This document shows positions 1-64,000 of a DNA stretch of 64,000 bases, piece after piece (within the stretch, counting starts at the first letter, position 1; every line of letters starts with the position of its first letter). Origin of the DNA: Leucobacter sp. cx-42. Its GTDB lineage: Bacteria; Actinomycetota; Actinomycetes; Actinomycetales; Microbacteriaceae. The DNA lies in assembly GCF_014529985.1 (NCBI RefSeq), contig NZ_JACVMU010000010.1, forward strand, positions 62,001-126,000, read 5' to 3'. The position numbers were made by a program, and so were the translations under genes. Below the pieces are notes generated by a model, which did no database searches, was not told the DNA's origin, and saw nothing but the letters and a program-made list of their open reading frames with translations.

Positions 1-1
1 C

Positions 2-2245
2 GATCTCAGCTGGGGTGTGCTCGCTTCTGCCCATGCACTGGCTGAGTTCGCGATCGTTACTTCCCGGCACGCGTCAGAGAACCTGGCCGAAGCCAGTCGA
101 GCACGCCTGACGCTCATGGGCAGCAGTTTGACCGTCACGGTTCCACCGCTGAGCGTCAGCAACCTCACTCCACTGCTGGAACAGGAGCTGGGCGGGCATC
201 TTGATGCCCAAACGGCATCACGGATCCACTCCAAGTCAGCCGGAAACCCCGGCCTCGCGCTCGCGATGGTCGCAAGCGCGCGAGCGGCCCGTTCGCTGTT
301 CCTCCGCGACGGCTCGTGGCATGGCGGGCCAGATCTGTGGTCGCCAGCACTTTCCGGCATCGTCGCGGGAATCCTGAACCGCCTCCCGGAACACGAGCGG
401 GAGGGACTGCGCCAGCTTTCAGAGGCTGGCCTCGTTGACCGTGCCGCAGGCGCGGCTATGCTCGGCGCGCATGAGATCGATTCACTTGCTGCGAAGGGCT
501 ATCTGCGTCTGTTTCATTCCCGTGGCCACGAGTGGATCACCATCGAGCCGCCACTCATCGCCGAGTATTTCAGGCATGCGCTCCACAACCCCCGCCTCCT
601 CGAAACCGACGAGGCAGTCGGGATTCACGCGTGGGGAACCACCGATGTTGCCCCGGCCAAGCCGTCACTCCCGCCGGCTGATTCTTCACTGTTCTTGCTG
701 GCGCGGGAGAGCCGACGATCCGCCCTCATTGACGCGGATCGGGCCTGGGCAAGCGACCCGACGCCGCCCAACGGCCTCGCGCTCCTTGAGGCACTGACAA
801 CAGCCGCGGCGCCCGAAGCTGAGATCTCTGAGCTCTATCGACGCCTGAGTGCGATGCCGCTCGCGCCGCAGGACCAGGCTCGACTGCTCGTGTGGGAGGC
901 CCGCTGGAAGGCACACGCGCGTGACGATCTTGCAGCTGCAACCGACGCACTGGTGAGCGCAATCGATTGCACAACCCCGACGGCACCGCTGCTTGTCACT
1001 GCGTTGTTCGACCTGTGCGCGACTCACGGCAGGGTGCTGTTCGATCCGTGTGATCCGCGACTCACAGACCTGGCTGGAACGCCAGCAGAACTCAGTGCGC
1101 TGCAGCAGTCGCAAGCCCACGTGCTATTCCTCCAAGGCCGGATCTCAGAAAGCCAACAGATTCTCGATTCGCACGGCGATCACTGGTCGAGCACCAGCCG
1201 CGGTCTCGCCAATGCAGAGGTGCTGCTCGGCTCAGGCAAGCTCTTCGAAGCCATCTCGGCCGCGTTGCCGGTTCTCGAGACTGGACTGGACGAATTGGAT
1301 GCCGCGGTCGCGCTCCGCGCCGGCTACATTATCGCGGTCGCATTCGCGCTGCAGGGTCGATACCGAGAGGTGCTGCAGCTGTTCGATGTGGTCAGCCCAC
1401 TCGACAGCCCGACCTGGTTCCCCTGCGCCGCCGCGCAGGATCTTCGCGCGGTGGCAGCCTTCTCTGCGATGCGTGCTCACGATGACCGGAGAATCGCAGA
1501 TTTCAGCGATGAACTCCGCGCCGCAAAGCAGTCTGACCAGCCGCAGCGTGAGAGCCTTGCGATTGCGACTGCCTACCAGCGGTATGCCGAGAAGAGTCCC
1601 GACGCAGCACAGTCTGAACTGGCCGAGAGCGGCTGGGAGCACGTCTCACGAGGTATGAAGTTCTACGGCGCACTAGAGTTACTTGTCGCCCTGAATTTCG
1701 AGTCGAATCCAGCGCTCACGGTCACCGTCAATGAGCTTGTTGGCCAGCTGAGCAGCGAGCTCCTGCGCGTTTACTCCAGCTTCTTCGTCGCTCGTGATTC
1801 CGGTTCGCCGGAAGCACTGCTCACCGTCGCAGAAGCCATGCAGCCGATGATGCTTGCGCCGCAGGCCATTGCGGCGTTCCGCACCGCCAAGGAATTCGCC
1901 AGTAGCAGCGATCGAAGCGACAGCAATGATGGCGCCGTTGGCACCGAGACGGGGCGACCCCTCAGCGATGAGATCGACGAACGCTTCGAACGCTTTCTCG
2001 AGCTTGCCACTGCGGCTGACATCAACATCAACCTCGTCGATATCCCCAGCACACGGCTGTCACCACGCGAAGCAGAGATCGCTGGCCTCCTCGTCGTGGG
2101 ACTCTCGAACCAGGAGATCGCCAGCGAGCTCGTCATCAGCACGCGCACGGTTGCGAACCACGTGCACCGCATCACGCAGAAGGTACACGCGAAGTCCCGA
2201 ACGCATCTGCTGAAGTATCTGGCAGCGATCTTGCAGGACCGGTAG
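2..2245 (+). CDS. LAL-type LuxR-family transcriptional regulator, 5'-truncated by window edge
   Basis: The frame is open from base 2, so the gene starts outside the window; a GTG at 17 is probably internal. The first visible residues (DLSWG) resemble the Walker B region of an AAA/STAND ATPase. A lid-like stretch, a long helical TPR/MalT-type middle and a C-terminal LuxR helix-turn-helix follow (LSPREAEIAGLLVVGLSNQE, then STRTVANHVHRI, in the last 65 residues). Large ATP-binding LuxR proteins of this kind are signal-responsive activators. The gene converges on the surface-fibre operon and shares a terminator with it. Any regulatory link to that operon is only inferred from proximity. Confidence 0.88.
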   Translation, partial: DLSWGVLASAHALAEFAIVTSRHASENLAEASRARLTLMGSSLTVTVPPLSVSNLTPLLEQELGGHLDAQTASRIHSKSAGNPGLALAMVASARAARSLFLRDGSWHGGPDLWSPALSGIVAGILNRLPEHEREGLRQLSEAGLVDRAAGAAMLGAHEIDSLAAKGYLRLFHSRGHEWITIEPPLIAEYFRHALHNPRLLETDEAVGIHAWGTTDVAPAKPSLPPADSSLFLLARESRRSALIDADRAWASDPTPPNGLALLEALTTAAAPEAEISELYRRLSAMPLAPQDQARLLVWEARWKAHARDDLAAATDALVSAIDCTTPTAPLLVTALFDLCATHGRVLFDPCDPRLTDLAGTPAELSALQQSQAHVLFLQGRISESQQILDSHGDHWSSTSRGLANAEVLLGSGKLFEAISAALPVLETGLDELDAAVALRAGYIIAVAFALQGRYREVLQLFDVVSPLDSPTWFPCAAAQDLRAVAAFSAMRAHDDRRIADFSDELRAAKQSDQPQRESLAIATAYQRYAEKSPDAAQSELAESGWEHVSRGMKFYGALELLVALNFESNPALTVTVNELVGQLSSELLRVYSSFFVARDSGSPEALLTVAEAMQPMMLAPQAIAAFRTAKEFASSSDRSDSNDGAVGTETGRPLSDEIDERFERFLELATAADININLVDIPSTRLSPREAEIAGLLVVGLSNQEIASELVISTRTVANHVHRITQKVHAKSRTHLLKYLAAILQDR

Positions 2246-2268
2246 CTGCTCGCGGCCCTGCAACAACG

Positions 2269-2313
2269 AAAGGCCCCGTGGGGAGTTCCAATGGAACTCC
2301 CCACGGGGCCTTT
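2269..2313. terminator. Bidirectional intrinsic terminator between convergent genes
   Basis: A near-perfect hairpin has 21-nt arms at 2269-2289 and 2293-2313 around a 3-nt loop. It is flanked by A-rich and T-rich ends (AAAGG...CCTTT), so it can stop transcripts from both the LuxR gene and the leftward fibre operon. Confidence 0.9.
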
Positions 2314-2324
2314 CTGCAGCGTGT

Positions 2325-3209
2325 TTACTCGTGCGATTCAACGACCGTGGTCGACTGTTCTTCAGCGGTTCGGCGTCGCGCGGCCGCGATGACGAACCAG
2401 CCGATGAGCAACAGTGCCACTGCGATCGCAATAAGCAGCATGGCGCCGGTGCCACCTGTCACCACCAGCGGCGGCGTATCGGTGTTTCCCGTGAGGTTCA
2501 CGCCTACGTCAAAGCTGAGATCAACCGAAGGACCGCCCGCAAGCTGCGGTGCTGCCGCGTCCTCATCCATTGAGAAGCCAAACATCACGGGGATCGTCGC
2601 GCCCTGCGTGACCGCGACCTCGGCGACCGTCTGACGGTCACCGGTCTTCAGCACGGTGAAGTTCTCCTCACCGACGACACCATCAATGCTCCAGAAGAGC
2701 TGCACATCGTCAGAGAAGTGCGTATTCGTCGCGCCCTCCGGGATGAGCTCAGTGACATCGAGCGTGACAGCAGCAACGCCATCGCCCGGTCCGGCGTTCG
2801 TAATGAGGAGCGTTCGCCGCACCGCATCACCCGGCGACGCGGTGCGCGTGCCGATGAAGGTGGTTTCGGCCCTGGCATACTCCGCACCGGTCCAGTCGAG
2901 GTGCACGGCGGGGCCGTCCCACTCAGCCTGAATTGCTTCCGCGCCGACCACGTGCGCTCCCTGCGTCACCGTACCGGTGCCCAATCGTTCTGGATCCGTG
3001 GCAGTGCCGGCCTGGGTCTCGCTCACGGCTCGCCCGCCCAGCACCGGGAGAGCATTCGCCATGGCAAGACCCACGCCGAGTCCGAGTAACAGGAGCGCGG
3101 TCAGCACCGCTGCAAGGACCTTTCCTCGCGCGCTCAGCCCCCCGTTGGTGGCGACAGTGAGCACCGTTCGCGCTGGTTGCCCATCAAGGTGTTCAGTGGA
3201 GCTACGCAA
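2325..3209 (-). CDS. Exported protein with C-terminal membrane anchor, last gene of SipW-type operon
   Basis: This is an unknown exported protein of about 294 residues. I chose the TTG at 3209 because a GAGAG ribosome-binding site lies 5 nt upstream and it overlaps the stop of the signal-peptidase gene; a GTG at 3164 is the alternative. A hydrophobic N-terminal segment (KVLAAVLTALLLLGLGVGLA) acts as signal or anchor. An extracytoplasmic beta-rich region of about 180 residues follows. The C-terminus has the pattern LVVTGG, then a hydrophobic helix and an RRR tail, like a degenerate sorting signal or plain tail anchor. As the last gene of an export operon it may tether the fibre to the envelope (inference). 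Confidence 0.8.
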   Translation of the reverse strand: MRSSTEHLDGQPARTVLTVATNGGLSARGKVLAAVLTALLLLGLGVGLAMANALPVLGGRAVSETQAGTATDPERLGTGTVTQGAHVVGAEAIQAEWDGPAVHLDWTGAEYARAETTFIGTRTASPGDAVRRTLLITNAGPGDGVAAVTLDVTELIPEGATNTHFSDDVQLFWSIDGVVGEENFTVLKTGDRQTVAEVAVTQGATIPVMFGFSMDEDAAAPQLAGGPSVDLSFDVGVNLTGNTDTPPLVVTGGTGAMLLIAIAVALLLIGWFVIAAARRRTAEEQSTTVVESHE

Positions 3210-4065
3210 GATCTCTCGTTTCAGTGGTGTGGTCGTTCTGGTCAAGTTCACACAGTGGCGGCGTCGGTGGGGCGTTGAACGACGCATCTGCGCGTTGTTC
3301 GAGTGCCAATTCGAGTTCTCGTTCGCGCAGCGCAAGCTCTCGTTCACGCAACGCGATTTCGCGTTCTCGCAAGAGATCCACGCGCGGCTCCGCAAGCGGT
3401 GCAACGGGGGCGACGGGTGTAACCGGGCCACCCGGCGCTTCTGAGGTACGCGTAGCACCCGCTGGTCTCGGCACTGAAACAACGGTGGTCTGAGGCTTCC
3501 GGCTGCCTCCCCAGAGCATCCAGGCGATCAGCACAACTGCGCCGATGCCAACGAGCACCATCGGTTGCTGCGCAACCCACTGCCGCGCCCAACCGAGTTT
3601 TGGAATGCCGTACATGAACACGCCACGCACTTGCGCTGGCGAGACCGGAGCATCGACTGCAGAGTTCGCATCACCCTGCGTGAGTAGACGGCACGACGTG
3701 CCGTCGTCAAATGTGCCAATGGTCTTGCCAACCACCCGGTGAGTAATCAGCGTGGGGTCATTCGGTTCGGGGAAGAACGTCACGATTTGGCCAACTGACA
3801 CGTCACTACACACCTGCTCAGCCTTCACGCCTTTCACCACGACAACGTCGCCAGGTGAGAACGTCGGCTCCATCGAGCCGGTCAGCACGGTCAGGGAGTC
3901 ACCGCCCATCAGCCGTGGCACGACCAGCAGGCCGGCGACGACACCAATGATCAAGATAACGAACGCAGAGCCCACTGCTCTGAGGGCAATCTGAACTGGT
4001 GATTCATACCAGTCGGTGGACACACTGTTTGCGCGTGAACGGCGCAGATTGGTGAAGCGACGCAT
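3202..4065 (-). CDS. SipW-like (ER-type) signal peptidase I with coiled-coil C-terminal tail
   Basis: This type I signal peptidase is predicted to process the alternate signal peptides encoded in the same operon. The start ATG at 4065 follows AAAGGAG. TM1 spans roughly residues 20-45. The nucleophile Ser64 lies in TGSMEPTFSPGD. The general base position is His109 in THRVV rather than Lys, which marks the archaeal/ER/SipW subtype; the GDAN motif follows. TM2 lies near residue 190. An unusual tail of about 80 residues contains a repeated RERE(I/L)AL heptad pattern, predicted to form a cytoplasmic coiled coil. It lies directly downstream of the substrates, which fits a dedicated peptidase. Confidence 0.93.
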   Translation of the reverse strand: MRRFTNLRRSRANSVSTDWYESPVQIALRAVGSAFVILIIGVVAGLLVVPRLMGGDSLTVLTGSMEPTFSPGDVVVVKGVKAEQVCSDVSVGQIVTFFPEPNDPTLITHRVVGKTIGTFDDGTSCRLLTQGDANSAVDAPVSPAQVRGVFMYGIPKLGWARQWVAQQPMVLVGIGAVVLIAWMLWGGSRKPQTTVVSVPRPAGATRTSEAPGGPVTPVAPVAPLAEPRVDLLREREIALRERELALRERELELALEQRADASFNAPPTPPLCELDQNDHTTETRDLA

Positions 4066-4131
4066 GTGGGCTCCTTTCTGTTGTTCGCTGCCAGAACAGC
4101 ACCGCTCATAGCGGCGCTGGAAAATCTCTGG

Positions 4132-4166
4132 GGTGCATGGCCGGCAGGCTTTGCCGGCCATGCACC
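4132..4166 (-). promoter_or_regulatory. Strong intercistronic hairpin between fibre subunit and signal-peptidase genes
   Basis: Perfect 15-bp arms lie at 4132-4146 and 4152-4166 around a 5-nt loop. A second small hairpin (TCCAAGG/CCTTGGA, 4171-4188) sits next to it. Read leftward it lies just after the stop of the 4198 gene and has only a weak T-run (ATTTT). It could be a partial terminator or an RNA-stability element that lowers peptidase expression relative to the subunit. Confidence 0.7.
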
Positions 4167-4197
4167 GCGTTCCAAGGAAGACCTTGGAGAGGAGCGC

Positions 4198-5019
4198 TTA
4201 GTTGAACTGCGCGCCCGCGTCGCGAACCTGGTTCAGCGAAACGGTGAGTTCGCCGAGGGTATCTGCGAGGGTGACATCGGTACGGTCGGTGACGGTAACG
4301 TCGGTGTCCTGGTAGCGGAAGTCGCCATCCTGGTCCTCGTAGAACGACGCGTAGATGACCACGTTGAGGTCAACCGAGGTGGTCGGCATGCCGAACACAG
4401 CGGTCTGTGCAGCTACGCCGCCAACAGCGGTGGTCGAGGCCTCACCGAGAATGCCGTTGGTCGCATCTTCTGCGCCAGCGTCCTGGCCGGTTGCCGGAGC
4501 CGAGAGGTAGAGCAGCGGCGCATCAGCGGTCTTGGGCAGCGCGGTCTCGGTAACGAGCAGCTTGTCACCGTAGTAGACCTCGTAGCTGTAGTTCATGCCC
4601 GAAACGTTCTCTACGAGCTTGTCGAGACCGTCGATGCCGACGCGAGCAACGAGGTTGTCGCCCGCGAGGGTAGCGGTTGCCTCAAACGATGCAGCAAGCT
4701 TGTCACCGGGCGCGATCCGCCAATCGGAAACGTTGGTGATCGAGTGACCGAGCTGCGAGCCATCGGTCGCACCAACGGTCTCAGTCGCGTCCTGACGGTC
4801 GTTCGAAACGTCCCAGAACGAGGTGTCTTCGAGCTGCACAAGGTTCAGATCACCAGCGGTAATGGTGCCGCCCGAGAAGGTGTCCGATGCCGACCAGAGA
4901 GCGAAGGTTGAGCCGCCCATGAGCAGCGCTGCTGCGCCAGCGGCAACCCATACGAGTCCCTTGCGGCGCTTCTTCTGCTCGGTAACGACGATGACCTGAT
5001 CGTGGTTCGAGTTCGTCAT
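4198..5019 (-). CDS. Alternate-signal-peptide exported protein (SipW-dependent, TasA/camelysin-like)
   Basis: This is a 273-residue exported protein. The start ATG at 5019 has an AAAAGGAG site. A basic KKRRKG stretch precedes a hydrophobic segment, and then the family hallmark FALWSASDTFSGGTITAGDL, the typical alternate-signal motif cleaved by SipW-like peptidases. The mature part (about residues 40-273) looks beta-rich and acidic, with no anchor and no cysteines. In Bacillus the analogous substrates TasA and TapA form extracellular fibres; fibre formation here is inferred. It has its own strong ribosome-binding site, a 91-nt gap upstream and a hairpin downstream, which suggests a higher expression level than its neighbours. 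Confidence 0.88.
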   Translation of the reverse strand: MTNSNHDQVIVVTEQKKRRKGLVWVAAGAAALLMGGSTFALWSASDTFSGGTITAGDLNLVQLEDTSFWDVSNDRQDATETVGATDGSQLGHSITNVSDWRIAPGDKLAASFEATATLAGDNLVARVGIDGLDKLVENVSGMNYSYEVYYGDKLLVTETALPKTADAPLLYLSAPATGQDAGAEDATNGILGEASTTAVGGVAAQTAVFGMPTTSVDLNVVIYASFYEDQDGDFRYQDTDVTVTDRTDVTLADTLGELTVSLNQVRDAGAQFN

Positions 5020-5110
5020 GATGGTATTTCTCCTTTTGGGTGAGCGCAGATGATCCAGATCCTGAGCGGCGCCCGTCGCCAAGGATCACGTTGTGGGGGT
5101 CTAGTGACGG

Positions 5111-6013
5111 CTAGTCGCGAGGACTGACCGCGGGGTTCAAGTTGGTGACGATTGGGTCGAGTGCAATGACAACATCCGGTTCGCCCGAGGGATCGGGGTA
5201 GATATCTGCTTCCCACTCGGCCTTCGCGCGCGCAGTTGTGGTGTCTTCAGCAGTCGCTTCGACCACTGCGCGGTTGAAATACGTGCCGAGAATCTCGAGC
5301 GCGGGTGGATACCCGATCTGCGAGTTCCAGCGGTCGACAGCACCGTTGATGCTGCCGTCCTCTGCGACGCCAGTGACCTGCACGTCGTTGACGTATGTGC
5401 CGTCGGCGACGGAGTTCCAGCTGATCGCTGCACACCATTCCTGGCTGCTTTCCGATCCGTCACGCGCCGCGCCTGGTTCCTGGAGGGAGACATCGTCACC
5501 GCCGAAGACATAGATGTTCTTCGGGGTTTCCCCCTCCGCCGTTTCTGGCGTTGCCGGGACCGCAGAGCAGTCACCGCCGGCGCCAGCACGAAACACTTTC
5601 AGGGTTGAGCGTTCGAGCACGGTACCCGGCGCCGCAACGCCGCTGCTCACGTCGTGCTCGGTCTCACCCGCGACTTGCTGCGTCACAGCAACGTCGTAGT
5701 TCAGGCCGGTGATGCCGAGGGCTGATCCGCTCGCGGTGAACCGCCAGATAACCGGGTCAGCGTCGATGCTGGTCTGCTCGAGCACCTCAATGACGGTCTT
5801 GCCAGGAAGCGTGACGGTCACCGGGGCTCCCGTCGCCGAGTACTCCGGCTCAGACACCGTCTCACTGGCAGCACCGAAGCGCACCGCACCAATTGACGTG
5901 TCAGCTACCTTTGCACCAACCTGCGCGTTCCAAAGCGCCGCAGCGCCAATCCCGAGGCCGAGCAGTGCAACCACCACGCCACCGGTCACCACATGACGAG
6001 TACTGCGTTTCAT
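5111..6013 (-). CDS. Alternate-signal-peptide exported protein, second subunit
   Basis: This is a 300-residue exported protein starting at ATG 6013, with GGGGAGGG upstream. The N-terminus MKRSTRHVV is followed by a hydrophobic segment and AAALWNAQVGA, a shortened form of the ALW(N/S)A signal motif seen in both neighbours. The mature domain carries a few cysteines (GGDCSAV, QEWCAA) that could form a disulfide. Only 4 nt separate it from the gene upstream, so translation is probably coupled. No specific domain is recognised; I place it with the SipW-dependent exported proteins by motif and context. Confidence 0.82.
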   Translation of the reverse strand: MKRSTRHVVTGGVVVALLGLGIGAAALWNAQVGAKVADTSIGAVRFGAASETVSEPEYSATGAPVTVTLPGKTVIEVLEQTSIDADPVIWRFTASGSALGITGLNYDVAVTQQVAGETEHDVSSGVAAPGTVLERSTLKVFRAGAGGDCSAVPATPETAEGETPKNIYVFGGDDVSLQEPGAARDGSESSQEWCAAISWNSVADGTYVNDVQVTGVAEDGSINGAVDRWNSQIGYPPALEILGTYFNRAVVEATAEDTTTARAKAEWEADIYPDPSGEPDVVIALDPIVTNLNPAVSPRD

Positions 6014-6017
6014 ACGA

Positions 6018-6689
6018 TCAGCCCTCCCCATCTGTGAATCCAGTACCGGAACGAACCTGCTCCAGCGTGACGTCGATACCGCCAATGGACCAGGCGTCCA
6101 GCGAGTCCAACGGGGCCTCGTCAGTCCAGGTGTAGTCACCAAGCACCTCGACGGTCATGACGACTGTCCAGTGAGCACTCACGCCGGCATTCGTGCCAAT
6201 CAGGCCCGCGACATCCACCGGCGTACCGGGCAAAGCGTGCGCAGAAGCCGGTGCGCCGGTTGCGTCCTCAACCACGTAGGTTGCAGCGATCCGCCCATCT
6301 CGAAGATCTGCATTGGCGGCGGATCCCATCGCAACGTTCATCCGAGCGTTGAGATTGTCACCCTGCAGTTCAGTGGTGAGCGGGACGCGAAACTCAATCA
6401 CGTCACCGGGCATGGAATGGAACCCATCACTGCCCTCGCTGAGCAATCCGCCAGCAGGGTCGTCAACGCCGGGGGTGATCTGTGCCCACGTGCCATCGCC
6501 GTAGCTCAGGTCAAGGTCGCCCGCGGTGATGTTGCCACCGGAGAACTGCGATTGCGCGTTCCACAGGGCGTACGTCACACCACCGGTTCCCAGCACCGCC
6601 AGACCGGCGATACCGATGCCCGCGATCAGGCGCGCACGTCGAGAGGTCTTCGCACCTTCCACGCGTGGCTGTGTAATGCCGAAGCGCAT
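6018..6689 (-). CDS. Alternate-signal-peptide exported protein, third subunit
   Basis: This is a 223-residue exported protein. ATG 6689 is preferred; an overlapping GTG at 6692 is possible. After a basic RRAR stretch and a hydrophobic core comes YALWNAQSQFSGGNITAGDL, almost the same signature as in the 4198 gene, so both are predicted substrates of the SipW-like peptidase at 3202. The mature part contains the PGDVIEFRVPLTTELQGDNL pattern, matched by a similar PGDK..ASFEATATLAGDNL stretch in the 4198 protein. The two are therefore paralogous subunits. It follows the beta-helix gene by 2 nt. Confidence 0.88.
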   Translation of the reverse strand: MRFGITQPRVEGAKTSRRARLIAGIGIAGLAVLGTGGVTYALWNAQSQFSGGNITAGDLDLSYGDGTWAQITPGVDDPAGGLLSEGSDGFHSMPGDVIEFRVPLTTELQGDNLNARMNVAMGSAANADLRDGRIAATYVVEDATGAPASAHALPGTPVDVAGLIGTNAGVSAHWTVVMTVEVLGDYTWTDEAPLDSLDAWSIGGIDVTLEQVRSGTGFTDGEG

Positions 6690-6691
6690 CA

Positions 6692-9541
6692 CTACCCTTC
6701 ACCGCCAACCGTCGTGTCTTCAGGAATCAGCGTCCCGCACGCCGACAGCAGCGCGCTCTTGCCGACCGGCAGCTCAGACACCACGCCAATGACACCGTCC
6801 GTACCCAGGCGGGTATCAGAGTCCGTCACCGTCACGTCAGTGAGCACCGTGGCCCAGTCATCAGCCGAGATATTGGAGACCTCGTACACGAAGCAGACCG
6901 CCTGCTTGTCCGTGAGTCGAGCACCAGCGAGCGCTTCCGTTCCGGTCGCGAGAATCTGCGCCGGTGACGAGGAGTCACCCACATCAGTGAATGCGCGCTT
7001 GGTGATCTTGACCGACGGGTCAGTAGCGAACAGCTTGACGAGCAGATCACGCACCACGAGTCCATCGAAGTTCGTATCGGCAGAGACCACCGTGTGCGAG
7101 AAGCGCGCGGGAGTATTCGCCGGGACATCGCCCGCTGCGGCCGTCACTTTGATCTTGCCCGAAGTAGTTTTTCCGGCAGGAATGACGGCAGCGAGATCGC
7201 TCGCCTCAACACCGTGCTCGGTAGCCGCCGCGTCAGGAGTTGCGGCGAACTGCAAGTCTGCGCTGGGCTTCGGCGCACCCGATGCGACGGAGAACTCGTA
7301 CGGTTTGCCAGCTGGCTCGCCCGTCACCAGAGTGAAGGAGTTTGGTCGCACTTGCACGGGGTTCGTGAAGGTGATGTTCGCGTCGGTACTCGTCGCAGCG
7401 GCTCGGTTTGAGAGTCCGCCCACGCTGCGCACCTTTTCAGCCTGGATGGCCGCAGTCACCTGAGCAGAGTCATCCACGCGGGCAATCACGGTGAATTCGC
7501 GATCCGCGCTCCCAGAAACGGGCGTGACCGAAACTGAGCGGGGGTTGAGACGGCTCGCATCAATGGTGTCTGCGTTCGCAGCCGCAGTGATATCAACCGC
7601 AGCCGCCGTCACGCTGTCCGGGTTCAGCGGCAGCGATGACTTCACGGTGTAGTGCAGATCACGCGCAAGCGTCGGGTCGTTCTGATCGCTCTGCTGATCA
7701 ATCGTGAGCTCAGGTCGGCAGCTTCCGCTGAAGCCAACCATGCGCGAGTACTGAGATGACTGACCTGAGTCAGCACCGACGGTCTGCAGGCGAATGAACC
7801 CGCCAGCAATTCCGGTATCCGCATTCACAATCGTTGCAATATCTGTCTCGCCAACCACCGTCGACGGGAACTCCTGTTCGCCAACCGGCAGATCCAACAC
7901 GAGCTTCGCGTTCTCACCGGTCACACCAGAGACACGACCGAGGTAGATTTCTGCGTGCTTCGCCGCCGTCCAGTACAGGTCAAGATCGACAGTGCTCTCC
8001 GGGAACGGGCCAGTCGTGGGAGCCATGACGTCGAGCGTCGCGACGCAAACGGGGGTGTCTGCCGGCAGCGGCGACTGCACCTGCATCGATCCAGCCGGTG
8101 TGGCACCAGTGAGCACCGTCGCGGGCTTGTTCGGGTACCACGTCGTCACGCGATCATTCGCGTTCGGAGCGTTGTCGACCATCAGGGTCGTGTTGTCTGC
8201 GGTCTCCTCATTCACACCAGGCGCAGCCTGGCTTGCGCTGCGCGCGCCAAACGTGTTCTTTTCCACGTTAACGTTGCCAGTCTTCGTGAGATAGACCGAG
8301 GTCGTCGTGTAACCGTTGAAGTAGTTGTTGGCCACACGGAGGTTGCCTGCGCTTCCACTCGTGGTGTTGCCGTTCCAGACCACCGCATGAGTTTGGCCGC
8401 CGGTGGCGCGCACAAACTGGTTCCCCGTGATCTCGTTGTCGCCGGCCATCGCACCAAACGGGAGTCGAATGAACGCGTTGTTCACGCCAGTGCCGTAGCC
8501 CTGAACGTTGATGAATTCGTTGTCGACGATCTTGATGTTCGAAGCCTTCACCGAGTATCCAGCGAGGTCAGCGGTCGAGAACGCGAATGCAGTCTGGCCG
8601 GTGAGGTTCGATACGAACGAGTTCTTGAACGTGAAGCCGTCAACGACGACGTTCTGGTTACGCGGCAGGAACTGCATGAGGCTGGTACGGCAACCCGAGC
8701 CGTCTGCGGCGTTACAGTAGCCGCCTACGGTGTAGGTCGCGCGAACGTTGTCGATCACGACGTTCTCGATGGGGGTTGCGTTCTGTGCGTTGAAGTAGAA
8801 CAGGCCGGTTGCGACGCCAGCGTCATAGAAGCCCTGCACGCGGTAGTTCTTGAGGGTCACATTCTTCGACCCCTCGCGGAACACGATGAACCGCTCCGGT
8901 CCATAGTGCGCCTGGGTCACTGATGATCCGCCGTCGATGGTGACGCCGTCAGCCTTCGGACCCATCACGAATGAGCTCTCGCCAGAAAGCACCTGCGTGA
9001 CGTTCTTGAACTCAATGTTCGGGCCGTTCACGTGAAACAGTGCGCCGCCGGCGTCAATCGTCGCTTCGACCGTGACCTGATTCTTCAGGTCGATCGTGAC
9101 GGGGGCGGTAACGAGGAAGTGTGCACCGCCGTCCTGGTTCGACACCGCTCCGGTCTGCATGAACTGGTAGCCGGTCGCGACCGGGTTGATGTTCCCGGTA
9201 AAGCCCGCCGCTGGGGTGATGAGAATCTCACCCGGGGCAAGATTCAGCGCATTCGATTCCTCGAGCGCAGCGCGCAACGTGCACGTGCCCGCAGCCGTCG
9301 CACAGACGCCATCACCGGGGCTCGCGTCTTTCGCGTTCGCGGTAACGTCGTACGAGTTCAGCTCAAAGGTGTGCGTGACCGCCTGCGCACTCGGTGCTGT
9401 CAGCAGCGGGCCGAGCAAGGCAGCTACACTCACCAGCGCGAGGGCACTCCAGGTGATGCGTGAACGAGTGGCACGCGCACCTCCGCCTGCACGATGACGC
9501 GCCAGACTTCGCGCTCTGCTTGATAGAGTGCGATTTCTCAT
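6692..9541 (-). CDS. Large exported parallel beta-helix protein with CSLREA-like domain, first gene of the fibre operon
   Basis: This is a 949-residue exported protein. A long basic N-region precedes a hydrophobic core ending in a Sec-type site (PSAQA-VT). A CSLREA-like segment (GTCTLRAALEESN, about residues 85-100) follows, typical of right-handed beta-helix surface proteins. Residues of about 130-440 carry irregular N/V/I-rich repeats expected of a parallel beta-helix. The C-terminal half has beta-sandwich-like segments, the last with a DUF11-like look (VTVTDSDTRLG). There is no sorting signal or TM at the C-terminus, so retention must depend on partners. It heads the operon and runs directly into the 6018 subunit. 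Confidence 0.85.
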   Translation of the reverse strand: MRNRTLSSRARSLARHRAGGGARATRSRITWSALALVSVAALLGPLLTAPSAQAVTHTFELNSYDVTANAKDASPGDGVCATAAGTCTLRAALEESNALNLAPGEILITPAAGFTGNINPVATGYQFMQTGAVSNQDGGAHFLVTAPVTIDLKNQVTVEATIDAGGALFHVNGPNIEFKNVTQVLSGESSFVMGPKADGVTIDGGSSVTQAHYGPERFIVFREGSKNVTLKNYRVQGFYDAGVATGLFYFNAQNATPIENVVIDNVRATYTVGGYCNAADGSGCRTSLMQFLPRNQNVVVDGFTFKNSFVSNLTGQTAFAFSTADLAGYSVKASNIKIVDNEFINVQGYGTGVNNAFIRLPFGAMAGDNEITGNQFVRATGGQTHAVVWNGNTTSGSAGNLRVANNYFNGYTTTSVYLTKTGNVNVEKNTFGARSASQAAPGVNEETADNTTLMVDNAPNANDRVTTWYPNKPATVLTGATPAGSMQVQSPLPADTPVCVATLDVMAPTTGPFPESTVDLDLYWTAAKHAEIYLGRVSGVTGENAKLVLDLPVGEQEFPSTVVGETDIATIVNADTGIAGGFIRLQTVGADSGQSSQYSRMVGFSGSCRPELTIDQQSDQNDPTLARDLHYTVKSSLPLNPDSVTAAAVDITAAANADTIDASRLNPRSVSVTPVSGSADREFTVIARVDDSAQVTAAIQAEKVRSVGGLSNRAAATSTDANITFTNPVQVRPNSFTLVTGEPAGKPYEFSVASGAPKPSADLQFAATPDAAATEHGVEASDLAAVIPAGKTTSGKIKVTAAAGDVPANTPARFSHTVVSADTNFDGLVVRDLLVKLFATDPSVKITKRAFTDVGDSSSPAQILATGTEALAGARLTDKQAVCFVYEVSNISADDWATVLTDVTVTDSDTRLGTDGVIGVVSELPVGKSALLSACGTLIPEDTTVGGEG

Positions 9542-9567
9542 GCCCCGACTACCTGCTTTCCGATGAA

Positions 9568-9608
9568 CTGGACACAGACGTAATTCACGTCCGCTGTGGT
9601 GTATCCAG
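9568..9608. promoter_or_regulatory. Nested inverted repeat upstream of the fibre operon
   Basis: An outer pair CTGGACACAG / CTGTGGTGTATCCAG (imperfect) encloses a perfect GACGT-AATTC-ACGTC dyad at 9577-9591. It lies 27-67 nt before the start of the beta-helix gene. It could be an operator or a leader hairpin; the binding factor is unknown. The rest of 9542-9768 shows no gene. Confidence 0.55.
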
Positions 9609-9768
9609 CTTCACCCGCCGAAAGCGCGGGAAACGGCGTTCGGTACCGCACGAGACGGTGTTGAGTCTTGGAGGGTCGGCCATTGAGTAACGCCTCAAGC
9701 CACCCTGGTAATGAATCGATACGGGCCGTGTCGATACACCGAGGGGCATGTCACGCCAGCACACAAAA

Positions 9769-9804
9769 GGGCGAGGCCCCCTGGATAACCAGAGGGCCTC
9801 GCCC
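9769..9804 (-). terminator. Intrinsic terminator of the LRR protein gene
   Basis: GC-rich arms lie at 9769-9780 and 9794-9804. Read leftward they are followed by TTTTGTG, a T-run right for minus-strand termination. It separates the LRR gene from the fibre operon, so the two are independent transcription units. Confidence 0.85.
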
Positions 9805-9829
9805 GTTGCCTCACTTGTAAGGGAGACTC

Positions 9830-11470
9830 TTACGCCTCGTGCCGCCTGCGACGCACGGTGAGCGTCAAGATTCCCAACGCCAGCAGCGCTGCACCCGCAA
9901 GCCACATCCCAGCGACACCGTCCATACCGGTGTTTGCGAGCTGCGCGTGCTGATCGCCTTGAGCCTGGGGAATTTGTCCGCCACCTGGCACGTTCTGATT
10001 ATCCTCACCAGGGTTCACGGTCGGCTCCTCCGAACCGTCAAATTCATCTTGTACGAGTTCCAGCTCGAACGACCGCTCGATAGCGTTGCCGTACCTGTCG
10101 GTGAGCTCAACAACAGGGCTATAGTGGCCAGACTCAGTCGGCACACCGGTCAGCTGCCCATCTGCACCAAGCGCCATTCCGGGAATCGCTGACCCACGCA
10201 GGGTATATTCACCGCCTGCAAACTCCGCAATGGTTGAGAAGTCAAACTCAAGGGCGTGACCTTCGGTCGCGAGCACACGCTCACCGTGTCCCGGCGCCGA
10301 GTCAAAGTCTGCAAAGGTCACGGGGGAAGTGACAGTTGCCGAGTAATGTGGGGCGCCGCCACCCTCGGGAGAATACTCGAAGACCGCAGAGATCTCCGTT
10401 TCAGTCCCGTCAAGCCCAGTCCAACGCGTGCCACCGGTCGCAATTGGCTCCGCTCCTGTAGAAGCAATCACCGGGCTTCCCCCTGGCATACTGAACGGCG
10501 CTGCGGTATCGAGGTTCACATAGGTCGTTTCGGTGGCCGATGGGAACACCCGCGGCTGACTAATCGTCTGGTTCCGGAAGCCAACCTGCTCGAGGCTCGG
10601 CCAGGTATCGATCATAGAAATGTCAGTGACGTGATTGCCGTTCACGTTGAGAATCGAAAGGTGCGGCAAGCCCGCAACGACAGAAATATCGCTGACGTTC
10701 GCGTTCGGCACTGAGATCGTTCGCATTTCGGGGAGATCCCGCAGGGGTGCAAGGCTTGAGACCGAAGTCCCCTGCGCGTAAACCTCCCGGAGAATTGGCG
10801 ACTCCGACAATGGGGAAAGGTCATACAGTTCCGGGACATTTGCCACCTCAACGCGCACGAGGTTTTTTGCACCACTCAACGGCTTGATGTTGGTGATGTT
10901 CGTTCCATTGAGCGCCACGTAATTCAAGAACGGAAGTTCCTGCAGGGCGGAAATGTCAGTCAGCGGGCTTTCAAGTACCGTGCCACCGTTCGAGGTGAGG
11001 TAGCCCGCATACAAATACCGCATTTGCTCAGCGCTGACGAGCGGATCGAGCGTAGTGACCAGCGGATCGAGCGTAGTGACCAGCGTGCCTCGCATTTCCA
11101 GCGTCGTGAGCCTCGTGGCATATCCCAGACCCGTGAGATCCCTCACCTCAAGCCCATCGATGTTGAGAGACACAAGCTTCCGCAAGGTAGCGCGCGTCAA
11201 TTCTGTCTTTCCCGTTCGCTGCAGGATTGCCTCAGCCAGGATCGGGTCGGGCACATTAACGATTTCGTCGTCATTGTCTCGATCACTGTCATCGCCAGGG
11301 TCGATGATCTCTGGCAGTTCCGCCGGCTCCACGAACCCGTCTGACGTTACCGGGATGTCAACGAGCGGGTTCACCGCCTGAGCAGTGGTAACTCCGGCTG
11401 TGCTCAACGCCAGCGCCACGGCCGCAACACCGACGGTCAACCTGCGTGAATGCATCGATCGCTTCTTCAT
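9830..11470 (-). CDS. Cell-wall-anchored leucine-rich-repeat protein (LANTG sorting signal)
   Basis: This is a 546-residue surface protein. The start at 11470 has GAGGATTC upstream. The signal peptide ends near TTAQA. Residues of about 70-300 form internalin-like leucine-rich repeats (L..L.GT.ITNIKPLS, L.YLAGN-type spacing) preceded by a D/E-rich segment. An Ig-like/cadherin-like region follows (PTESGHYSPVVELTDRYGN), then a Pro/Gln-rich spacer, LANTG at 511-515, a hydrophobic helix and RRRRHEA. Sortase anchoring to peptidoglycan is predicted, but no sortase gene is in the window. LRR domains of this type usually bind proteins; the ligand is unknown. Confidence 0.88.
   Translation of the reverse strand: MKKRSMHSRRLTVGVAAVALALSTAGVTTAQAVNPLVDIPVTSDGFVEPAELPEIIDPGDDSDRDNDDEIVNVPDPILAEAILQRTGKTELTRATLRKLVSLNIDGLEVRDLTGLGYATRLTTLEMRGTLVTTLDPLVTTLDPLVSAEQMRYLYAGYLTSNGGTVLESPLTDISALQELPFLNYVALNGTNITNIKPLSGAKNLVRVEVANVPELYDLSPLSESPILREVYAQGTSVSSLAPLRDLPEMRTISVPNANVSDISVVAGLPHLSILNVNGNHVTDISMIDTWPSLEQVGFRNQTISQPRVFPSATETTYVNLDTAAPFSMPGGSPVIASTGAEPIATGGTRWTGLDGTETEISAVFEYSPEGGGAPHYSATVTSPVTFADFDSAPGHGERVLATEGHALEFDFSTIAEFAGGEYTLRGSAIPGMALGADGQLTGVPTESGHYSPVVELTDRYGNAIERSFELELVQDEFDGSEEPTVNPGEDNQNVPGGGQIPQAQGDQHAQLANTGMDGVAGMWLAGAALLALGILTLTVRRRRHEA
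11041..11082. repeat. Perfect 21-bp in-frame tandem duplication inside the LRR gene
   Basis: The 21-nt unit starting GCGGATCGAG occurs twice back to back (11041-11061, 11062-11082). It encodes a repeated VTTLDPL heptapeptide in the LRR region. Perfect identity suggests a recent slippage event. Confidence 0.9.
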
Positions 11471-11768
11471 GAATCCTCAATCTGTAATGCTCGAGGGAAT
11501 CTGAATACATGCGCGGGTCGAACCCAGCACGGCAACTCATCCTCGAGAAACTCATTGGCTTCAACCTAGAGTCAGCATAATAATTCCTATACAAACGCAA
11601 GCATATTGGTATCTGTGGGATTTGTAGCCCAAAAGCGCGCGGCCACTTAGCCCCAAGGTCAGAATCAGTGAAACTGATAGCCTTTCGATAGATTATTCAA
11701 ATTTCTTTCGCAACAACACCGAGCATCTACAAGATCACGGCATCACTTGGCGAGAAAGAGGCGGCGCA
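11471..11768. other. AT-richer divergent intergenic region
   Basis: These 298 bp separate the LRR gene (minus) from the DUF2510/DUF4282 gene (plus). The stretch is clearly AT-richer than its surroundings and should hold both promoters. I see no RNA gene and no convincing paired -35/-10. Confidence 0.5.
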
Positions 11769-12410
11769 ATGACTGAAACCCCACACTCCACTCCACCAGC
11801 CGGCTGGCACCCCGATCCCGCGGGCAGCGACCAGCTGCGCTTCTGGGACGGCTCCGCCTGGACCGAGCAGTTGCGCCCGGCCAGGGTACAAGCTGAAGCG
11901 CCGACTCAGAACGAGACCCAGGTGCTGACTGATGTGCAGACTGACGCAACACCTGCGGCACCTGACACCGCTGCCAACGCGGCGCCCCACCCCGGCGCGG
12001 CCAGCATCCCGCCGGCATACATGCGCCCGCAGATCCCAAACCAGGGCCGCTTCTCGGCACAGTTTGAAACCGGTTTCTTCCGCAGCCTCTTCGATCTCAG
12101 CTTCGCATCGGACAAGGTCGTCACGATCTCCATTGCGCGCCTCATCTACTTGCTGTCAGTCGTCTTCGCGGGACTTTCGTGGATCATCGGTGCCATCGCA
12201 CTGTTCTTCATGGGCGCGACCGACTACAACGGCGACGTCTTCATTGTGTGGGGTATCTTCCAGCTGTTGTTCGGCTGGATTGGTTCGTTGATCTTTGTCG
12301 TCCTCGTGCGAGTGTCGCTCGAAGTGATGATCGCGCTCATTCGCACCTCGCAGAACACCGCGAAGCTTGTGCACATTGAAAACGCGAAGTCAGGAAACCA
12401 GAACTCATGA
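11769..12410 (+). CDS. DUF2510 / DUF4282 membrane protein
   Basis: This is a 213-residue protein. The N-terminus has the DUF2510 signature PAGWHPDPAGSDQLRFWDGS, a short tryptophan-rich module common in actinobacterial membrane proteins. A Pro/Ala-rich linker leads to a DUF4282-like membrane domain with two TM helices near residues 125-150 and 158-185 (SLFDLSFASDKVVTISIARL, then GIFQLLFGWIGSLIF). The start ATG follows GAGAAAGAGG. It overlaps the next gene by 4 nt (ATGA). Its cellular role is unknown. Confidence 0.85.
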   Translation: MTETPHSTPPAGWHPDPAGSDQLRFWDGSAWTEQLRPARVQAEAPTQNETQVLTDVQTDATPAAPDTAANAAPHPGAASIPPAYMRPQIPNQGRFSAQFETGFFRSLFDLSFASDKVVTISIARLIYLLSVVFAGLSWIIGAIALFFMGATDYNGDVFIVWGIFQLLFGWIGSLIFVVLVRVSLEVMIALIRTSQNTAKLVHIENAKSGNQNS

Positions 12411-12649
12411 TGACGAGCTACTACTTCTTCCCAGTGCTCCTGGTACTGACGCCGACTATCTTCGTCCTCTCGGTCATCGTGTCGATCGTGTTCCTCGCGA
12501 TCCGCGGTAAGAAGGCCCAGAACGATGCGCTCAACGGCCCCATCGCGGCCGGTTGGTACATCGACCCCTACGATCCCGCGAGCGAGCGGTTCTGGGACGG
12601 CAACGCCTGGACCGCGCAGCTGCGCCCGCGCGCTTCCGGGTCTTTCTGA
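12407..12649 (+). CDS. Small TM protein with C-terminal DUF2510 module
   Basis: This is an 80-residue protein with one N-terminal TM helix (about residues 5-32) and a cytoplasmic DUF2510 module (AAGWYIDPYDPASERFWDGN). It starts inside the stop of the preceding gene (ATG 12407, or ATG 12410), so translation is coupled. The same short module occurs at the opposite end of the neighbouring protein, which suggests a shared interaction. Confidence 0.8.
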   Translation: MMTSYYFFPVLLVLTPTIFVLSVIVSIVFLAIRGKKAQNDALNGPIAAGWYIDPYDPASERFWDGNAWTAQLRPRASGSF

Positions 12650-12683
12650 GTCCGCGATCCGCCCCTCACGCACGAAAGAAATC

Positions 12684-13478
12684 ATGAGCACTTCTGAAAC
12701 TCCTGACACCAACGCTGAGGGCGCGGATCTCGCCAACTTCCCGCCACCACACGATCTCAGCGCGTTCCCGCCGCCGACGGGGCCCGGCACCGCCGCGGCC
12801 GCGGATGCGTCCGCACCGACCCCGAACCTGAGCGAGCTGCCGCCGCCGGCAGTTCCCGCTCCCCCGGCGTCCCCGGTCTACGTTCCCACGGCGGCGATCG
12901 CGTCTGAGTCGGAGGCGCCTCGACCGCCGAAGTCTCGCAAGGGCATCATCATCGCGGCCATTGCAGTGCTCACGATCGCGATCGCCGGCGGCGCGACCGC
13001 GCTGCTCTGGCCGAGCGCAGACGACACCGCGGCAACGCAGGCCGCTCCCGTAGAGACATCCGAGACGCCCTCCCCTGACGCAGCACCTGAGCCGGCACCC
13101 GCGCCTGCGCCGCAGGTTGACGTACCAAAGCCGGCCGAGACGGGTCACCATAAGCCGACAGGCGATCCGCACACCACTGGCCTCTGCCCTACGGGGTCTG
13201 AAGAGCAATACTTCGGAACCACCACCGACTTCACGGTGCGCATCTGCAACTCCGGGGGTTACAGCTACACCTATGTCGGCGGCAACCAAGAGCTCGGCTA
13301 CCAGGTGCTCCCGGCGGAGATCGGCGCGAGTACTTCCGGCACGAGCTTCGTCGCCAACAACGACGGTACGAAGTATGCCGTCCTCTTCGACCGCCTGATC
13401 GTCACCCCGGCAGGCGAAGGGCCATGGGACCAGGTCTGGCACACCGGCAACATGACAGAACTGCACCCAGGCGGATAA
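12684..13478 (+). CDS. Proline-rich single-pass membrane protein with exported C-terminal domain
   Basis: This is a 264-residue protein starting at ATG 12684 after GAAAGAAATC. The cytoplasmic N-terminus of about 95 residues is rich in PPP motifs (NFPPPHDLS, AFPPPTGPG, LPPPAVPAP). One TM helix (IIIAAIAVLTIAIAGGATAL) and an Ala/Pro linker follow, then an extracellular domain with two cysteines (TGLCPTG, VRICNSG) that may be disulfide-bonded. It lies 34 nt after the DUF2510 gene, in one likely operon. No function is recognised. Confidence 0.8.
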   Translation: MSTSETPDTNAEGADLANFPPPHDLSAFPPPTGPGTAAAADASAPTPNLSELPPPAVPAPPASPVYVPTAAIASESEAPRPPKSRKGIIIAAIAVLTIAIAGGATALLWPSADDTAATQAAPVETSETPSPDAAPEPAPAPAPQVDVPKPAETGHHKPTGDPHTTGLCPTGSEEQYFGTTTDFTVRICNSGGYSYTYVGGNQELGYQVLPAEIGASTSGTSFVANNDGTKYAVLFDRLIVTPAGEGPWDQVWHTGNMTELHPGG

Positions 13479-13500
13479 CGCCCGGGTGCAGTTCTGTCAT
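13452..13500. terminator. Bidirectional terminator whose 5' arm lies inside the coding sequence
   Basis: Perfect 17-nt arms lie at 13452-13468 and 13484-13500, followed by TTTCTTC on the plus strand and AAATGA-type bases on the other side. The left arm encodes the last codons of the 12684 gene (MTELHPGG-stop). It can also stop the convergent adhesin gene ending at 13508. Confidence 0.88.
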
Positions 13501-13507
13501 TTCTTCG

Positions 13508-16500
13508 TTAAGCCGAGCGACGGCGGCGCGCAAGCAGCGCTCCACCTGCCGCAAGGATGAGTGCGGCGATGCCCGCAATCACCCACGGCGTCGAGCCACC
13601 GGTCAACGCAAGGCCACCGGTCGGTCCGGTACCCGGCTTCACTCCGGGATCCACACCCGGCTCCGGGTCGATCGGGACCGAAGTCATCGGGGTGGCACCG
13701 TGCCAGTCGTCCGAATCCTCAACCTGCTTGCCCGTGTGGATACCCACCGCCGTCACCGTTGCGCGATCACTGTGCGACTCATCGAGTGCAAGTCCCGGCA
13801 GGGTTCCGGTGCACGAGAACTGCGTGCCGATCTTGAACGGGCCAGCCCACTCAGTGCCGGTTGAGTCGTCAGGGAACGTGCAGACGAGGTTCGTGATCTC
13901 TCCGACGCCGTCGATGAGCTTGTCGCTCACGCGCACATCGATGAGATCTTCGCGTCCATCGTTCGAGACCGTGAAGTTGATCTTCTGCTCTTCACCCTCG
14001 GTCAACGGGAACCCCGGAGCCGCGTCGTGATCACCCTCGTATCCGTCGTTCGTGAGTGCGCCAGAAGCGTCGTACTCGGGCGTCTCACCCTCGTCGTTCC
14101 ACTTCTCAATGTCGATGCTCGGATCACCCACCGGGGTAATCACAGCTTCTGATCCGGCAATCGTGTTTACGATCGGCTTCGACGCGTCGGTCGCGCGAAC
14201 CGCGAAGTACGTGACGATCCGCCCCTCGGTGGGATCAAGGTTCGTACCGTCAGCCTGGCGAATGGTGACGACACCGTCCGCATAGCTCGAACGCACGTTG
14301 CCGCGCATGTCAGTCTCTGCGTCTGTGGTGTTTTCCAGGTTCGGCACCCCATCTGCGTCGAGTTCAACGAAGCCAAGGAACTCGACCGATTCCGGAAGCA
14401 CGTCTTCACGCGTGAAGATGTTCACGGGGAAATCAGTGCCGTAGCTGCCGCGCGGGATCAGCTCGATCGCATACACAAAACGGTCGTCGACAAACGCGCC
14501 GTCCTCAACGACCGCGTTCAGGTTCGCCGTCCATTTGCCGGTTTCGCGATCGAATACGCGCTTGCGCATCTCTGCTTCATCGCCGAACGAGGTGGCTTCC
14601 GATTCGTCTTCGCTCCAGTAATCCCAGTCGGAGTCGACACTGTGCAGGGTCGCGCGGTTGTAAATTTCGAGCGTCTGCTTGCCGGTGAGCGGAACCGTCG
14701 TGAAGATGACATCAATAGTCCAGCGCTGGTGCTTGGGCTGCGCAGCAACAACCTGCTTGCCCGCCTCGCTCAGCTCGATGACAACGTTGCCTGACTTGTC
14801 AGCGCTCAGCGCGAAGTGCTCGCGGGTGAGGTTCGCACCGCCATACGTGCCCGAGACAGGAATCGACGCAAGGTCAGTAACGTCGAAGATCTCGGTGTTG
14901 ATCTGATCGACAATGCGGCTCGTCAGCGGATCAACCTTCGGCTTCGCCGTGTCAATCGAGAACCGGTACGGCACCTTTGCGCTCTCACCAGGGACTACGC
15001 GAACCTCTTCAGCGCCGGCAGTCTTTGTGAACGCAGCGGTATCGTTGACGCCGCCCTCAATGTCCTTGGGCAGCACGACAACCTGCGCGTTGTGCTCCTT
15101 CTTCACCGGGTTGCCATCGCCGAAGTAGAACTCAGCCTTGTTGTTCCAGGGGTACGAAGTACCCCCAACAACGGTGGTCTGGTCATTGCCAGGCAGACCG
15201 GCAACCGTGTTCAGCTGGGCCTTGACCTTGATCTGAACGTTGGTTCCCTTGTTCTTCCCGACATTGACGAACAACGTCTGGCCCACGACGGCATACTGGC
15301 CGACGTACTTTTCTGCGGCGAAATCTGCGGCGGATCCGCTAAAGCCAGCCGCTTCGGTCAGCGCAGTGAGCGGGCCCTCGCCGGCAATGGTGATGAACCC
15401 GTCACCGGTCTTCCACGACGCCTGCTCGATGAGCGTGTCACTGATGACGGCGTTCTGCTGCAGGGTGAAGTTCGCATTGCGCTCGTCCCACGGGGTGAGG
15501 TTCGCACTCAGGGTGTAAGTCATAGGCGCGGCAGGCGTGAGCTTGCCCTGCTCGTCAGCGATGACATCACGCAGGTTCCAGTTGCCGCTCTTCCCGAAAT
15601 AGTGACCGGCGCCCACGCCAGGAATGTTTCCACGCAGGTACACGTCAGTCTTGCGCTCGTGTTCATCACCGAAGGTTGCGGTGTTCGTCAGCTGGAGTTG
15701 GTACACACCAGGAACGCCCTTGCGATCTCGGAACTGCTCGCGCAGTGCCGACTCAAGCTGCTCGAGGTCGGTGACCTGAACGTCGTACGTGATCTTCAGC
15801 ACCGACTGCGCAGGCACGTCAACGACACCTGCGAAGCTGTTGCCGGTAACGGTGGGCGCAAACCCAATCGCGTTCGTCTCGCCTGCGGCGGTGAGCTCTG
15901 CCACAAACGAGTCTGCGACATAGCTCAGCCCCTGGGGCAGGGCGTCTGCAATGGCGTAACCAGTACGCGCGTCAGCCGACTGCATGGTGAGCGTGTAGGT
16001 CAGCTTCTTGTCGGCCAGCTCTGGCTTGAGCCCCACAAACGCGTACTCTGGCGCATCGCCCATCACGACGTACTCGTCGAGAAGGTTGGTGTTCACTGCC
16101 TTTGCGTAGCTATCGGTGATGTTCTCAGGCGGGGTCACCGTCTCCTCGACAATAATCTTCACGCCGCCAGAGTCGTCACCGATCTCCCAGCTGATGGGCG
16201 ACTCAGTGTTTCCGTCAACCTTGCCCACGACGAGCTGAATAGCGAATGCGCCCTCAGTGATGTCTCCGGGAAGCGGATCTTTGAAGGTCACCGTGTAGGT
16301 TCCATCTGCGTTCTGCACCGCAGATTCGACGGCTTCGTTCTTCGGGAGTCCGCCGGACACCGTGACCTGTTTCGGCAGCGTGAACTTGATCTGCTTGCCT
16401 GCGATCTGCTGCGCAGCGTCGTACTGCACACGCAGCATCATCTGTTCGCCCTCGGGGATCACCGTGTCATCTGCAACGACCGCCCCCTTGTACAACACCG

Positions 16501-16708
16501 AAATATTGATGCCGGGTACGGCAGCCTGCGCTGCGGTACCCGCAACGCTCACCAGACCAATGCCAACTGCGATTGCCGCAATTCCAGCAACGATCCGTGA
16601 CCACACGCTGCGGCGTTCCCCACGCTGCTCCTGTGTGTTCGCGATCCCCGGAAGTCCTACTCCCGAAGCGTTCCGCCGCGCTTTCGCGCGCGCCGAATTC
16701 TCCACCAT
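13508..16708 (-). CDS. Large sortase-anchored adhesin (LALTG), 1066 aa
   Basis: The start ATG 16708 is chosen because GGGGGGAA lies just upstream; an in-frame codon at 16741 lacks a ribosome-binding site. The signal peptide is unusually long (about 62 residues) and ends GTAAQA-AV. Several beta-sandwich modules of the fimbrial/isopeptide type follow, and a DUF11/DUF7507-like module near residues 900-1000 (INFTVSNDGREDLIDVRVSD). The C-terminus has LALTG at 1033-1037, a hydrophobic helix and RRRRSA. It is paralogous to the protein encoded at 58838-63508. It is divergent from the ECF sigma fusion gene, a plausible regulator (inference). Confidence 0.87.
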   Translation of the reverse strand: MVENSARAKARRNASGVGLPGIANTQEQRGERRSVWSRIVAGIAAIAVGIGLVSVAGTAAQAAVPGINISVLYKGAVVADDTVIPEGEQMMLRVQYDAAQQIAGKQIKFTLPKQVTVSGGLPKNEAVESAVQNADGTYTVTFKDPLPGDITEGAFAIQLVVGKVDGNTESPISWEIGDDSGGVKIIVEETVTPPENITDSYAKAVNTNLLDEYVVMGDAPEYAFVGLKPELADKKLTYTLTMQSADARTGYAIADALPQGLSYVADSFVAELTAAGETNAIGFAPTVTGNSFAGVVDVPAQSVLKITYDVQVTDLEQLESALREQFRDRKGVPGVYQLQLTNTATFGDEHERKTDVYLRGNIPGVGAGHYFGKSGNWNLRDVIADEQGKLTPAAPMTYTLSANLTPWDERNANFTLQQNAVISDTLIEQASWKTGDGFITIAGEGPLTALTEAAGFSGSAADFAAEKYVGQYAVVGQTLFVNVGKNKGTNVQIKVKAQLNTVAGLPGNDQTTVVGGTSYPWNNKAEFYFGDGNPVKKEHNAQVVVLPKDIEGGVNDTAAFTKTAGAEEVRVVPGESAKVPYRFSIDTAKPKVDPLTSRIVDQINTEIFDVTDLASIPVSGTYGGANLTREHFALSADKSGNVVIELSEAGKQVVAAQPKHQRWTIDVIFTTVPLTGKQTLEIYNRATLHSVDSDWDYWSEDESEATSFGDEAEMRKRVFDRETGKWTANLNAVVEDGAFVDDRFVYAIELIPRGSYGTDFPVNIFTREDVLPESVEFLGFVELDADGVPNLENTTDAETDMRGNVRSSYADGVVTIRQADGTNLDPTEGRIVTYFAVRATDASKPIVNTIAGSEAVITPVGDPSIDIEKWNDEGETPEYDASGALTNDGYEGDHDAAPGFPLTEGEEQKINFTVSNDGREDLIDVRVSDKLIDGVGEITNLVCTFPDDSTGTEWAGPFKIGTQFSCTGTLPGLALDESHSDRATVTAVGIHTGKQVEDSDDWHGATPMTSVPIDPEPGVDPGVKPGTGPTGGLALTGGSTPWVIAGIAALILAAGGALLARRRRSA

Positions 16709-16996
16709 GTTTCCCCCCATAGATGCGTGTAGTTCACGCATTCACGTTTAGAGGCCCGACTCCCGCACTGAGAAAGGGGATTCTTGGAGACAGAAGCCGG
16801 GCCCACTAATACACACCGGCAAAGGACATGAATCGTGACGCGAATCACAAAAATTCATCAGAAGATTCACTACAGGTGTGCATTAATCGCATATTCAACG
16901 CATACTGGATGCTGGGGATTCGCGGCGTTTCACGCCGTTTGGCCGGTACAAGCTGTACCTGGGCCAGCACTGGGGTACGAGTTTGGGGAGGACTCA
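16709..16996. other. Divergent control region between adhesin and ECF sigma gene
   Basis: No gene is seen in 288 bp. The region contains a dyad GGTAC-AAGCT-GTACC (16945-16959) and a small hairpin GGCG/CGCC (about 16924-16937), both upstream of the sigma gene. A weak GGCCCG/CGGGCC pair (16753-16758, 16798-16803) lies in the adhesin leader. These are candidates for regulation of both genes. Confidence 0.5.
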
Positions 16997-18817
16997 ATGG
17001 CCCATATTCAGGTGCGCACAGCACCCGATTCAGTGTTGCTTGAAGCAACTCGATCAGGTGATGTGGACGCATACGGGGAGCTGTGGAACAGGCATGCCCG
17101 GGCAGCCGAAACCGCTTCGCGCAATTTCGCGCCCTCGCTTGATGCTCAAGACCTCGTTTCGGAAGCATTTCTCAAGATCTTCCGTGCGCTCAAAGCGGGC
17201 AAAGGCCCGACTGAAGCGTTCCGTCCCTATATGTATCGGGTGCTCCGATCACTCTCAGCTGATTGGCTGCAAGAACGCGATCCGATCGTCACGTCAACCC
17301 GCGAACCGCTCGACACGGTCCCAGACACAGACACAGCTTGGCCCTGGGACGACGGCGTGCTCGAGGGCGAAATTGCCGTACAGGCATTCCTTGCGCTCGA
17401 CGAACGGTGGAAATCGGTGCTGTGGTACACCGAAGTGGAGCAGCTACCTCCCCGCGAGGTCGCCAAGCTCATGGGAATCTCCCCGAACGGTGTCTCGAAG
17501 CTCGCCGCCCGAGCGCGCGAGGGGCTACGCTTTGCATGGATCGAAGCCCACCTCGCAAACAAGCGTCACGCGCCAGAGTGCGAACGCCCGCTGCGCTTAC
17601 TCCTGAAGCTGCAGCGCGGGCGTCTCGCGACGAAGCTCTCCAATGAGCTCCAGTCGCACCTTGATGACTGTGCGTTTTGCCGCAATGCTGCGTACGAGCT
17701 CGACACCGCCAAGCGTCGTATCGTGCCCGCGCTCCTCCTGCTCATCGTCGGCAGCGGGTCTTCGACGCTGTTCCTCAATGCCTTCGGGCAGACAGCCCCC
17801 GCTTCGGCCGCGGGGTTTTTTCCACCTGCCGACGGTGCTGCCGGGACGCTCGTCCCGCCCGATTTTCTCACCGCGGGCGACGCGGGTGTGCAGGCTGTAG
17901 CTGCCGCAACGGCGGGAGCTACAGCGGCCGGCGCGAGTGGAAGCTCTGCGAGTGCCGGCACCGCTGGGGCGAAGGGCTTCCTGTCCCTGCTGCGTTCTCC
18001 GGTCAATGCGGTCGCAGCGGGCAGCGCCACTGTGCTCGGCGCCGCAGGCGCCATTGCGATTGCGGCAGGCGTGCTGGCGCCAACGGCCGAAGAAACCACT
18101 GCTGCCCCAACTCCGGACACCAGTGTTTCAGTTCCAGGTAACAGCACCTCAGAGCTGTCTACCCCCATTACAGATCCGAGTGCACTCTCCGCACAGGAAG
18201 AGCGCCCCGAACCAGGCGCCGACCCCTCACATCCGCAGAACGATGGCGTGGCGGTGTTCGACGGCAATACCGAGCCACCGACAGGCACCGATACCCACGG
18301 GCCAGACTCATCTGGCGATGGCGACTCCGATGGCACCGGCACCGGTGAGAAGCCCGATCCCGGAACCGACGGAAATGAAGACGGCGGCACAGACGGTGGC
18401 GACGACGGTGATGGCGACACTGGTGGTGAGACGCCGAATGATGGCTATGATCATTCACTCTTCCCAAACCAGCTGTGCTTCTTCGAGCACGAAGGTCCGG
18501 GTTCGATCAATCTTGCGGGCGTAGCCTCAGACCCCGGTTACGTAAAGGTGCGCATCACACAGCCACCCGCCAAGCATCCCGTAGAACTCATCGTCGCAAA
18601 TGGCGTCACCACAGTTACCGGATATGGCAACTGGTGGTTTACGGAACCCCTCAACCCGCTCGAGAAGTGGGACGGACTCGCGCCAGGAGACATTCGTAAC
18701 ACCCTCGTTGAGGTGCAATTGCTCACGTTCGACGGCCGCAAATCCCCGTGGAAGCCCGTCACCCTGCCGGTCACGCCGCCCCCGATCGAAACCTGCGGGC
18801 TCGTTCCGGTGAGCTAA
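16997..18817 (+). CDS. ECF sigma factor fused to ZAS zinc motif, TM segments and exported C-terminal domain
   Basis: This is a 606-residue protein; ATG 16997 follows GGGGAGGAC. Residues of about 10-95 form sigma region 2 (LVSEAFLKIFRALKAGKGP) and 125-190 region 4 (LPPREVAKLMGISPNGVSKL). The anti-sigma zinc signature HLDDCAFC (His221, Cys225, Cys228) follows. A hydrophobic segment comes near 240-260 and a second near 335-360. Next come an Asp/Gly/Thr-rich linker of about 120 residues and a terminal beta-like domain with cysteines (NQLCFFEHEG, ETCGLVPVS). One chain therefore combines sigma, anti-sigma-like and surface parts. The adhesin gene diverges from it and is a candidate target. Confidence 0.85.
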   Translation: MAHIQVRTAPDSVLLEATRSGDVDAYGELWNRHARAAETASRNFAPSLDAQDLVSEAFLKIFRALKAGKGPTEAFRPYMYRVLRSLSADWLQERDPIVTSTREPLDTVPDTDTAWPWDDGVLEGEIAVQAFLALDERWKSVLWYTEVEQLPPREVAKLMGISPNGVSKLAARAREGLRFAWIEAHLANKRHAPECERPLRLLLKLQRGRLATKLSNELQSHLDDCAFCRNAAYELDTAKRRIVPALLLLIVGSGSSTLFLNAFGQTAPASAAGFFPPADGAAGTLVPPDFLTAGDAGVQAVAAATAGATAAGASGSSASAGTAGAKGFLSLLRSPVNAVAAGSATVLGAAGAIAIAAGVLAPTAEETTAAPTPDTSVSVPGNSTSELSTPITDPSALSAQEERPEPGADPSHPQNDGVAVFDGNTEPPTGTDTHGPDSSGDGDSDGTGTGEKPDPGTDGNEDGGTDGGDDGDGDTGGETPNDGYDHSLFPNQLCFFEHEGPGSINLAGVASDPGYVKVRITQPPAKHPVELIVANGVTTVTGYGNWWFTEPLNPLEKWDGLAPGDIRNTLVEVQLLTFDGRKSPWKPVTLPVTPPPIETCGLVPVS

Positions 18818-18966
18818 CGGTGTGTGCCGGTCAGCCCCACATGCGACCGATGGGCACCGCAGTGCTCCCTGAGCAACAGCGCGCGCTAGGTGTGGCCTGC
18901 AACGAACGCGCTCATCGAGCAAGGCGAACCAAGCTCAACGACATGACCTTCACCCGAGAAAAAACA

Positions 18967-18992
18967 AAACCCCCTGGCGAACCAGGGGGTTT
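18967..18992 (-). terminator. Terminator after tRNA pair 1
   Basis: Arms at 18967-18977 and 18982-18992 surround a CGAA loop. Read leftward they are followed by TTTTGTTTTTTC. The hairpin sits just past the 3' end of the tRNA-Met gene. The region 18818-18966 shows no other feature. Confidence 0.88.
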
Positions 18993-19005
18993 AATCGGCT
19001 TGTCG

Positions 19006-19079
19006 TAGCTGAGGCGGGACTCGATCCCGCGACCTCACGATTATGAGTCGTGCGCTCTAACCAGCTGAGCTACTCAGCC
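19006..19079 (-). tRNA. tRNA-Met (CAT), elongator type
   Basis: The 74-nt cloverleaf reads on the minus strand. The anticodon loop is CTCATAA, and the T-arm is CGGGATCGAGTCCCG. The acceptor pairs GGCTGAG with CTCAGCT and includes a G-U at the end. CCA is not encoded. It is identical to the copy at 19334-19407. Confidence 0.93.
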
Positions 19080-19108
19080 ATATTCTCTGCAAGAGAGAAA
19101 CAAGCCAG

Positions 19109-19180
<72 letters not shown>

Positions 19181-19295
19181 GTAGTTATCTTGCGACAACC
19201 GTTCTATCTTAACAAGCACCATCACCGGTGCGAAATCCCACACACACGGCGTGTCACAAGGCGACCACCTGCAGAAAAGCAGACACAAACAACAA

Positions 19296-19318
19296 AACCC
19301 CCGCCAAAAGCGGGGGTT
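19296..19318 (-). terminator. Terminator after tRNA pair 2
   Basis: Arms AACCCCCGC/GCGGGGGTT at 19296-19304 and 19310-19318 are followed leftward by TTTGTTGTTTG. Each Thr-Met pair therefore has its own terminator. Confidence 0.85.
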
Positions 19319-19333
19319 CTGCGCGACTCTTCG

Positions 19334-19407
19334 TAGCTGAGGCGGGACTCGATCCCGCGACCTCACGATTATGAGTCGTGCGCTCTAACCAGCTGAGCTA
19401 CTCAGCC
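19334..19407 (-). tRNA. tRNA-Met (CAT), second identical copy
   Basis: All 74 nt match the copy at 19006-19079. The flanking spacers differ. Confidence 0.93.
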
Positions 19408-19436
19408 ATACTCGGCCCGAAGACCAAAAGAGTCAG

Positions 19437-19508
<72 letters not shown>

Positions 19509-19723
19509 GTCGTTGTCGATGACAACTGCTATACAGTACCAATAGATTTTGGACTCACGCAAATCAGCCCCCTTTTAGGTGGATTTTTGGCTCAGGCATT
19601 AGGATCGATGAAGAAATGCGGGCGTGTCGATTGCTCGATTCGGGTGCGAGAAACGCACACCAAAGATACGCGCAAGCACACACTGTCACCGCCCCACCAG
19701 CACCTCACAAAGGAGCCCACACC

Positions 19724-20203
19724 GTGAAGAACGCAGTAGTGACCACGATCGGACTGCTTCTCGCAGCCTGGATGTCGCTGAGCCACTGGGCATTCGGCAT
19801 TGGCGGCCCGCTGACGTGGTGGTACCTCCCCTGCATCGGCCTGACGTTCGCGGCGCTCCAGCTCTGGCTTGCGCAGCGCATGCGTGTGACGGTGGCGAAC
19901 GGCAAGCGCACGAGCCGCAGCACGGTCGTCGCAATCATCCTGTCGTGGGCGTGCGCGGTCGGCTTCGGCCTCACGGTGCCGAACGAGGTCGCGGGCGAGC
20001 TCGTCTCGATCGTGAGCCCTGCTTCAGGTGGCGGCCTCTCGATCGGCATGTCCATCGCCCTCTGCAACCCGCTCGGCATCATTGCCTTCGCGATCGGCGG
20101 CATCGCGGTCGCCTTCGCGATCAATGACTCGCGTGACAAGCGCGAGGAAGAAGAAGAGTACTACCCCGGTGAGGGCGAGATGCCCAAGCATCCGCTCGCG
20201 TAA
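19724..20203 (+). CDS. Small multi-pass membrane protein of unknown function
   Basis: This is a 159-residue protein with a GTG start at 19724 after AAAGGAGCCCACACC. Four hydrophobic segments (about residues 4-22, 28-48, 65-85 and 100-130) are followed by a charged tail (KREEEEEYYPGEGEMPKHPL). No family is recognised. It lies 41 nt before the threonine aldolase gene. Confidence 0.7.
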   Translation: MKNAVVTTIGLLLAAWMSLSHWAFGIGGPLTWWYLPCIGLTFAALQLWLAQRMRVTVANGKRTSRSTVVAIILSWACAVGFGLTVPNEVAGELVSIVSPASGGGLSIGMSIALCNPLGIIAFAIGGIAVAFAINDSRDKREEEEEYYPGEGEMPKHPLA

Positions 20204-20244
20204 CACCGGCACGCCACCCGCCCCAACAGGCGTACGCTGAAGCA

Positions 20245-21267
20245 ATGAGCACCACATCCTTCGCGTCCGATAACTGGGCAGGCATTCACCCCGAGGTTCT
20301 TACGGCAATCGCTGAGGCGAATGTCGGTCACCAGCCGGCGTATGGCGGCGACGAGTGGACGGGCCGCTTCCAGGATCTCGTGAAGCAGCTCTTCGGCACC
20401 GAGGCTGAGGCGTTTCCCGTACTGAACGGCACGGGCGCGAACGTGCTTTCGCTGCAGGCTGCCTCGCCACGATGGGGCGCGATCATTTGCGCTCGCACGG
20501 CACACATCGCGACCGATGAGACCGGCGCCCCTGAGAAGACGGGCGGACTCAAGCTCCTCACCGTCGACACCCCTGACGGCAAGCTCACTCCCGAGCTCGC
20601 TGCCCGCGAGGCGTGGGGCTTCGGCAATCCGCACCGCGCTGAACCGTCGGTCATCTCGATCTCGCAGTCGACCGAGTTTGGCACGGTCTACACCGCGGCT
20701 GAGATCCGCGCGCTCGCTGACTTCGCGCACGAGCACGACATGCTCCTGCACCTCGATGGCTCGCGCCTCGGGAACGCAGCCGCCTTCCTTGGCGCGACCT
20801 TCGCCGAGCTCACGACCGACGCTGGCGTCGACATTCTGAGCCTGGGTGGCACCAAGAACGGATTGCTCGGCGCAGAGGCTGTGGTGGTGTTGCGTCCCGG
20901 ATCCGCGCCAGGACTCCCCCACCTCCGCAAGATCAACCTCCAGCTCGGCTCCAAGATGCGCTTCGTTTCGGCGCAGTTGCTCGCGCTGTACGAGGGCGAT
21001 CTGTGGGATCGATCCGCCTCCCATGCGAACGCAATGGCGGCTCGCCTCGCAGCGGGTATCGCAGAAATTCCGGGGGCGCGGATCGCGCACGCCGTCGAAT
21101 CCAACACCGTCTTCGCGCATCTGCCAGCCGACATGGCTGCGCGCGGCCAGGCGGCCTTCGCGTTCGGCGGTTGGCCCGGCGGCGACGCCGACCTCTACCG
21201 CCTCATGTGTGCCTTCGACACGACCGAAGCCGACGTCGAAGCGTTGCTCACAGCGCTCCGCGGCTAG
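20245..21267 (+). CDS. ltaE: Low-specificity L-threonine aldolase (PLP-dependent)
   Basis: This 340-residue fold-type I PLP enzyme is predicted to cleave L-threonine/allo-threonine to glycine and acetaldehyde. Diagnostic segments are the N-terminal FASDNWAGIHPEV, the cofactor-stacking TAHIATDETGAPE, the HLDGSRLGNAA aspartate/arginine motif, and the Schiff-base Lys204 in LSLGGTKNG. Length is normal for the family. Its stop codon directly abuts the stop of the convergent MFS gene with no bases between. Substrate preference (L- or L-allo-threonine) cannot be read from sequence. Confidence 0.92.
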   Translation: MSTTSFASDNWAGIHPEVLTAIAEANVGHQPAYGGDEWTGRFQDLVKQLFGTEAEAFPVLNGTGANVLSLQAASPRWGAIICARTAHIATDETGAPEKTGGLKLLTVDTPDGKLTPELAAREAWGFGNPHRAEPSVISISQSTEFGTVYTAAEIRALADFAHEHDMLLHLDGSRLGNAAAFLGATFAELTTDAGVDILSLGGTKNGLLGAEAVVVLRPGSAPGLPHLRKINLQLGSKMRFVSAQLLALYEGDLWDRSASHANAMAARLAAGIAEIPGARIAHAVESNTVFAHLPADMAARGQAAFAFGGWPGGDADLYRLMCAFDTTEADVEALLTALRG

Positions 21268-22500
21268 TTAGCTCGCGCTCCGCGCATCGCGCGCGAGCCG
21301 GCGAATCGCGACCCCGGCCATCACGAACGAGCCGCCCGACAGGACGAGCATCGTGAGGAAGGTCGGGGCCGCGCTGTCTGTGCCAAAGACGCTCCCGAGC
21401 GGGGTGCCCAGCGCACCGAAGAGGAACTGGCCGAAGCCGACGATCGACGATCCGGCACCGACCATGCCGGCCGCCTGCCCGACCGCGAGCGCCGATGCGC
21501 CAGGCATGATCATGCCCGTTGCGAAGGTGAACGTGCCAATGATCGCGATGTATGCGGGCAGCGGGAAGACGCCGATGAGCGCGAGCGCTGCGCCCGTGAC
21601 GATCATCAGCAACTGGATGCTCTGCCCGACGCGGAGTGAGCGGTGGGGACCGATCCGCCCAGCGAGGCGTGCATTGAACAGGGCGCCGACCATGAACGTC
21701 ACCGAGCCGAACGAGAAGATCAGCGAGTACTCAACTGGTGAGAGCTCGTAGATGCCCTGCGCGATGAACGACGAGGCGCTGATGTAGACCATCATGGCGG
21801 CGTATCCGAGGCCGAATGCCAGCGCGAAGCCCATGAACTGCGGCTTGCGCACGAGGGAGCCAATGTTGCCAGCGAGGACGCGCGCGTCGAACGGCTGCCG
21901 CTTGTCGAGCGACAAGCTCTCGGGGATCTTGAGCGCCGCGGCGATGAACATGCCCACCGAGAGCAGGCTCAGGCAGACCATGGGGGCGCGCCATCCGCCG
22001 AGCTGTGTGAGCCACGCGCCAAGCGGATTACCGAGCGCGGGACCGAACGAGATGATGACGAACAGCACGCTGTAAGATTTCGCGGTCGTGCGCGGATCTG
22101 AAATGTCCGAGATCACCGCACGCGCAAGCACTGTTCCGGCAGCGCCAGCCAAGCCCTGCAAGAACCGCACGGCGATAAACATCTCGATCGACAGGCTGAA
22201 CACGACCGTGACGCCGCAGAGCGCGAAGATCGCGAGGCCAATCAGCAGCGTGAAGCGGCGGCCGAGGGCATCCGAGATCGAGCCGATGATGAGCTGACCG
22301 CACGCGCCGCCAATAAGGAACGCCGTCAGTGTGAGCTGTGCACCAGATGCGCCGACTCCGAACGCCTCAGCGATGCTCGGGAACGCCGGAAGATACAGAT
22401 CGGTCGAGAGCGAACCGGCCATCGAGATGTATCCGAGGACGAGCATCAGGCCCGGGGTAATACGTCCCGACGGTGGTGCAACGCTGCGTCCGATCATCAT
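21268..22500 (-). CDS. MFS drug-resistance transporter, Bcr/CflA type
   Basis: This is a 410-residue, 12-TM proton-driven exporter. The early motif STDLYLPAFPSIAEAFG and the loop 2-3 signature GSISDALGRRFTLLIG are typical of the Bcr/CflA subfamily (bicyclomycin, chloramphenicol, other drugs). The start is one of two consecutive ATGs (22500 or 22497); the upstream ribosome-binding site is weak. Substrate is not deducible. Confidence 0.88.
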   Translation of the reverse strand: MMIGRSVAPPSGRITPGLMLVLGYISMAGSLSTDLYLPAFPSIAEAFGVGASGAQLTLTAFLIGGACGQLIIGSISDALGRRFTLLIGLAIFALCGVTVVFSLSIEMFIAVRFLQGLAGAAGTVLARAVISDISDPRTTAKSYSVLFVIISFGPALGNPLGAWLTQLGGWRAPMVCLSLLSVGMFIAAALKIPESLSLDKRQPFDARVLAGNIGSLVRKPQFMGFALAFGLGYAAMMVYISASSFIAQGIYELSPVEYSLIFSFGSVTFMVGALFNARLAGRIGPHRSLRVGQSIQLLMIVTGAALALIGVFPLPAYIAIIGTFTFATGMIMPGASALAVGQAAGMVGAGSSIVGFGQFLFGALGTPLGSVFGTDSAAPTFLTMLVLSGGSFVMAGVAIRRLARDARSAS

Positions 22501-22586
22501 TCCAGGCTATCGCAGGGGTGCCCGCATTGCGCGAGGCAGATGCACACCCCTGCGATGTGAGTACGTTACTGAGCGTTCCTGCGGCA

Positions 22587-22628
22587 CGCTGAAGCCCCGC
22601 ACACCAATCGGTGCACGGGGCTTCAGCG
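22587..22628 (-). terminator. Hairpin terminator after the first amino-acid ABC operon
   Basis: Perfect 13-nt arms lie at 22587-22599 and 22616-22628, with an inner CACC/GGTG extension. No T-run follows, so it may be a hairpin that needs other factors or stabilises the 3' end. Confidence 0.65.
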
Positions 22629-22653
22629 TACGGCGCGAGACGCCTCAGAGCCG

Positions 22654-23409
22654 CTACAGCCCAGCAACGCGCGAGAGGAATTCCTTCGTCTCGGGATGCT
22701 GCGGGTTTTCGAAGATCTGCTCGGGGGTTCCCGATTCGATGAGGCGACCCTTCGAGAGGAAGACGACGCGGTCTGCGACCTTACGCGCGAACGACATCTC
22801 GTGGGTGGCCATGACGATGGTCGAGCCCGACTGCTTGAGTTCGCCTACGAGGTCAAGGACCTCCCCGACGAGCTGCGGATCGAGCGCGCTCGTGATCTCA
22901 TCGAGCAGAAGCAGGCGCGGATCAGTCGCGAGCGCACGCACGATCGCCACGCGCTGCTGCTGACCACCAGAGAGACGGTCGGGGAATTCCTTCGCTTTCG
23001 CGCCGAGGCCAATGCGCTCGAGGAGTTCCATGCCGCGCTTCTCTGCGTCGCGCTTCGAGACGCCGAATACCTTGCGGCTTGCAAGGGTGACGTTGTCGAG
23101 CACGGAGAGGTGCGGGAAGAGGTTGTAGTGCTGGAACACGACGCCAACCCGGGCGCGCACGCTATCAACGTTCGCGCGGGGGTCGGTGATGTCTTCGTCA
23201 CCGAGGAAGATCTGACCGTCATCTACCCGCTCAAGCAGGTTGATGGTCTTCAGCAGGGTCGACTTACCCGAGCCACTCGCACCGATGAGCACGACGACCT
23301 CGTGCGCGTTGACATCGAGATCGATGCCGCGCAGGACCGGGGTCTCACCGAACCACTTCTGGACGCCACGGACGCTGAGGACGGGCGTTGTTGCCTGGTC
23401 GGCACTCAT
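22654..23409 (-). CDS. Polar amino-acid ABC transporter ATP-binding protein
   Basis: This is a 251-residue GlnQ/HisP-type ATPase. It has Walker A GASGSGKST, Q-loop VVFQHYNLFPHLSV, signature [15 protein letters not shown], Walker B LLLLDEITSALDP and switch His in MATHEMSFARKVAD. Its start overlaps the permease stop by 4 nt. It energises uptake through the permease and binding protein encoded immediately upstream. Confidence 0.95.
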   Translation of the reverse strand: MSADQATTPVLSVRGVQKWFGETPVLRGIDLDVNAHEVVVLIGASGSGKSTLLKTINLLERVDDGQIFLGDEDITDPRANVDSVRARVGVVFQHYNLFPHLSVLDNVTLASRKVFGVSKRDAEKRGMELLERIGLGAKAKEFPDRLSGGQQQRVAIVRALATDPRLLLLDEITSALDPQLVGEVLDLVGELKQSGSTIVMATHEMSFARKVADRVVFLSKGRLIESGTPEQIFENPQHPETKEFLSRVAGL

Positions 23410-24281
23410 ACCTGACCACCAATCTGCTCGCGGCGCTGTGCACGGGCGGTGTACCAGTCAGTCACGCGGATCATCGGCCACGACAGCAGCACGAAGAAGA
23501 TACCCGCGACGACGTACGGCGTGAAGTTGTAGGCGCTTGCGACCTCGATCTGGGCGGCGCGGATCGCGTCAACCGCACCGAGCACCGAGATCAGGCCGAC
23601 GTCCTTCTGCATGGACACGAAGTCGTTCATGAGCGCGGGCGTGACCTTGCGGACGGCCTGCGGCATGACGACGAGGCGGAGCGTCTTCGCGTGGCTCAAG
23701 CCGAGCGAGCGCGCTGCCATGCGCTGTGAGGGGTGCACGGCTTCGATACCAGCGCGAAGCACCTCTGCGATGTACGAGGAGTAGGTCAGGGTCAGCGCGA
23801 TTGCGCCCCAGACCTGCATGGGCAGGTGACCGACGAAGCCGAGACCGGGCAGACCGAAGCCAACCAAGTACAGGACGAGCAGCACGGGAATGCCACGGAA
23901 GAAGTCGGTGTACAGAGCTGCGCCAAGGCGGATCGGGGTGAAGACCGCGCCCTTGAGCGTACGAGCGATCGCGAGCAGCGAGCCGAAGATCGCCACGAGA
24001 ATCGAGGTGAAGAACAGCACCTGGACGTTGAGCCAGAGGCCCTTGAGAATCTCGGGGGCCGAGGCCTTTGCGATCTCCCAGTCGAAGAACGAGCGCTTGA
24101 CGTCTTCCCAGCCGGGGCTGTTGACGAGCGCGATCCAGACAACGATCGCGAAGACGATCGTGCTGAGGATGCTGATGGCGAGCGACTTAACGCTCTGCTT
24201 GCGACGGAACGCACGGCGCCCGACCTCTACCTCACTGGGTACAGGTCGGGCGCCGTGGTCACTTGAAGTCACTGAAGACAA
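23406..24281 (-). CDS. Amino-acid ABC transporter permease
   Basis: This is a 291-residue HisM/GlnP-type permease. The EAA-like loop is in YIAEVLRAGIEAVHPSQRMA. A TTG at 24281 is the likely start, with an AAGG about 12 nt upstream; a GTG at 24272 is possible. The soluble N-terminus of about 40 residues is longer than usual. Binding-protein, permease and ATPase genes follow in that order. Confidence 0.93.
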   Translation of the reverse strand: MSSVTSSDHGARPVPSEVEVGRRAFRRKQSVKSLAISILSTIVFAIVVWIALVNSPGWEDVKRSFFDWEIAKASAPEILKGLWLNVQVLFFTSILVAIFGSLLAIARTLKGAVFTPIRLGAALYTDFFRGIPVLLVLYLVGFGLPGLGFVGHLPMQVWGAIALTLTYSSYIAEVLRAGIEAVHPSQRMAARSLGLSHAKTLRLVVMPQAVRKVTPALMNDFVSMQKDVGLISVLGAVDAIRAAQIEVASAYNFTPYVVAGIFFVLLSWPMIRVTDWYTARAQRREQIGGQV

Positions 24282-24294
24282 TTCGTGAAAAGCC

Positions 24295-25131
24295 TTACTT
24301 CAGAACCGGAGCGCCGCTGTTGTCAGCGATCCACTTCTCAGCGAGCTCATCGAGCGTGCCGTTCTCACGAAGGGTGTCGATTGCCTCGCTCACGGGCTTC
24401 GTCAGCGACGAATCCTTTGCAAGGAGCACCGAAAGCTTGTCGCCAGCCTGCGAGCTTTCGATCTGGCCAACGAGCTTGCCGTTCTCGAGCACGCCGTACG
24501 CGTTGTAGAACGCGGTGGGGATGTCGGTGACGAGCGCGTCGATGGTGCCAGCCTGGAGCGCCATGACTGCGTCCTCAGTGCTGTTGAAGATCTGGGGGTC
24601 AACGCCCACAACTTCCTTGACAACCTTGATCGAGGTCGAAGCTGCTGCAACACCGAGCTTGACGTTCTTCAGGTCAGCGATCGATGCAACACTTGCTGCC
24701 TTCGAATCTTCGGTGGTGACAACAGCCTGGCCGGTCTCGTAGTACGGCGTCGAGAAGTCGACAGCGTTCTCACGCTCGGGCGTAGCCGAGTACTGCTGGA
24801 TGTTGAAGTCGAAGTCCTTCGGACCCGGCGCAATTGCCGCGTCGAAGGGGGTGCGGGTCCAAACAACCTCGTCCTTGGCGAAGCCAAGCTCGTCAGCGAT
24901 TGCGTACGCAACGGCTGCTTCGAGGCCCTCGCCCGACTCGGGGTCATCATTCTCTACCCACGGCGAGTACGCCGGGTTGCCGGTAGCAATGGTGATCTTG
25001 CCCGGGGTAACGGTCTCGAGGCCGTGAGTGGTCTCTGCTGCCGTGTCAGCGCCTGCACACGACGAGAGCGCGAGCAATGCTGCGAGGGCGCCCGCTACTG
25101 CGGACGAACGACGAAGGAACTTGCTGTTCAC
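24295..25131 (-). CDS. Amino-acid ABC transporter substrate-binding lipoprotein
   Basis: This 278-residue family 3 solute-binding protein starts at GTG 25131 after GGAGACAAACA. The lipobox LSSC (Cys27) predicts a lipid anchor. The core shows the expected order: ITIATGNPAYSPWV, GLEAAVAYAIADELGF, DFSTPYYETGQAVV and DALVTDIPTAFY. The ligand is probably a polar amino acid but cannot be specified. Confidence 0.93.
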   Translation of the reverse strand: MNSKFLRRSSAVAGALAALLALSSCAGADTAAETTHGLETVTPGKITIATGNPAYSPWVENDDPESGEGLEAAVAYAIADELGFAKDEVVWTRTPFDAAIAPGPKDFDFNIQQYSATPERENAVDFSTPYYETGQAVVTTEDSKAASVASIADLKNVKLGVAAASTSIKVVKEVVGVDPQIFNSTEDAVMALQAGTIDALVTDIPTAFYNAYGVLENGKLVGQIESSQAGDKLSVLLAKDSSLTKPVSEAIDTLRENGTLDELAEKWIADNSGAPVLK

Positions 25132-25189
25132 TGTTTGTCTCCAAAAGGTTCTGGCGCGCGGCTGCGGATTTGCGCGCTAATGGTCAATT

Positions 25190-25621
25190 CTACTCGGTCT
25201 CGAGACGCCAGTCGGCAAAGTCGAAACCTGGCGTAACCATGCAGCTCACGAGGACATTTTCGCTGCCGGGGTTGGTGCGCTGCCAGACCCCTGCGGGCAC
25301 GAGTACCTGCTGCTTCGCGCCAGGGGTTCCTGGGGCGCCGAGCAAAATCTTCTCGCCGTCGACCGGGTTCTCTCCCGTGCCGCCGAGCTGCAGTTCAAGG
25401 GGGCCGGGACCGTGCCACAGCCACATCTCGTCTGACGAGACGACGTGCCATTCAGAGCGGTCACCGGCGGGCAGCCAGAAGTGAATGAGCGTCACTGCGG
25501 GGCGCAGACCGCCGGCGGTTTCAATCGCATCGGTCGCCGTGTACATGCGGCGGTAGTAGCCACCTTCGGGATGCGGTTCAAGGCCGAGCTCAGTAATCGG
25601 ATCGTATGCTGCGTCAGTCAT
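25190..25621 (-). CDS. DUF985 cupin-fold protein
   Basis: This 143-residue protein shows the DUF985/YML079w-like pattern. It begins with LGLEPHPEGGYYRRMY, then HFWLPAGDRSEWHVVSSDEM and WHGPGPLEL, and ends with QRTNPGSENVLVSCMVTPGF and DFADWRL. ATG 25621 is used with AAAGAG nine bases upstream. Members are sugar-isomerase-like cupins of uncertain activity. It lies 47 nt downstream of the hydrolase-deaminase fusion and is probably co-transcribed. Confidence 0.88.
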   Translation of the reverse strand: MTDAAYDPITELGLEPHPEGGYYRRMYTATDAIETAGGLRPAVTLIHFWLPAGDRSEWHVVSSDEMWLWHGPGPLELQLGGTGENPVDGEKILLGAPGTPGAKQQVLVPAGVWQRTNPGSENVLVSCMVTPGFDFADWRLETE

Positions 25622-25668
25622 CTGCTGCACTCTTTCTGGTGGAGAAGTCAGTCGTGGGGTGCGGATCG

Positions 25669-28629
25669 CTACGCGCGGAACCGCTCAACGCCGGCAACGA
25701 TCGTGCGGCGGCACGTGCCAGCGCCAGCCTCGACGAGCTCCGCGAGAGCCGCGTCGGGGTCGGAAGCGTCGATGTCGAAGAACGCGAGGTCGGCGAGGGC
25801 ACCGACGGCGAGCTGGCCGATCCGCTGCGGACCAACGCCGAGACCGAGGGCGGTCGCGCCGCCGAGGGTCGCCGCATTGAACAGGCGCTGGTGTAGGTCG
25901 TGGTCGCCGTAGCCCTGCTCGCGCGCAATCTTGTAGAGCAACTCGACGTCAGCGAGCGGGTCAAGCGACGGCGAGGAAGACAGTGAGTCAGTGCCGACGC
26001 AGATGAGGTTGCCCTCTCGCAAGTAGGCAGCGACGGGAGGCATGTCGAGGCCGATGACCTCGTTCGAGCGCGGGCAGAGCGCGACCGAGGTGCCGCGGGC
26101 ACGCAGGAGCGAGCGGTCGCGGTCAGTCATGTAGACGCCGTGCGCGATGTGGCAGTCGGGGCCGAGCACCCCAAGGTGATCGACGAACTGGGTTGAGCTC
26201 ACACCGACACCGCGGTTGCGCAGCGCGCGGAAGCTCTCAGCGCCCATCTCTGCCCACTCATCGTGGTTCGAGTGGTGTTCGAGCTCCATGTGCGCTTCAG
26301 CGAGGTGGATGTGCAGGCGCATGCCGCGGCCGCGCACGAGGTCGGGGACGTCGAGCAGCGGCTGCACTTCAAGCGAGTACGGGGCGTGCGGCGAGACGCC
26401 AACCCCTGGGGTCGCGGGCATAGTGTCGAGCTGCAGCGCGGTCTGGTCGCGGCCGGTCTGCTGCCACTCGTCGTTGCTCCAGCCCATGACCTCCCAGTAC
26501 GCGATGCCGTGCATGCCGGCGTCGTGCAGGGCGGTCGCCGCGGAGGTGTCCGTCACAACATCTGCCGCAGCAGTCGTACCGCTCGCGAGCGCGAGGCGCG
26601 CGCCCTGCGCTGCAGAGGCAGCCCAGTCGTGCACCTGATGGTCGTAGATCGCGTCAAACGCGAGCGCCCAGTCGTCGAAGCCGTTGTAGGTGCGCTTCGC
26701 AACCTCAGCCATGCTCGTGTACTGCAGGTGTGTGTGGCCGTTCACGAGACCGGGCGTGAGCACGCCGTCCCAGTGCTCTTCTGCGAAGTCGATGCCGTTA
26801 TCGCGCAGCGACTGCACGACCCAGCCGCGGTCACCAACGTGCATGATGCGGTCACCGCGCACGGCGACGGCGCCGTTCACGATACGTGGGCCGGTCACCG
26901 GGATGACCAGGTCAGCGCTGTAGACGGTCACCGTTGGGGTTTCGGCCGGCTTCGCAGGCTTGCCGGCCTGCTCGGGTACTGCGGTGCGATCCGCACCCGT
27001 ATCGCTCGGGGCAGCCTGGGCTTGGTAGCGCTGGCTGCGCCAATCAGCGGCGGCGTGCGCCTGGGCGGCGTTCTTCGTGTCGACCGTACTGCCGTGGGTC
27101 GCGAGCGCGAGGCGTGCGATGCGCTGCTCTTGATCGCTCGAGAGCGGGAAGATGCCCGGCGCGAGCTTCGCGTCGCCGAGCGCTCCCATGTCGAGGAGCT
27201 GGCGCAGTGCGGCAAGCTGGGCGGCGAACGAGAGATCCATGATCTCGATCGGGTTGCCGCCGCTCGCCGTGTAGTTCACTCCGTAACCGTGGGCCAAGAT
27301 GATGACTTCGTGCGCGGATCCCGCAGCCCCAACGTCGACCGTGCTGATCTGGGGTGTGAGGTCGTGCATGGCGCGGCCCTCGAAGTCGATCTCGGCGTCA
27401 ACGCCGCCAGCGACCGCGAAGATCGTGCCGGGGCGAGCGTGACGTGCGAGGGGCAGGTCGACCGTGTCGCGAACACCAGACGCCGAGACGATCACGTCAG
27501 CAATCGCGGCGGCCTCTGCGGCGAGCGCGACGTCGTAACCGTCGGCTTCAGCGGTGAGGGCACGAACGGTGTCGAGCTCTGCAACGATGACCTTCGCGCC
27601 GAGGGCGCGGGCGTGACGGGCGACGCCTGCACCGACCGGGCCGTAGCCGAGCACGAGCCAGGTCGCGTCTGCTGTCTGGGGTACCGGACGCATCGCGCGG
27701 AGGGTTTCGAGCTCATCAACGATCGCGAAGACGCAGGTCTGACCCGTGCCGTGCAGGTTGTCGAAGAGGGTCTTCACTGCCGAGTCGTTCACGGGAACGA
27801 CGGGAATCTCGAGTTCGCCGTCTGCGTGCATGTGGCGGAGCGGGCGGACACCGCTCGTGGTCTCCTCTGCCGCACCGCGCAGTGAGGCGCGCGCCTCGGG
27901 CATGAGGTGCGCGAGGCGAATGAGGTGGGCTCCGTCGTCAATGAGCAGCTGCGGCTGCCAGCGAATGAGGTCACGCGCTTGCTCTGCCTCGTGTTCTGCG
28001 TCGGCGTCGTCGCTCGCGAGCACGACGATGCCGCGGGCGCGCAGGGCTGCTGCCGCCTCGGGATCAACCTCGTTTGCTGGCGCGAAGACGCGCACGTCAG
28101 CGCCAGCGCGCGCAAGCTCCAGCACGAGTACCGCGGTCTTGGGTTCGAGCACGAGCACGACACCGATGCGCACACCGCGCAGGGCGCCGCTCACTGCGAA
28201 CTCCTCTGCCAGCTCGCGCGTGATCGGCATGTACTGGTGCGACCACTCGATGCGTGCGGCACCGCGCTTCGCGAGCGAATCGCCCTCGGTTGCTGTGGCC
28301 GTGGGGCCGACCAGGGCTGCGCCCTCGGCGATGCGGATCGGGCCGGTCGCTGCTGCTGCCGTTTCTGCGTCTGCGTCTGCTTCTGTGGGCAACGCTGCGG
28401 CTCCCGCCGCGAACACCACCTCTACGTCAGCAGGCACCGGGGCACCCTGTTCAAGCACCGTCACGCGCGCGCCCATGCCCGCGAGCATCTGCTGCAGCGT
28501 CGCGGTCATTTCGGGCGCTGCCGAATCAGGCATGACACCCATGCGGGTGCCTGCGATCAAACGGTTCGTTGAACGGTTAAACCGGGCGACCAGTCGCTCG
28601 GCACGGTACACATCAGAAGCGGGACTCAC
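25669..28629 (-). CDS. Bifunctional fusion: S-adenosylhomocysteine hydrolase-like domain + amidohydrolase (SAH/MTA deaminase-like)
   Basis: This is a 986-residue two-domain protein. Residues 1 to about 545 resemble SAH hydrolase: LLIDDGAHLIRL, AEETTSGVRPL, and the catalytic pattern NDSAVKTLFDNLHG with Lys286 and Asp290 spaced as in the family. The NAD Rossmann motif GYGPVGAG begins near 328, with GYGVNYT further on. The usual C-terminal Lys/Tyr tail that clamps NAD is not visible. After a Pro/Ala linker, residues of about 585-986 form an amidohydrolase: His632/His634 in VNGHTHLQY, HIHLAEAHMELEHH, HIAHGVYMTD and VGTDSLSSSPSLDP, as in SAH/methylthioadenosine deaminases. The pair would suit deamination of SAH to S-inosylhomocysteine and its hydrolysis. 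The GTG start lies within a hairpin. Confidence 0.85.
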   Translation of the reverse strand: MSPASDVYRAERLVARFNRSTNRLIAGTRMGVMPDSAAPEMTATLQQMLAGMGARVTVLEQGAPVPADVEVVFAAGAAALPTEADADAETAAAATGPIRIAEGAALVGPTATATEGDSLAKRGAARIEWSHQYMPITRELAEEFAVSGALRGVRIGVVLVLEPKTAVLVLELARAGADVRVFAPANEVDPEAAAALRARGIVVLASDDADAEHEAEQARDLIRWQPQLLIDDGAHLIRLAHLMPEARASLRGAAEETTSGVRPLRHMHADGELEIPVVPVNDSAVKTLFDNLHGTGQTCVFAIVDELETLRAMRPVPQTADATWLVLGYGPVGAGVARHARALGAKVIVAELDTVRALTAEADGYDVALAAEAAAIADVIVSASGVRDTVDLPLARHARPGTIFAVAGGVDAEIDFEGRAMHDLTPQISTVDVGAAGSAHEVIILAHGYGVNYTASGGNPIEIMDLSFAAQLAALRQLLDMGALGDAKLAPGIFPLSSDQEQRIARLALATHGSTVDTKNAAQAHAAADWRSQRYQAQAAPSDTGADRTAVPEQAGKPAKPAETPTVTVYSADLVIPVTGPRIVNGAVAVRGDRIMHVGDRGWVVQSLRDNGIDFAEEHWDGVLTPGLVNGHTHLQYTSMAEVAKRTYNGFDDWALAFDAIYDHQVHDWAASAAQGARLALASGTTAAADVVTDTSAATALHDAGMHGIAYWEVMGWSNDEWQQTGRDQTALQLDTMPATPGVGVSPHAPYSLEVQPLLDVPDLVRGRGMRLHIHLAEAHMELEHHSNHDEWAEMGAESFRALRNRGVGVSSTQFVDHLGVLGPDCHIAHGVYMTDRDRSLLRARGTSVALCPRSNEVIGLDMPPVAAYLREGNLICVGTDSLSSSPSLDPLADVELLYKIAREQGYGDHDLHQRLFNAATLGGATALGLGVGPQRIGQLAVGALADLAFFDIDASDPDAALAELVEAGAGTCRRTIVAGVERFRA

Positions 28630-28657
28630 CCCTCTATTGTCTCAGGGTGAGTCCCGC
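28619..28657 (-). promoter_or_regulatory. Perfect 13-bp inverted repeat covering the start codon and RBS of the fusion gene
   Basis: Arms at 28619-28631 and 28645-28657 are exactly complementary. The GTG start (28629-28627) is in one arm and the AGAGG ribosome-binding site is in the loop and stem base. Formed in the mRNA it would hide the start. As DNA it would be a good operator. There is no T-run. Confidence 0.7.
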
Positions 28658-28715
28658 GTCGTGCTGTGCGCTCAGCCGGGCAGCATTTGCTACGCCACTC
28701 TGGGCCCCGGGACAT

Positions 28716-29171
28716 TCAAAACTCGCCCCAATAGCTCCGGAACTCGGGCACGACAACTGCACGTTCCCAAACCTCTACCGCAAGGAATTCGCAGAGTTCT
28801 TCGCCCTGGACAAACCACTCCCGATCAAGAAACTGTGCCTCGCTGAGTTGGTCAGCATCGTCGAGCTCCGCATCTGCAGCTCGCTGCCATTGGCTTCCCC
28901 AGTGCCTCAGCTCACTCGCGAGCGATTCGCTCAGCCCGACATCAGCGGGCTCCACAGGACCGAGACCACGTCCCCATAGTGGCCAGTCATTGCCGTGTGC
29001 AGGCAAGAGTCGCAACACTCTCAGATTTCCTTCACGAACCATCAAGTCACGTTCTTGAACCTCGGACGCTGAGCACTCGCGTTTCCCCAGCACCCAGCCG
29101 ATCTGGCCCGCAGCGACCTTGGCCGACATGCGAGTGCGTTCTGTTCCACTCAGATACGGCGTATTTGGCAT
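28716..29171 (-). CDS. Hypothetical cytoplasmic protein
   Basis: This is a 151-residue, Trp- and Glu-rich soluble protein (WGSQWQRAADAELDDADQLS) with no signal peptide or TM. ATG 29171 follows TAGGAGACCTCGT, a good ribosome-binding site. No family is recognised. It lies 86 nt upstream of the fusion gene, on the same strand, and may share its transcript. Confidence 0.7.
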   Translation of the reverse strand: MPNTPYLSGTERTRMSAKVAAGQIGWVLGKRECSASEVQERDLMVREGNLRVLRLLPAHGNDWPLWGRGLGPVEPADVGLSESLASELRHWGSQWQRAADAELDDADQLSEAQFLDREWFVQGEELCEFLAVEVWERAVVVPEFRSYWGEF

Positions 29172-29199
29172 ACGAGGTCTCCTAACTTGAAAACAGAAA

Positions 29200-29233
29200 G
29201 TGGTGGGTCCGGTGCGATCACCGGACCCACCAC
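29200..29233 (-). terminator. Terminator of clpB
   Basis: Perfect 15-nt arms at 29200-29214 and 29219-29233 surround a CGAT loop. Leftward they are followed by TTTCTGTTTTC. It separates clpB from the 28716 gene. Confidence 0.9.
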
Positions 29234-29266
29234 TGTGCTCCGCTTAACTAAATTACTTTCGTGCGG

Positions 29267-31465
<2,199 letters not shown>

Positions 31466-31530
31466 GTCGCTCCTTCGTTGCTGTCGTGTTTCTGCGGGCG
31501 GATCGCGCCAAAGCGGCGCACGTGCTCAAA

Positions 31531-31551
31531 GTTGAGCTTAGTTGACTCAAG
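31531..31551 (-). promoter_or_regulatory. HAIR (HspR-associated inverted repeat) operator of clpB
   Basis: On the minus strand the sequence is CTTGAGT-N7-GCTCAAC, against the published HAIR consensus CTTGAGT-N7-ACTCAAG. The first half-site is perfect and the second has five of seven matches. It lies 66-86 bp before the clpB start codon. Confidence 0.85.
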
Positions 31552-31719
31552 TTTAGCGAACCGTGAGCAGAAATGCCAGGTCGGAGGGCATCATTTGCCA
31601 CCTGTTCACTATGAGCTAACTCCCTTACGGCCGGGTTCGCAAGCCCAAATTTGAGACGCTGTTCCGCGCCGCTCAACACTCCCTGTTCACAACACACATT
31701 CGAGATAGAGTGGCCGTCT

Positions 31720-32997
31720 ATGACAAACGCGGCCCCCACTCCGACCCCGACTCACAGCCGAGCAACCTGGGTCTTACTCATCGCCGCCGTCTGCCTCGTT
31801 GCGCTAAATCTGCGCATGACCATCACGGGCGTCGGCCCGCTGCTGGACGAGATTGCCGCGACCGAGGGTGGCAGCCCCGCGGTACTGGGACTGCTCGCGT
31901 CTATCCCGCTGTTTAGCTGGGCCGCGTTCTCGCCACTCGCGCAGTCGTTCGCCGCAAAAGTCGGCATCGACCGCGCGGTGAGCTGGGCACTGCTCGCCCT
32001 CACGCTCGCGAACGTGTGGCGCGTACTGCCAGGCTCCCCCATCAATATCTGGGCCGGAACCGTCCTCCTCGGCGCCTCCCTCGCCGTCGGCAACGTCCTC
32101 ATCCCAGCAACAATCAAGCGCGACTTCGGGCCCCGCGTCCCGCTCATGATGGGCGTCTACTCCGCTCTCCTCAGCGGTGCCGCGGCCATCGGCGCGGGCA
32201 TCGTCGCCCCCATCTCCCACTTCACCCCGGTCGGCGGCGAACCGCTTGGCTGGCGCATCGGCCTCTTCGCGACAGGCCTGCTCGCGTTCCCCGCGCTCAT
32301 TCTGTGGGTCATCGCGTCGCGCGTACGGACCAAGAGCGAGGGCGCGGATCGCGACGCTGCCGCGGCAGGTGCTGCTCGATCCGCCGCCCCGCAGTCAAAG
32401 CTTGGACTGCGCGTCTGGACCGATCGGGTCGCGTGGACGATCGCGATCTACATGGGATGCCAATCGGCGACGTTTTACACGTGGGCGACCTGGCTCGTGT
32501 CGGTCGACATGTCGCGCGGCACGACAGCGATCGCCGCTGGCGCGCACATCATGGTCTACCACGTGAGCGGAATGATCGGCTCGTTTGTCACGCCGTTCAT
32601 CTGGCGCGGGAAGCTGAGGAAGATCTATCCGCCGCTGCTGCCCTTCATCATGGGGCTCTGCGCCATCGGCTTCATCGGGGCGCCCGGCATCTTCGTGCCG
32701 CTGCTCGCGGTGAGCGGATTCATGACCGGCTCATCACTCAGCGTCGCCCTCACCCTCGTCGTGCAACGCTCGGGCAACGCCGACGTCGCCGCCGCCGCCT
32801 CAGGCATGTCGCAGTCGCTCGGCTACCTCATCGCGGGTATCGCACCGGTGCTGTTCGGCTGGCTCTTCCAGGTGGGCGGCAACTGGTGGCTGCCCCTCAT
32901 CGTTGTGCTCCTCGCGACGCTTACCCAGACCGCCGCGGGCCTGTCGCTCATGCGCGAGCGGATGGTCTTCGGCCGCGCACACGACGTGCAGGCGTAG
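31720..32997 (+). CDS. MFS transporter, CynX/NimT-like
   Basis: This is a 425-residue, 12-TM transporter. The opening LNLRMTITGVGPLLDEI is the family hallmark of CynX/NimT exporters, which include a cyanate carrier and a 2-nitroimidazole exporter. ATG 31720 is preferred; GATAGAG nearby is a weak ribosome-binding site. It diverges from clpB with 254 bp between. Substrate unknown. Confidence 0.87.
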   Translation: MTNAAPTPTPTHSRATWVLLIAAVCLVALNLRMTITGVGPLLDEIAATEGGSPAVLGLLASIPLFSWAAFSPLAQSFAAKVGIDRAVSWALLALTLANVWRVLPGSPINIWAGTVLLGASLAVGNVLIPATIKRDFGPRVPLMMGVYSALLSGAAAIGAGIVAPISHFTPVGGEPLGWRIGLFATGLLAFPALILWVIASRVRTKSEGADRDAAAAGAARSAAPQSKLGLRVWTDRVAWTIAIYMGCQSATFYTWATWLVSVDMSRGTTAIAAGAHIMVYHVSGMIGSFVTPFIWRGKLRKIYPPLLPFIMGLCAIGFIGAPGIFVPLLAVSGFMTGSSLSVALTLVVQRSGNADVAAAASGMSQSLGYLIAGIAPVLFGWLFQVGGNWWLPLIVVLLATLTQTAAGLSLMRERMVFGRAHDVQA

Positions 32998-33004
32998 TTC
33001 GGGC

Positions 33005-33052
33005 GCACAAAGGGGCGGGCGTCTGGAATACCGGACGCCCGCCCCTTTGTGC
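33005..33052. terminator. Bidirectional terminator between MFS and thiolase genes
   Basis: Long arms (33005-33026 and 33031-33052, one T-G mismatch) around AATA, flanked by AAAGGGG/CCCCTTT. It serves both convergent genes. Confidence 0.88.
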
Positions 33053-33062
33053 GTGCTGAGGT

Positions 33063-34232
33063 TTAGACCGCGCGCAGAATGACCGCGCTGCCCTGGCCGC
33101 CACCGCCGCAAATTCCTGCCGCACCGAGTGAGCCGGAGCCCAGCTCGGCGAGCTGGCGGGCGAGCGTACCTACGATCCGCGCCCCGGATGCGCCGATCGG
33201 ATGGCCGAGCGCGATCGCACCACCGTGACGGTTCACGATGTCGGCATCGATGCCAAGGTCGCGCACCGACTGCACCGAAACTGCCGCGAATGCCTCATTG
33301 ATTTCCACGGCCGCAAGATCGGTTGCAGCCGCATCGATCTTCGCAAGCGCGGCGCGGATCGCCTGCGCAGGCTGCGAATGCAAGTGCGTATCGGGGCCCG
33401 CGACAAACGCGGTTGCCTCGACGCGAGCAAGCGGGGTCAGCGCGAGGCGCTCAGCTGCGGCCTCGCTCACGATGACGAGCGCAGCTGCGCCGTCGGTGAT
33501 CTGCGAGGCGTTGCCCGCGGTGATCGTGCCGTCTGCCGCGAACGCGGGGCGCAGACCAGCGAGCGACTCGGTCGTGGTGGTCGCGCGAATTCCGTCATCG
33601 GTGGCGACGACCTGGTCTCCGCGGCGTGACTTCACGGTGAAGGGTGCGATCTCGCCCGCGAGGAAGTCTTCTGACTCCGCTGCGAGCTGGTGCGAGCGGG
33701 CTGCGATCGCGTCCTGCTCGTCACGCTTGAGGTCGCGATCGGCGTTGCCCGACTCGGTCAGCGCGCCCATCGCGGTCTTGCTGAATGCGTCGGTAAGCCC
33801 GTCGTGCTCGGCGGTGTCAACGAGGGTGCCGGGGCCGAACTTCACGCCAGCGCGTAGGGCAATGGTGTGGGGTGCGAGCGACATCGACTCCTGGCCGACG
33901 GCCACGACGATATCCGCCTCGCCAGCCTTGATGAGGCGAACCGCCTGCGAGACCGCCTCAGTTCCCGAGAGGCAGACGGCGTTGATCGTGATCGCGGGAA
34001 CGTTCAGCGGAATGCCCGCGCCGATAGCGGTCTGGCGAGCGGGGTTCTGACCTGCTCCAGCCTGGAGCACCTGGCCAGCGACGAGCTGATCGACCTGGTC
34101 GGGCGCGATGCCAGCGCGCTCGAGCGCCGCCGCGGTCGCGTGTGCACCGAGCGCCGTCGCGGGCTGAGCCGCGAGCTGGCCGGTGAACTTCGTAAACGGG
34201 GTGCGGGCGTAACCCACGATCAACGCCGACAT
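33063..34232 (-). CDS. Acetyl-CoA acetyltransferase (thiolase)
   Basis: This is a 389-residue thiolase that condenses or cleaves (aceto)acetyl-CoA. It carries active-site Cys87 in NAVCLSGTEA, the GQESMSLAPH loop, the EINEAFAA motif, the base histidine in GHPIGASGAR, and the second cysteine in CGGGGQGSA. The start is ATG 34232, 6 nt after GAAGGAG. No other fatty-acid or PHB genes are adjacent, so direction (synthesis or degradation) is uncertain. Confidence 0.93.
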   Translation of the reverse strand: MSALIVGYARTPFTKFTGQLAAQPATALGAHATAAALERAGIAPDQVDQLVAGQVLQAGAGQNPARQTAIGAGIPLNVPAITINAVCLSGTEAVSQAVRLIKAGEADIVVAVGQESMSLAPHTIALRAGVKFGPGTLVDTAEHDGLTDAFSKTAMGALTESGNADRDLKRDEQDAIAARSHQLAAESEDFLAGEIAPFTVKSRRGDQVVATDDGIRATTTTESLAGLRPAFAADGTITAGNASQITDGAAALVIVSEAAAERLALTPLARVEATAFVAGPDTHLHSQPAQAIRAALAKIDAAATDLAAVEINEAFAAVSVQSVRDLGIDADIVNRHGGAIALGHPIGASGARIVGTLARQLAELGSGSLGAAGICGGGGQGSAVILRAV

Positions 34233-34492
34233 CATCGTCTCCTTCACTGCCGCGGATCCGCTCACACGGCGACCCCACCATCTTGCCGGGTTCTGCGCGT
34301 GCGCGCACGCACGGTTTGCCCATGTTGGGGGTGCGCGGGTGTGCAAGGGTGCGGGCTTCCGTTCCCTTCTCCCCTCCGCCCCACCATTTGCCGCAAATAT
34401 GTGATCTGCCATCAATATGTTGTTTGGCGGCGAATTCTGCGTATTAGCGGCCTAATGCATATCTGCGGCGAAAGACGACTGGCCCAAGGCAA

Positions 34493-34590
34493 GGGTGGCC
34501 GCGCGGCCACCCGCGGCAGCCCCAATTCTTGTCATTCCAGCCGGGTGGCACCTTGATTCCGGCTGCCGCGGTTGGCCCTGCTGGCCAACC
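34493..34590. repeat. Cluster of stacked inverted repeats
   Basis: It contains a perfect 20-nt palindrome (34493-34512), CCGCGGCAGCC (34511-34521) complementary to 34561-34571, CAGCCGG (34538-34544) complementary to 34559-34565, and GGTTGGCC/GGCCAACC (34570-34577, 34583-34590). Arms of 34511 and 34538 compete for the same partner, so alternative folds are possible. Confidence 0.7.
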
Positions 34591-34633
34591 TTGCCATTGA
34601 AGTAGTTGCTTTGCTGGGTTCCGCCTCTCGCTA

Positions 34634-34714
34634 TTTCGCTTCAGTATGCAATCGAGCGTCGGTAAGGCGCATTTGTTCGTTTTGGTTTTACCGGAGGCAC
34701 TTTTTCTTACCGGG
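34634..34714. repeat. Diverged dispersed repeat, copy A
   Basis: About 81 bp starting TTTCGCTTCAGTATG and ending near TTACCGG. It aligns along its whole length with 41655-41733, roughly two thirds identical by eye. It lies in non-coding DNA in both places. Confidence 0.6.
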
Positions 34715-34762
34715 GAGAAGTGAGTTGGGTCGTTCTGCGGCGAAAGCGCTTTTCAAGCACAC

Positions 34763-34793
34763 TTGTCCTTGACGTAACGTCAAGTTTTAACGT
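34763..34793 (+). promoter_or_regulatory. MerR-type promoter with dyad in a 19-bp spacer
   Basis: The candidate -35 TTGTCC (34763-34768) and -10 TAACGT (34788-34793) are 19 bp apart. The 17-bp perfect palindrome CTTGACGTAACGTCAAG (34768-34784) fills the spacer. Such a long spacer with a centred dyad is classic for MerR-family control, and the gene downstream encodes a MerR protein. Confidence 0.8.
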
Positions 34794-34857
34794 GAACTGT
34801 GGTGAGCAACCGTTCGCTAGAAAACAGCAAAAGCCACAGACAGAATCAGGCAGCACC

Positions 34858-35697
34858 ATGGAGTACTCGATCCAGCAGACCGCACGCGCGGCCGGCACCA
34901 CGTCGCGCGCGCTGCGACACTATGCCGCGATTGGCCTGCTCGAGCCGAGCCGCATCGGCACGAACGGGTACCGCTTCTACGACGATCGGGCGCTGCTGCG
35001 GCTGCAGCGGATCCTGCTACTCAAAGAGCTCGGACTCGGCCTCGAAGCCATAGGCGAGGTGCTTGCGGCGCAGGATGCGCAGACAAGCCGGCGCCCAGAC
35101 AAGAAACCGGCCGAGGTTGAGATTCTCGAGTCACACCTCGCGCTGCTCGAACGCGAGCGCGATCGGGTGGCTGCACAGATTGGTTCGGTGCAGCGCACGA
35201 TTGCGGCACTGAACCGCGACGGGGCGCAGGTCCAGCGGTCTTCTTCACAGCCAGATATTCAGGAGATGAACCTCATGGCAGAGAACATGTTCGAGGGCTT
35301 TGACCCCACCGTCCACAGGGAAGAAGTGGAGCAGCGCTGGGGCGCTGCCGCCTACCAACAGAGCGATGCGTGGTGGCGGTCACTCTCGAAACGCGACCAG
35401 ACTGAATGGCAGGCGGCGGTAGCTGAGCTGTCGCGCGACTGGGCTGCAGCCGCGGAGCGCGGCGAAGACCCCGCCGGCCAGGCTGGCCAGGCGTTGGCGG
35501 CCCGTCATGTTGCGTGGCTCCGCAGTGTGCCAGGCACTCCGGCTGCAGATCCCGAGGGCGACCTCCGCGGCTACGTGCTCGGCCTCGCAGAAATGTACGT
35601 CGCCGATGACCGCTTCGCCGCGAACTACGGTGGCACGCAGGGCGCCGAGTTCGTGCGTGCCGCGCTCGTCACCTTCGTTAAGGCAGGACTACGTTAA
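34858..35697 (+). CDS. MerR-family regulator with TipAS drug-binding domain
   Basis: This is a 279-residue regulator. Residues 1-75 are a MerR winged helix (YSIQQTARAAGTTSRALRHY, ...IGTNGYRFYDDRALLRLQRI). A coiled-coil dimerisation helix spans about 80-125. Residues of about 140-279 match TipAS (GFDPTVHREEVEQRWG), the domain that in Streptomyces TipA captures thiopeptide antibiotics. ATG 34858 is used. The dyad promoter upstream suggests autoregulation. No separate target gene is obvious next door. Confidence 0.9.
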   Translation: MEYSIQQTARAAGTTSRALRHYAAIGLLEPSRIGTNGYRFYDDRALLRLQRILLLKELGLGLEAIGEVLAAQDAQTSRRPDKKPAEVEILESHLALLERERDRVAAQIGSVQRTIAALNRDGAQVQRSSSQPDIQEMNLMAENMFEGFDPTVHREEVEQRWGAAAYQQSDAWWRSLSKRDQTEWQAAVAELSRDWAAAAERGEDPAGQAGQALAARHVAWLRSVPGTPAADPEGDLRGYVLGLAEMYVADDRFAANYGGTQGAEFVRAALVTFVKAGLR

Positions 35698-35771
35698 CTC
35701 ACTGACCGGTAGTGGAAGACAACAAGCGGATTCGCGTTGCCGAACTTTCGCCTCTTCATAGGCTTGGCGGC

Positions 35772-36035
35772 ATGAAAACCACCCTCGCCGAAGCCCTTGA
35801 AGCGGCCCGTGCGCTGCCAAGCGCGCCTCGTCCTGAGGTTACTCCGTCGCTTTTCGCAAAAGTCGAAACGGATGAAGCTCGATATGCGACTTTGAAGGCC
35901 GCGGTCAACCTTGGCATCGCACAGCTAGATCGAGGCGAAGTAGTCGAAATCCTGCCGGAGGACATCGAAACTTACGTTCACGGGCTCGGGCAGATTGCGG
36001 CAGAACGAGCAGCGAAAAAGGGCGTAGATGAGTAG
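35772..36035 (+). CDS. Small antitoxin-like protein (tentative)
   Basis: This 87-residue protein starts at ATG 35772 with an AGG site upstream (GTG 35712 would add 20 residues). Its pattern LKAAVNLGIAQLDRGEVVEI, then PEDIETYVHGLG, resembles the C-terminal arm of ParD/RelB-like antitoxins. No toxin of a known family is seen after it; the next gene encodes a membrane protein. The assignment is weak. Confidence 0.5.
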   Translation: MKTTLAEALEAARALPSAPRPEVTPSLFAKVETDEARYATLKAAVNLGIAQLDRGEVVEILPEDIETYVHGLGQIAAERAAKKGVDE

Positions 36036-36075
36036 TCATCCGTAGGACAACCCCAAAACCGCTACGCTTCAAATC

Positions 36076-36852
36076 ATGTCAAGCAAGGGTCTCGGAGATT
36101 TCTGGGTTGTAGTCGCACAGGTCGTTCCTGTCTTTGCATTAGCACTTGTACTGGAGGCCCGGAATTATGCAAAGAAGTTCTCCGGCAAGAAGGGTCTTAC
36201 CAAGAAAGGTAGGCGGGTCCTTGGCAGGACTCTGCTAGTCGTTTCAATCGCACTCACTTTTTCGTTCTCTGTAGCGCTTTCAAGCATCCTCACCGGGCAG
36301 CCAAAGTCCACACCTTCTACTTTCGACATAGCTCTCGCCGTCATAGCCTTTTTCGCTCTATTCGGTGCGCTTCTCTTAGTGTTCTCGATACCCATCGGCG
36401 AGGCTGTAATGCTCCTCACAACGCCTCTGTCCAAGAAGCGGATTACCTTATATCGAAGATTTCGCTTGCGGAAAATCTCTCGTGGCATTTCGCAATCAGA
36501 AGCGGCACTTGCAAGGATCACTGCGGCGCTTGCAGAACAGCGTCGACGAATCATGCTTTCGAGGGCAGAATGTCACATTCTGCTATCTAAGCTTGAGCGG
36601 TCACGTCCTTATGAGCTTTCCGGCAGGGCGCTCCAAGAATGGAAGCAGGAGTATCACAAAGCCTCCGAGTTGCTTGAGGCCACTGAACATGATGCTCGCA
36701 TGCTTGAAGAGGCTGAAAGACTACTGTCTAAAGAAAAAAAGAGCCTTCGAAAGTTCCGAAAGCGCGTTCAAAAAGTTGCTTACAGCACACTAACCAAAGA
36801 TTCACGCGCCTTACTAACGTCACAGCTCAGAGAGTTTTCGCTACGAAGCTAA
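36076..36852 (+). CDS. Membrane protein with long C-terminal coiled coil, unknown function
   Basis: This is a 258-residue protein. Three hydrophobic segments (about residues 8-27, 47-68, 84-110) are followed by 140 residues of charged helix (ALARITAALAEQRRRI, EATEHDARMLEEAERLL) predicted to be a cytoplasmic coiled coil. Base composition is visibly less GC-rich and the codon use different from neighbours, suggesting acquisition by transfer. ATG 36076 has no clear ribosome-binding site. No family is recognised. Confidence 0.7.
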   Translation: MSSKGLGDFWVVVAQVVPVFALALVLEARNYAKKFSGKKGLTKKGRRVLGRTLLVVSIALTFSFSVALSSILTGQPKSTPSTFDIALAVIAFFALFGALLLVFSIPIGEAVMLLTTPLSKKRITLYRRFRLRKISRGISQSEAALARITAALAEQRRRIMLSRAECHILLSKLERSRPYELSGRALQEWKQEYHKASELLEATEHDARMLEEAERLLSKEKKSLRKFRKRVQKVAYSTLTKDSRALLTSQLREFSLRS

Positions 36853-36972
36853 GGTTGATGCGGCTGCTTCGTATCAGTAAGCGCCTTCGGGACTTCCGTC
36901 CGCATTGCACAATCGGGCTTGCCGTTTCATTCTCAACAGAACCAGGCAAGCGTAAACTACTTCGTTACAAAA

Positions 36973-37020
36973 ACGCGGCAGTGGCCCGGGCACAATCAAG
37001 TGCCCGGGCCACTGCCGCGT
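36973..37020 (-). terminator. Terminator of the M13 peptidase gene
   Basis: Perfect 21-nt arms at 36973-36993 and 37000-37020 surround AATCAA. Leftward they are followed by TTTTTGTAACG. It could also stop plus-strand transcripts. The region 36853-36972 shows nothing else. Confidence 0.92.
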
Positions 37021-37072
37021 CTACGGCCTCACCCGCTAGCGCACGGACGCACAAGCGAGACTAGACGAAGAA

Positions 37073-39073
37073 TTACCAGATGCTGACGCGCTCTTCGGGG
37101 TCAAGCCAGAGCTTGTCACCGGGCTTGGTTGCGTACGCCTCGTGGAACGCCTCAAGGTTCGCGACAATCTGGTTGCAGCGGAACTCGTTCGGCGAGTGCG
37201 GGTCAATCGTCAGCAGGCGCACGGTCTCTTCGGGGCGTGACTTCTGCTGCCACGCGGTCGACCACGAGAGGAAGAAGCGCTCTGCGCCGGTGAGACCGTC
37301 GATGACGGGTGATGCTGCGCCGTCGAGTGATCGAACGTACGCCTTCCACGCGATCTCGAGACCCGAGAGGTCGCCGATGTTCTCGCCGATGGTGAGCTCG
37401 CCGTTGACCTTCTGACCGTCAGCACCCTCGGGCGAGAGCTCGTTGTACTGGCCGATGAGTGCGCCGGTGAGCTTCTCGAAGGCTGCGCGGTCGTCTTCGG
37501 TCCACCAATCGGTGAGCTTGCCGTCACCGTCGTAGCGCGAACCCTGGTCGTCAAAGCCATGGCCGATCTCGTGACCGATAACCGCGCCGATCGCGCCGAA
37601 ATTCGTCGCCGCGTCCCACGTGACGTCGAAGAACGGGGGCTGCAGAATCGCAGCGGGGAACACAATCTCGTTGAAGCCCGGGTTGTAGTACGCATTGACC
37701 GTCTGCGGGGTCATGAACCACTCGTCTCGGTCAATCGGCTTGCCGATCTTGCCGAGCTCGCGCACGAACTCCTGCTCGGAGACGTGACGCGAGTTACCAA
37801 TGAGGTCACCCGAGTCGACGACGAGCGCCGAGTAGTCACGCCACTTCACGGGGTACCCGATCTTCGGGGTGAACTTGTCGAGCTTTTCGAGTGCGCGCTC
37901 GCGGGTTGCGGGGCTCATCCACTCGAGGTCGGTGATCGAGTCGCGGTACGCCTCGATGAGGTGCGCAACGAGCTCATCCATTGCAGCCTTTGCACGCTCG
38001 TCGAAGTGACGCTCGACGTAGATGCGGCCGACTGCCTCACCCATTGCGCCCTCAACGAACGAGACGCCGCGGCGCCAGCGCTCGCGCTGCTCGGGCGCAC
38101 CGGTGAGTGCGGTGCCGTAGAAGTCGAAGTTTGCGCGCGAGATCTCCTGCGAGAGGAGGGCAGCCGAGCCGCGCACGATCTGCCAGACGAGCCATGCACG
38201 CCATGCCTCGAGTTCGTCAGCGTTGTCGCGTGCGCCAGCGAGAAGTTCGGCGAGACCGGCAATGGCCTCGGGCTGTGCCGCGACGACCTCGGCGAATGCC
38301 GACTCGGGTGCGCCCATGGCTGCGAGGTATGCCGTCCAGTCGAGACCGGGGGTCAGCTCCTGCAGGCCGGCGAAGTCACGCAGGTTGTACATCTTCTGGA
38401 TGTCGCGGCTCGCGACTTTGTCCCAGTGTGACGACGCGATGCGCGCCTCAAGCTCGTACGCGAGGCCGCCCAGACGGTCTGCGTCGGCAACGCCAGCGAG
38501 GCCGAGCATGCGCGAGATGTGCGCGCGGTACTGCTCGCGGATCTCAGCGAACTGCTCCTCACGGAAGTACGATTCGTCAGGCAGGCCGATGCCGCCCTGC
38601 ATCACGAAGGTGATGTAGCGCGAGGGGTCGCCCGGATCGTTGTCGATGAACATGCCGTAGAAGCCACCGACGCCAGCGCGCTCAAGCTGCGCGGTGACCT
38701 CGATGAGCTCGTCGACCGAGGCGACGCCGAGCGCGCGCTCGAGGTCTGCACGAATTGGCTCAGCGCCAAGCGCGTCAATACGCTCGGTGTCCATGAAGCT
38801 TGCGTAGAGCGCAGCCACCTTGTCTGCCTCGGTCACTGCAGGAGCGCCAGGCGCGGGTGCTGGCGTGCCGGTGATGATCTCGCGTACCGCTTCTTCAGCG
38901 TTCTCAGCGAGCACGGCGAACGAGCCGTACCGCGCCTTGTCTGCTGGGATCTCGGTGCGGTTCATCCACTTGCCGTTGACGTGGCGGAACAGGTCGTCCT
39001 GCGGGCGGACGGCAGCATCGAGCTCAGCGAGGTCGATGCCTGATACGAGGGGGCCGTTTGCTGCGTTGCTCAT
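37073..39073 (-). CDS. M13-family zinc metallopeptidase (neprilysin/PepO type)
   Basis: This is a 666-residue endopeptidase of small peptides. The substrate-binding NAYYNPGFNEIVFPA motif, the zinc site HEIGH (about residues 500-504) and the third ligand in ENIGDLSGLEIAW are all present, with the conserved C-terminal CNQIVANLEAFHEAY and a final Trp. ATG 39073 gives the normal start MSNAANGPLVSGIDLAELD; longer frames add no conserved sequence. There is no signal peptide, so it is probably cytoplasmic, as in other bacterial PepO proteins. Confidence 0.93.
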   Translation of the reverse strand: MSNAANGPLVSGIDLAELDAAVRPQDDLFRHVNGKWMNRTEIPADKARYGSFAVLAENAEEAVREIITGTPAPAPGAPAVTEADKVAALYASFMDTERIDALGAEPIRADLERALGVASVDELIEVTAQLERAGVGGFYGMFIDNDPGDPSRYITFVMQGGIGLPDESYFREEQFAEIREQYRAHISRMLGLAGVADADRLGGLAYELEARIASSHWDKVASRDIQKMYNLRDFAGLQELTPGLDWTAYLAAMGAPESAFAEVVAAQPEAIAGLAELLAGARDNADELEAWRAWLVWQIVRGSAALLSQEISRANFDFYGTALTGAPEQRERWRRGVSFVEGAMGEAVGRIYVERHFDERAKAAMDELVAHLIEAYRDSITDLEWMSPATRERALEKLDKFTPKIGYPVKWRDYSALVVDSGDLIGNSRHVSEQEFVRELGKIGKPIDRDEWFMTPQTVNAYYNPGFNEIVFPAAILQPPFFDVTWDAATNFGAIGAVIGHEIGHGFDDQGSRYDGDGKLTDWWTEDDRAAFEKLTGALIGQYNELSPEGADGQKVNGELTIGENIGDLSGLEIAWKAYVRSLDGAASPVIDGLTGAERFFLSWSTAWQQKSRPEETVRLLTIDPHSPNEFRCNQIVANLEAFHEAYATKPGDKLWLDPEERVSIW

Positions 39074-39204
39074 GCGATTCAGACTACAGAGCACCACCGA
39101 CATTGCGGTAGATGATCGCCGAGGGCGCAAGCGCGTCACAGCACACGCTCAGCCCCCGGCGTACCTCACAGCAGCTCAGTGCGGTGGGAACGGACCGTCA
39201 GAAC

Positions 39205-39393
39205 CTATGCGTCGTCTTCCTCATCGTCAGTAAAGGCGTCTGGATCAAGCGCCGGAACATTCGTCGCTGGCCCCAGATGTGATGCGCCGCCTTCTTCACC
39301 CCAGCCGTGACCGGGCGTGTGCGCGGGATCGGAGTCGTGATCCTCCCCGTGCCCCTCGTGTGCCGCATGCTCACGTTTTTCATCGGTATTCAT
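39205..39393 (-). CDS. Small acidic His-rich protein
   Basis: This is a 62-residue protein rich in His, Asp and Glu (EHAAHEGHGEDHDSDPAHTP). ATG 39393 follows a strong GGAGGAAAACAC site, which supports real translation. It may bind metal, but this is only inferred from composition. An overlapping frame on the same strand lacks such a site. Confidence 0.72.
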   Translation of the reverse strand: MNTDEKREHAAHEGHGEDHDSDPAHTPGHGWGEEGGASHLGPATNVPALDPDAFTDDEEDDA

Positions 39394-39520
39394 CGTGTTT
39401 TCCTCCAGATCTTCACTGATTGGATTCGGTTACTACCCATGTTCGCGCGTTTGGGCCCGATCCGCACCCCCTCTGGTGCAATCGGGCGGCGGATCACGCT
39501 TCGCGACTACCCTGAAAGGC

Positions 39521-40882
39521 ATGTCCACATCTGCTGTGTCCCAGACGCCGCCTCCGCCCCTGCCGTCGCGCCGCACGATTGATCGCGGCATTGCGCACCT
39601 GGCGATTCCGGCGCTTGGCGCGCTCATGGCGGAACCGTTGTTCCTGATTGTGGATTCCGCGCTCGTGGGTCACCTCGGCGCATCGCCGCTCGCCGGTCTC
39701 GCGGTTGCGGCCGCGATCCTGCAGACCGCGGTCGGTCTCATGATCTTCCTCGCGTACTCGACCACCCCGATCGTCGCGCGGCGCCGCGGCGCGGGGAATC
39801 TGCAGGGCGCGGTCCAGGCTGGCATCGATGGTCTCTGGCTCGCCTTCGCTCTCGGCGCGGTCGTTGGCGCCGTGATGTGGATCCTGTCACCCCAGCTCGT
39901 ATCGCTCTTCGGCGTCACGGGTGAGACGGCAGAACATGCGCGGATCTACCTCTCCGTCTCGTGCTTCGGCATCCCCGCGATGCTCGTCGTCTTTGCGGCG
40001 TCGGGTCTGCTGCGCGGACTCCAAGACACCAAGACCCCACTCGTCGTCGCGACCGTCGGCTTCGCCGTGAACGCGCTCCTCAACTGGTGGTTCATCTACG
40101 GCCTCGGACTCGGTGTCGCGGGCAGCGCGTGGGGCACCGTCGTCGCGCAGTGGGGCATGGTGCTCTGCTATCTGGCGGTCATTTCGCGTCACGCGCGGAA
40201 GCACGGCGCTGGCTTCTTCCCGCAGCGCGACGGGCTCAGCCACGCGGGCCGTAGTGGCGGTTGGCTGTTCATCCGCACGCTCGGGCTGCGCGCCGCGCTC
40301 CTCGCAACCGTCTTCGCCGCGACCCAGCACGGCACCGAGGCCACCGCGGCCTACCAGATCGTGTTCACCATCTTCTCGACGGCGGCCTTCGCTCTCGACG
40401 CACTCGCGATCGCAGCCCAGGCGATGGTGGGTGACGCGCTCGGCGCACGGAACGCGGATCGTGCCCGCCTCATCGTCCAACGCACCCTTTTCTGGGGCGT
40501 CATCTGTGGAGTGGTCATTGGCCTGCTGCTCATTGCCGTGAGCCCCGTGCTCGGCGGACTCTTCACGAGCGACCCCGCCGTGCGCGAGCTGCTGCCGCCG
40601 TCCCTCATCACGCTCGCGATCGCGCTGCCACTCAGCGGCTTCGTGTTTGTGCTCGACGGCGTACTCATGGGCGCGGGCGACGCGAGGTACCTCGCGTGGA
40701 CCAGTCTCGCGAATCTCGCCTGCTACCTGCCCTTCCTCTGGGCGGCGACCGTGTTCCTGCCTGCGGGATCCGCCGCCCTGGTCGGAATCACCGCGGCCTT
40801 CATGGTCGTACTCATGCTCGCGCGCGCAACCACACTCGGATTGCGCGCACGCAGCGATCGGTGGATGGTTCTCGGCGCATAA
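39521..40882 (+). CDS. MATE-family efflux transporter (DinF type)
   Basis: This is a 453-residue, 12-TM cation-coupled multidrug exporter. Features are [18 protein letters not shown] near the N-terminus, repeated as a diverged second half ([20 protein letters not shown]). ATG 39521 follows GAAAGGC, close but usable. It ends 17 nt before nucS and may be co-transcribed. Substrate unknown. Confidence 0.92.
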
Positions 40883-40899
40883 CCGGTTACACTGGCTCG

Positions 40900-41592
40900 G
40901 TGCGAATCGTGGTAGCTGATTGTTCTGTTGACTATGCGGGACGACTGTCCGCGCATCTCCCCCGCGCCAAGCGCGTGCTGATGCTGAAGGGTGACGGCAG
41001 TATCCTCGTTCACTCGGACGGCGGATCCTACAAGCCCCTCAACTGGATGAGTCCTCCCTGCTCCATGCAGACCCTCGAACTCGACGAGGGCGTGCGCGAG
41101 GTCGGCGTCATCGAACAGTGGCAGGTCACCCACAAGAAGACCGCAGACAAGCTCATCGTCTCGATCTACGAGATGATTCACGACTCGTCGCATGACCTCG
41201 GTGTCGACCCCGGCCTCATCAAGAACGGCGTCGAGGCACACCTGCAGGAACTCCTCGCGAGCCAGATCGACCTGCTCGGCGATGGCCACACTCTCGTGCG
41301 CCGCGAGTACATGACCGCGATCGGCCCGGTCGACATCCTCGCGCGCGATGGCGAGGGCGCATCGGTCGCCGTCGAGATCAAGCGCCGCGGCGAGATCGAC
41401 GGCGTCGAACAGCTCACCCGCTACCTCGAGCTCATGAACCGCGACCCGAACCTGCGGCCCGTGCAGGGCGTCTTCGCGGCGCAGGAAATCAAGCCCCAGG
41501 CGCGCACCCTCGCCGAGGACCGCGGCATTCGCTGCGTCGTGCTCGACTACGAGGCGATGCGCGGGCAGGAAGACGTGAACGCGCTGTTCTAA
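40900..41592 (+). CDS. nucS: Mismatch-specific endonuclease NucS (EndoMS)
   Basis: This is a 230-residue enzyme with a GTG start at 40900. NucS replaces MutS/MutL in most Actinobacteria, cutting both strands at G-T and related mismatches. The N-terminal beta domain carries [16 protein letters not shown] and [10 protein letters not shown]. The nuclease core [10 protein letters not shown]...[10 protein letters not shown] holds Asp145, Glu159 and Lys161 (D-ExK). The gene has a normal length. Confidence 0.95.
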
Positions 41593-42000
41593 GCGCACAT
41601 TAAAAGAGGGTGGCCGCTGCGCGGCCTCCTTTTCTACCCCTGCTGAGGGTTTTGTTTCGCTTCGGTATGGGATCGCGCTTCGGCATGCCCAAAATCGCTG
41701 ATTTGGTCTTACCGAGGTTGCGATTTCTGACCGTGGCTCAGTGGTTTTGGCACAAGTGAGCTACTTTGGGGCATGCCTGAGGAGTGGCCCTGTGCTGCCT
41801 GTTAGGCTGCCGCGGGCGGCCTTGCGCCCGCCCTTGCCTGTGGCATGTTTGGGCTGGGATTCAGTGAGGTGTGGCGTCACCGAGCGAGAGGCTCGGCGGG
41901 CGTCTTGCCTGGGTCTGCAAATCGACCGTCGTCAGCATGAACGCAAGCAGATTCGTCTTAACGACGGTCGTTTTCTAGACGAGGGCAAGAAGCGCAGAAG
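41593..42000. other. Intergenic region after nucS
   Basis: I see no gene in 408 bp. It holds repeat copy B (41655-41733), the 11-nt word GGCTGCCGCGG (41805-41815, also at 34561-34571) and a GC hairpin GCGGGCG/CGCCCGC around 41812-41830. Confidence 0.6.
41655..41733. repeat. Diverged dispersed repeat, copy B
   Basis: About 79 bp starting TTTCGCTTCGGTATG and ending TTTCTGACCG. It is the partner of 34634-34714. Both copies share the central TTTGGT-TTACCG segment. Confidence 0.6.
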
Positions 42001-42615
42001 CTAGGGACGCTCCGCGCCAATGCCGGTGAGGATGATGTCGATGCCACGGGCGAAGGACTCGGCGACGGATCCGCGGCCTGATCCGCCATCATCGGACGCG
42101 GCAGGGTCGGCATCGCGCGGGCCAGCCGCTCCGTCACCAGCGCCGGCCCCGGCAATGAGCGCGCCGAACTCGGCCGCCTGCAGGTAGGTCTGGGTCGACT
42201 GCGCGTGCCCGAACGAGAACAGCAGCAGGGTGCGGGCACCGTCGGGGCCGACGAGCTCGGTGAGGCGCTGCTCGATCGCGATGGTCCCAGTGTGGAACGC
42301 GCTCGCGGTCGCGACGACATCGGCGCCGTCGCGCACGGCCAGCAACGCATCGCGCAGGGCGAGGCAGATGGCGCGCGCCATGGTGAGCGGATCGTTTCCC
42401 GCGGCCGCACGCACGGCTGCTGAGTGGAGGACTCCGGCGACGATTTCGTCTGCCATCAGGGCAAGCAGGGACTGCTTGTTGGGGACGTGGTGGTAGAGCG
42501 CGCTGACCTGCACCCCGATCTCGGATGCGACCCGGCGCATCGAGCAGTTTTCGAGGCCGTGCTCGTCGAGTACGCGCAGCGCAGCGGCTACGACGTCGGC
42601 ACGGCTGTTGCGCAT
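42001..42615 (-). CDS. bioQ: TetR-family regulator, BioQ-like biotin repressor
   Basis: This is a 204-residue repressor. The helix-turn-helix lies at about residues 24-45 (SMRRVASEIGVQVSALYHHV), followed by the usual alpha-helical ligand domain. A disordered Gly/Asp/Ala stretch near 155-180 is unusual. It is divergent from bioY, and the space between holds two TGAAC-N3-GTTCA-like sites, close to the BioQ operator known from corynebacteria. A candidate -10 (TAAGAT, 42622-42627) ends 6 bp before the ATG, so its transcript may be leaderless. Confidence 0.82.
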   Translation of the reverse strand: MRNSRADVVAAALRVLDEHGLENCSMRRVASEIGVQVSALYHHVPNKQSLLALMADEIVAGVLHSAAVRAAAGNDPLTMARAICLALRDALLAVRDGADVVATASAFHTGTIAIEQRLTELVGPDGARTLLLFSFGHAQSTQTYLQAAEFGALIAGAGAGDGAAGPRDADPAASDDGGSGRGSVAESFARGIDIILTGIGAERP

Positions 42616-42636
42616 GGCACCATCTTATGACTAACC

Positions 42637-42664
42637 TGAACACTGTTCACCAGAACACTGTTCA
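42637..42664. promoter_or_regulatory. Tandem BioQ-type operators
   Basis: TGAACACTGTTCA (42637-42649) and AGAACACTGTTCA (42652-42664) lie 2 bp apart between bioQ and bioY. They match the TGAAC-N3-GTTAC-type BioQ site. They overlap the -35 region of the bioQ promoter. Confidence 0.82.
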
Positions 42665-42735
42665 GGTTGATCGCGACGGCGAGCGCACTCAGCTCGCCAA
42701 GCTACGATCACCATTACAAGACCGAAGGAAATACC

Positions 42736-43416
42736 ATGACGCCCGCAGAGGCCACTCAGATCCCCGAACTGCCGAAGCAGGAGCAGGGATCCGCCAATAA
42801 CGAAGCCGGCAAGGCCGCCAAGCGCTCGGCCACCAAGCGCAGCAAGCCCGGCACCGACATCGCGCTGATTGCGACGTTCGCGGCCGTAATCGCGGCGTGC
42901 GCGCTGCTGCCCGCGCTCAATGTTGGCCCGGTTCCGATCACGCTGCAGACGTTCGGCGTCATCCTCGCTGGTGCCGTGCTCGGCGCACGCCGCGGCTTCC
43001 TCGCGGTCCTCCTCTACCTCGCGCTCGGCACAATTGGCATCCCGGTCTTTTCCGGCGGATCAGCCGGCCCCGCAGTCTTCGCAGGCCCCTCGGTTGGCTA
43101 CCTCATCGCCTTCCCCTTCACTGCGCTGCTCGCAGGCTTCATCGTCGAGCGCCTGCCGCGCGCAAAGATCGCCGCGAGCCTGCCGCTCATCTTCATCGCC
43201 GGCCTTGCGAGCAGCTTCGTGTTCATTCATCCGCTCGGCATTCTGGGCATGTCGAAGGTGCTCGATCTCACGCTCCAGCAGGCGTTCCTGGCCGACCTCG
43301 TGTTCTGGCCTGGCGATGTAATCAAGAACATCCTGGTCGCGATTGTGGCGACCGCGGTGCATCGCGCGTTCCCGCAGATTCTGCCGGTCCGCCGCAAGGC
43401 GCAGCCGGTAGCCTAA
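42736..43416 (+). CDS. bioY: Biotin ECF transporter substrate-binding component BioY
   Basis: This is a 226-residue S-component with six TM helices. Hallmarks are GPVPITLQTFGVILAGAVLG, GIPVFSGGSAGPAVFAGPS and GYLIAFPFTALLAGF. ATG 42736 follows GAAGGAAATACC. The cytoplasmic N-terminus of about 45 residues is longer than usual and Lys/Ala-rich. It binds biotin and works with BioMN, encoded next. Confidence 0.95.
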   Translation: MTPAEATQIPELPKQEQGSANNEAGKAAKRSATKRSKPGTDIALIATFAAVIAACALLPALNVGPVPITLQTFGVILAGAVLGARRGFLAVLLYLALGTIGIPVFSGGSAGPAVFAGPSVGYLIAFPFTALLAGFIVERLPRAKIAASLPLIFIAGLASSFVFIHPLGILGMSKVLDLTLQQAFLADLVFWPGDVIKNILVAIVATAVHRAFPQILPVRRKAQPVA

Positions 43417-43420
43417 TTCG

Positions 43421-44119
43421 GTGATTGTTTTCGAGAACGCTGAAGTCCGCAGGCCTGACGGGTCGGGGATCATCCTCGAACCCGTCACCCTGCGGCTTTC
43501 GGAATCACTCATCTCGATCATTGGCCTGAATGGCTCGGGCAAATCGACGCTCGCGCGCATGATGAACGGCCTCGTCGTCCCGGATACCGGACGGGTGCTC
43601 GTGCTCGATCCCGTGAGCAATGATTGGCTGGATACGGCTCGCAAGGGATCCGCCGTCCGTCGCACGGTCGGATTCTCGTTCACTGATCCCGCCGCCCAGC
43701 TCATCATGCCCACGGTCATCGAGGACATCGCACTGTCCCTGCGCCGCGAGTACAAGCAGAAGGCGGATCGGCTCGCTGCGGCCCACACCGTCCTCGACCG
43801 TTTCGGGTTGGCGGATCTCGCAGACCGCAGCGTCCACCAGCTCTCCGGCGGCCAGCGCCAGCTCGTCGCCCTCGCATCGGTCCTCGCGACCGACCCCGCG
43901 GTACTGGTCGCCGATGAACCAACCACGCTCCTCGATCTGCGTAACACCCGCATGATCGGTGACCTGCTCTACACACTCCCCCAGCAGACATTCATCGTCA
44001 CCCACAACCTCGAGCTCGCCGCCCGCGCCGAGCGCACCCTGGTCGTGCACGAGGGGCGGATCGCCTTCGACGGCACACCTACCGAAGCGATCGCGCACTA
44101 CCGGGAGCTCGCAGGGTGA
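43421..44119 (+). CDS. bioM: Biotin ECF transporter ATPase BioM
   Basis: This is a 232-residue ABC ATPase with a GTG start 4 nt after bioY. It has Walker A GLNGSGKST, Q-loop FSFTDPAAQLIMPTV, signature LSGGQRQLVALASVL, Walker B VLVADEPTTLLD and the switch His in FIVTHNLEL. The Walker B aspartate is followed by Glu as expected. It energises BioY with BioN. Confidence 0.94.
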   Translation: MIVFENAEVRRPDGSGIILEPVTLRLSESLISIIGLNGSGKSTLARMMNGLVVPDTGRVLVLDPVSNDWLDTARKGSAVRRTVGFSFTDPAAQLIMPTVIEDIALSLRREYKQKADRLAAAHTVLDRFGLADLADRSVHQLSGGQRQLVALASVLATDPAVLVADEPTTLLDLRNTRMIGDLLYTLPQQTFIVTHNLELAARAERTLVVHEGRIAFDGTPTEAIAHYRELAG

Positions 44120-44736
44120 GCACCGCGGTTCTGGGGGCGTACATCCCCGGCGGCGGACCCCTGCACCGGCTGCGCCCCGGCGCGAAGCTCCTCGGCCTCA
44201 TCGGCTTCTCGGTCGCGGTCATCGCGACCTCGGGCGTCATCCCGACCGCGATCGCCCTCGCGCTCGGCATCGCCCTCGCGCTGCTCGCAGGCCTGCGCGG
44301 TCGCGGGCTGCTGCGCGTCGCTCGCGGCTTCGCGATTGTGGCGGTGCTGCTGTTCGCGTTCCAGCTCTGGCAGAGCGACTGGCAGCACGCCTTCGACGTG
44401 GTCGGCGGATTCTTCGCGCTCATCCTTGCGGCGAGCGCGCTCACGGCAAGCACGTCGGCGGCCGACATGCTCGAGACACTCACCTGGGCACTCGGACCAC
44501 TGCGGATCTTTGGCGTGCGCCCGGACCGGGTGGCGCTGACGTTTTCGCTTGCGATCCGCGCGATTCCGTCCATGTTGGAGGTCGGTCGCGAGACCGCCGA
44601 CGCCGCACGCGCACGCGGTCTGGAACGGAGCCCGCGGGCCAGGCTCGTCCCGTTCGTACTGCGCGCGGTGGCGCAGGCGGAGCGCACGGGTGAGGCGCTC
44701 GCTGCGCGCGGGCTTGATGAGGCGGATCGAGCGTGA
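44116..44736 (+). CDS. bioN: Biotin ECF transporter transmembrane component BioN
   Basis: This is a 206-residue T-component. It overlaps bioM by 4 nt. Two ARG motifs that couple to the ATPase are present (ARARGLE and LAARGLDE), after five TM helices. Together the three genes form a complete, dedicated biotin importer. Confidence 0.93.
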   Translation: MSTAVLGAYIPGGGPLHRLRPGAKLLGLIGFSVAVIATSGVIPTAIALALGIALALLAGLRGRGLLRVARGFAIVAVLLFAFQLWQSDWQHAFDVVGGFFALILAASALTASTSAADMLETLTWALGPLRIFGVRPDRVALTFSLAIRAIPSMLEVGRETADAARARGLERSPRARLVPFVLRAVAQAERTGEALAARGLDEADRA

Positions 44737-44765
44737 GCGCAGCAGCGGGCGCGTAGGCTAGACGC

Positions 44766-45353
44766 ATGGCATCACAGGATCAGGCGCAGGACCAGCCCCA
44801 GGACGAGACTCCCGTCGCGGCACCCGTCGAAGAGCAGGCGGACGCGGTCAAGGCGACCGACGCCGAGGCCGACGCTGAGGCAACCGACGGCGCTCCCGAG
44901 GAGCCCGAGATCCCAGCCGAGGTCCACAAGGACTACGAGAACACCGCAGCCCGCGAGGCGCTCACGGCGTTCCACGCGACCCCCGACTACGAGCACCTTG
45001 CGGCGCTGCTGAATTCGTTCCGCGAGGGCTACCTTGTTGCCGACGTGAGCGGCACCGGCGGCAAGCGCCGCGGACCTCGCGTGCGCACGATCCGCTCCAC
45101 TCGCGGTCAGCTGGTGCTCCCGCTCTTCACATCGCTCGCCGAGCTCCGCGCGCTCACTCCCGAGCACAAGCGCAGCGAGGTCAAGGGCGCCGTGCTCCCC
45201 GCGCGCGATGCGCTCGGCCTCATCCACTCCGACCGCTTCATTGCAGCCGAGTTCGACAAGTCATCGGCGTCGCTCGTGCTGCTGCGCAAGTACATCACCC
45301 TCGCGCACAGCGACGAGGAGATCACGGCCGAGTCGCTTGAGGCGATGAAGTAG
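44766..45353 (+). CDS. SseB-domain protein
   Basis: This is a 195-residue protein. The first 55 residues are acidic and disordered (DAEADAEATDGAPEEPEIPA). Residues of about 75-175 resemble the SseB fold (GQLVLPLFTSLAELRALTPE). SseB proteins have poorly known housekeeping roles. It sits 29 nt after bioN, but a role in biotin uptake is not implied. Confidence 0.8.
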   Translation: MASQDQAQDQPQDETPVAAPVEEQADAVKATDAEADAEATDGAPEEPEIPAEVHKDYENTAAREALTAFHATPDYEHLAALLNSFREGYLVADVSGTGGKRRGPRVRTIRSTRGQLVLPLFTSLAELRALTPEHKRSEVKGAVLPARDALGLIHSDRFIAAEFDKSSASLVLLRKYITLAHSDEEITAESLEAMK

Positions 45354-45378
45354 GCGGATCCGCGCCCCACGCACCAAC

Positions 45379-45423
45379 GCGAACGGGCCGGGCAGGGATT
45401 GCTCCCTAGCCCGGCCCGTTCGC
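45379..45423. terminator. Bidirectional terminator
   Basis: Arms CGAACGGGCCGGGC/GCCCGGCCCGTTCG (45380-45393, 45409-45422) plus an inner AGGGA/TCCCT stem. It lies between convergent genes. Confidence 0.88.
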
Positions 45424-45438
45424 CGTTGTTCAGCGGTA

Positions 45439-46038
45439 TTAGCGCATCAGCTGCTCGACGGCGTCGGCAGGAGTCTTGATGGTGAATGCGCGGATGATCT
45501 GCATGATGCCGAGCACGAGCATCGAGATGCCGATGAGCCACCACAGGGTGATCGCACCGAGGAGGGGCGACATGATGAGGGTGAGGCCAGCGAGGATGCT
45601 GATGATCGCGTAGATGATCGTCCAGATCTTCTTGCCCTCGATCTTGCTCAGCATGGTGAGGGCGATGATGCCCTCCATGAGCCAGAGCACACCGATCGTG
45701 ATCGACAGGAAGAGCGCGAGCACAGCACCGGTGGTGTTGAGGTTCACGGCCATGACGATGCCGCCGATGATGTAGAGCAGGCCGAGCAGGATGTGGCCGG
45801 TGCGTGCCCAACCACCCTTGGTGCGGCTGAAGATCGCGCCACCAAGGTAGACGACGCCGGCAACGAACGCGTACGCTGCGACGATTGCAGCGACGACGCT
45901 GACGGTGAAGCTTGCCGACTTACCCGGGAAGATCAGGATGAGCAGGCCGAGCACAGCTGCGACCAGACCGCCAACACCGAACATGATGCGGGTCGCGTCG
46001 GTTGCCTTCGCAGCAAACGGAAGCTGGTTCTGAGTCAA
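45439..46038 (-). CDS. HdeD-like DUF308 membrane protein
   Basis: This is a 199-residue protein with six short TM helices (GVGGLVAAVLGLLILIFPG, GHILLGLLYIIGGIVM, IYAIISILAGLTLIMSP). This three-fold pattern is the DUF308/HdeD repeat. HdeD is linked to acid resistance in E. coli; the role in Actinobacteria is unknown. ATG 46038 has a good AGGAGAAACCC site. Confidence 0.9.
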   Translation of the reverse strand: MTQNQLPFAAKATDATRIMFGVGGLVAAVLGLLILIFPGKSASFTVSVVAAIVAAYAFVAGVVYLGGAIFSRTKGGWARTGHILLGLLYIIGGIVMAVNLNTTGAVLALFLSITIGVLWLMEGIIALTMLSKIEGKKIWTIIYAIISILAGLTLIMSPLLGAITLWWLIGISMLVLGIMQIIRAFTIKTPADAVEQLMR

Positions 46039-46287
46039 GGGTTTCTCCTCTTGAGTGCTTTGCGGGCCTCACGGTTGGGGTCCGTAGTTGTTCCCATTGT
46101 GTACCAATTCAGGCAATTTGTGGCAGAACCATCGCGAACAAATTGGTAACGCACACGGCGTTACAGAAAACACGCGACGGAATGGACAAAATCACCGCAA
46201 AAATCGTCCAAAACGCCTATCGCTCGCGCGGGATCGGCGGGATACGCTGGCGACAGCCCAAAACTTTCAACGCAGAAGGACATTTCA

Positions 46288-46584
46288 ATGACGCAAAATT
46301 CAGGCTCCACCGGCACCGTTCAGCTCGAGACCGAGGTGCTGCGCGCGACCGAGTGGGTGATCGAGCCCGGCGGCGCGATCCCCATGCACCCGCACCACTA
46401 CGACTACGTAGTCGTCCCGATGATGACCGGCACCATGCACGTGCTGAACTCGGACGGCACCGAGATCGTCGCAAACCTCGTTTCGGGTCAGAGCTACACC
46501 CGCGCAGCAGGCGCAGAGCACCGCATCGAGAACCGCAGCACCGACACCACCGTGGTGTTCGTCGAGGTTGAGCGCTTGGCATGA
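46288..46584 (+). CDS. Cupin-domain protein
   Basis: This is a 98-residue single-domain cupin. The metal-site pattern PMHPHHYDYVVVPMMTG and the later AEHRIENRS fit motifs 1 and 2. ATG 46288 follows GCAGAAGGACAT. It overlaps the acetyltransferase gene (ATGA), so the two may act together. The 249 bp upstream show no feature beyond a promoter region. Confidence 0.88.
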   Translation: MTQNSGSTGTVQLETEVLRATEWVIEPGGAIPMHPHHYDYVVVPMMTGTMHVLNSDGTEIVANLVSGQSYTRAAGAEHRIENRSTDTTVVFVEVERLA

Positions 46585-47066
46585 GCGAGCCAACTGCAGC
46601 TACCTTGGTCATTCGCCCGGTCGCCGCTGGCGATCAGGCGGGCTGGGCCGCGCTGTACCGCGGCTACCGCGACTTCTACAAGCGCGAGCACAACCCCGAG
46701 GTCTATGAGACGGTGTGGGGTTGGCTGGAGGATCCGGCGCACGAAGTCCGCGGACTCGTCGCCGAACTCGATGGCGAGCTCGTCGGCCTCGGCCACTTCC
46801 GCACCTTCGCACGCCCGCTCGATGGCGTGACGGCGCTGTTCCTCGACGACCTGTTCACCTCGCCCGCCGCACGCGGCAAGGGCGCGGCAACGCAGATCCT
46901 CGATGAATTGGCGCGGATCGCCCGCCGCGAAGGCGCAGCCCTCGTCCGCTGGATCACCGCCGAAGACAACGCCACCGCCAAGCGTCTCTACGACAGCCTT
47001 GCGGCGCGCGTGCCCTTCGACACCTACGACATGCAGCCGGCGGCGCTCCCCGGCGCTTCGGCCTAG
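46581..47066 (+). CDS. GNAT-family N-acetyltransferase
   Basis: This is a 161-residue acetyltransferase. The acetyl-CoA motif A is in LDDLFTSPAARGKGAATQIL (R-G-K-G-A), followed by AEDNATAKRLYDSL, the usual motif B. The substrate is not deducible. Confidence 0.9.
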   Translation: MSEPTAATLVIRPVAAGDQAGWAALYRGYRDFYKREHNPEVYETVWGWLEDPAHEVRGLVAELDGELVGLGHFRTFARPLDGVTALFLDDLFTSPAARGKGAATQILDELARIARREGAALVRWITAEDNATAKRLYDSLAARVPFDTYDMQPAALPGASA

Positions 47067-47161
47067 GTCACTTACAGCTGACACCGGGGGGTCGGTCGGT
47101 GGGCGCGGATCCGCGCTCTCGTCCGGCCCCTCGGTCGTCAGCGGGTACTCGTCAGCGGGCT

Positions 47162-47563
47162 TTACGCCTGGCGAAGACGCTCCGTCGCGACCGTTGGCTC
47201 CGTCTGGCCGTGCGGCCAGCTCTTACCTTCGGCATCGACCGCGACGAACACGATGCGGTCGAGCGTGAGCACTTCCTGACCTGTGACGGCGTTCTCGACA
47301 CGGCAGCTCATGGTGAGCGAGGTGCGGCCGAACTCCTTCACGGAGTATTCGAGCACGAGCAGGTCACCGCGGGCAGCGGTCGAAACGAACGCAATCTCAG
47401 ATACATAGCGGGTGACGACGTTGATCGTGCCGAGCTGCATCGTCGCGATGATCGCGGCCTCTTCATCGACCCAGTGGAGCAGACGCCCGCCGAACAGGCT
47501 GCCGTGCTGATTCAGGTCTTCAGGCTTGACCCATTTACGGACAAGAATTCGCGCGTCACTCAT
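47162..47563 (-). CDS. Hotdog-fold acyl-CoA thioesterase
   Basis: This is a 133-residue protein like YciA/BACH. It has VKPEDLNQHGSLFGGRLLHW with the catalytic Asn/Asp region (WVDEEAA), then the beta-sheet core. It hydrolyses acyl-CoA to acid and CoA. ATG 47563 is used. Confidence 0.9.
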   Translation of the reverse strand: MSDARILVRKWVKPEDLNQHGSLFGGRLLHWVDEEAAIIATMQLGTINVVTRYVSEIAFVSTAARGDLLVLEYSVKEFGRTSLTMSCRVENAVTGQEVLTLDRIVFVAVDAEGKSWPHGQTEPTVATERLRQA

Positions 47564-47675
47564 GGCGCAAGTGTACCGCTGGCTATATGCCGTCTAACGC
47601 TCAGCTCAGACACTGTCCAAGCTGCGTTCACGCCGTGGTCGCACACAGCGTCCACCCCGCCGCCGCCCAGGTTGA

Positions 47676-47767
47676 GTGAATAAGGCCGTCCGGCCGCAGG
47701 CCGGCCCGTTTCTCTCCCTGGCAGCACCCGCGATGAGTCGCGTTGGCTGCCAGCCCGCGTCATTCAC
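47676..47767. repeat. Nested inverted repeats
   Basis: CCGGCC-GCA-GGCCGG (47690-47704), CTGGCAGC/GCTGCCAG (47718-47725, 47746-47753) enclosing CGCGA-TGAG-TCGCG, and an outer GTGAAT/ATTCAC pair (47676-47681, 47762-47767). Confidence 0.65.
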
Positions 47768-47782
47768 CCCCTACGCGACACC

Positions 47783-47887
47783 CAACCACGCGAAACTAGC
47801 CTTTTCTCCCGAAACCAGCCCTTTTCATACGCATGAAACACCCGCCCTCGAGAGAAACACCCCTTCTCGCGGGGTTGGCAGCCCAGC
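47783..47887. repeat. Palindromic dispersed repeat, copy 1
   Basis: Starts CAACCACGCGAAACTAG and ends CTCGCGGGGTTG. It contains the inner palindrome TTTCATACGCATGAAA. It aligns with 49235-49328, keeping both ends and the inner palindrome. Confidence 0.7.
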
Positions 47888-47964
47888 GGCGGGGTTGACT
47901 AGCTCAGCGGCGAGATCATCACCCAAACCGGCACTCCCCCAGCCCAACGGGATACCCTGGCAAC

Positions 47965-48183
47965 GTGTCGATTCTCGCTGGTATCTTGCTGCTCGTAAAC
48001 GCCGTCTACAACTTTGTCGTATGGCCACAGTTCTGGAAGCGGGTTGCTGCCGATCCGCGCGCCCGCGATGAGGCAGGCCGCCCCACGAAGTTCTACACGG
48101 TGCACCGCGTGCTCATCTCGATCGCGCTCGTCATCGCGGCCGCATCGGCTGTCGCTGGTGTGCTGGTGTTCTTCATCGGCTAA
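47965..48183 (+). CDS. Small two-TM membrane protein (SCO4848-like)
   Basis: This is a 72-residue protein with a GTG start at 47965. TM helices lie at about residues 2-22 and 48-70, with a conserved-looking middle VVWPQFWKRVAADPRA and GRPTKFYTVHRVL. The pattern matches a small actinobacterial membrane family. Function unknown. Confidence 0.75.
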   Translation: MSILAGILLLVNAVYNFVVWPQFWKRVAADPRARDEAGRPTKFYTVHRVLISIALVIAAASAVAGVLVFFIG

Positions 48184-48260
48184 CAGCCCCGGTCTTCGCC
48201 AGCGCATTCTTCTGCCGCTTACCCTGCCGTCATTCAGCGGTCACGCATAGGATAGATATC

Positions 48261-48659
48261 GTGAAGCGAATTCTTACTTACGGCACATTTGACCTCCTGC
48301 ACTGGGGTCACATCCGCCTGCTCCGCCGCGCTCGTCAGCTCGGCGACTACCTCGTCGTTGCCGCGTCGACCGAAGAGTTCAACGCTGGCAAGGGCAAGAA
48401 GACCTACCACGACTTCGACACCCGCAAGAACATGCTCGAAGCTGTTCGCTACGTCGACCTCGTCATTCCTGAAACCGACTGGGATCAGAAGATCAACGAC
48501 GTCAAGAAGTACGAGATCGACACCGTCGTCATGGGTGGCGACTGGGAAGGCGATCCCCGCTTCGAGATCCTCAAGGACTACTGCGAGGTCATTTACCTCG
48601 ATCGCACCGAGGGCGTCTCGACGACCAAGATCAAGAAGGATCTCGGCGTCAACGCCTAG
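48261..48659 (+). CDS. tagD: Glycerol-3-phosphate cytidylyltransferase
   Basis: This is a 132-residue nucleotidyltransferase that makes CDP-glycerol, a teichoic-acid precursor. It contains TYGTFDLLHWGHIRLLRRA (HxGH), the DTVVMGGDWEGDPRFE region and the RTEGVSTTKI motif. GTG 48261 has AGGA upstream. No other wall-polymer genes are adjacent. Confidence 0.93.
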   Translation: MKRILTYGTFDLLHWGHIRLLRRARQLGDYLVVAASTEEFNAGKGKKTYHDFDTRKNMLEAVRYVDLVIPETDWDQKINDVKKYEIDTVVMGGDWEGDPRFEILKDYCEVIYLDRTEGVSTTKIKKDLGVNA

Positions 48660-48672
48660 TTCCTCACGCAGA

Positions 48673-48713
48673 AGGAGGGGCGCGGATCCGTTTGCTGGAT
48701 CCGCGCCCCTCCT
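48673..48713. terminator. Bidirectional terminator
   Basis: Perfect 17-nt arms at 48673-48689 and 48697-48713, containing GGGCGCGGATCC and its complement. It lies between convergent tagD and the YbjQ gene. Confidence 0.88.
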
Positions 48714-48756
48714 GCTTTGCGCAGTGCTGGCCGCGTCGGCCCAGCACCGCATGCGA

Positions 48757-49128
48757 CTACTGCTGCGGGGGCTGCACCGGCATCTGCGGCTGAGCCTCGC
48801 CCGCGTATCCGGGGATCGGCTCGATCACGACGGCGGTGCCGTACGCGCAGAACTCCGTGAAGTTGCCAATCGCGCCCGAGTCGAAGCGCATCGCGATGAC
48901 GGCGTTGGCGCCGCGGGCCTGGGCCTCAGCCCACATGCGGTTCATCACTTCCCAACGCGATTCGTAGATGACCTTGGTGTACTCGGGCATCTCGCCGCCA
49001 CCGAGCGAGCGGAAGCCCGCTGTGAAGTTCTGGCCGAAGTTCGCCGAGCGCACGGTGAGGCCCATAACTTCGCCCATGACCTGGGTCACCTTGTATCCGG
49101 GGACTTCATTGGTAGTGACAACAAACAT
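48757..49128 (-). CDS. YbjQ/DUF74 family protein
   Basis: This is a 123-residue protein. It has VVTTNEVPGYKVTQVMGEV at the N-terminus and ARGANAVIAMRFDSG in the middle, both hallmarks of the pentameric YbjQ family once called heavy-metal-binding. A Pro/Gln-rich tail (PQMPVQPPQQ) is extra. Function is unproven. Confidence 0.9.
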   Translation of the reverse strand: MFVVTTNEVPGYKVTQVMGEVMGLTVRSANFGQNFTAGFRSLGGGEMPEYTKVIYESRWEVMNRMWAEAQARGANAVIAMRFDSGAIGNFTEFCAYGTAVVIEPIPGYAGEAQPQMPVQPPQQ

Positions 49129-49234
49129 AGCTGAGACGCTCCTTGCGGGGTTTTCTTGTGTTTAACAGTACCTGCGGTCGCTATGCCGGCTCTACGACGA
49201 TCTCACTTTGGCGCTTCCCGTGCCACAACGCACG

Positions 49235-49328
49235 CAACCCCGCGAGATAGACCGTTTCTCTCGAAACGAGGGCTTTCATGCACATGAAACTAGGAGCTTC
49301 GGCAGAAAGTGTCTATCTCGCGGGGTTG
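49235..49328. repeat. Palindromic dispersed repeat, copy 2, with 18-bp perfect terminal arms
   Basis: Arms 49235-49252 and 49311-49328 are exactly complementary. Inside are CGTTTC-TCTC-GAAACG and TTTCATG-CA-CATGAAA. The element lies downstream of the ABC operon (leftward) but has no T-run, so it looks like a mobile or REP-like element more than a terminator. Confidence 0.75.
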
Positions 49329-49353
49329 AGCGTAGCGAGCAGCGAGCAGCGAC

Positions 49354-50133
49354 CTACAGCACCTTCGACAGGAACGCCTTGGTGCGCTCCCGCTGCGGGT
49401 TCGTGAGCACCTGCACCGGATCGCCTTCCTCAACGACGACGCCGCCATCCATGAAGACGAGCTTGTCGGCGACCTCGCGCGCAAAGCCCATCTCGTGGGT
49501 GACCACGATCATCGTCATGCCGCTCTCTGCAAGGCCCTTCATGACGTCGAGCACCTCGCCGACGAGTTCGGGGTCGAGCGCAGAGGTCGGCTCATCGAAC
49601 AGCATGAGCTTCGGCTCCATGGCGAGCGCACGCGCGATGGCGACGCGCTGCTGCTGACCGCCTGAGAGGTGCGCCGGGTAGTAGTCGTAGCGTTCTGCCA
49701 GACCGACCCGAGCGAGCAGCTCCATCGCTCGCGCCTTCAGCTGCGCCTTGCTGCCACCCTTGCGGAGCAGGCCAGGCGCCAGCATGACATTCTCGAGCGC
49801 GGTGAGGTGCGGGAACAGGTTAAACCGCTGGAACACCATGCCAATGTCACGACGCTGCTTTGCGGCCTCCCGCGGATGCATCTCATACAGCTTGCCCGCC
49901 TTCTCGCGGTAGCCGACGACTTCGCCCTCCACCTCGAGGCGACCAGCGGTCACGGTTTCGAGGTGGTTGATGCAACGCAGGAACGTCGATTTCCCCGACC
50001 CCGAAGGGCCGACGAGGCAGAGCACTTCGCCGCGCTGCACCTCAAGTGAGATCGACTTCAGCACGAGGTTCGAGCCGTACGACTTAGATACGGCCTCAGC
50101 ACGCACCATGGGAATTGAGTTGTTGGCACTCAC
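49354..50133 (-). CDS. Amino-acid ABC transporter ATP-binding protein (second system)
   Basis: This is a 259-residue GlnQ-type ATPase with [54 protein letters not shown] and [12 protein letters not shown]. The GTG start at 50133 overlaps the permease stop by 4 nt. Confidence 0.95.
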
Positions 50134-51122
50134 TGCGCCACCCCGCTTCCTGCATCAGTTGGCCGTTGTTCGGGGCGCGGATCCCGCTTCGCGGCAGCCT
50201 CAGGCACATCGCCCATCACTTCGAGCACCCCGGTAGCGAGCGACGGCTTCATGACGTCTGGTCGCTTGCCGAGGCCCTTCCCGAAGTGGCGCTCCAGGTA
50301 GTACTGGCCCACCATGAGCACCGAGGTGATCACGAGGTACCAGATCGATGCAACGATCAGCATCGGCACCGGCTTGTAAGTCACCGCTGCGATGTCACGC
50401 GTACGCGTGTAGAGCTCGAGCGTGAACGGTACGGCGGTGACGAGTGATGTCGTTTTGAGCATCGAGATGACCTCGTTGCCCGTCGGCGGAATGATGACGC
50501 GCATCGCCTGCGGGAGGACAACGCGGGTCATCGTGTGCCACCAGCCAAGGCCAAGCGCGATCGACGCTTCTTCCTGGCCCTTATCAACGGCGAGCAGACC
50601 AGAGCGGACGATCTCCGCCATGTATGCCGCCTCATTCAGCGCGAGGCCGATCACCGCGAGCACGAAGAAGGAGAGCAGATCTTTGGTGTTGAACGACAGC
50701 CACGGATCCGTGAACGGGATGCCAATGTCGATCGTCTTGTAGATCGTCGCGATGAGGCCCCAGAACGTGAGTTGCACGTAGACCGGCGTACCGCGGAAGA
50801 TCCACAGATACACCCAAGCAATGCCACGCACGATGGGGTTGTCGGACAGGCGCATCACCGCGAGGGTAATACCCAAGACGATCGCAATGATCATCGAGTA
50901 CACGGTGAGCTGGATCGTATAGCCGATCGCAGAAATCACACGCTGGTCGAAGAGGTACTGACCAACGATGTCCCACGAATAGACCGGACGATTGACGGCG
51001 GCGTCATATACAAACAACGCCACGCAGGCGAGCAGAACGACCGCGAGGACCGTTCGGCCGGGGTGTCGAAGCCGAACCGCTTCGATCGGCTTCGACACCG
51101 CGTGAGTCTGATTCTCAGACAT
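50130..51122 (-). CDS. Amino-acid ABC transporter permease (second system)
   Basis: This is a 330-residue permease. The EAA loop lies in [20 protein letters not shown]. It has 26 nt between it and the binding-protein gene. The C-terminal tail of about 45 residues is hydrophilic and longer than usual. ATG 51122 follows AAGGTAATC. Confidence 0.94.
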
Positions 51123-51148
51123 GATTACCTTGAGCCGAAGGTGTCCGA

Positions 51149-52042
51149 CTACTCCTTGCCAGCGTTAATGGTCGCTGCGTCGAGAGCGCCAGCGTCAACA
51201 CCAGCGGCCTTGAGGATCTTCTCGTACGAACCATCGTCCATGAGCGACTGCAGCGCAGCGTTCACGGCCTTGGTCGTGTCACTGCCCTTCTGCACGGCGA
51301 AGCCGTAGGGTGCGCCGTCGAAGATGTCACCCACGAGCTCGAGCTCGCCGCTGAGCTTTGCGACAGCTGCGCCAGCAACGGGCGAGTCAGCCGAGAATGC
51401 GTCTGCCTTGCCGTTGACCACAGCGTTGGTCACCTCTGACTGTGCTGCAGCGGGAAGGATGGTGATCTCGGGCTTGCCAGCTGCCTTGCATTCCTCGTTA
51501 CGTGCGGGGAGCTCGTCGGTGTGCTGCACGGTACCGGTCTGCACTGCGACGGTCAGGCCGCACGCGTTATCGGGATCGATGTCGCTGCCGGGCTGCGCAA
51601 CCCACTGGCTACCAGCGTCGAGGAAGTTCACGAAGTCAACGACCTTCTGTCGCTCGACGTTATCGGTGAACGACGAGGAACCCATGTTCAGGGTGCCTTC
51701 CTCGATGCGGGGCAGGATGCTGTCGAAGGGCAGAATCTCCCACTCGGGTTCGAGACCAAGCTTTGCCGACACAGCCTCGGCGAGCTCGACGCCCCAGCCG
51801 ATGGGCTTGCCGTTCGGGTCCTTGTACTCGTTGGGCGGGTACTCTGCGTCGGTGCCGATGAGGAAGACGCCCGAGTCGCGGATCTCCTTCGGAAGCAGCG
51901 CAGCCGCCGCCTCGTCAACCTTGATCTCGACGCCGGAGCTTTCGGCCGTACCCTCTGATTCCTTCTCTGCGTTGTTTACGCAGCCGGTGAGGGTGAGCGC
52001 TGCAGCCGCAGCGAGCGCGGGAATTACATAACGAATCTTCAT
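51149..52042 (-). CDS. Amino-acid ABC transporter substrate-binding lipoprotein (second system)
   Basis: This is a 297-residue family 3 binding protein. ATG 52042 follows CGGAGAAATC; the lipobox is LTGC. Core pattern: SGVFLIGTDAEYPPNEYKDP, GWGVELAEAVSAKLGLE, MGSSSFTDNVERQ. Likely ligand class is polar amino acids. Confidence 0.94.
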   Translation of the reverse strand: MKIRYVIPALAAAAALTLTGCVNNAEKESEGTAESSGVEIKVDEAAAALLPKEIRDSGVFLIGTDAEYPPNEYKDPNGKPIGWGVELAEAVSAKLGLEPEWEILPFDSILPRIEEGTLNMGSSSFTDNVERQKVVDFVNFLDAGSQWVAQPGSDIDPDNACGLTVAVQTGTVQHTDELPARNEECKAAGKPEITILPAAAQSEVTNAVVNGKADAFSADSPVAGAAVAKLSGELELVGDIFDGAPYGFAVQKGSDTTKAVNAALQSLMDDGSYEKILKAAGVDAGALDAATINAGKE

Positions 52043-52221
52043 TGATTTCTCCGTCGTAATGAACGTATTCAAGTGCGGCGTTGACGACGATTGGCTCGTG
52101 CGTCATCGCCTGTATCGGAAGCCACACTACCCAGACTTTGGGGGTTCACCACGAAGTTGAGCTGCAATTGTTGTCGTTCTGTTTCCCCGCGCCGGGCACC
52201 GTCGTCGGAATCCTCCAAACA

Positions 52222-52262
52222 ATGTGCGCTGGCCACGATTCACTTTCGTGGCCAGCGCACAT
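52222..52262 (-). terminator. Terminator of pdxS
   Basis: Perfect 16-nt arms (52223-52238, 52246-52261) around TTCACTT; leftward followed by TTGTTTGG. It lies 24 bp after the pdxS stop. The region 52043-52221 holds the promoter of the ABC operon. Confidence 0.88.
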
Positions 52263-52285
52263 ATGGGGCGCGGATCGCTCAGCGC

Positions 52286-53170
52286 CTACCAACCACGCTC
52301 GGCGAGGCGGTGCGGCGCGGGAAGATCCGCCACATTGATACCCACCATGGCCTGGCCGAGACCGCGCGAGACCTCAGCGATGACATCGGGATTGTTGTAA
52401 TTCGCCACCGCGCGGACGATCGCTGCGGCACGCTTCTCGGGGTTGCCCGACTTGAAGATGCCAGAGCCGACGAAGACGCCGTCAGCACCGAGCTGCATCA
52501 TCATCGCTGCGTCGGCTGGGGTTGCGACGCCGCCAGCGGTGAACAGTGTGACGGGGAGCTTTCCGGTGCGCGCAACCTCGACGACGAGCTCGTAGGGCGC
52601 CTGGAGCTCCTTGGCTGCGACGTAGAGTTCGTCCTCCTGGAGGCGAGTGAGGGCCGCGATCTCCGTCTTGATCGTGCGAATGTGCTTGGTCGCTTCAGAC
52701 ACGTCGCCGGTACCGGCCTCGCCCTTTGAGCGGATCATGGCCGCACCCTCGGTGACGCGGCGGAGCGCCTCACCCAGGTTTGTGGCACCACAGACGAAGG
52801 GAGCGTTGAATCCGCGCTTGTCGATGTGGTTCACGTAGTCGGCGGGCGAGAGGACCTCGGACTCGTCGATGAAATCGATGCCGAGCGACTCGAGCACCTG
52901 CGCTTCAACGAAGTGGCCGATGCGCGCCTTTGCCATCACGGGGATGTCGACGACGGCCTGGATGCCCGCGATCAGATCGGGATCGCTCATGCGGGCGACG
53001 CCGCCCTCGGCGCGAATGTCAGCGGGAACCCGCTCGAGCGCCATGACAGCGACGGCGCCTGCAGCCGCAGCGATGCGGGCCTGTTCTGCATCGACGACGT
53101 CCATGATGACGCCGCCCTTGAGCGAGGTAGCGACGTCGAGCTTTGCGGAAAGATTCTTGTTTTCAGTCAT
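52286..53170 (-). CDS. pdxS: Pyridoxal 5'-phosphate synthase lyase subunit PdxS
   Basis: This is a 294-residue TIM-barrel enzyme that makes PLP from ribose 5-phosphate, glyceraldehyde 3-phosphate and glutamine-derived ammonia. It has [20 protein letters not shown], the catalytic Lys in [39 protein letters not shown] and [20 protein letters not shown] 53170 follows GGGGAC. The glutaminase partner pdxT is not adjacent, which is unusual; it may be elsewhere. Confidence 0.96.
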
Positions 53171-53184
53171 GTCCCCAGCGTGAC

Positions 53185-53231
53185 ACTGGTTCACCACATA
53201 GACCTTGTTTCGCAAAACCAAGTGAACCAGT
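53185..53231. promoter_or_regulatory. Long inverted repeat upstream of pdxS
   Basis: ACTGGTTCAC (53185-53194) and GTGAACCAGT (53222-53231) are perfect 10-bp arms, 27 bp apart, starting 15 bp before the pdxS start. They enclose the likely promoter. A MocR-type PdxR regulator is a plausible binder, but none is encoded here. Confidence 0.65.
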
Positions 53232-53426
53232 TCCCGGCTGTGGCGGGTGCGCTTTGGCTCATCGGAGCGCCTGGGCCTAGGCTCGCGCGAGCGCGCGTTG
53301 GGCCAGGGAAAGTGGGCGGATCGGTCCACACTGCCGCAGATCCTTGTCATTCCTCGTCAGTTTCGTCGCCGCGGCGAGCGCGGCCATACCCTCGATGCAC
53401 GGCCTGCTCATTAGGAAGGCAGCTTG

Positions 53427-53717
53427 ATGTCCTCAATCGCAAGATCCGTGCTCGCCATTCTCGTGATGGCTTGCTTGTTGTGTTTGGCGACGATGCCAAG
53501 CCAACAGACTGAACCTCCCGTAGCGGCCGAAGCACCCGCAATCCACTCCGACTCCAGTGGCGGCTGCTGGTCCCAGGCGGGCCGGGTGTTTGGCGGGTTC
53601 TGGGGCGCTCTCGCAGCCACTGCGATTTCGCCATGGGCAGCAGGCAGTGCGTGGATCGCTTATTCCGGGCTACTCAACAACGAACCTAAGGACCACGATG
53701 GAAACTTCCTCTGCTGA
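53427..53717 (+). CDS. Small exported or membrane protein, unknown
   Basis: This is a 96-residue protein starting at ATG 53427 after TAGGAAGG. An N-terminal hydrophobic segment (SVLAILVMACLLCLA) suggests a signal or anchor; a second hydrophobic stretch spans about residues 55-80. It overlaps the next gene by 20 nt. No family is recognised. Confidence 0.65.
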   Translation: MSSIARSVLAILVMACLLCLATMPSQQTEPPVAAEAPAIHSDSSGGCWSQAGRVFGGFWGALAATAISPWAAGSAWIAYSGLLNNEPKDHDGNFLC

Positions 53718-53943
53718 CACCCCGCCACGGGCTGCGCCACTGTTCCTCGCACTCCAAGTGACCTTTGCCGCAATCTGGGCTGCAATTGCATTGTGGTCGA
53801 TGACGCACACGAATGATCAGGTTTTTGTCATTCTCAATCTCTTCGCTTTCCTCGGGTTTGTCTACACCACCGCCGTGCTTGCAAAAGATCTGCTGGCAGC
53901 GCTGTGCGTTCGACCGCGCCCCGACGAGCAACCACCTCGCTAG
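53698..53943 (+). CDS. Small two-TM membrane protein, unknown
   Basis: This is an 81-residue protein from ATG 53698 (AAGG upstream). TM helices lie at about residues 14-32 and 42-64 (QVFVILNLFAFLGFVYTTAV). It probably pairs with the overlapping 53427 gene. Confidence 0.65.
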   Translation: METSSADTPPRAAPLFLALQVTFAAIWAAIALWSMTHTNDQVFVILNLFAFLGFVYTTAVLAKDLLAALCVRPRPDEQPPR

Positions 53944-53973
53944 CCCCGGCGCCTCAAGACCCACCAACGCAAA

Positions 53974-54022
53974 AAGGCCCGCGTAGCCGTCAACCGGAAC
54001 CGGTCGGAACTACGCGGGCCTT
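53974..54022. terminator. Bidirectional terminator
   Basis: Arms AAGGCCCGCGTAG/CTACGCGGGCCTT at 53974-53986 and 54010-54022, with AAAAA on the left and a small ACCGG inner stem. It lies between convergent transcription units. Confidence 0.85.
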
Positions 54023-54059
54023 CGAAGCAGCCGCTCACGCAGAGCGACGGCATCCACGG

Positions 54060-54896
54060 TTAGCGGAGTGAGGTGCGCCGCTCGATCGAGTGCACGCCCT
54101 TCCACGCGAGTAGCGCACCCACCACAACGAGCAGCGGCAAGAAGCCAATGCCAATCATGGTTGGCTCAGGAGCTTCAGGCCCCAGACGAACGGCTTCCAC
54201 AATCTCGGAGAGCATTCCGTTCCAGACGATGCTGCCCGCGTCAGCTCCAGTGACTTGCAGCCCGATCGGCACGAACATCATCGCGAGCACGCTGAGCACC
54301 TGCATGAAGAAGTACAGCGCAATTCCCAAGATGATTGGCGCGCCCCCGCCAAGACTGGAGAATCGTTCCTCAGCTCCAACCGAGAGCACCGTTGCGCCAG
54401 CAACCAGCACGAAGAGGAGCTGCGCAGCGAGCGCCCCAACCAAGAACCACAGCATCGGGGCACCGATGCTGTTCAGCACCATCTCGCGCCATCCGGTGAG
54501 CTGTTCGCCCAGTGGCGCGCGAGCCGCAATGCTATTCGCCGCCACCCACAAGAACAGGCCGATGAGCGTCAGCGCCGTCGCAGCAAGGCACACGATGAGC
54601 GCGTGCAGCAATTTCGTCCAGTACAGCGCACGACCGCGCACCGGGATGATCATCGTGAAATAGCCTTCGCGGCCATACATGGTGCGCCAATAGTCAATGG
54701 CCAGCATGACCAGTGCTGCGGGCACGGCAGCGAGCGCCGCGACGATCCCCAGTACCGAGGCAATGCCGCCCAGCACCGGAACATTGATAGCCACCAGCGC
54801 GAACGCGGGGATCAGCACAGCGGGAATCGCCGCGAGACCAAGCCACACGGTTCGCGCTGCGGCACGGAAGTGATGAGAAAGCAGTGCGCCGATCAT
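54060..54896 (-). CDS. ABC-2-type transporter permease, Ytr-like operon
   Basis: This is a 278-residue membrane protein with six TM helices. It shows YWRTMYGREGYFTMIIPVRG after TM2-3, typical of ABC-2 permeases linked with GntR-controlled exporters. It overlaps the ATPase gene by 4 nt. Confidence 0.85.
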   Translation of the reverse strand: MIGALLSHHFRAAARTVWLGLAAIPAVLIPAFALVAINVPVLGGIASVLGIVAALAAVPAALVMLAIDYWRTMYGREGYFTMIIPVRGRALYWTKLLHALIVCLAATALTLIGLFLWVAANSIAARAPLGEQLTGWREMVLNSIGAPMLWFLVGALAAQLLFVLVAGATVLSVGAEERFSSLGGGAPIILGIALYFFMQVLSVLAMMFVPIGLQVTGADAGSIVWNGMLSEIVEAVRLGPEAPEPTMIGIGFLPLLVVVGALLAWKGVHSIERRTSLR

Positions 54897-55582
54897 GCTG
54901 CGTACACCTTCCTAAAGAGCGCATCTATGCCGAGACCGTGTTCTTCACGCAGGTCGTCAGCAGACCCCTCGAGCAGCACATGGCCCGCTCGCAGGAAGAT
55001 GACATCGTCAACGATCGCCTCAACATCACTAATCAAGTGCGTCGACAGCAGGAGCGTTGAACCGTCGTTCAGGTTCGACAGGATGCCTCGGAGGATAACA
55101 TCGCGTGAGGCGGGGTCAACGCCAGAGATCGGCTCGTCGAGCAAGTACACGGATGCGTTGCGTGACATCGCAAGCGCAATCTGAATCTTCTCGCGCATGC
55201 CCTTCGACATGTTCTTCAGCGTGACGTCCCATGGCAGCCCGAAGAAATCAACCATGGAACGGGCCTTCGCCGCGTCAAAATCAGCGAAGAAGCGTTCGAA
55301 CTGCGCAATGGCGTCGGCCGCCCGCAAGTGCGGTGCGAGGAACGAGGTGTCGGGAAGGAACGACACCTTGGCCTTCGAGTCGGGGCCGGGCACGCTGCCC
55401 GCGATCCGCACGTCGCCGGACCAGTTTGCAAGCACACCCGCAAGAATCTTCAAGAGGGTGGTCTTGCCGGCGCCGTTGTCGCCCATGAGGCCGACAATAC
55501 GGCCGGGTGCGATGCGCAAATTGATGTCATTCAACACCCTGCGGGCGCGGAAAGATTTGGTGAGGTGATTCACCTCAATCAC
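54893..55582 (-). CDS. ABC transporter ATP-binding protein, Ytr-like operon
   Basis: This is a 229-residue ATPase with a GTG start. Walker A is GDNGAGKTT, the signature is MSKGMREKIQIALAMSR (a variant, with SKGM for SGGQ), Walker B is VYLLDEPISGVDPA. The set GntR-ATPase-permease matches the YtrABC-type stress-induced exporters. Confidence 0.92.
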   Translation of the reverse strand: MIEVNHLTKSFRARRVLNDINLRIAPGRIVGLMGDNGAGKTTLLKILAGVLANWSGDVRIAGSVPGPDSKAKVSFLPDTSFLAPHLRAADAIAQFERFFADFDAAKARSMVDFFGLPWDVTLKNMSKGMREKIQIALAMSRNASVYLLDEPISGVDPASRDVILRGILSNLNDGSTLLLSTHLISDVEAIVDDVIFLRAGHVLLEGSADDLREEHGLGIDALFRKVYAA

Positions 55583-55628
55583 CGGGGCAGCGGCTGCTCC
55601 CCTGGCGAGTCTATAAGCGAGTGGTCAG

Positions 55629-56000
55629 TCATGACGCGTCCTCTCTGTCATTCCAGAGCTGCGCGAGCAGCTCGGAAGCCTGCTCAAGCGTCATTCCCAT
55701 CGCAGCCATCGAGGCAGCAAAATCTGTCACCTTCGTTGCGGCGAGCGCAGCGCGCGCCTCAGCGATGGCGGCAGCGTCCGTTGACACGAACCGGCCCGCA
55801 GTTCGCTCAGTCACCGTCAAGCCGAGGCGATCAACCTCGGCTAGCGCTTTCTGCACCGTATTCGGGTTCACCCCGACGTCGAGCGCAAGCTCACGCACCG
55901 AGGGAAGCTTGCCACCTGGAGGCCAAGTTCCGGCAACAATACGCTGCCGGAACTCGTCGACGAGCTGTGCCCAAATCGGGCGCGAATCGTCGATCTGCAT
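55629..56000 (-). CDS. GntR-family regulator, YtrA subfamily
   Basis: This is a 123-residue regulator. The winged helix reads PIWAQLVDEFRQRIVAGTWP, then LALDVGVNPNTVQKALAEVD. Only a short C-terminal arm follows, which defines the YtrA subfamily. ATG 56000 follows AAGGAGAATTCCCT. It is the first gene of its operon and probably autorepresses it. Confidence 0.92.
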   Translation of the reverse strand: MQIDDSRPIWAQLVDEFRQRIVAGTWPPGGKLPSVRELALDVGVNPNTVQKALAEVDRLGLTVTERTAGRFVSTDAAAIAEARAALAATKVTDFAASMAAMGMTLEQASELLAQLWNDREDAS

Positions 56001-56098
56001 AGGGAATTCTCCTTGAGTAAAGTCACGCGAGAGTGCCGACCGGTTCGGAGCGCTCCCCCGTCCACGTTCGACAGAGTCACTCAACCCTCACGCGTATC

Positions 56099-56127
56099 AC
56101 TGTACTACGACAGTAATACAAGGTCAA
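56099..56127 (-). promoter_or_regulatory. Promoter with dyad, GntR-ABC operon
   Basis: -35 TTGACC (56122-56127), 17-bp spacer, -10 TACAGT (56099-56104) on the minus strand. The spacer carries the dyad GTACTAC-N4-GTAATAC (56102-56119), a likely site for the GntR protein. Confidence 0.8.
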
Positions 56128-56140
56128 GAAGTATGAACCC

Positions 56141-56869
56141 CTACAGCAGAGCGAGCACCAACTCCACAACCACCACGACCGCAACGAGCAAGAAGACCAC
56201 GCTCGCGCACAGATCAATGACGGGCGTCGCTCGGCCAAACCATCGCTGGAATCCGCGCGAAGATGTGAGCAACGCAAAGGAAACGAACCACGCAAGGCCC
56301 ACCACCGTCAACGCAATCAAGACAAGCGCACGATCAAACATCGTCGCCTCAGCAGGGAGAATCTGCGAGAAGAGCGCAGTGAAAAACAACAGCGCCTTCG
56401 GGTTCGACATGTTCGTGAGGAAGCCCATCCGCATGGGATGCGCAACGGGCTCTCCGGCGACCGACGACCTGCTGCTGGGCCGATCCGCCCCCACAGCACC
56501 TCCCAGCGGGATCGCCACCGACCCGGTCGTCACCAATTCACGCGCACGATCGTTCGCGCGCACCCGCGCCCGGTCACGCAGGGCGCGGATCGCAGCCCGA
56601 CCACCCTGAATGCCCATCCAACCGAGCACTGCAGCGCCGATGATCTGCAGGATCGGCAACAGCGCCGGCATCGCAAGCATGAGCGCCGCGAGACCAGTGA
56701 CCGAGGCGGCCGTCCACACCGCGTTGCCCGTCATAATGCCGACCGCACCCCACAGCGCCGCGCTGCGGCTGCGGAGGCCAAGCTTCAACACCAGGAAGGT
56801 ATCTGGCCCGGGCACAATCACCGCGGCCGCAAATGTCACTAACAGGGTTACCCACGCCGTCACCGACAT
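56141..56869 (-). CDS. LysE-family amino-acid exporter
   Basis: This is a 242-residue transporter with six TM helices. Key segments are AAAVIVPGPDTFLVLKLGL near the N-terminus and FLTNMSNPKALLFFTALFSQ in the middle. ATG 56869 is preferred; GTG 56884 is possible. A loop of about 40 residues between them is rich in Arg and Ser. Substrate may be Lys, Thr or homoserine lactone; it cannot be read. Confidence 0.9.
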   Translation of the reverse strand: MSVTAWVTLLVTFAAAVIVPGPDTFLVLKLGLRSRSAALWGAVGIMTGNAVWTAASVTGLAALMLAMPALLPILQIIGAAVLGWMGIQGGRAAIRALRDRARVRANDRARELVTTGSVAIPLGGAVGADRPSSRSSVAGEPVAHPMRMGFLTNMSNPKALLFFTALFSQILPAEATMFDRALVLIALTVVGLAWFVSFALLTSSRGFQRWFGRATPVIDLCASVVFLLVAVVVVVELVLALL

Positions 56870-57022
56870 CGCACTTACTACCACCTATCAATTCTGCCAG
56901 ATTGCGGGCAGCTGACTGAGCCGTGTGACCTTACGTTGCCAGGGAAGTAGCGACCATCACATCGAGGTAATGGCAGCCTTGCCTTGCTTGTGCGTTCCCC
57001 GTTTTCGGACGATGATGACACT

Positions 57023-57760
57023 ATGAGTGACGACCAGAGCATCGAATCTGCAATCAACCATCTCCATGAGCGACACAAGGAGGAGGGCATCGGCCAGCGT
57101 CTGAACTGGCTGCGCGCGGGCGTGCTCGGCGGCAACGACGGCATCGTTTCTGTCGCCGGTGTCGTTATCGGTGTCGCAGCAGCATCACCCGGCAACACCG
57201 CAGCGATCATGACCGCTGGTGTCGCCGCCCTCGTCGCTGGCGCGTTCTCGATGGCCGGTGGCGAATACGTGTCAGTGAGCACCCAGCGCGACACCGAAAA
57301 GGCGCTGATTGAGCGCGAGAAGCAGGAGCTGAAGGATCAGCCCGCCGCCGAACTCGCAGAACTCACCGGCCTGTACCGACGCCGCGGACTCTCCCCCAAG
57401 CTCGCACGCCAGGTCGCAGAAGAGCTCACCGCGCACGATGCGCTCGCAGCTCACGCTGAGGTCGAACTCGGCATCGACCCCAAGGAACTCACGAGCCCCT
57501 GGGCCGCAGCGTTCTCATCGTTCGTCGCATTCACTGTCGGCGGACTCATCCCCCTCATCATGGTGCTGCTGCCCTTCGGCAATCCGGTCATCACGACCGC
57601 GGTCGCGGTAGTTGTCGGCCTATTCCTGACAGGGTGGATCAGCGCCAAGCTCGGCGAGGCACCACGCGGTCCGGCGATCTTGCGCAACGTCCTCATGGGC
57701 TCCGCGACCATGCTCGCGACGTACCTCATCGGTCTACTCTTCGGCGTCGCGGTCTCCTAG
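57023..57760 (+). CDS. VIT1/CCC1-family iron/manganese transporter
   Basis: This is a 245-residue protein with five TM helices. Hallmarks are GGNDGIVSVAGVVIGVAAAS and GAFSMAGGEYVSVSTQRDTE, then a soluble metal-binding helical region (RRRGLSPKLARQVAEELTAH). Family members move Fe2+ or Mn2+ out of the cytosol. ATG 57023 has only a weak ribosome-binding site. Confidence 0.93.
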   Translation: MSDDQSIESAINHLHERHKEEGIGQRLNWLRAGVLGGNDGIVSVAGVVIGVAAASPGNTAAIMTAGVAALVAGAFSMAGGEYVSVSTQRDTEKALIEREKQELKDQPAAELAELTGLYRRRGLSPKLARQVAEELTAHDALAAHAEVELGIDPKELTSPWAAAFSSFVAFTVGGLIPLIMVLLPFGNPVITTAVAVVVGLFLTGWISAKLGEAPRGPAILRNVLMGSATMLATYLIGLLFGVAVS

Positions 57761-57776
57761 CCCACGCCCACACATG

Positions 57777-57819
57777 CAGCATGCCCCGTCCCTCACAGTG
57801 TGAGCGGCGGGGCATGCTG
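57777..57819. terminator. Bidirectional terminator
   Basis: CAGCATGCCCCG/CGGGGCATGCTG at 57777-57788 and 57808-57819, with an inner CTCAC-AGT-GTGAG. It lies between convergent genes. Confidence 0.85.
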
Positions 57820-57836
57820 TTGCGACGAAGACGCCG

Positions 57837-58709
57837 CTAGTCGAGGTTGGTGGGGGCCGCTGGCAGCCCCAGGAAGTCTTCGAGGTTCTTTACGCCCTGC
57901 TCATGCATTGCGGTAGCAACCTCAACGCCGACATAGCGGAAGTGCCACGGCTCGAATGTGTAGCCAACCGTCGGCTGCTCACCCTCGTTGTAGCGCAGAA
58001 TGTAGCCGTACTGCCACGAGTTCTCACGCAGCCAAGCGCCCGTCGCAGTATCGCGGAAGCACTCCGAAAGCGCACAGCCCTCGTCACCCTCCAGGTCTAC
58101 AACAAGACCCGTCTGATGCTCTGAGAAACCTGGCCGAGCCGTATCTTGGTCGGCAAATTCGACGCCACCCTGCGCCACGAGATCATCGTAGATCTCCTTC
58201 TGCAGCTCGTAATCTCGGTATCCGCTCGTAATCGTGATCGGAACCCCAGCGGCCACCGACGCGTCATACATCTTGCGGAGCGCGGTTGCAGCCTCGGCGC
58301 GGATCGGATGCCCCCACACCGAGGGAATCCCCTCAGGTACCACCAGGTCGTCAGGCGCCCAATCAATTGGGTTCATGGGTCGCTGCTTGTTCACGACGAC
58401 CGTGATTGAGCTAGGCGAATCGACATCGTACGTCGGCGCCGGCTCAGGTTCTGGCTCAGGAGTGGGCTCCGGTGCCGGTTCGGGCTTCGGAGCCGGAGCG
58501 GGCGCTGTCACCGCAGGGGCGACAGGCGCATACCGTGCCTGCAACGCAGGCCAGAAGACCACAGCCAGGATCACCAGCAACACAACAATGCCGCCGCCGA
58601 TACCCAGACCAAGCTTGAGCCGGCGTCGCCGCCGAGCTCGTACTTCGGGATGTTTTGCCCAGGTCTTCTCGATGTTCATTCCTGCAATCGTTTCATATGC
58701 CTCCGACAT
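57837..58709 (-). CDS. M15B D-alanyl-D-alanine carboxypeptidase-like protein (VanY type)
   Basis: This is a 290-residue protein. A basic stretch (RARRRRRLKLG) and one TM anchor precede an extracellular P-E-rich repeat linker (PAPEPTPEPEPEPAP). The peptidase domain shows ITSGYRDYELQKEIY, zinc ligands in SEHQTGLVVDL and EPWHFRYVG. It trims peptidoglycan stem peptides. ATG 58709 is likely; ATG 58679 is possible. Confidence 0.9.
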   Translation of the reverse strand: MSEAYETIAGMNIEKTWAKHPEVRARRRRRLKLGLGIGGGIVVLLVILAVVFWPALQARYAPVAPAVTAPAPAPKPEPAPEPTPEPEPEPAPTYDVDSPSSITVVVNKQRPMNPIDWAPDDLVVPEGIPSVWGHPIRAEAATALRKMYDASVAAGVPITITSGYRDYELQKEIYDDLVAQGGVEFADQDTARPGFSEHQTGLVVDLEGDEGCALSECFRDTATGAWLRENSWQYGYILRYNEGEQPTVGYTFEPWHFRYVGVEVATAMHEQGVKNLEDFLGLPAAPTNLD

Positions 58710-58762
58710 TTTGCTGCGGATCCGCGCCCTGTCCCCCAATCAACAGCGTCCTGGCGCCAAAA

Positions 58763-58799
58763 AACCGAGGGACCCATGCAGTGCATGAGCCCCTCGGTT
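58763..58799 (-). terminator. Terminator of the 1556-residue adhesin gene
   Basis: AACCGAGGG/CCCTCGGTT with an inner CATGC-AGT-GCATG; leftward followed by TTTTTTGG. It lies 39 bp after the adhesin stop codon. Confidence 0.88.
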
Positions 58800-58837
58800 G
58801 TGTACTCAGATCAGCCAGCGACCGATCTCAGTAGGTG

Positions 58838-61800
58838 TTAGATCGCAGCCTTCGCGGAACGACGGCGCCAGAACGCCAGCGCGCCACCGGCAGCGATCAG
58901 CAGACCCGCGATACCAACGAAGATCAGCGGCGAAGTGCCACCGGTGTTGGGGAGCGAGTTCACGATCGGGGTGCCGGGGTGAGCGGGATCCATCGGAGTC
59001 GACGTGTTGTCATCGACATCGGGATCGGTCGGGTCGATCGGCTCCGAGGTGTTGTCATCCCAGTCAAGAACGATGACGCCAGCATCCCACGTGGGATCGA
59101 TGCCCTCGCTCGCAAGCACGTTACCGAAGAGGTAATCCTTGATAAGCACGCTCGAGTCATCAAGGACGATCTTGCCAGTGAACCCGGTCGTCACGTCTGC
59201 ACGCGAGTGCAGGGTGCTCTCTACGCCGTCGGCACGCTCAGTGGTGAAGCCGTAGATCTTTGCCTGCTCCTCGGCCAGTACGAACTTAATCTCGTACTCA
59301 CCAGCGCCGAGCTGATCGAACAGGTAGCGACCATTTTCATCGGTCACTGCGGTGTCGAGAAGCTCGCCATCCTTGTACAGCTCAACCGTGACGCCGGGCA
59401 GCACCTGCTCGCGATCCTTCTTAGGAACGTCGATGCCGTCCTGACGACCGTTGCGGTTCTTATCGATCCAAACAACGTCACCAATTGCGTAGGTCTTGCC
59501 TGCGGTGTTCAGGAAGTCCACCGGGTTCGCAATGACGCTACCGTCAACCACGATTTCCATCGAGGCACGCTCGCGGATGTAACCAACCGGCGCAATGTTC
59601 TCGGTCAGCCAGTACGTGCCAACCTCGTCTACCCACACCGGGGTGCCATCTGCGTGAACAATTTGGCCGTCAATGATCTTGAGATCGTCGGCGAGGGTGA
59701 CCTTTCCGTTCTCATCCTCAGGATCCACACCCTCAAGGGTGAACAGCGCCTGATCATCGTTAGCGATAACATCGCCACTTACGGCATCAACCTTCCTGAG
59801 GTCGAGTCGGAAGCGCGGAGCATTCTTCAGACTAACGTTCGGGGCAGCGTCCTCGAGCGTGACGACCTCGAACTGGAGTGCGTCCTTCGCGAGGAAGTAA
59901 CCGTTCGGAGCGACGTCTTCCTGGAGCCAGTAGAAGCCAATCGCGTCTACCTTGACCGGAGTGCCGTCCTCATCAATCACAATCTTGCCGCCATCTACGA
60001 GGCGGAGATCGGTGAAGAGAGGCTCGGGCTTCGGCTCAGCCGCAGGATCCGAGTTGTACAGCGAGAAACGGGCGGTGGTGTCGACGATCGGATCGCCGGT
60101 CACCGAATCAACCTTGTTCAGGTTGAGTGGCAGCAGCGGTACGTTCTCGAAGTTGACCGCCAGAGGCTTGCCCTCAGCAGTTGCTGCAGCGAGATCGGCA
60201 ACGGTGAACTTCACCGGTGCCTCTGCACGCACGTAGCCTGCGGGTGCAACCTTCTCAGTCAGCGTGTATTCGCCGACCATGTCTACATAGATTGCCTCGC
60301 CGTTCTCCTGAACGATCTTGTTGTCGATCACACGGAGGTCGTCGAAGAGCACACCGTTCGCGCCGCCGTTCGCGAGGACGGGGCCCTCGAGGGTGAAGCG
60401 TGCGTTCTCATCGGTGATCTTTGCAGCAGCGTTGAGCTTGTTGACCTTGTTGAGGTCAAGCTCGAGTGCGCGGTTGTTCCAGAGGGTGACGGGCTTGGAA
60501 GACCCGTCCTTCCCGACAACGAACTCCACAGGAGTCTTATCGAGGACATAACCCGCAGGCGCCTCGACCTCCTGTAGGCGATAGGTGCCTGCGCCGTCTG
60601 CCGGAAGGATTACCGTTGCGGTCTCACCAGCCTCGTCTGCAAAGAGGATCTGGCCTTCCTTCACGGTAAGAGTGCGGTCCGCGAAGAATCGCGTCCAATC
60701 GCCATCAACCTGCTTGTACAGGTGGAACGTACCGCCCCCGACAATAACGTTCTCGGGGTTAGTCTCCTGGATGTCTACCTTCTGCAGGCTGAGCGGGATA
60801 CCGTCAGTGACGGTAACCGAGGCCTTCGATCCGCCCGCTTTATTGACTACGGAGACATTCTCCGCGGGCTTGTCAATACGGACCTTGAAGTAGAGGATCG
60901 GCTTAGTCGCAGGGTCGATAGCGTCCTTGGCGATAACAACCTTGCCGTTACTTCCGGCTACTCCCTCAAGGTAGGTTGCTTTCAGGGTCTTAGAGTCCTC
61001 GAGGTTAGCGGACTTATCCGAGGAGATCACGCCCTTGGCATTCGAGAAGCCGAGGAAGGTCACTCCAGCCGGGAGAACGTCAACTACATCTGCCACGAGG
61101 TTTCTGAAGTTTCCGTGGGCGCGAAGATCGATCTGGTAGACGAACTCATCATTGTACTTCTCGCTGGTGGGGACGCGAAGGTTGCTCGTGAACTCGTCAC
61201 TACCTGCCTGAGCAACAAGCTTGCGAACCGAAAGCTCATTACCGAACGAAGTTGCCTCCGAAGTGGTTTTGGAGCTGTAGAAGAACTCGGTGCTCTCACC
61301 ATGGTAGGTGGCGCTGTTCTTCAGTACCTTGTCTTCTTTGCCATCGAACGCATGAGTGGTCAGCGTAATCGCAAGATTCCAGGGCTTGTCGAACTTATCC
61401 GAATACTTTGCGCCAAGAACTGCTTCACTAAAACGCGCATTCGGCTTGATGATGAGGTGGCCGCGCGTATCAAGTGAGAGATCGAAGTGCTCTGCACCGA
61501 GCGTCACAGTGCCATACTTGCCGTTCAGCTTAATCTTGTCGAGGTTTTCCTCAGTCACATCAAACACTGAGTGGTCGATATCGTCATCAATGTAGGACAA
61601 CATCGCATTCGGGAGCGCCGGCGCATCTTCGCTCTTACCCTTGCCAACCACAATATTGTAGGTAGCTTCAAGGGGCTGGCCGGCCTTAACCGTCAGTTCC
61701 TTCTGGGCAGGAGCCTGTTTTTGGAACATGTTCGAATCATCGATAGCACCCTCGAGCTTCGACTGAGTCTTCGTGCTTACCGCAGCGTTCTTGTTCGTGG

Positions 61801-63508
61801 TCTTAGCTCCGATGTCGTCGGAGTAAACAAACACTGCCTTGTTGGTGGCCTCATAAGTGTTTCGATAGATCGAATTATGCTTGTCGTTACCAGACACCTG
61901 GACGACCTGCGCCTTCACCTTCACGGTGTAGATTGCTGCAAGGTCATTACCGAAGTTGATAGCAAGCTTCTGAGCGCCTGCGGTTGCGTCTACCCAGTAG
62001 TGCAGCTTGTACCTATCCGATGCAAAATCCGCGGGGAGAGTCTCATCAGTTACCCGAGTAAAGTCGCCCGAAAACTCCAGGAAGTCTTCCGGGTTAGTGC
62101 CGTTGAACTCGACGTCAGCGGGCATCGAGTCCGTCATAACGACATTCGATTTAAGCCCAAACTTCGAATTCGATGCGTAGGGAGCAAACTCGGTGAGGTT
62201 CGCGGTGATCGTGTAGGTGACATCCCATGGGTTCTCGAGCGCAACCGGACCCGGATTCTCCTTAGTAAGGTCAATCACATCGTCGACAAGCTTTGTATTC
62301 GGGACTACAGTCTTACCGAAGGCCGTGTTGCCTTCCGGGCGAGGCATCCGAGGAAGATGACCCTTTACCGGAACCGTGGCAACCGCATCCTTGATGCCGT
62401 CGATTGCAACCGTGTTTGCAAGGTCAAAGGCCGTGAAATCGCCACCAGCGATGACGTCCATGCCGCTGCTCTCGTAGGCCCTCTGCATAACGAGCTGAAG
62501 AGCATCAGCGTCCTTGACCCCTACAGAGTACGTGAACAAATACTCTGAATTCGGCTCCGCCTGGAACGAGTAGGAGAAGGCATCACCTGAGATCATTGGC
62601 TCTTCAAGACCCGCGACGGGACGAGAGTTGAGACCATTCTCATCACGCACAGTACCCGTGAGGGAGAGCTTGCCAACGAAGTTGAGGTACTCGTTTTGGG
62701 GCTTTGAAAGCGCGTCCTTGAACGTAACCGTCTGCGCCTTGTCAGTCTTTACTGTGTAGGTGTACTTAAGAACTGCGTCTCTATTAATGACAACAGTGCC
62801 ATTCTCGCGATCGTAATCATCCCCGGGGAAGGAGATCGACGATACGGGGTTCCAGCTATCCGAGTTAGCGCGCTTCGTGTGCGAAAGCTCGTTAAAGAGG
62901 GCAGGGACATCGCCGTCCTTTAGGAAGACGACCTTAATACCATCAGCATCAGCGCCTGGAAGCTCCCAGTGGATGGGGGCTGCCGTCGATTCATCGATTT
63001 TGGTCAGCTTGAACTGGAAGTACAGCGATCCCTGAGAAATGGGGGTTCCATCGGGATTGGTGGGCAGCGGATCCTTGAACTTAACTCGTGCACCCACACC
63101 AATCTCAGGACCATCTGGGTCAGCGGGATTTGTGCCCTTGATCACCGTAATCGAATCAATGAGATCGTTACCGTCAGGAACGTCAAGCGTATCGCCCACC
63201 AACTGAAGGCCGGCGGGGAGCATAAACTCCGCTTCTTGGCCGGGCTCAGGCTCGTGATATCCAATGCCGACGGTGTAGGTACCGCTCTCCGTGAGAATAA
63301 GCCCGTCTTCAAACTTGTCAGTAAGCTTGTGCTCACCCGTCGCATCGAACATGCCGATGTAAGAAAGGGTACCTTCGTCAGTCGCAGCATCCTCGGCTGC
63401 GAAAGCAGGCGCATTAAAGCCTGTAAATACCATTAGTGCCGCGAGCAAGCTCGCTAACAGTGGCACGAAAAAGCGCGCGCGAAGGCGCGGCTGGATGTGC
63501 TCAGACAT
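58838..63508 (-). CDS. Giant sortase-anchored adhesin with SpaA and SdrD-B repeats (LPNTG), 1556 aa
   Basis: The signal peptide ends near APAFA-AE. Residues of about 50-920 form modular beta-sandwiches paralogous to the protein at 13508-16708; both share, for example, SEATSFG and a VLP(A/E)(G/S)V(T/E)FLGF stretch. Residues of about 930-1310 carry four SpaA/Cna-B repeats, each with a (L/I)xKV(D/N) lysine strand and a glutamate strand such as LQEVEAPAGY, LTEKVAPAGY, LQEDVAPNGY and LTENIAPVGY, likely forming isopeptide bonds. An SdrD-B domain follows (YAIGDVVWIDKNRNGRQDG). LPNTG is at 1519-1523, then a TM helix and a basic tail. GGGGGGAAC precedes the start. It lies next to an rRNA operon. Confidence 0.92.
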   Translation of the reverse strand: MSEHIQPRLRARFFVPLLASLLAALMVFTGFNAPAFAAEDAATDEGTLSYIGMFDATGEHKLTDKFEDGLILTESGTYTVGIGYHEPEPGQEAEFMLPAGLQLVGDTLDVPDGNDLIDSITVIKGTNPADPDGPEIGVGARVKFKDPLPTNPDGTPISQGSLYFQFKLTKIDESTAAPIHWELPGADADGIKVVFLKDGDVPALFNELSHTKRANSDSWNPVSSISFPGDDYDRENGTVVINRDAVLKYTYTVKTDKAQTVTFKDALSKPQNEYLNFVGKLSLTGTVRDENGLNSRPVAGLEEPMISGDAFSYSFQAEPNSEYLFTYSVGVKDADALQLVMQRAYESSGMDVIAGGDFTAFDLANTVAIDGIKDAVATVPVKGHLPRMPRPEGNTAFGKTVVPNTKLVDDVIDLTKENPGPVALENPWDVTYTITANLTEFAPYASNSKFGLKSNVVMTDSMPADVEFNGTNPEDFLEFSGDFTRVTDETLPADFASDRYKLHYWVDATAGAQKLAINFGNDLAAIYTVKVKAQVVQVSGNDKHNSIYRNTYEATNKAVFVYSDDIGAKTTNKNAAVSTKTQSKLEGAIDDSNMFQKQAPAQKELTVKAGQPLEATYNIVVGKGKSEDAPALPNAMLSYIDDDIDHSVFDVTEENLDKIKLNGKYGTVTLGAEHFDLSLDTRGHLIIKPNARFSEAVLGAKYSDKFDKPWNLAITLTTHAFDGKEDKVLKNSATYHGESTEFFYSSKTTSEATSFGNELSVRKLVAQAGSDEFTSNLRVPTSEKYNDEFVYQIDLRAHGNFRNLVADVVDVLPAGVTFLGFSNAKGVISSDKSANLEDSKTLKATYLEGVAGSNGKVVIAKDAIDPATKPILYFKVRIDKPAENVSVVNKAGGSKASVTVTDGIPLSLQKVDIQETNPENVIVGGGTFHLYKQVDGDWTRFFADRTLTVKEGQILFADEAGETATVILPADGAGTYRLQEVEAPAGYVLDKTPVEFVVGKDGSSKPVTLWNNRALELDLNKVNKLNAAAKITDENARFTLEGPVLANGGANGVLFDDLRVIDNKIVQENGEAIYVDMVGEYTLTEKVAPAGYVRAEAPVKFTVADLAAATAEGKPLAVNFENVPLLPLNLNKVDSVTGDPIVDTTARFSLYNSDPAAEPKPEPLFTDLRLVDGGKIVIDEDGTPVKVDAIGFYWLQEDVAPNGYFLAKDALQFEVVTLEDAAPNVSLKNAPRFRLDLRKVDAVSGDVIANDDQALFTLEGVDPEDENGKVTLADDLKIIDGQIVHADGTPVWVDEVGTYWLTENIAPVGYIRERASMEIVVDGSVIANPVDFLNTAGKTYAIGDVVWIDKNRNGRQDGIDVPKKDREQVLPGVTVELYKDGELLDTAVTDENGRYLFDQLGAGEYEIKFVLAEEQAKIYGFTTERADGVESTLHSRADVTTGFTGKIVLDDSSVLIKDYLFGNVLASEGIDPTWDAGVIVLDWDDNTSEPIDPTDPDVDDNTSTPMDPAHPGTPIVNSLPNTGGTSPLIFVGIAGLLIAAGGALAFWRRRSAKAAI

Positions 63509-63537
63509 CGTCGTTCCCCCCTAGAAACGAAAAAAGA

Positions 63538-63555
63538 CCGCGAACTAAATCGCGG
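63538..63555 (-). promoter_or_regulatory. Terminator-like hairpin in the adhesin leader
   Basis: CCGCGA/TCGCGG (63538-63543, 63550-63555) followed leftward by TTTTTTCG, 30 bp before the adhesin start. It may be a leader attenuator or the end of read-through from the rRNA operon. Confidence 0.65.
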
Positions 63556-63929
63556 CCTCGCGTGTAAAACGTAGATGTGTCTACGCCCAAAAATGCGCGC
63601 ACCTGTCCCCACAGGACGCACAATGTTCAGCTAAGTCTTTCATGCGCATAGAAAATGCACAAGTGTTGATAAATATAGCCGCGGGAAACCTTTCAGGGAA
63701 AACACCTCCCCTCCCCCCCCAGTTATCAAACCTGATCAGGGATTTTAGTAGCACCCGCCGCAATTCAGAGAGTTCAAATTGAGCATAAAAAAAGGGGGCC
63801 CGCCCCCTAGCCCCTCCCCCTACAACAGGAAAAGAAACCAGGGAACGAACCCCCAATAAAACAGTGAAAGGGAAACAACACGCTTGCACTCATTGCAAAC
63901 CGTTGCTCCCCTCTCACCCACCAAAAGGT
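63556..63929. other. AT-richer intergenic region between rRNA operon and adhesin
   Basis: There is no gene in about 374 bp. It contains the rRNA terminator at 63793-63808, several C- or G-homopolymer runs (CCCCCCCC near 63713), and presumably the adhesin promoter. A TTTCATGCGCATAGAAA palindrome-like stretch at about 63638-63654 resembles the inner part of the repeat at 47783. Confidence 0.55.
63793..63808 (-). terminator. Likely rRNA operon terminator
   Basis: AGGGGG-CCCG-CCCCCT, followed leftward by TTTTTTTATGC. It lies about 120 nt past the 5S 3' end. Confidence 0.75.
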
Positions 63930-64000
63930 GTCCGGCGGTGACCTACTCTCCCACACCCTCCCGAGTGCAGTACCATCGGCGCTGTCAGTCTTAGCTTCCG
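63930..64000 (-). rRNA. rrf: 5S ribosomal RNA, partial (3' part)
   Basis: The minus strand reads the conserved 3' portion of bacterial 5S: CGGAAGCTAAG, CGCCGATGGTACTGC, GTGGGAGAGTAGGTC, ending near GCCGGA. The 5' half and the rest of the rRNA operon lie beyond the window. The exact 3' end may be 63929-63931. Confidence 0.93.

Follow-up and report, generated by a model that had tools for sequence, protein, structure and literature searches.

The fused gene and its recurrence

An S-adenosylhomocysteine hydrolase (SAHH)-like domain and a cog0402-type deaminase are joined, per domain searches, as the N- and C-terminal parts of a single chain in Leucobacter sp. cx-42, and this fusion recurs as one form of a widespread gene pair and is not itself the unit of interest. 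The fused gene (25669..28629, minus strand) was called as a single ORF in the 64,000-nucleotide stretch of DNA analyzed here (the window), with a GTG start and a reading frame uninterrupted over 986 codons, i.e., a 986 aa product. The first-pass annotation had called the gene a fusion of these two domain types, and the fusion is real: both domains were matched, and four further genomes carry it, namely the sister strain Leucobacter sp. cx-328 (L153; protein 97% identical to the window protein), Microbacterium sp. MPKO10, Rarobacter faecitabidus, and G242. A sequencing frameshift or assembly artefact was rejected, since the sister assembly and other genera are also fused.

Most of the relatives retrieved encode the halves in two neighboring genes. 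In a maximum-likelihood tree built from 54 selected deaminase domains, the fused proteins fall into two distinct groups, and the supported branches force at least two changes for the fusion; on this tree, the fusion arose at least twice. When 396 genomes of the phylum were scanned, G690 was, among the matches listed, the sole genome outside the order with adjacent halves, and 97 plasmid records match part of the query with none covering 80% of it.

All parts of the fused gene lie on the minus strand. An N-terminal extension (residues 1-117; 28279..28629) is predicted by an AlphaFold model, with moderate confidence, to be alpha/beta over residues 1-76. Its residues 15-27, ARFNRSTNRLIAG, are similar to a motif found in several relatives, approximately RxFxRxTNxLIAG (window 28279-28629). 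The SAHH-like domain follows (residues 118-531; 27037..28278; profile matches, alignment, and model), then a linker mostly of low model confidence (about residues 514-566; 26932..27090; pLDDT below 50 over residues 514-564), and finally the deaminase domain (Amidohydro_1, cog0402 type; about residues 567-986; 25672..26931), identified by its profile match and metal-site residues. The model, built on an alignment of nine rows, has a mean pLDDT of 60.8, good in the SAHH half and poor in the deaminase half, and was used for the SAHH half only, not for the deaminase or the domain arrangement.

An SAHH-like half with three histidines replaced

The N-terminal half has the SAHH fold with its NAD domain, judging from profile matches and the predicted model. 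Residues 117-531 pass NF004005, a model named adenosylhomocysteinase (305 bits against a cut-off of 275), PF00670 and PF05221 match as well, and VLEPKT, GGV, and GNP are the signatures of this half; the equivalog for canonical AhcY, TIGR00936, is missed by the fused protein (265.4 vs. 497.6 bits). When aligned with known SAHHs, the half retains Lys286, Asp290, Asn291, Asp232, and Glu256, and its NAD site reads GYGPVGAG, a GxGxxG motif. In mouse SAHH numbering, His55, His301, and His353 are replaced by Val160, Gly409, and Asn459, and Phe302 by Val410. The earlier statement that both halves keep their catalytic motifs is thus correct for the deaminase half and for Lys286/Asp290 and GYGPVGAG, but not for the SAHH half as a whole, given its three lost histidines; every motif that had been named (Lys286/Asp290, GYGPVGAG, His632/His634, HIHLAEAH, and VGTDS) is present. 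The absence of a C-terminal Lys/Tyr tail, also pointed out in the first-pass annotation, is genuine, yet archaeal and Thermotoga SAHHs usually lack this tail too (PMC10978960, in part).

The same replacements run through the family. His55, His301, and His353 are absent in 81/81 aligned sequences, while the equivalents of Asp131, Thr157, Lys186, Asp190, and Asn191, the NAD glycines, and the ExK of the nucleobase-binding motif are kept in all 81, and that of Glu156 in 79. L123, whose C-terminal part is out of frame, and pieces of L141 were left out of this alignment; the totals of 81 here, and of 79 and 152 below, all include the window sequence. The window protein is 38-53% identical to family members other than the sister, for the pairs measured. 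A decayed pseudo-enzyme is disfavored, as identical positions are changed in 81/81 sequences.

According to the available part of PMC4647836, His55 and His301 hold and activate the attacking water in SAHH, with His55 as the general base and His301 as a gate or stabilizer, and the residues retained here act in oxidation at 3', in binding of the 2'-OH, and in proton transfer at C4'. HxExK is the motif of SAHHs that prefer S-inosylhomocysteine (SIH), the canonical motif being HxTxE/Q (PMC10978960, in part). The window protein has VxExK, that is, the ExK without the histidine of the full fingerprint. Because all three positions, those of the water-activating histidine, its partner His301, and His353, are changed in 81/81 sequences, a plain SIH hydrolase is doubtful, and the automatic adenosylhomocysteinase label of this half is doubtful as well. 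For the pathway as such, an archaeal-like SIH route is a reasonable conjecture, and a plain hydrolase is less likely.

The deaminase half

The Amidohydro_1 match covers residues 623-980 of the fused protein, a region that includes HIHLAEAH and VGTDS. His632, His634, His775, His830, and Asp881, which we take to be the HxH, H, H, D metal site of amidohydrolases, are each conserved in 79/79 deaminase sequences, an alignment from which rows of 380 aa or less and then three L130-type deaminases had been left out. The curated SAH/MTA deaminase model NF012037 is far from reached (42.4 vs. 779 bits). By profile comparison, the nearest solved structures are 4dyk, 4gbd, the 8-oxoguanine deaminase 7ww2, and others with no clear winner, and the MTA/SAH deaminase 4f0r scores slightly lower than these. 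As far as such comparisons go, the substrate of the deaminase cannot be read from homology.

A conserved gene block with an importer

Downstream of the fusion, on the same strand, the window encodes a Cupin_5 (DUF985) protein (25190..25630; domain search), an SBP_bac_3 solute-binding protein (24295..25131; domain search), and a polar amino-acid type ABC permease (23406..24281) and ATPase (22654..23409), both identified through domain and tblastn searches. The last three adjoin one another, as in a polar amino-acid importer. Elsewhere in the window (19005-19508) lies a tandem duplication of a pair of tRNA genes, tRNA-Met with tRNA-Thr, the two copies being 328 bases apart.

The block, in the order SAHH-like gene, deaminase, Cupin_5, SBP3, permease, ATPase, is conserved in Microbacteriaceae, Demequina, Actinomycetaceae, and Bifidobacteriaceae, with Microbacterium, Curtobacterium, Leifsonia, Actinomyces, Trueperella, Bifidobacterium, and Gardnerella among the named hosts. 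We examined 164 loci, two of which gave no deaminase match and 21 of which were duplicates, leaving 141 unique loci. The SAHH-like gene is directly upstream of the deaminase in 137 of these (4 fused and 133 separate, with a 4-base start-stop overlap in 87 of the separate pairs). Cupin_5 is found downstream in 101/137, and all three importer genes are present in 127/137; of the remaining ten, some stop at a contig edge, and L081, L082, L155, and L203 seem genuinely importer-less. Because similarity to the fused protein was the basis on which relatives were retrieved, the sample is enriched in loci that have both halves, and these fractions are not natural frequencies. The genes flanking the block vary between genera (16 loci, judged from ORF beginnings), and a tblastn search found none of the block neighbors at five canonical ahcY loci (L090-L094). 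The block is presumably one transcript. Nine upstream regions compared with Rfam at the gathering threshold yielded tRNAs only and no riboswitch, and 12-mer counts upstream, a weak test for a shared operator, gave strings that seemed to be part of the sequence coding for the N-terminal extension.

Arg120 of the solute-binding protein is kept in 152/152 sequences and Asp203 in 146/152 (window included, duplicates kept). In HisJ-type proteins, these positions presumably bind the alpha-carboxylate and alpha-ammonium of amino acids, respectively, and their retention suggests an importer ligand with an amino-acid head.

In two loci of the Bifidobacteriaceae group, the block contains a PNP_UDP_1 gene in opposite orientation (L075 8253-9116 and L074 8262-9161); the L075 gene is MTA/SAH-nucleosidase-like per domain scan, and the L074 copy was judged by eye. 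A contig labeled as a Clostridiales metagenome bin (L165) carries the block without Cupin_5, through either transfer or mis-binning.

Other SAH routes in the host and its relatives

The first-pass annotation had recommended a search for a canonical full-length ahcY elsewhere in the genome, and the host turned out to have neither ahcY nor LuxS. Canonical ahcY scored above the cut-off in 0/54 Leucobacter genomes, host included. luxS is present in 50 of the 54 and is missing from the host, its fused sister, G431, and G433, the last two being poorer assemblies. In 6/6 other Leucobacter compared (L245-L248, L250, and L251), luxS is flanked by a nucleosidase gene and by a DadD-like deaminase gene adjoining uppS; the host (L149 6666-7248) and the sister (L249) have the same neighbors with luxS missing and no tblastn trace of it at E 1e-3. 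The host also has a purine nucleoside phosphorylase, a nucleosidase, and a separate DadD-like deaminase. With ahcY and LuxS, the two routes searched, both absent, no candidate other than the fused gene is visible for converting SAH to homocysteine in the host lineage.

This situation is not general. By hand tally of the order sample, a further SAH route exists in at least 47 of 49 pair-bearing genomes (canonical ahcY in at least 22, LuxS in 25), and among the matches listed, only the host and G366 have neither. Among the other fused genomes, ahcY occurs in MPKO10 and LuxS in both Rarobacter and G242. In the Demequina group, at least 21/29 pair-bearing genomes also have canonical ahcY and 7/29 have luxS (hand tally), which leaves replacement of ahcY unsupported as a general role. 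Among the matches listed, eight genomes of this group are without ahcY: in six, luxS is divergent and at most about 340 bp from the block matches, one more has it about 4.4 kb away, and the last has no luxS. This proximity links the block with SAH metabolism but does not reveal its role there.

Tandem paralogues and related subfamilies

At six loci (Leucobacter G398, G399, G423, and G441, a Roseateles plasmid, and G690), a His-complete, SIH-type SAHH with HLEAKT directly adjoins a His-less one with VLEPKT, and a deaminase is close by in five of the six. The G441 cluster sits on a 6.5-kb contig. The G690 cluster has an SBP3 importer, and the L130 (G399) and Roseateles clusters have a sugar-type importer and a LacI regulator, with a nucleoside hydrolase in addition in Roseateles. 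Since the two paralogues stand in tandem, they may differ in function, with the His-less enzyme doing something that its His-complete neighbor does not.

Two other SAHH-like types were seen. In L084-L089 and L133, His55 is kept, and Asp131, Asp190, and His353 are changed to Asn, Glu, and Asn. In Rubrobacter radiotolerans and genomes of its phylum (L234 and L236-L244), His55 is lacking, with P[IV]EAKT, Gly or Ala for His301, and His353 kept, and there is no deaminase in the stretch fetched.

Proposed role and alternatives

Our tentative reading, which we consider possible rather than probable, is an import-coupled breakdown of an adenosyl amino acid, in which deamination would be followed by NAD-dependent elimination by the fused module. 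The fusion would then be a two-step module heading an import-coupled operon. The compound taken up by the SBP3-type importer would bear a free alpha-amino-acid group, the most likely candidate being SAH or a closely related S-adenosyl amino acid; the C-terminal half would convert adenine to hypoxanthine by deamination; and the NAD-bound N-terminal half would oxidize the 3'-OH of the inosyl product and expel the 5' thiol (homocysteine) by beta-elimination. Lacking the water-adding histidines, this half would be more lyase-like, or alternatively a 4',5'-unsaturated nucleoside might be passed to a partner. The substrate, the SAH deamination, and the elimination chemistry are what we infer from these genes, and 3'-oxidation and elimination without hydration follow from the pattern of residues kept and lost. 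To our knowledge, no activity is known for any member of the His-less family.

We count in favor of import-coupled breakdown the block in 127/137 loci, the lack of its neighbors at the five canonical ahcY loci, the repeated origin of the fusion, the Arg and Asp of the solute-binding proteins, the invariant ExK (81/81), the retained 3'-oxidation residues, the luxS genes near the block, and the nucleosidase-like gene inside it in L075. Against it stand the NF012037 score of only 42.4 vs. 779 bits, the other SAH route already present in at least 47/49 pair-bearing genomes, the His-complete paralogue beside the His-less one in Leucobacter, Roseateles, and G690, the Asp203 missing in 6/152 solute-binding proteins, and the sugar-type importer in L130 and Roseateles, which together with the nucleoside hydrolase fits a nucleoside without an amino acid. 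A fuller claim, that the His-less family named adenosylhomocysteinase, widespread in actinobacteria, is in fact a different enzyme, an NAD-dependent nucleoside lyase acting after the deaminase in an S-adenosyl-amino-acid import operon, with the fusion the host's sole route from SAH to homocysteine after luxS loss, strikes us as doubtful in its entirety.

The bacterial, one-chain version of the Methanocaldococcus route raised in the first-pass annotation, i.e., an SAH deaminase joined to an ordinary SIH hydrolase for recycling the cell's own SAH, with other residues replacing the histidines, seems to us unlikely. What stands of it is the ExK motif, the fused deaminase, the lack of canonical ahcY throughout the 54 Leucobacter genomes, and the loss of luxS from a locus that keeps it in 6/6 others. 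However, no family sequence (81/81) has a histidine at the His55 or His301 position, nearly all pair-bearing genomes (at least 47/49) have another SAH route, the remaining fused genomes keep LuxS (Rarobacter and G242) or ahcY (MPKO10), and the luxS loss could be mere genome shrinkage.

We are similarly skeptical that the His-less half works as an NAD enzyme catalyzing another reaction, be it 3'-dehydrogenation, C4'/C3' epimerization, or nucleobase release from a 5'-modified nucleoside other than SAH. The invariant 3'-OH and NAD residues beside a rebuilt 5' side of the site would fit such an enzyme, as would the tandem paralogues in one cluster and the sugar-type importer, LacI, and nucleoside hydrolase of Roseateles, and nucleobase release is a side reaction in all set-ups in the available part of PMC10978960. 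The SBP3 importer with amino-acid residues at most loci speaks against it, and luxS and nucleosidase neighbors at some loci point to SAH-type substrates instead.

Animals have SAHH-like proteins devoid of hydrolase activity, and the loss of three histidines would likewise suit a non-catalytic NAD or nucleoside sensor regulating the deaminase, but this is very improbable because a sensor would be expected to drift at catalytic positions, whereas the Lys186, Asp190, Asn191, and Asp131 equivalents and the NAD glycines are kept in 81/81 sequences despite 38-53% identity.

Relation to known systems and significance

Set beside canonical AhcY, the SAHH-like half shares the fold, the NAD domain, and the Lys186/Asp190 equivalents, and differs in lacking the tail, in its three lost histidines, and in the replaced HxTxE/Q. 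The M. jannaschii SIH hydrolase and the SIH-preferring SAHH of Thermotoga maritima differ from the fusion protein at the His55, His301, Phe302, and His353 positions; the window protein, by contrast, is actinobacterial and deaminase-fused, with an importer in its gene block. The C-terminal half has in common with the SAH/MTA/5'-deoxyadenosine deaminases (DadD, TM0936, and 4f0r) the Amidohydro_1 family and the complete metal site, but forms a distinct subgroup (CPRSN, GTDSLSS) far below the NF012037 cut-off, and the host carries its separate DadD-like gene elsewhere. The importer has the same composition (one solute-binding protein, one permease, one ATPase) and ligand-site Arg and Asp as polar amino-acid ABC importers, whereas its partner enzymes act, by homology, on nucleosides.

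PMC10978960, in its available part, covers the SIH route for archaea and Thermotoga, and cites a report of SAH deaminase activity and SIH in Streptomyces flocculus, an actinobacterial precedent for SAH deamination; the same part describes no fusion or importer for that system, and the two Streptomyces SAHHs tested did not cleave SIH. A literature search, mainly of openly accessible journals, retrieved no recognizable description of the fusion, the gene block, or a His-less SAHH.

If import-coupled breakdown is true, bacteria would take up SAH-type nucleosides and salvage them along a route associated until now chiefly with methanogens and Thermotoga, using an SAHH fold with changed chemistry. 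There is also a consequence for annotation, in that His-less proteins pass NCBI models named adenosylhomocysteinase: five of six family proteins scanned pass NF004005 or NF004009, with the sixth short by 1.2 bits. A genome-scale model of Bifidobacterium longum BB-46 includes an adenosylhomocysteinase gene that might connect SAH with homocysteine (PMC8660834, in part), and, judging from its family, that gene would be a His-less member.
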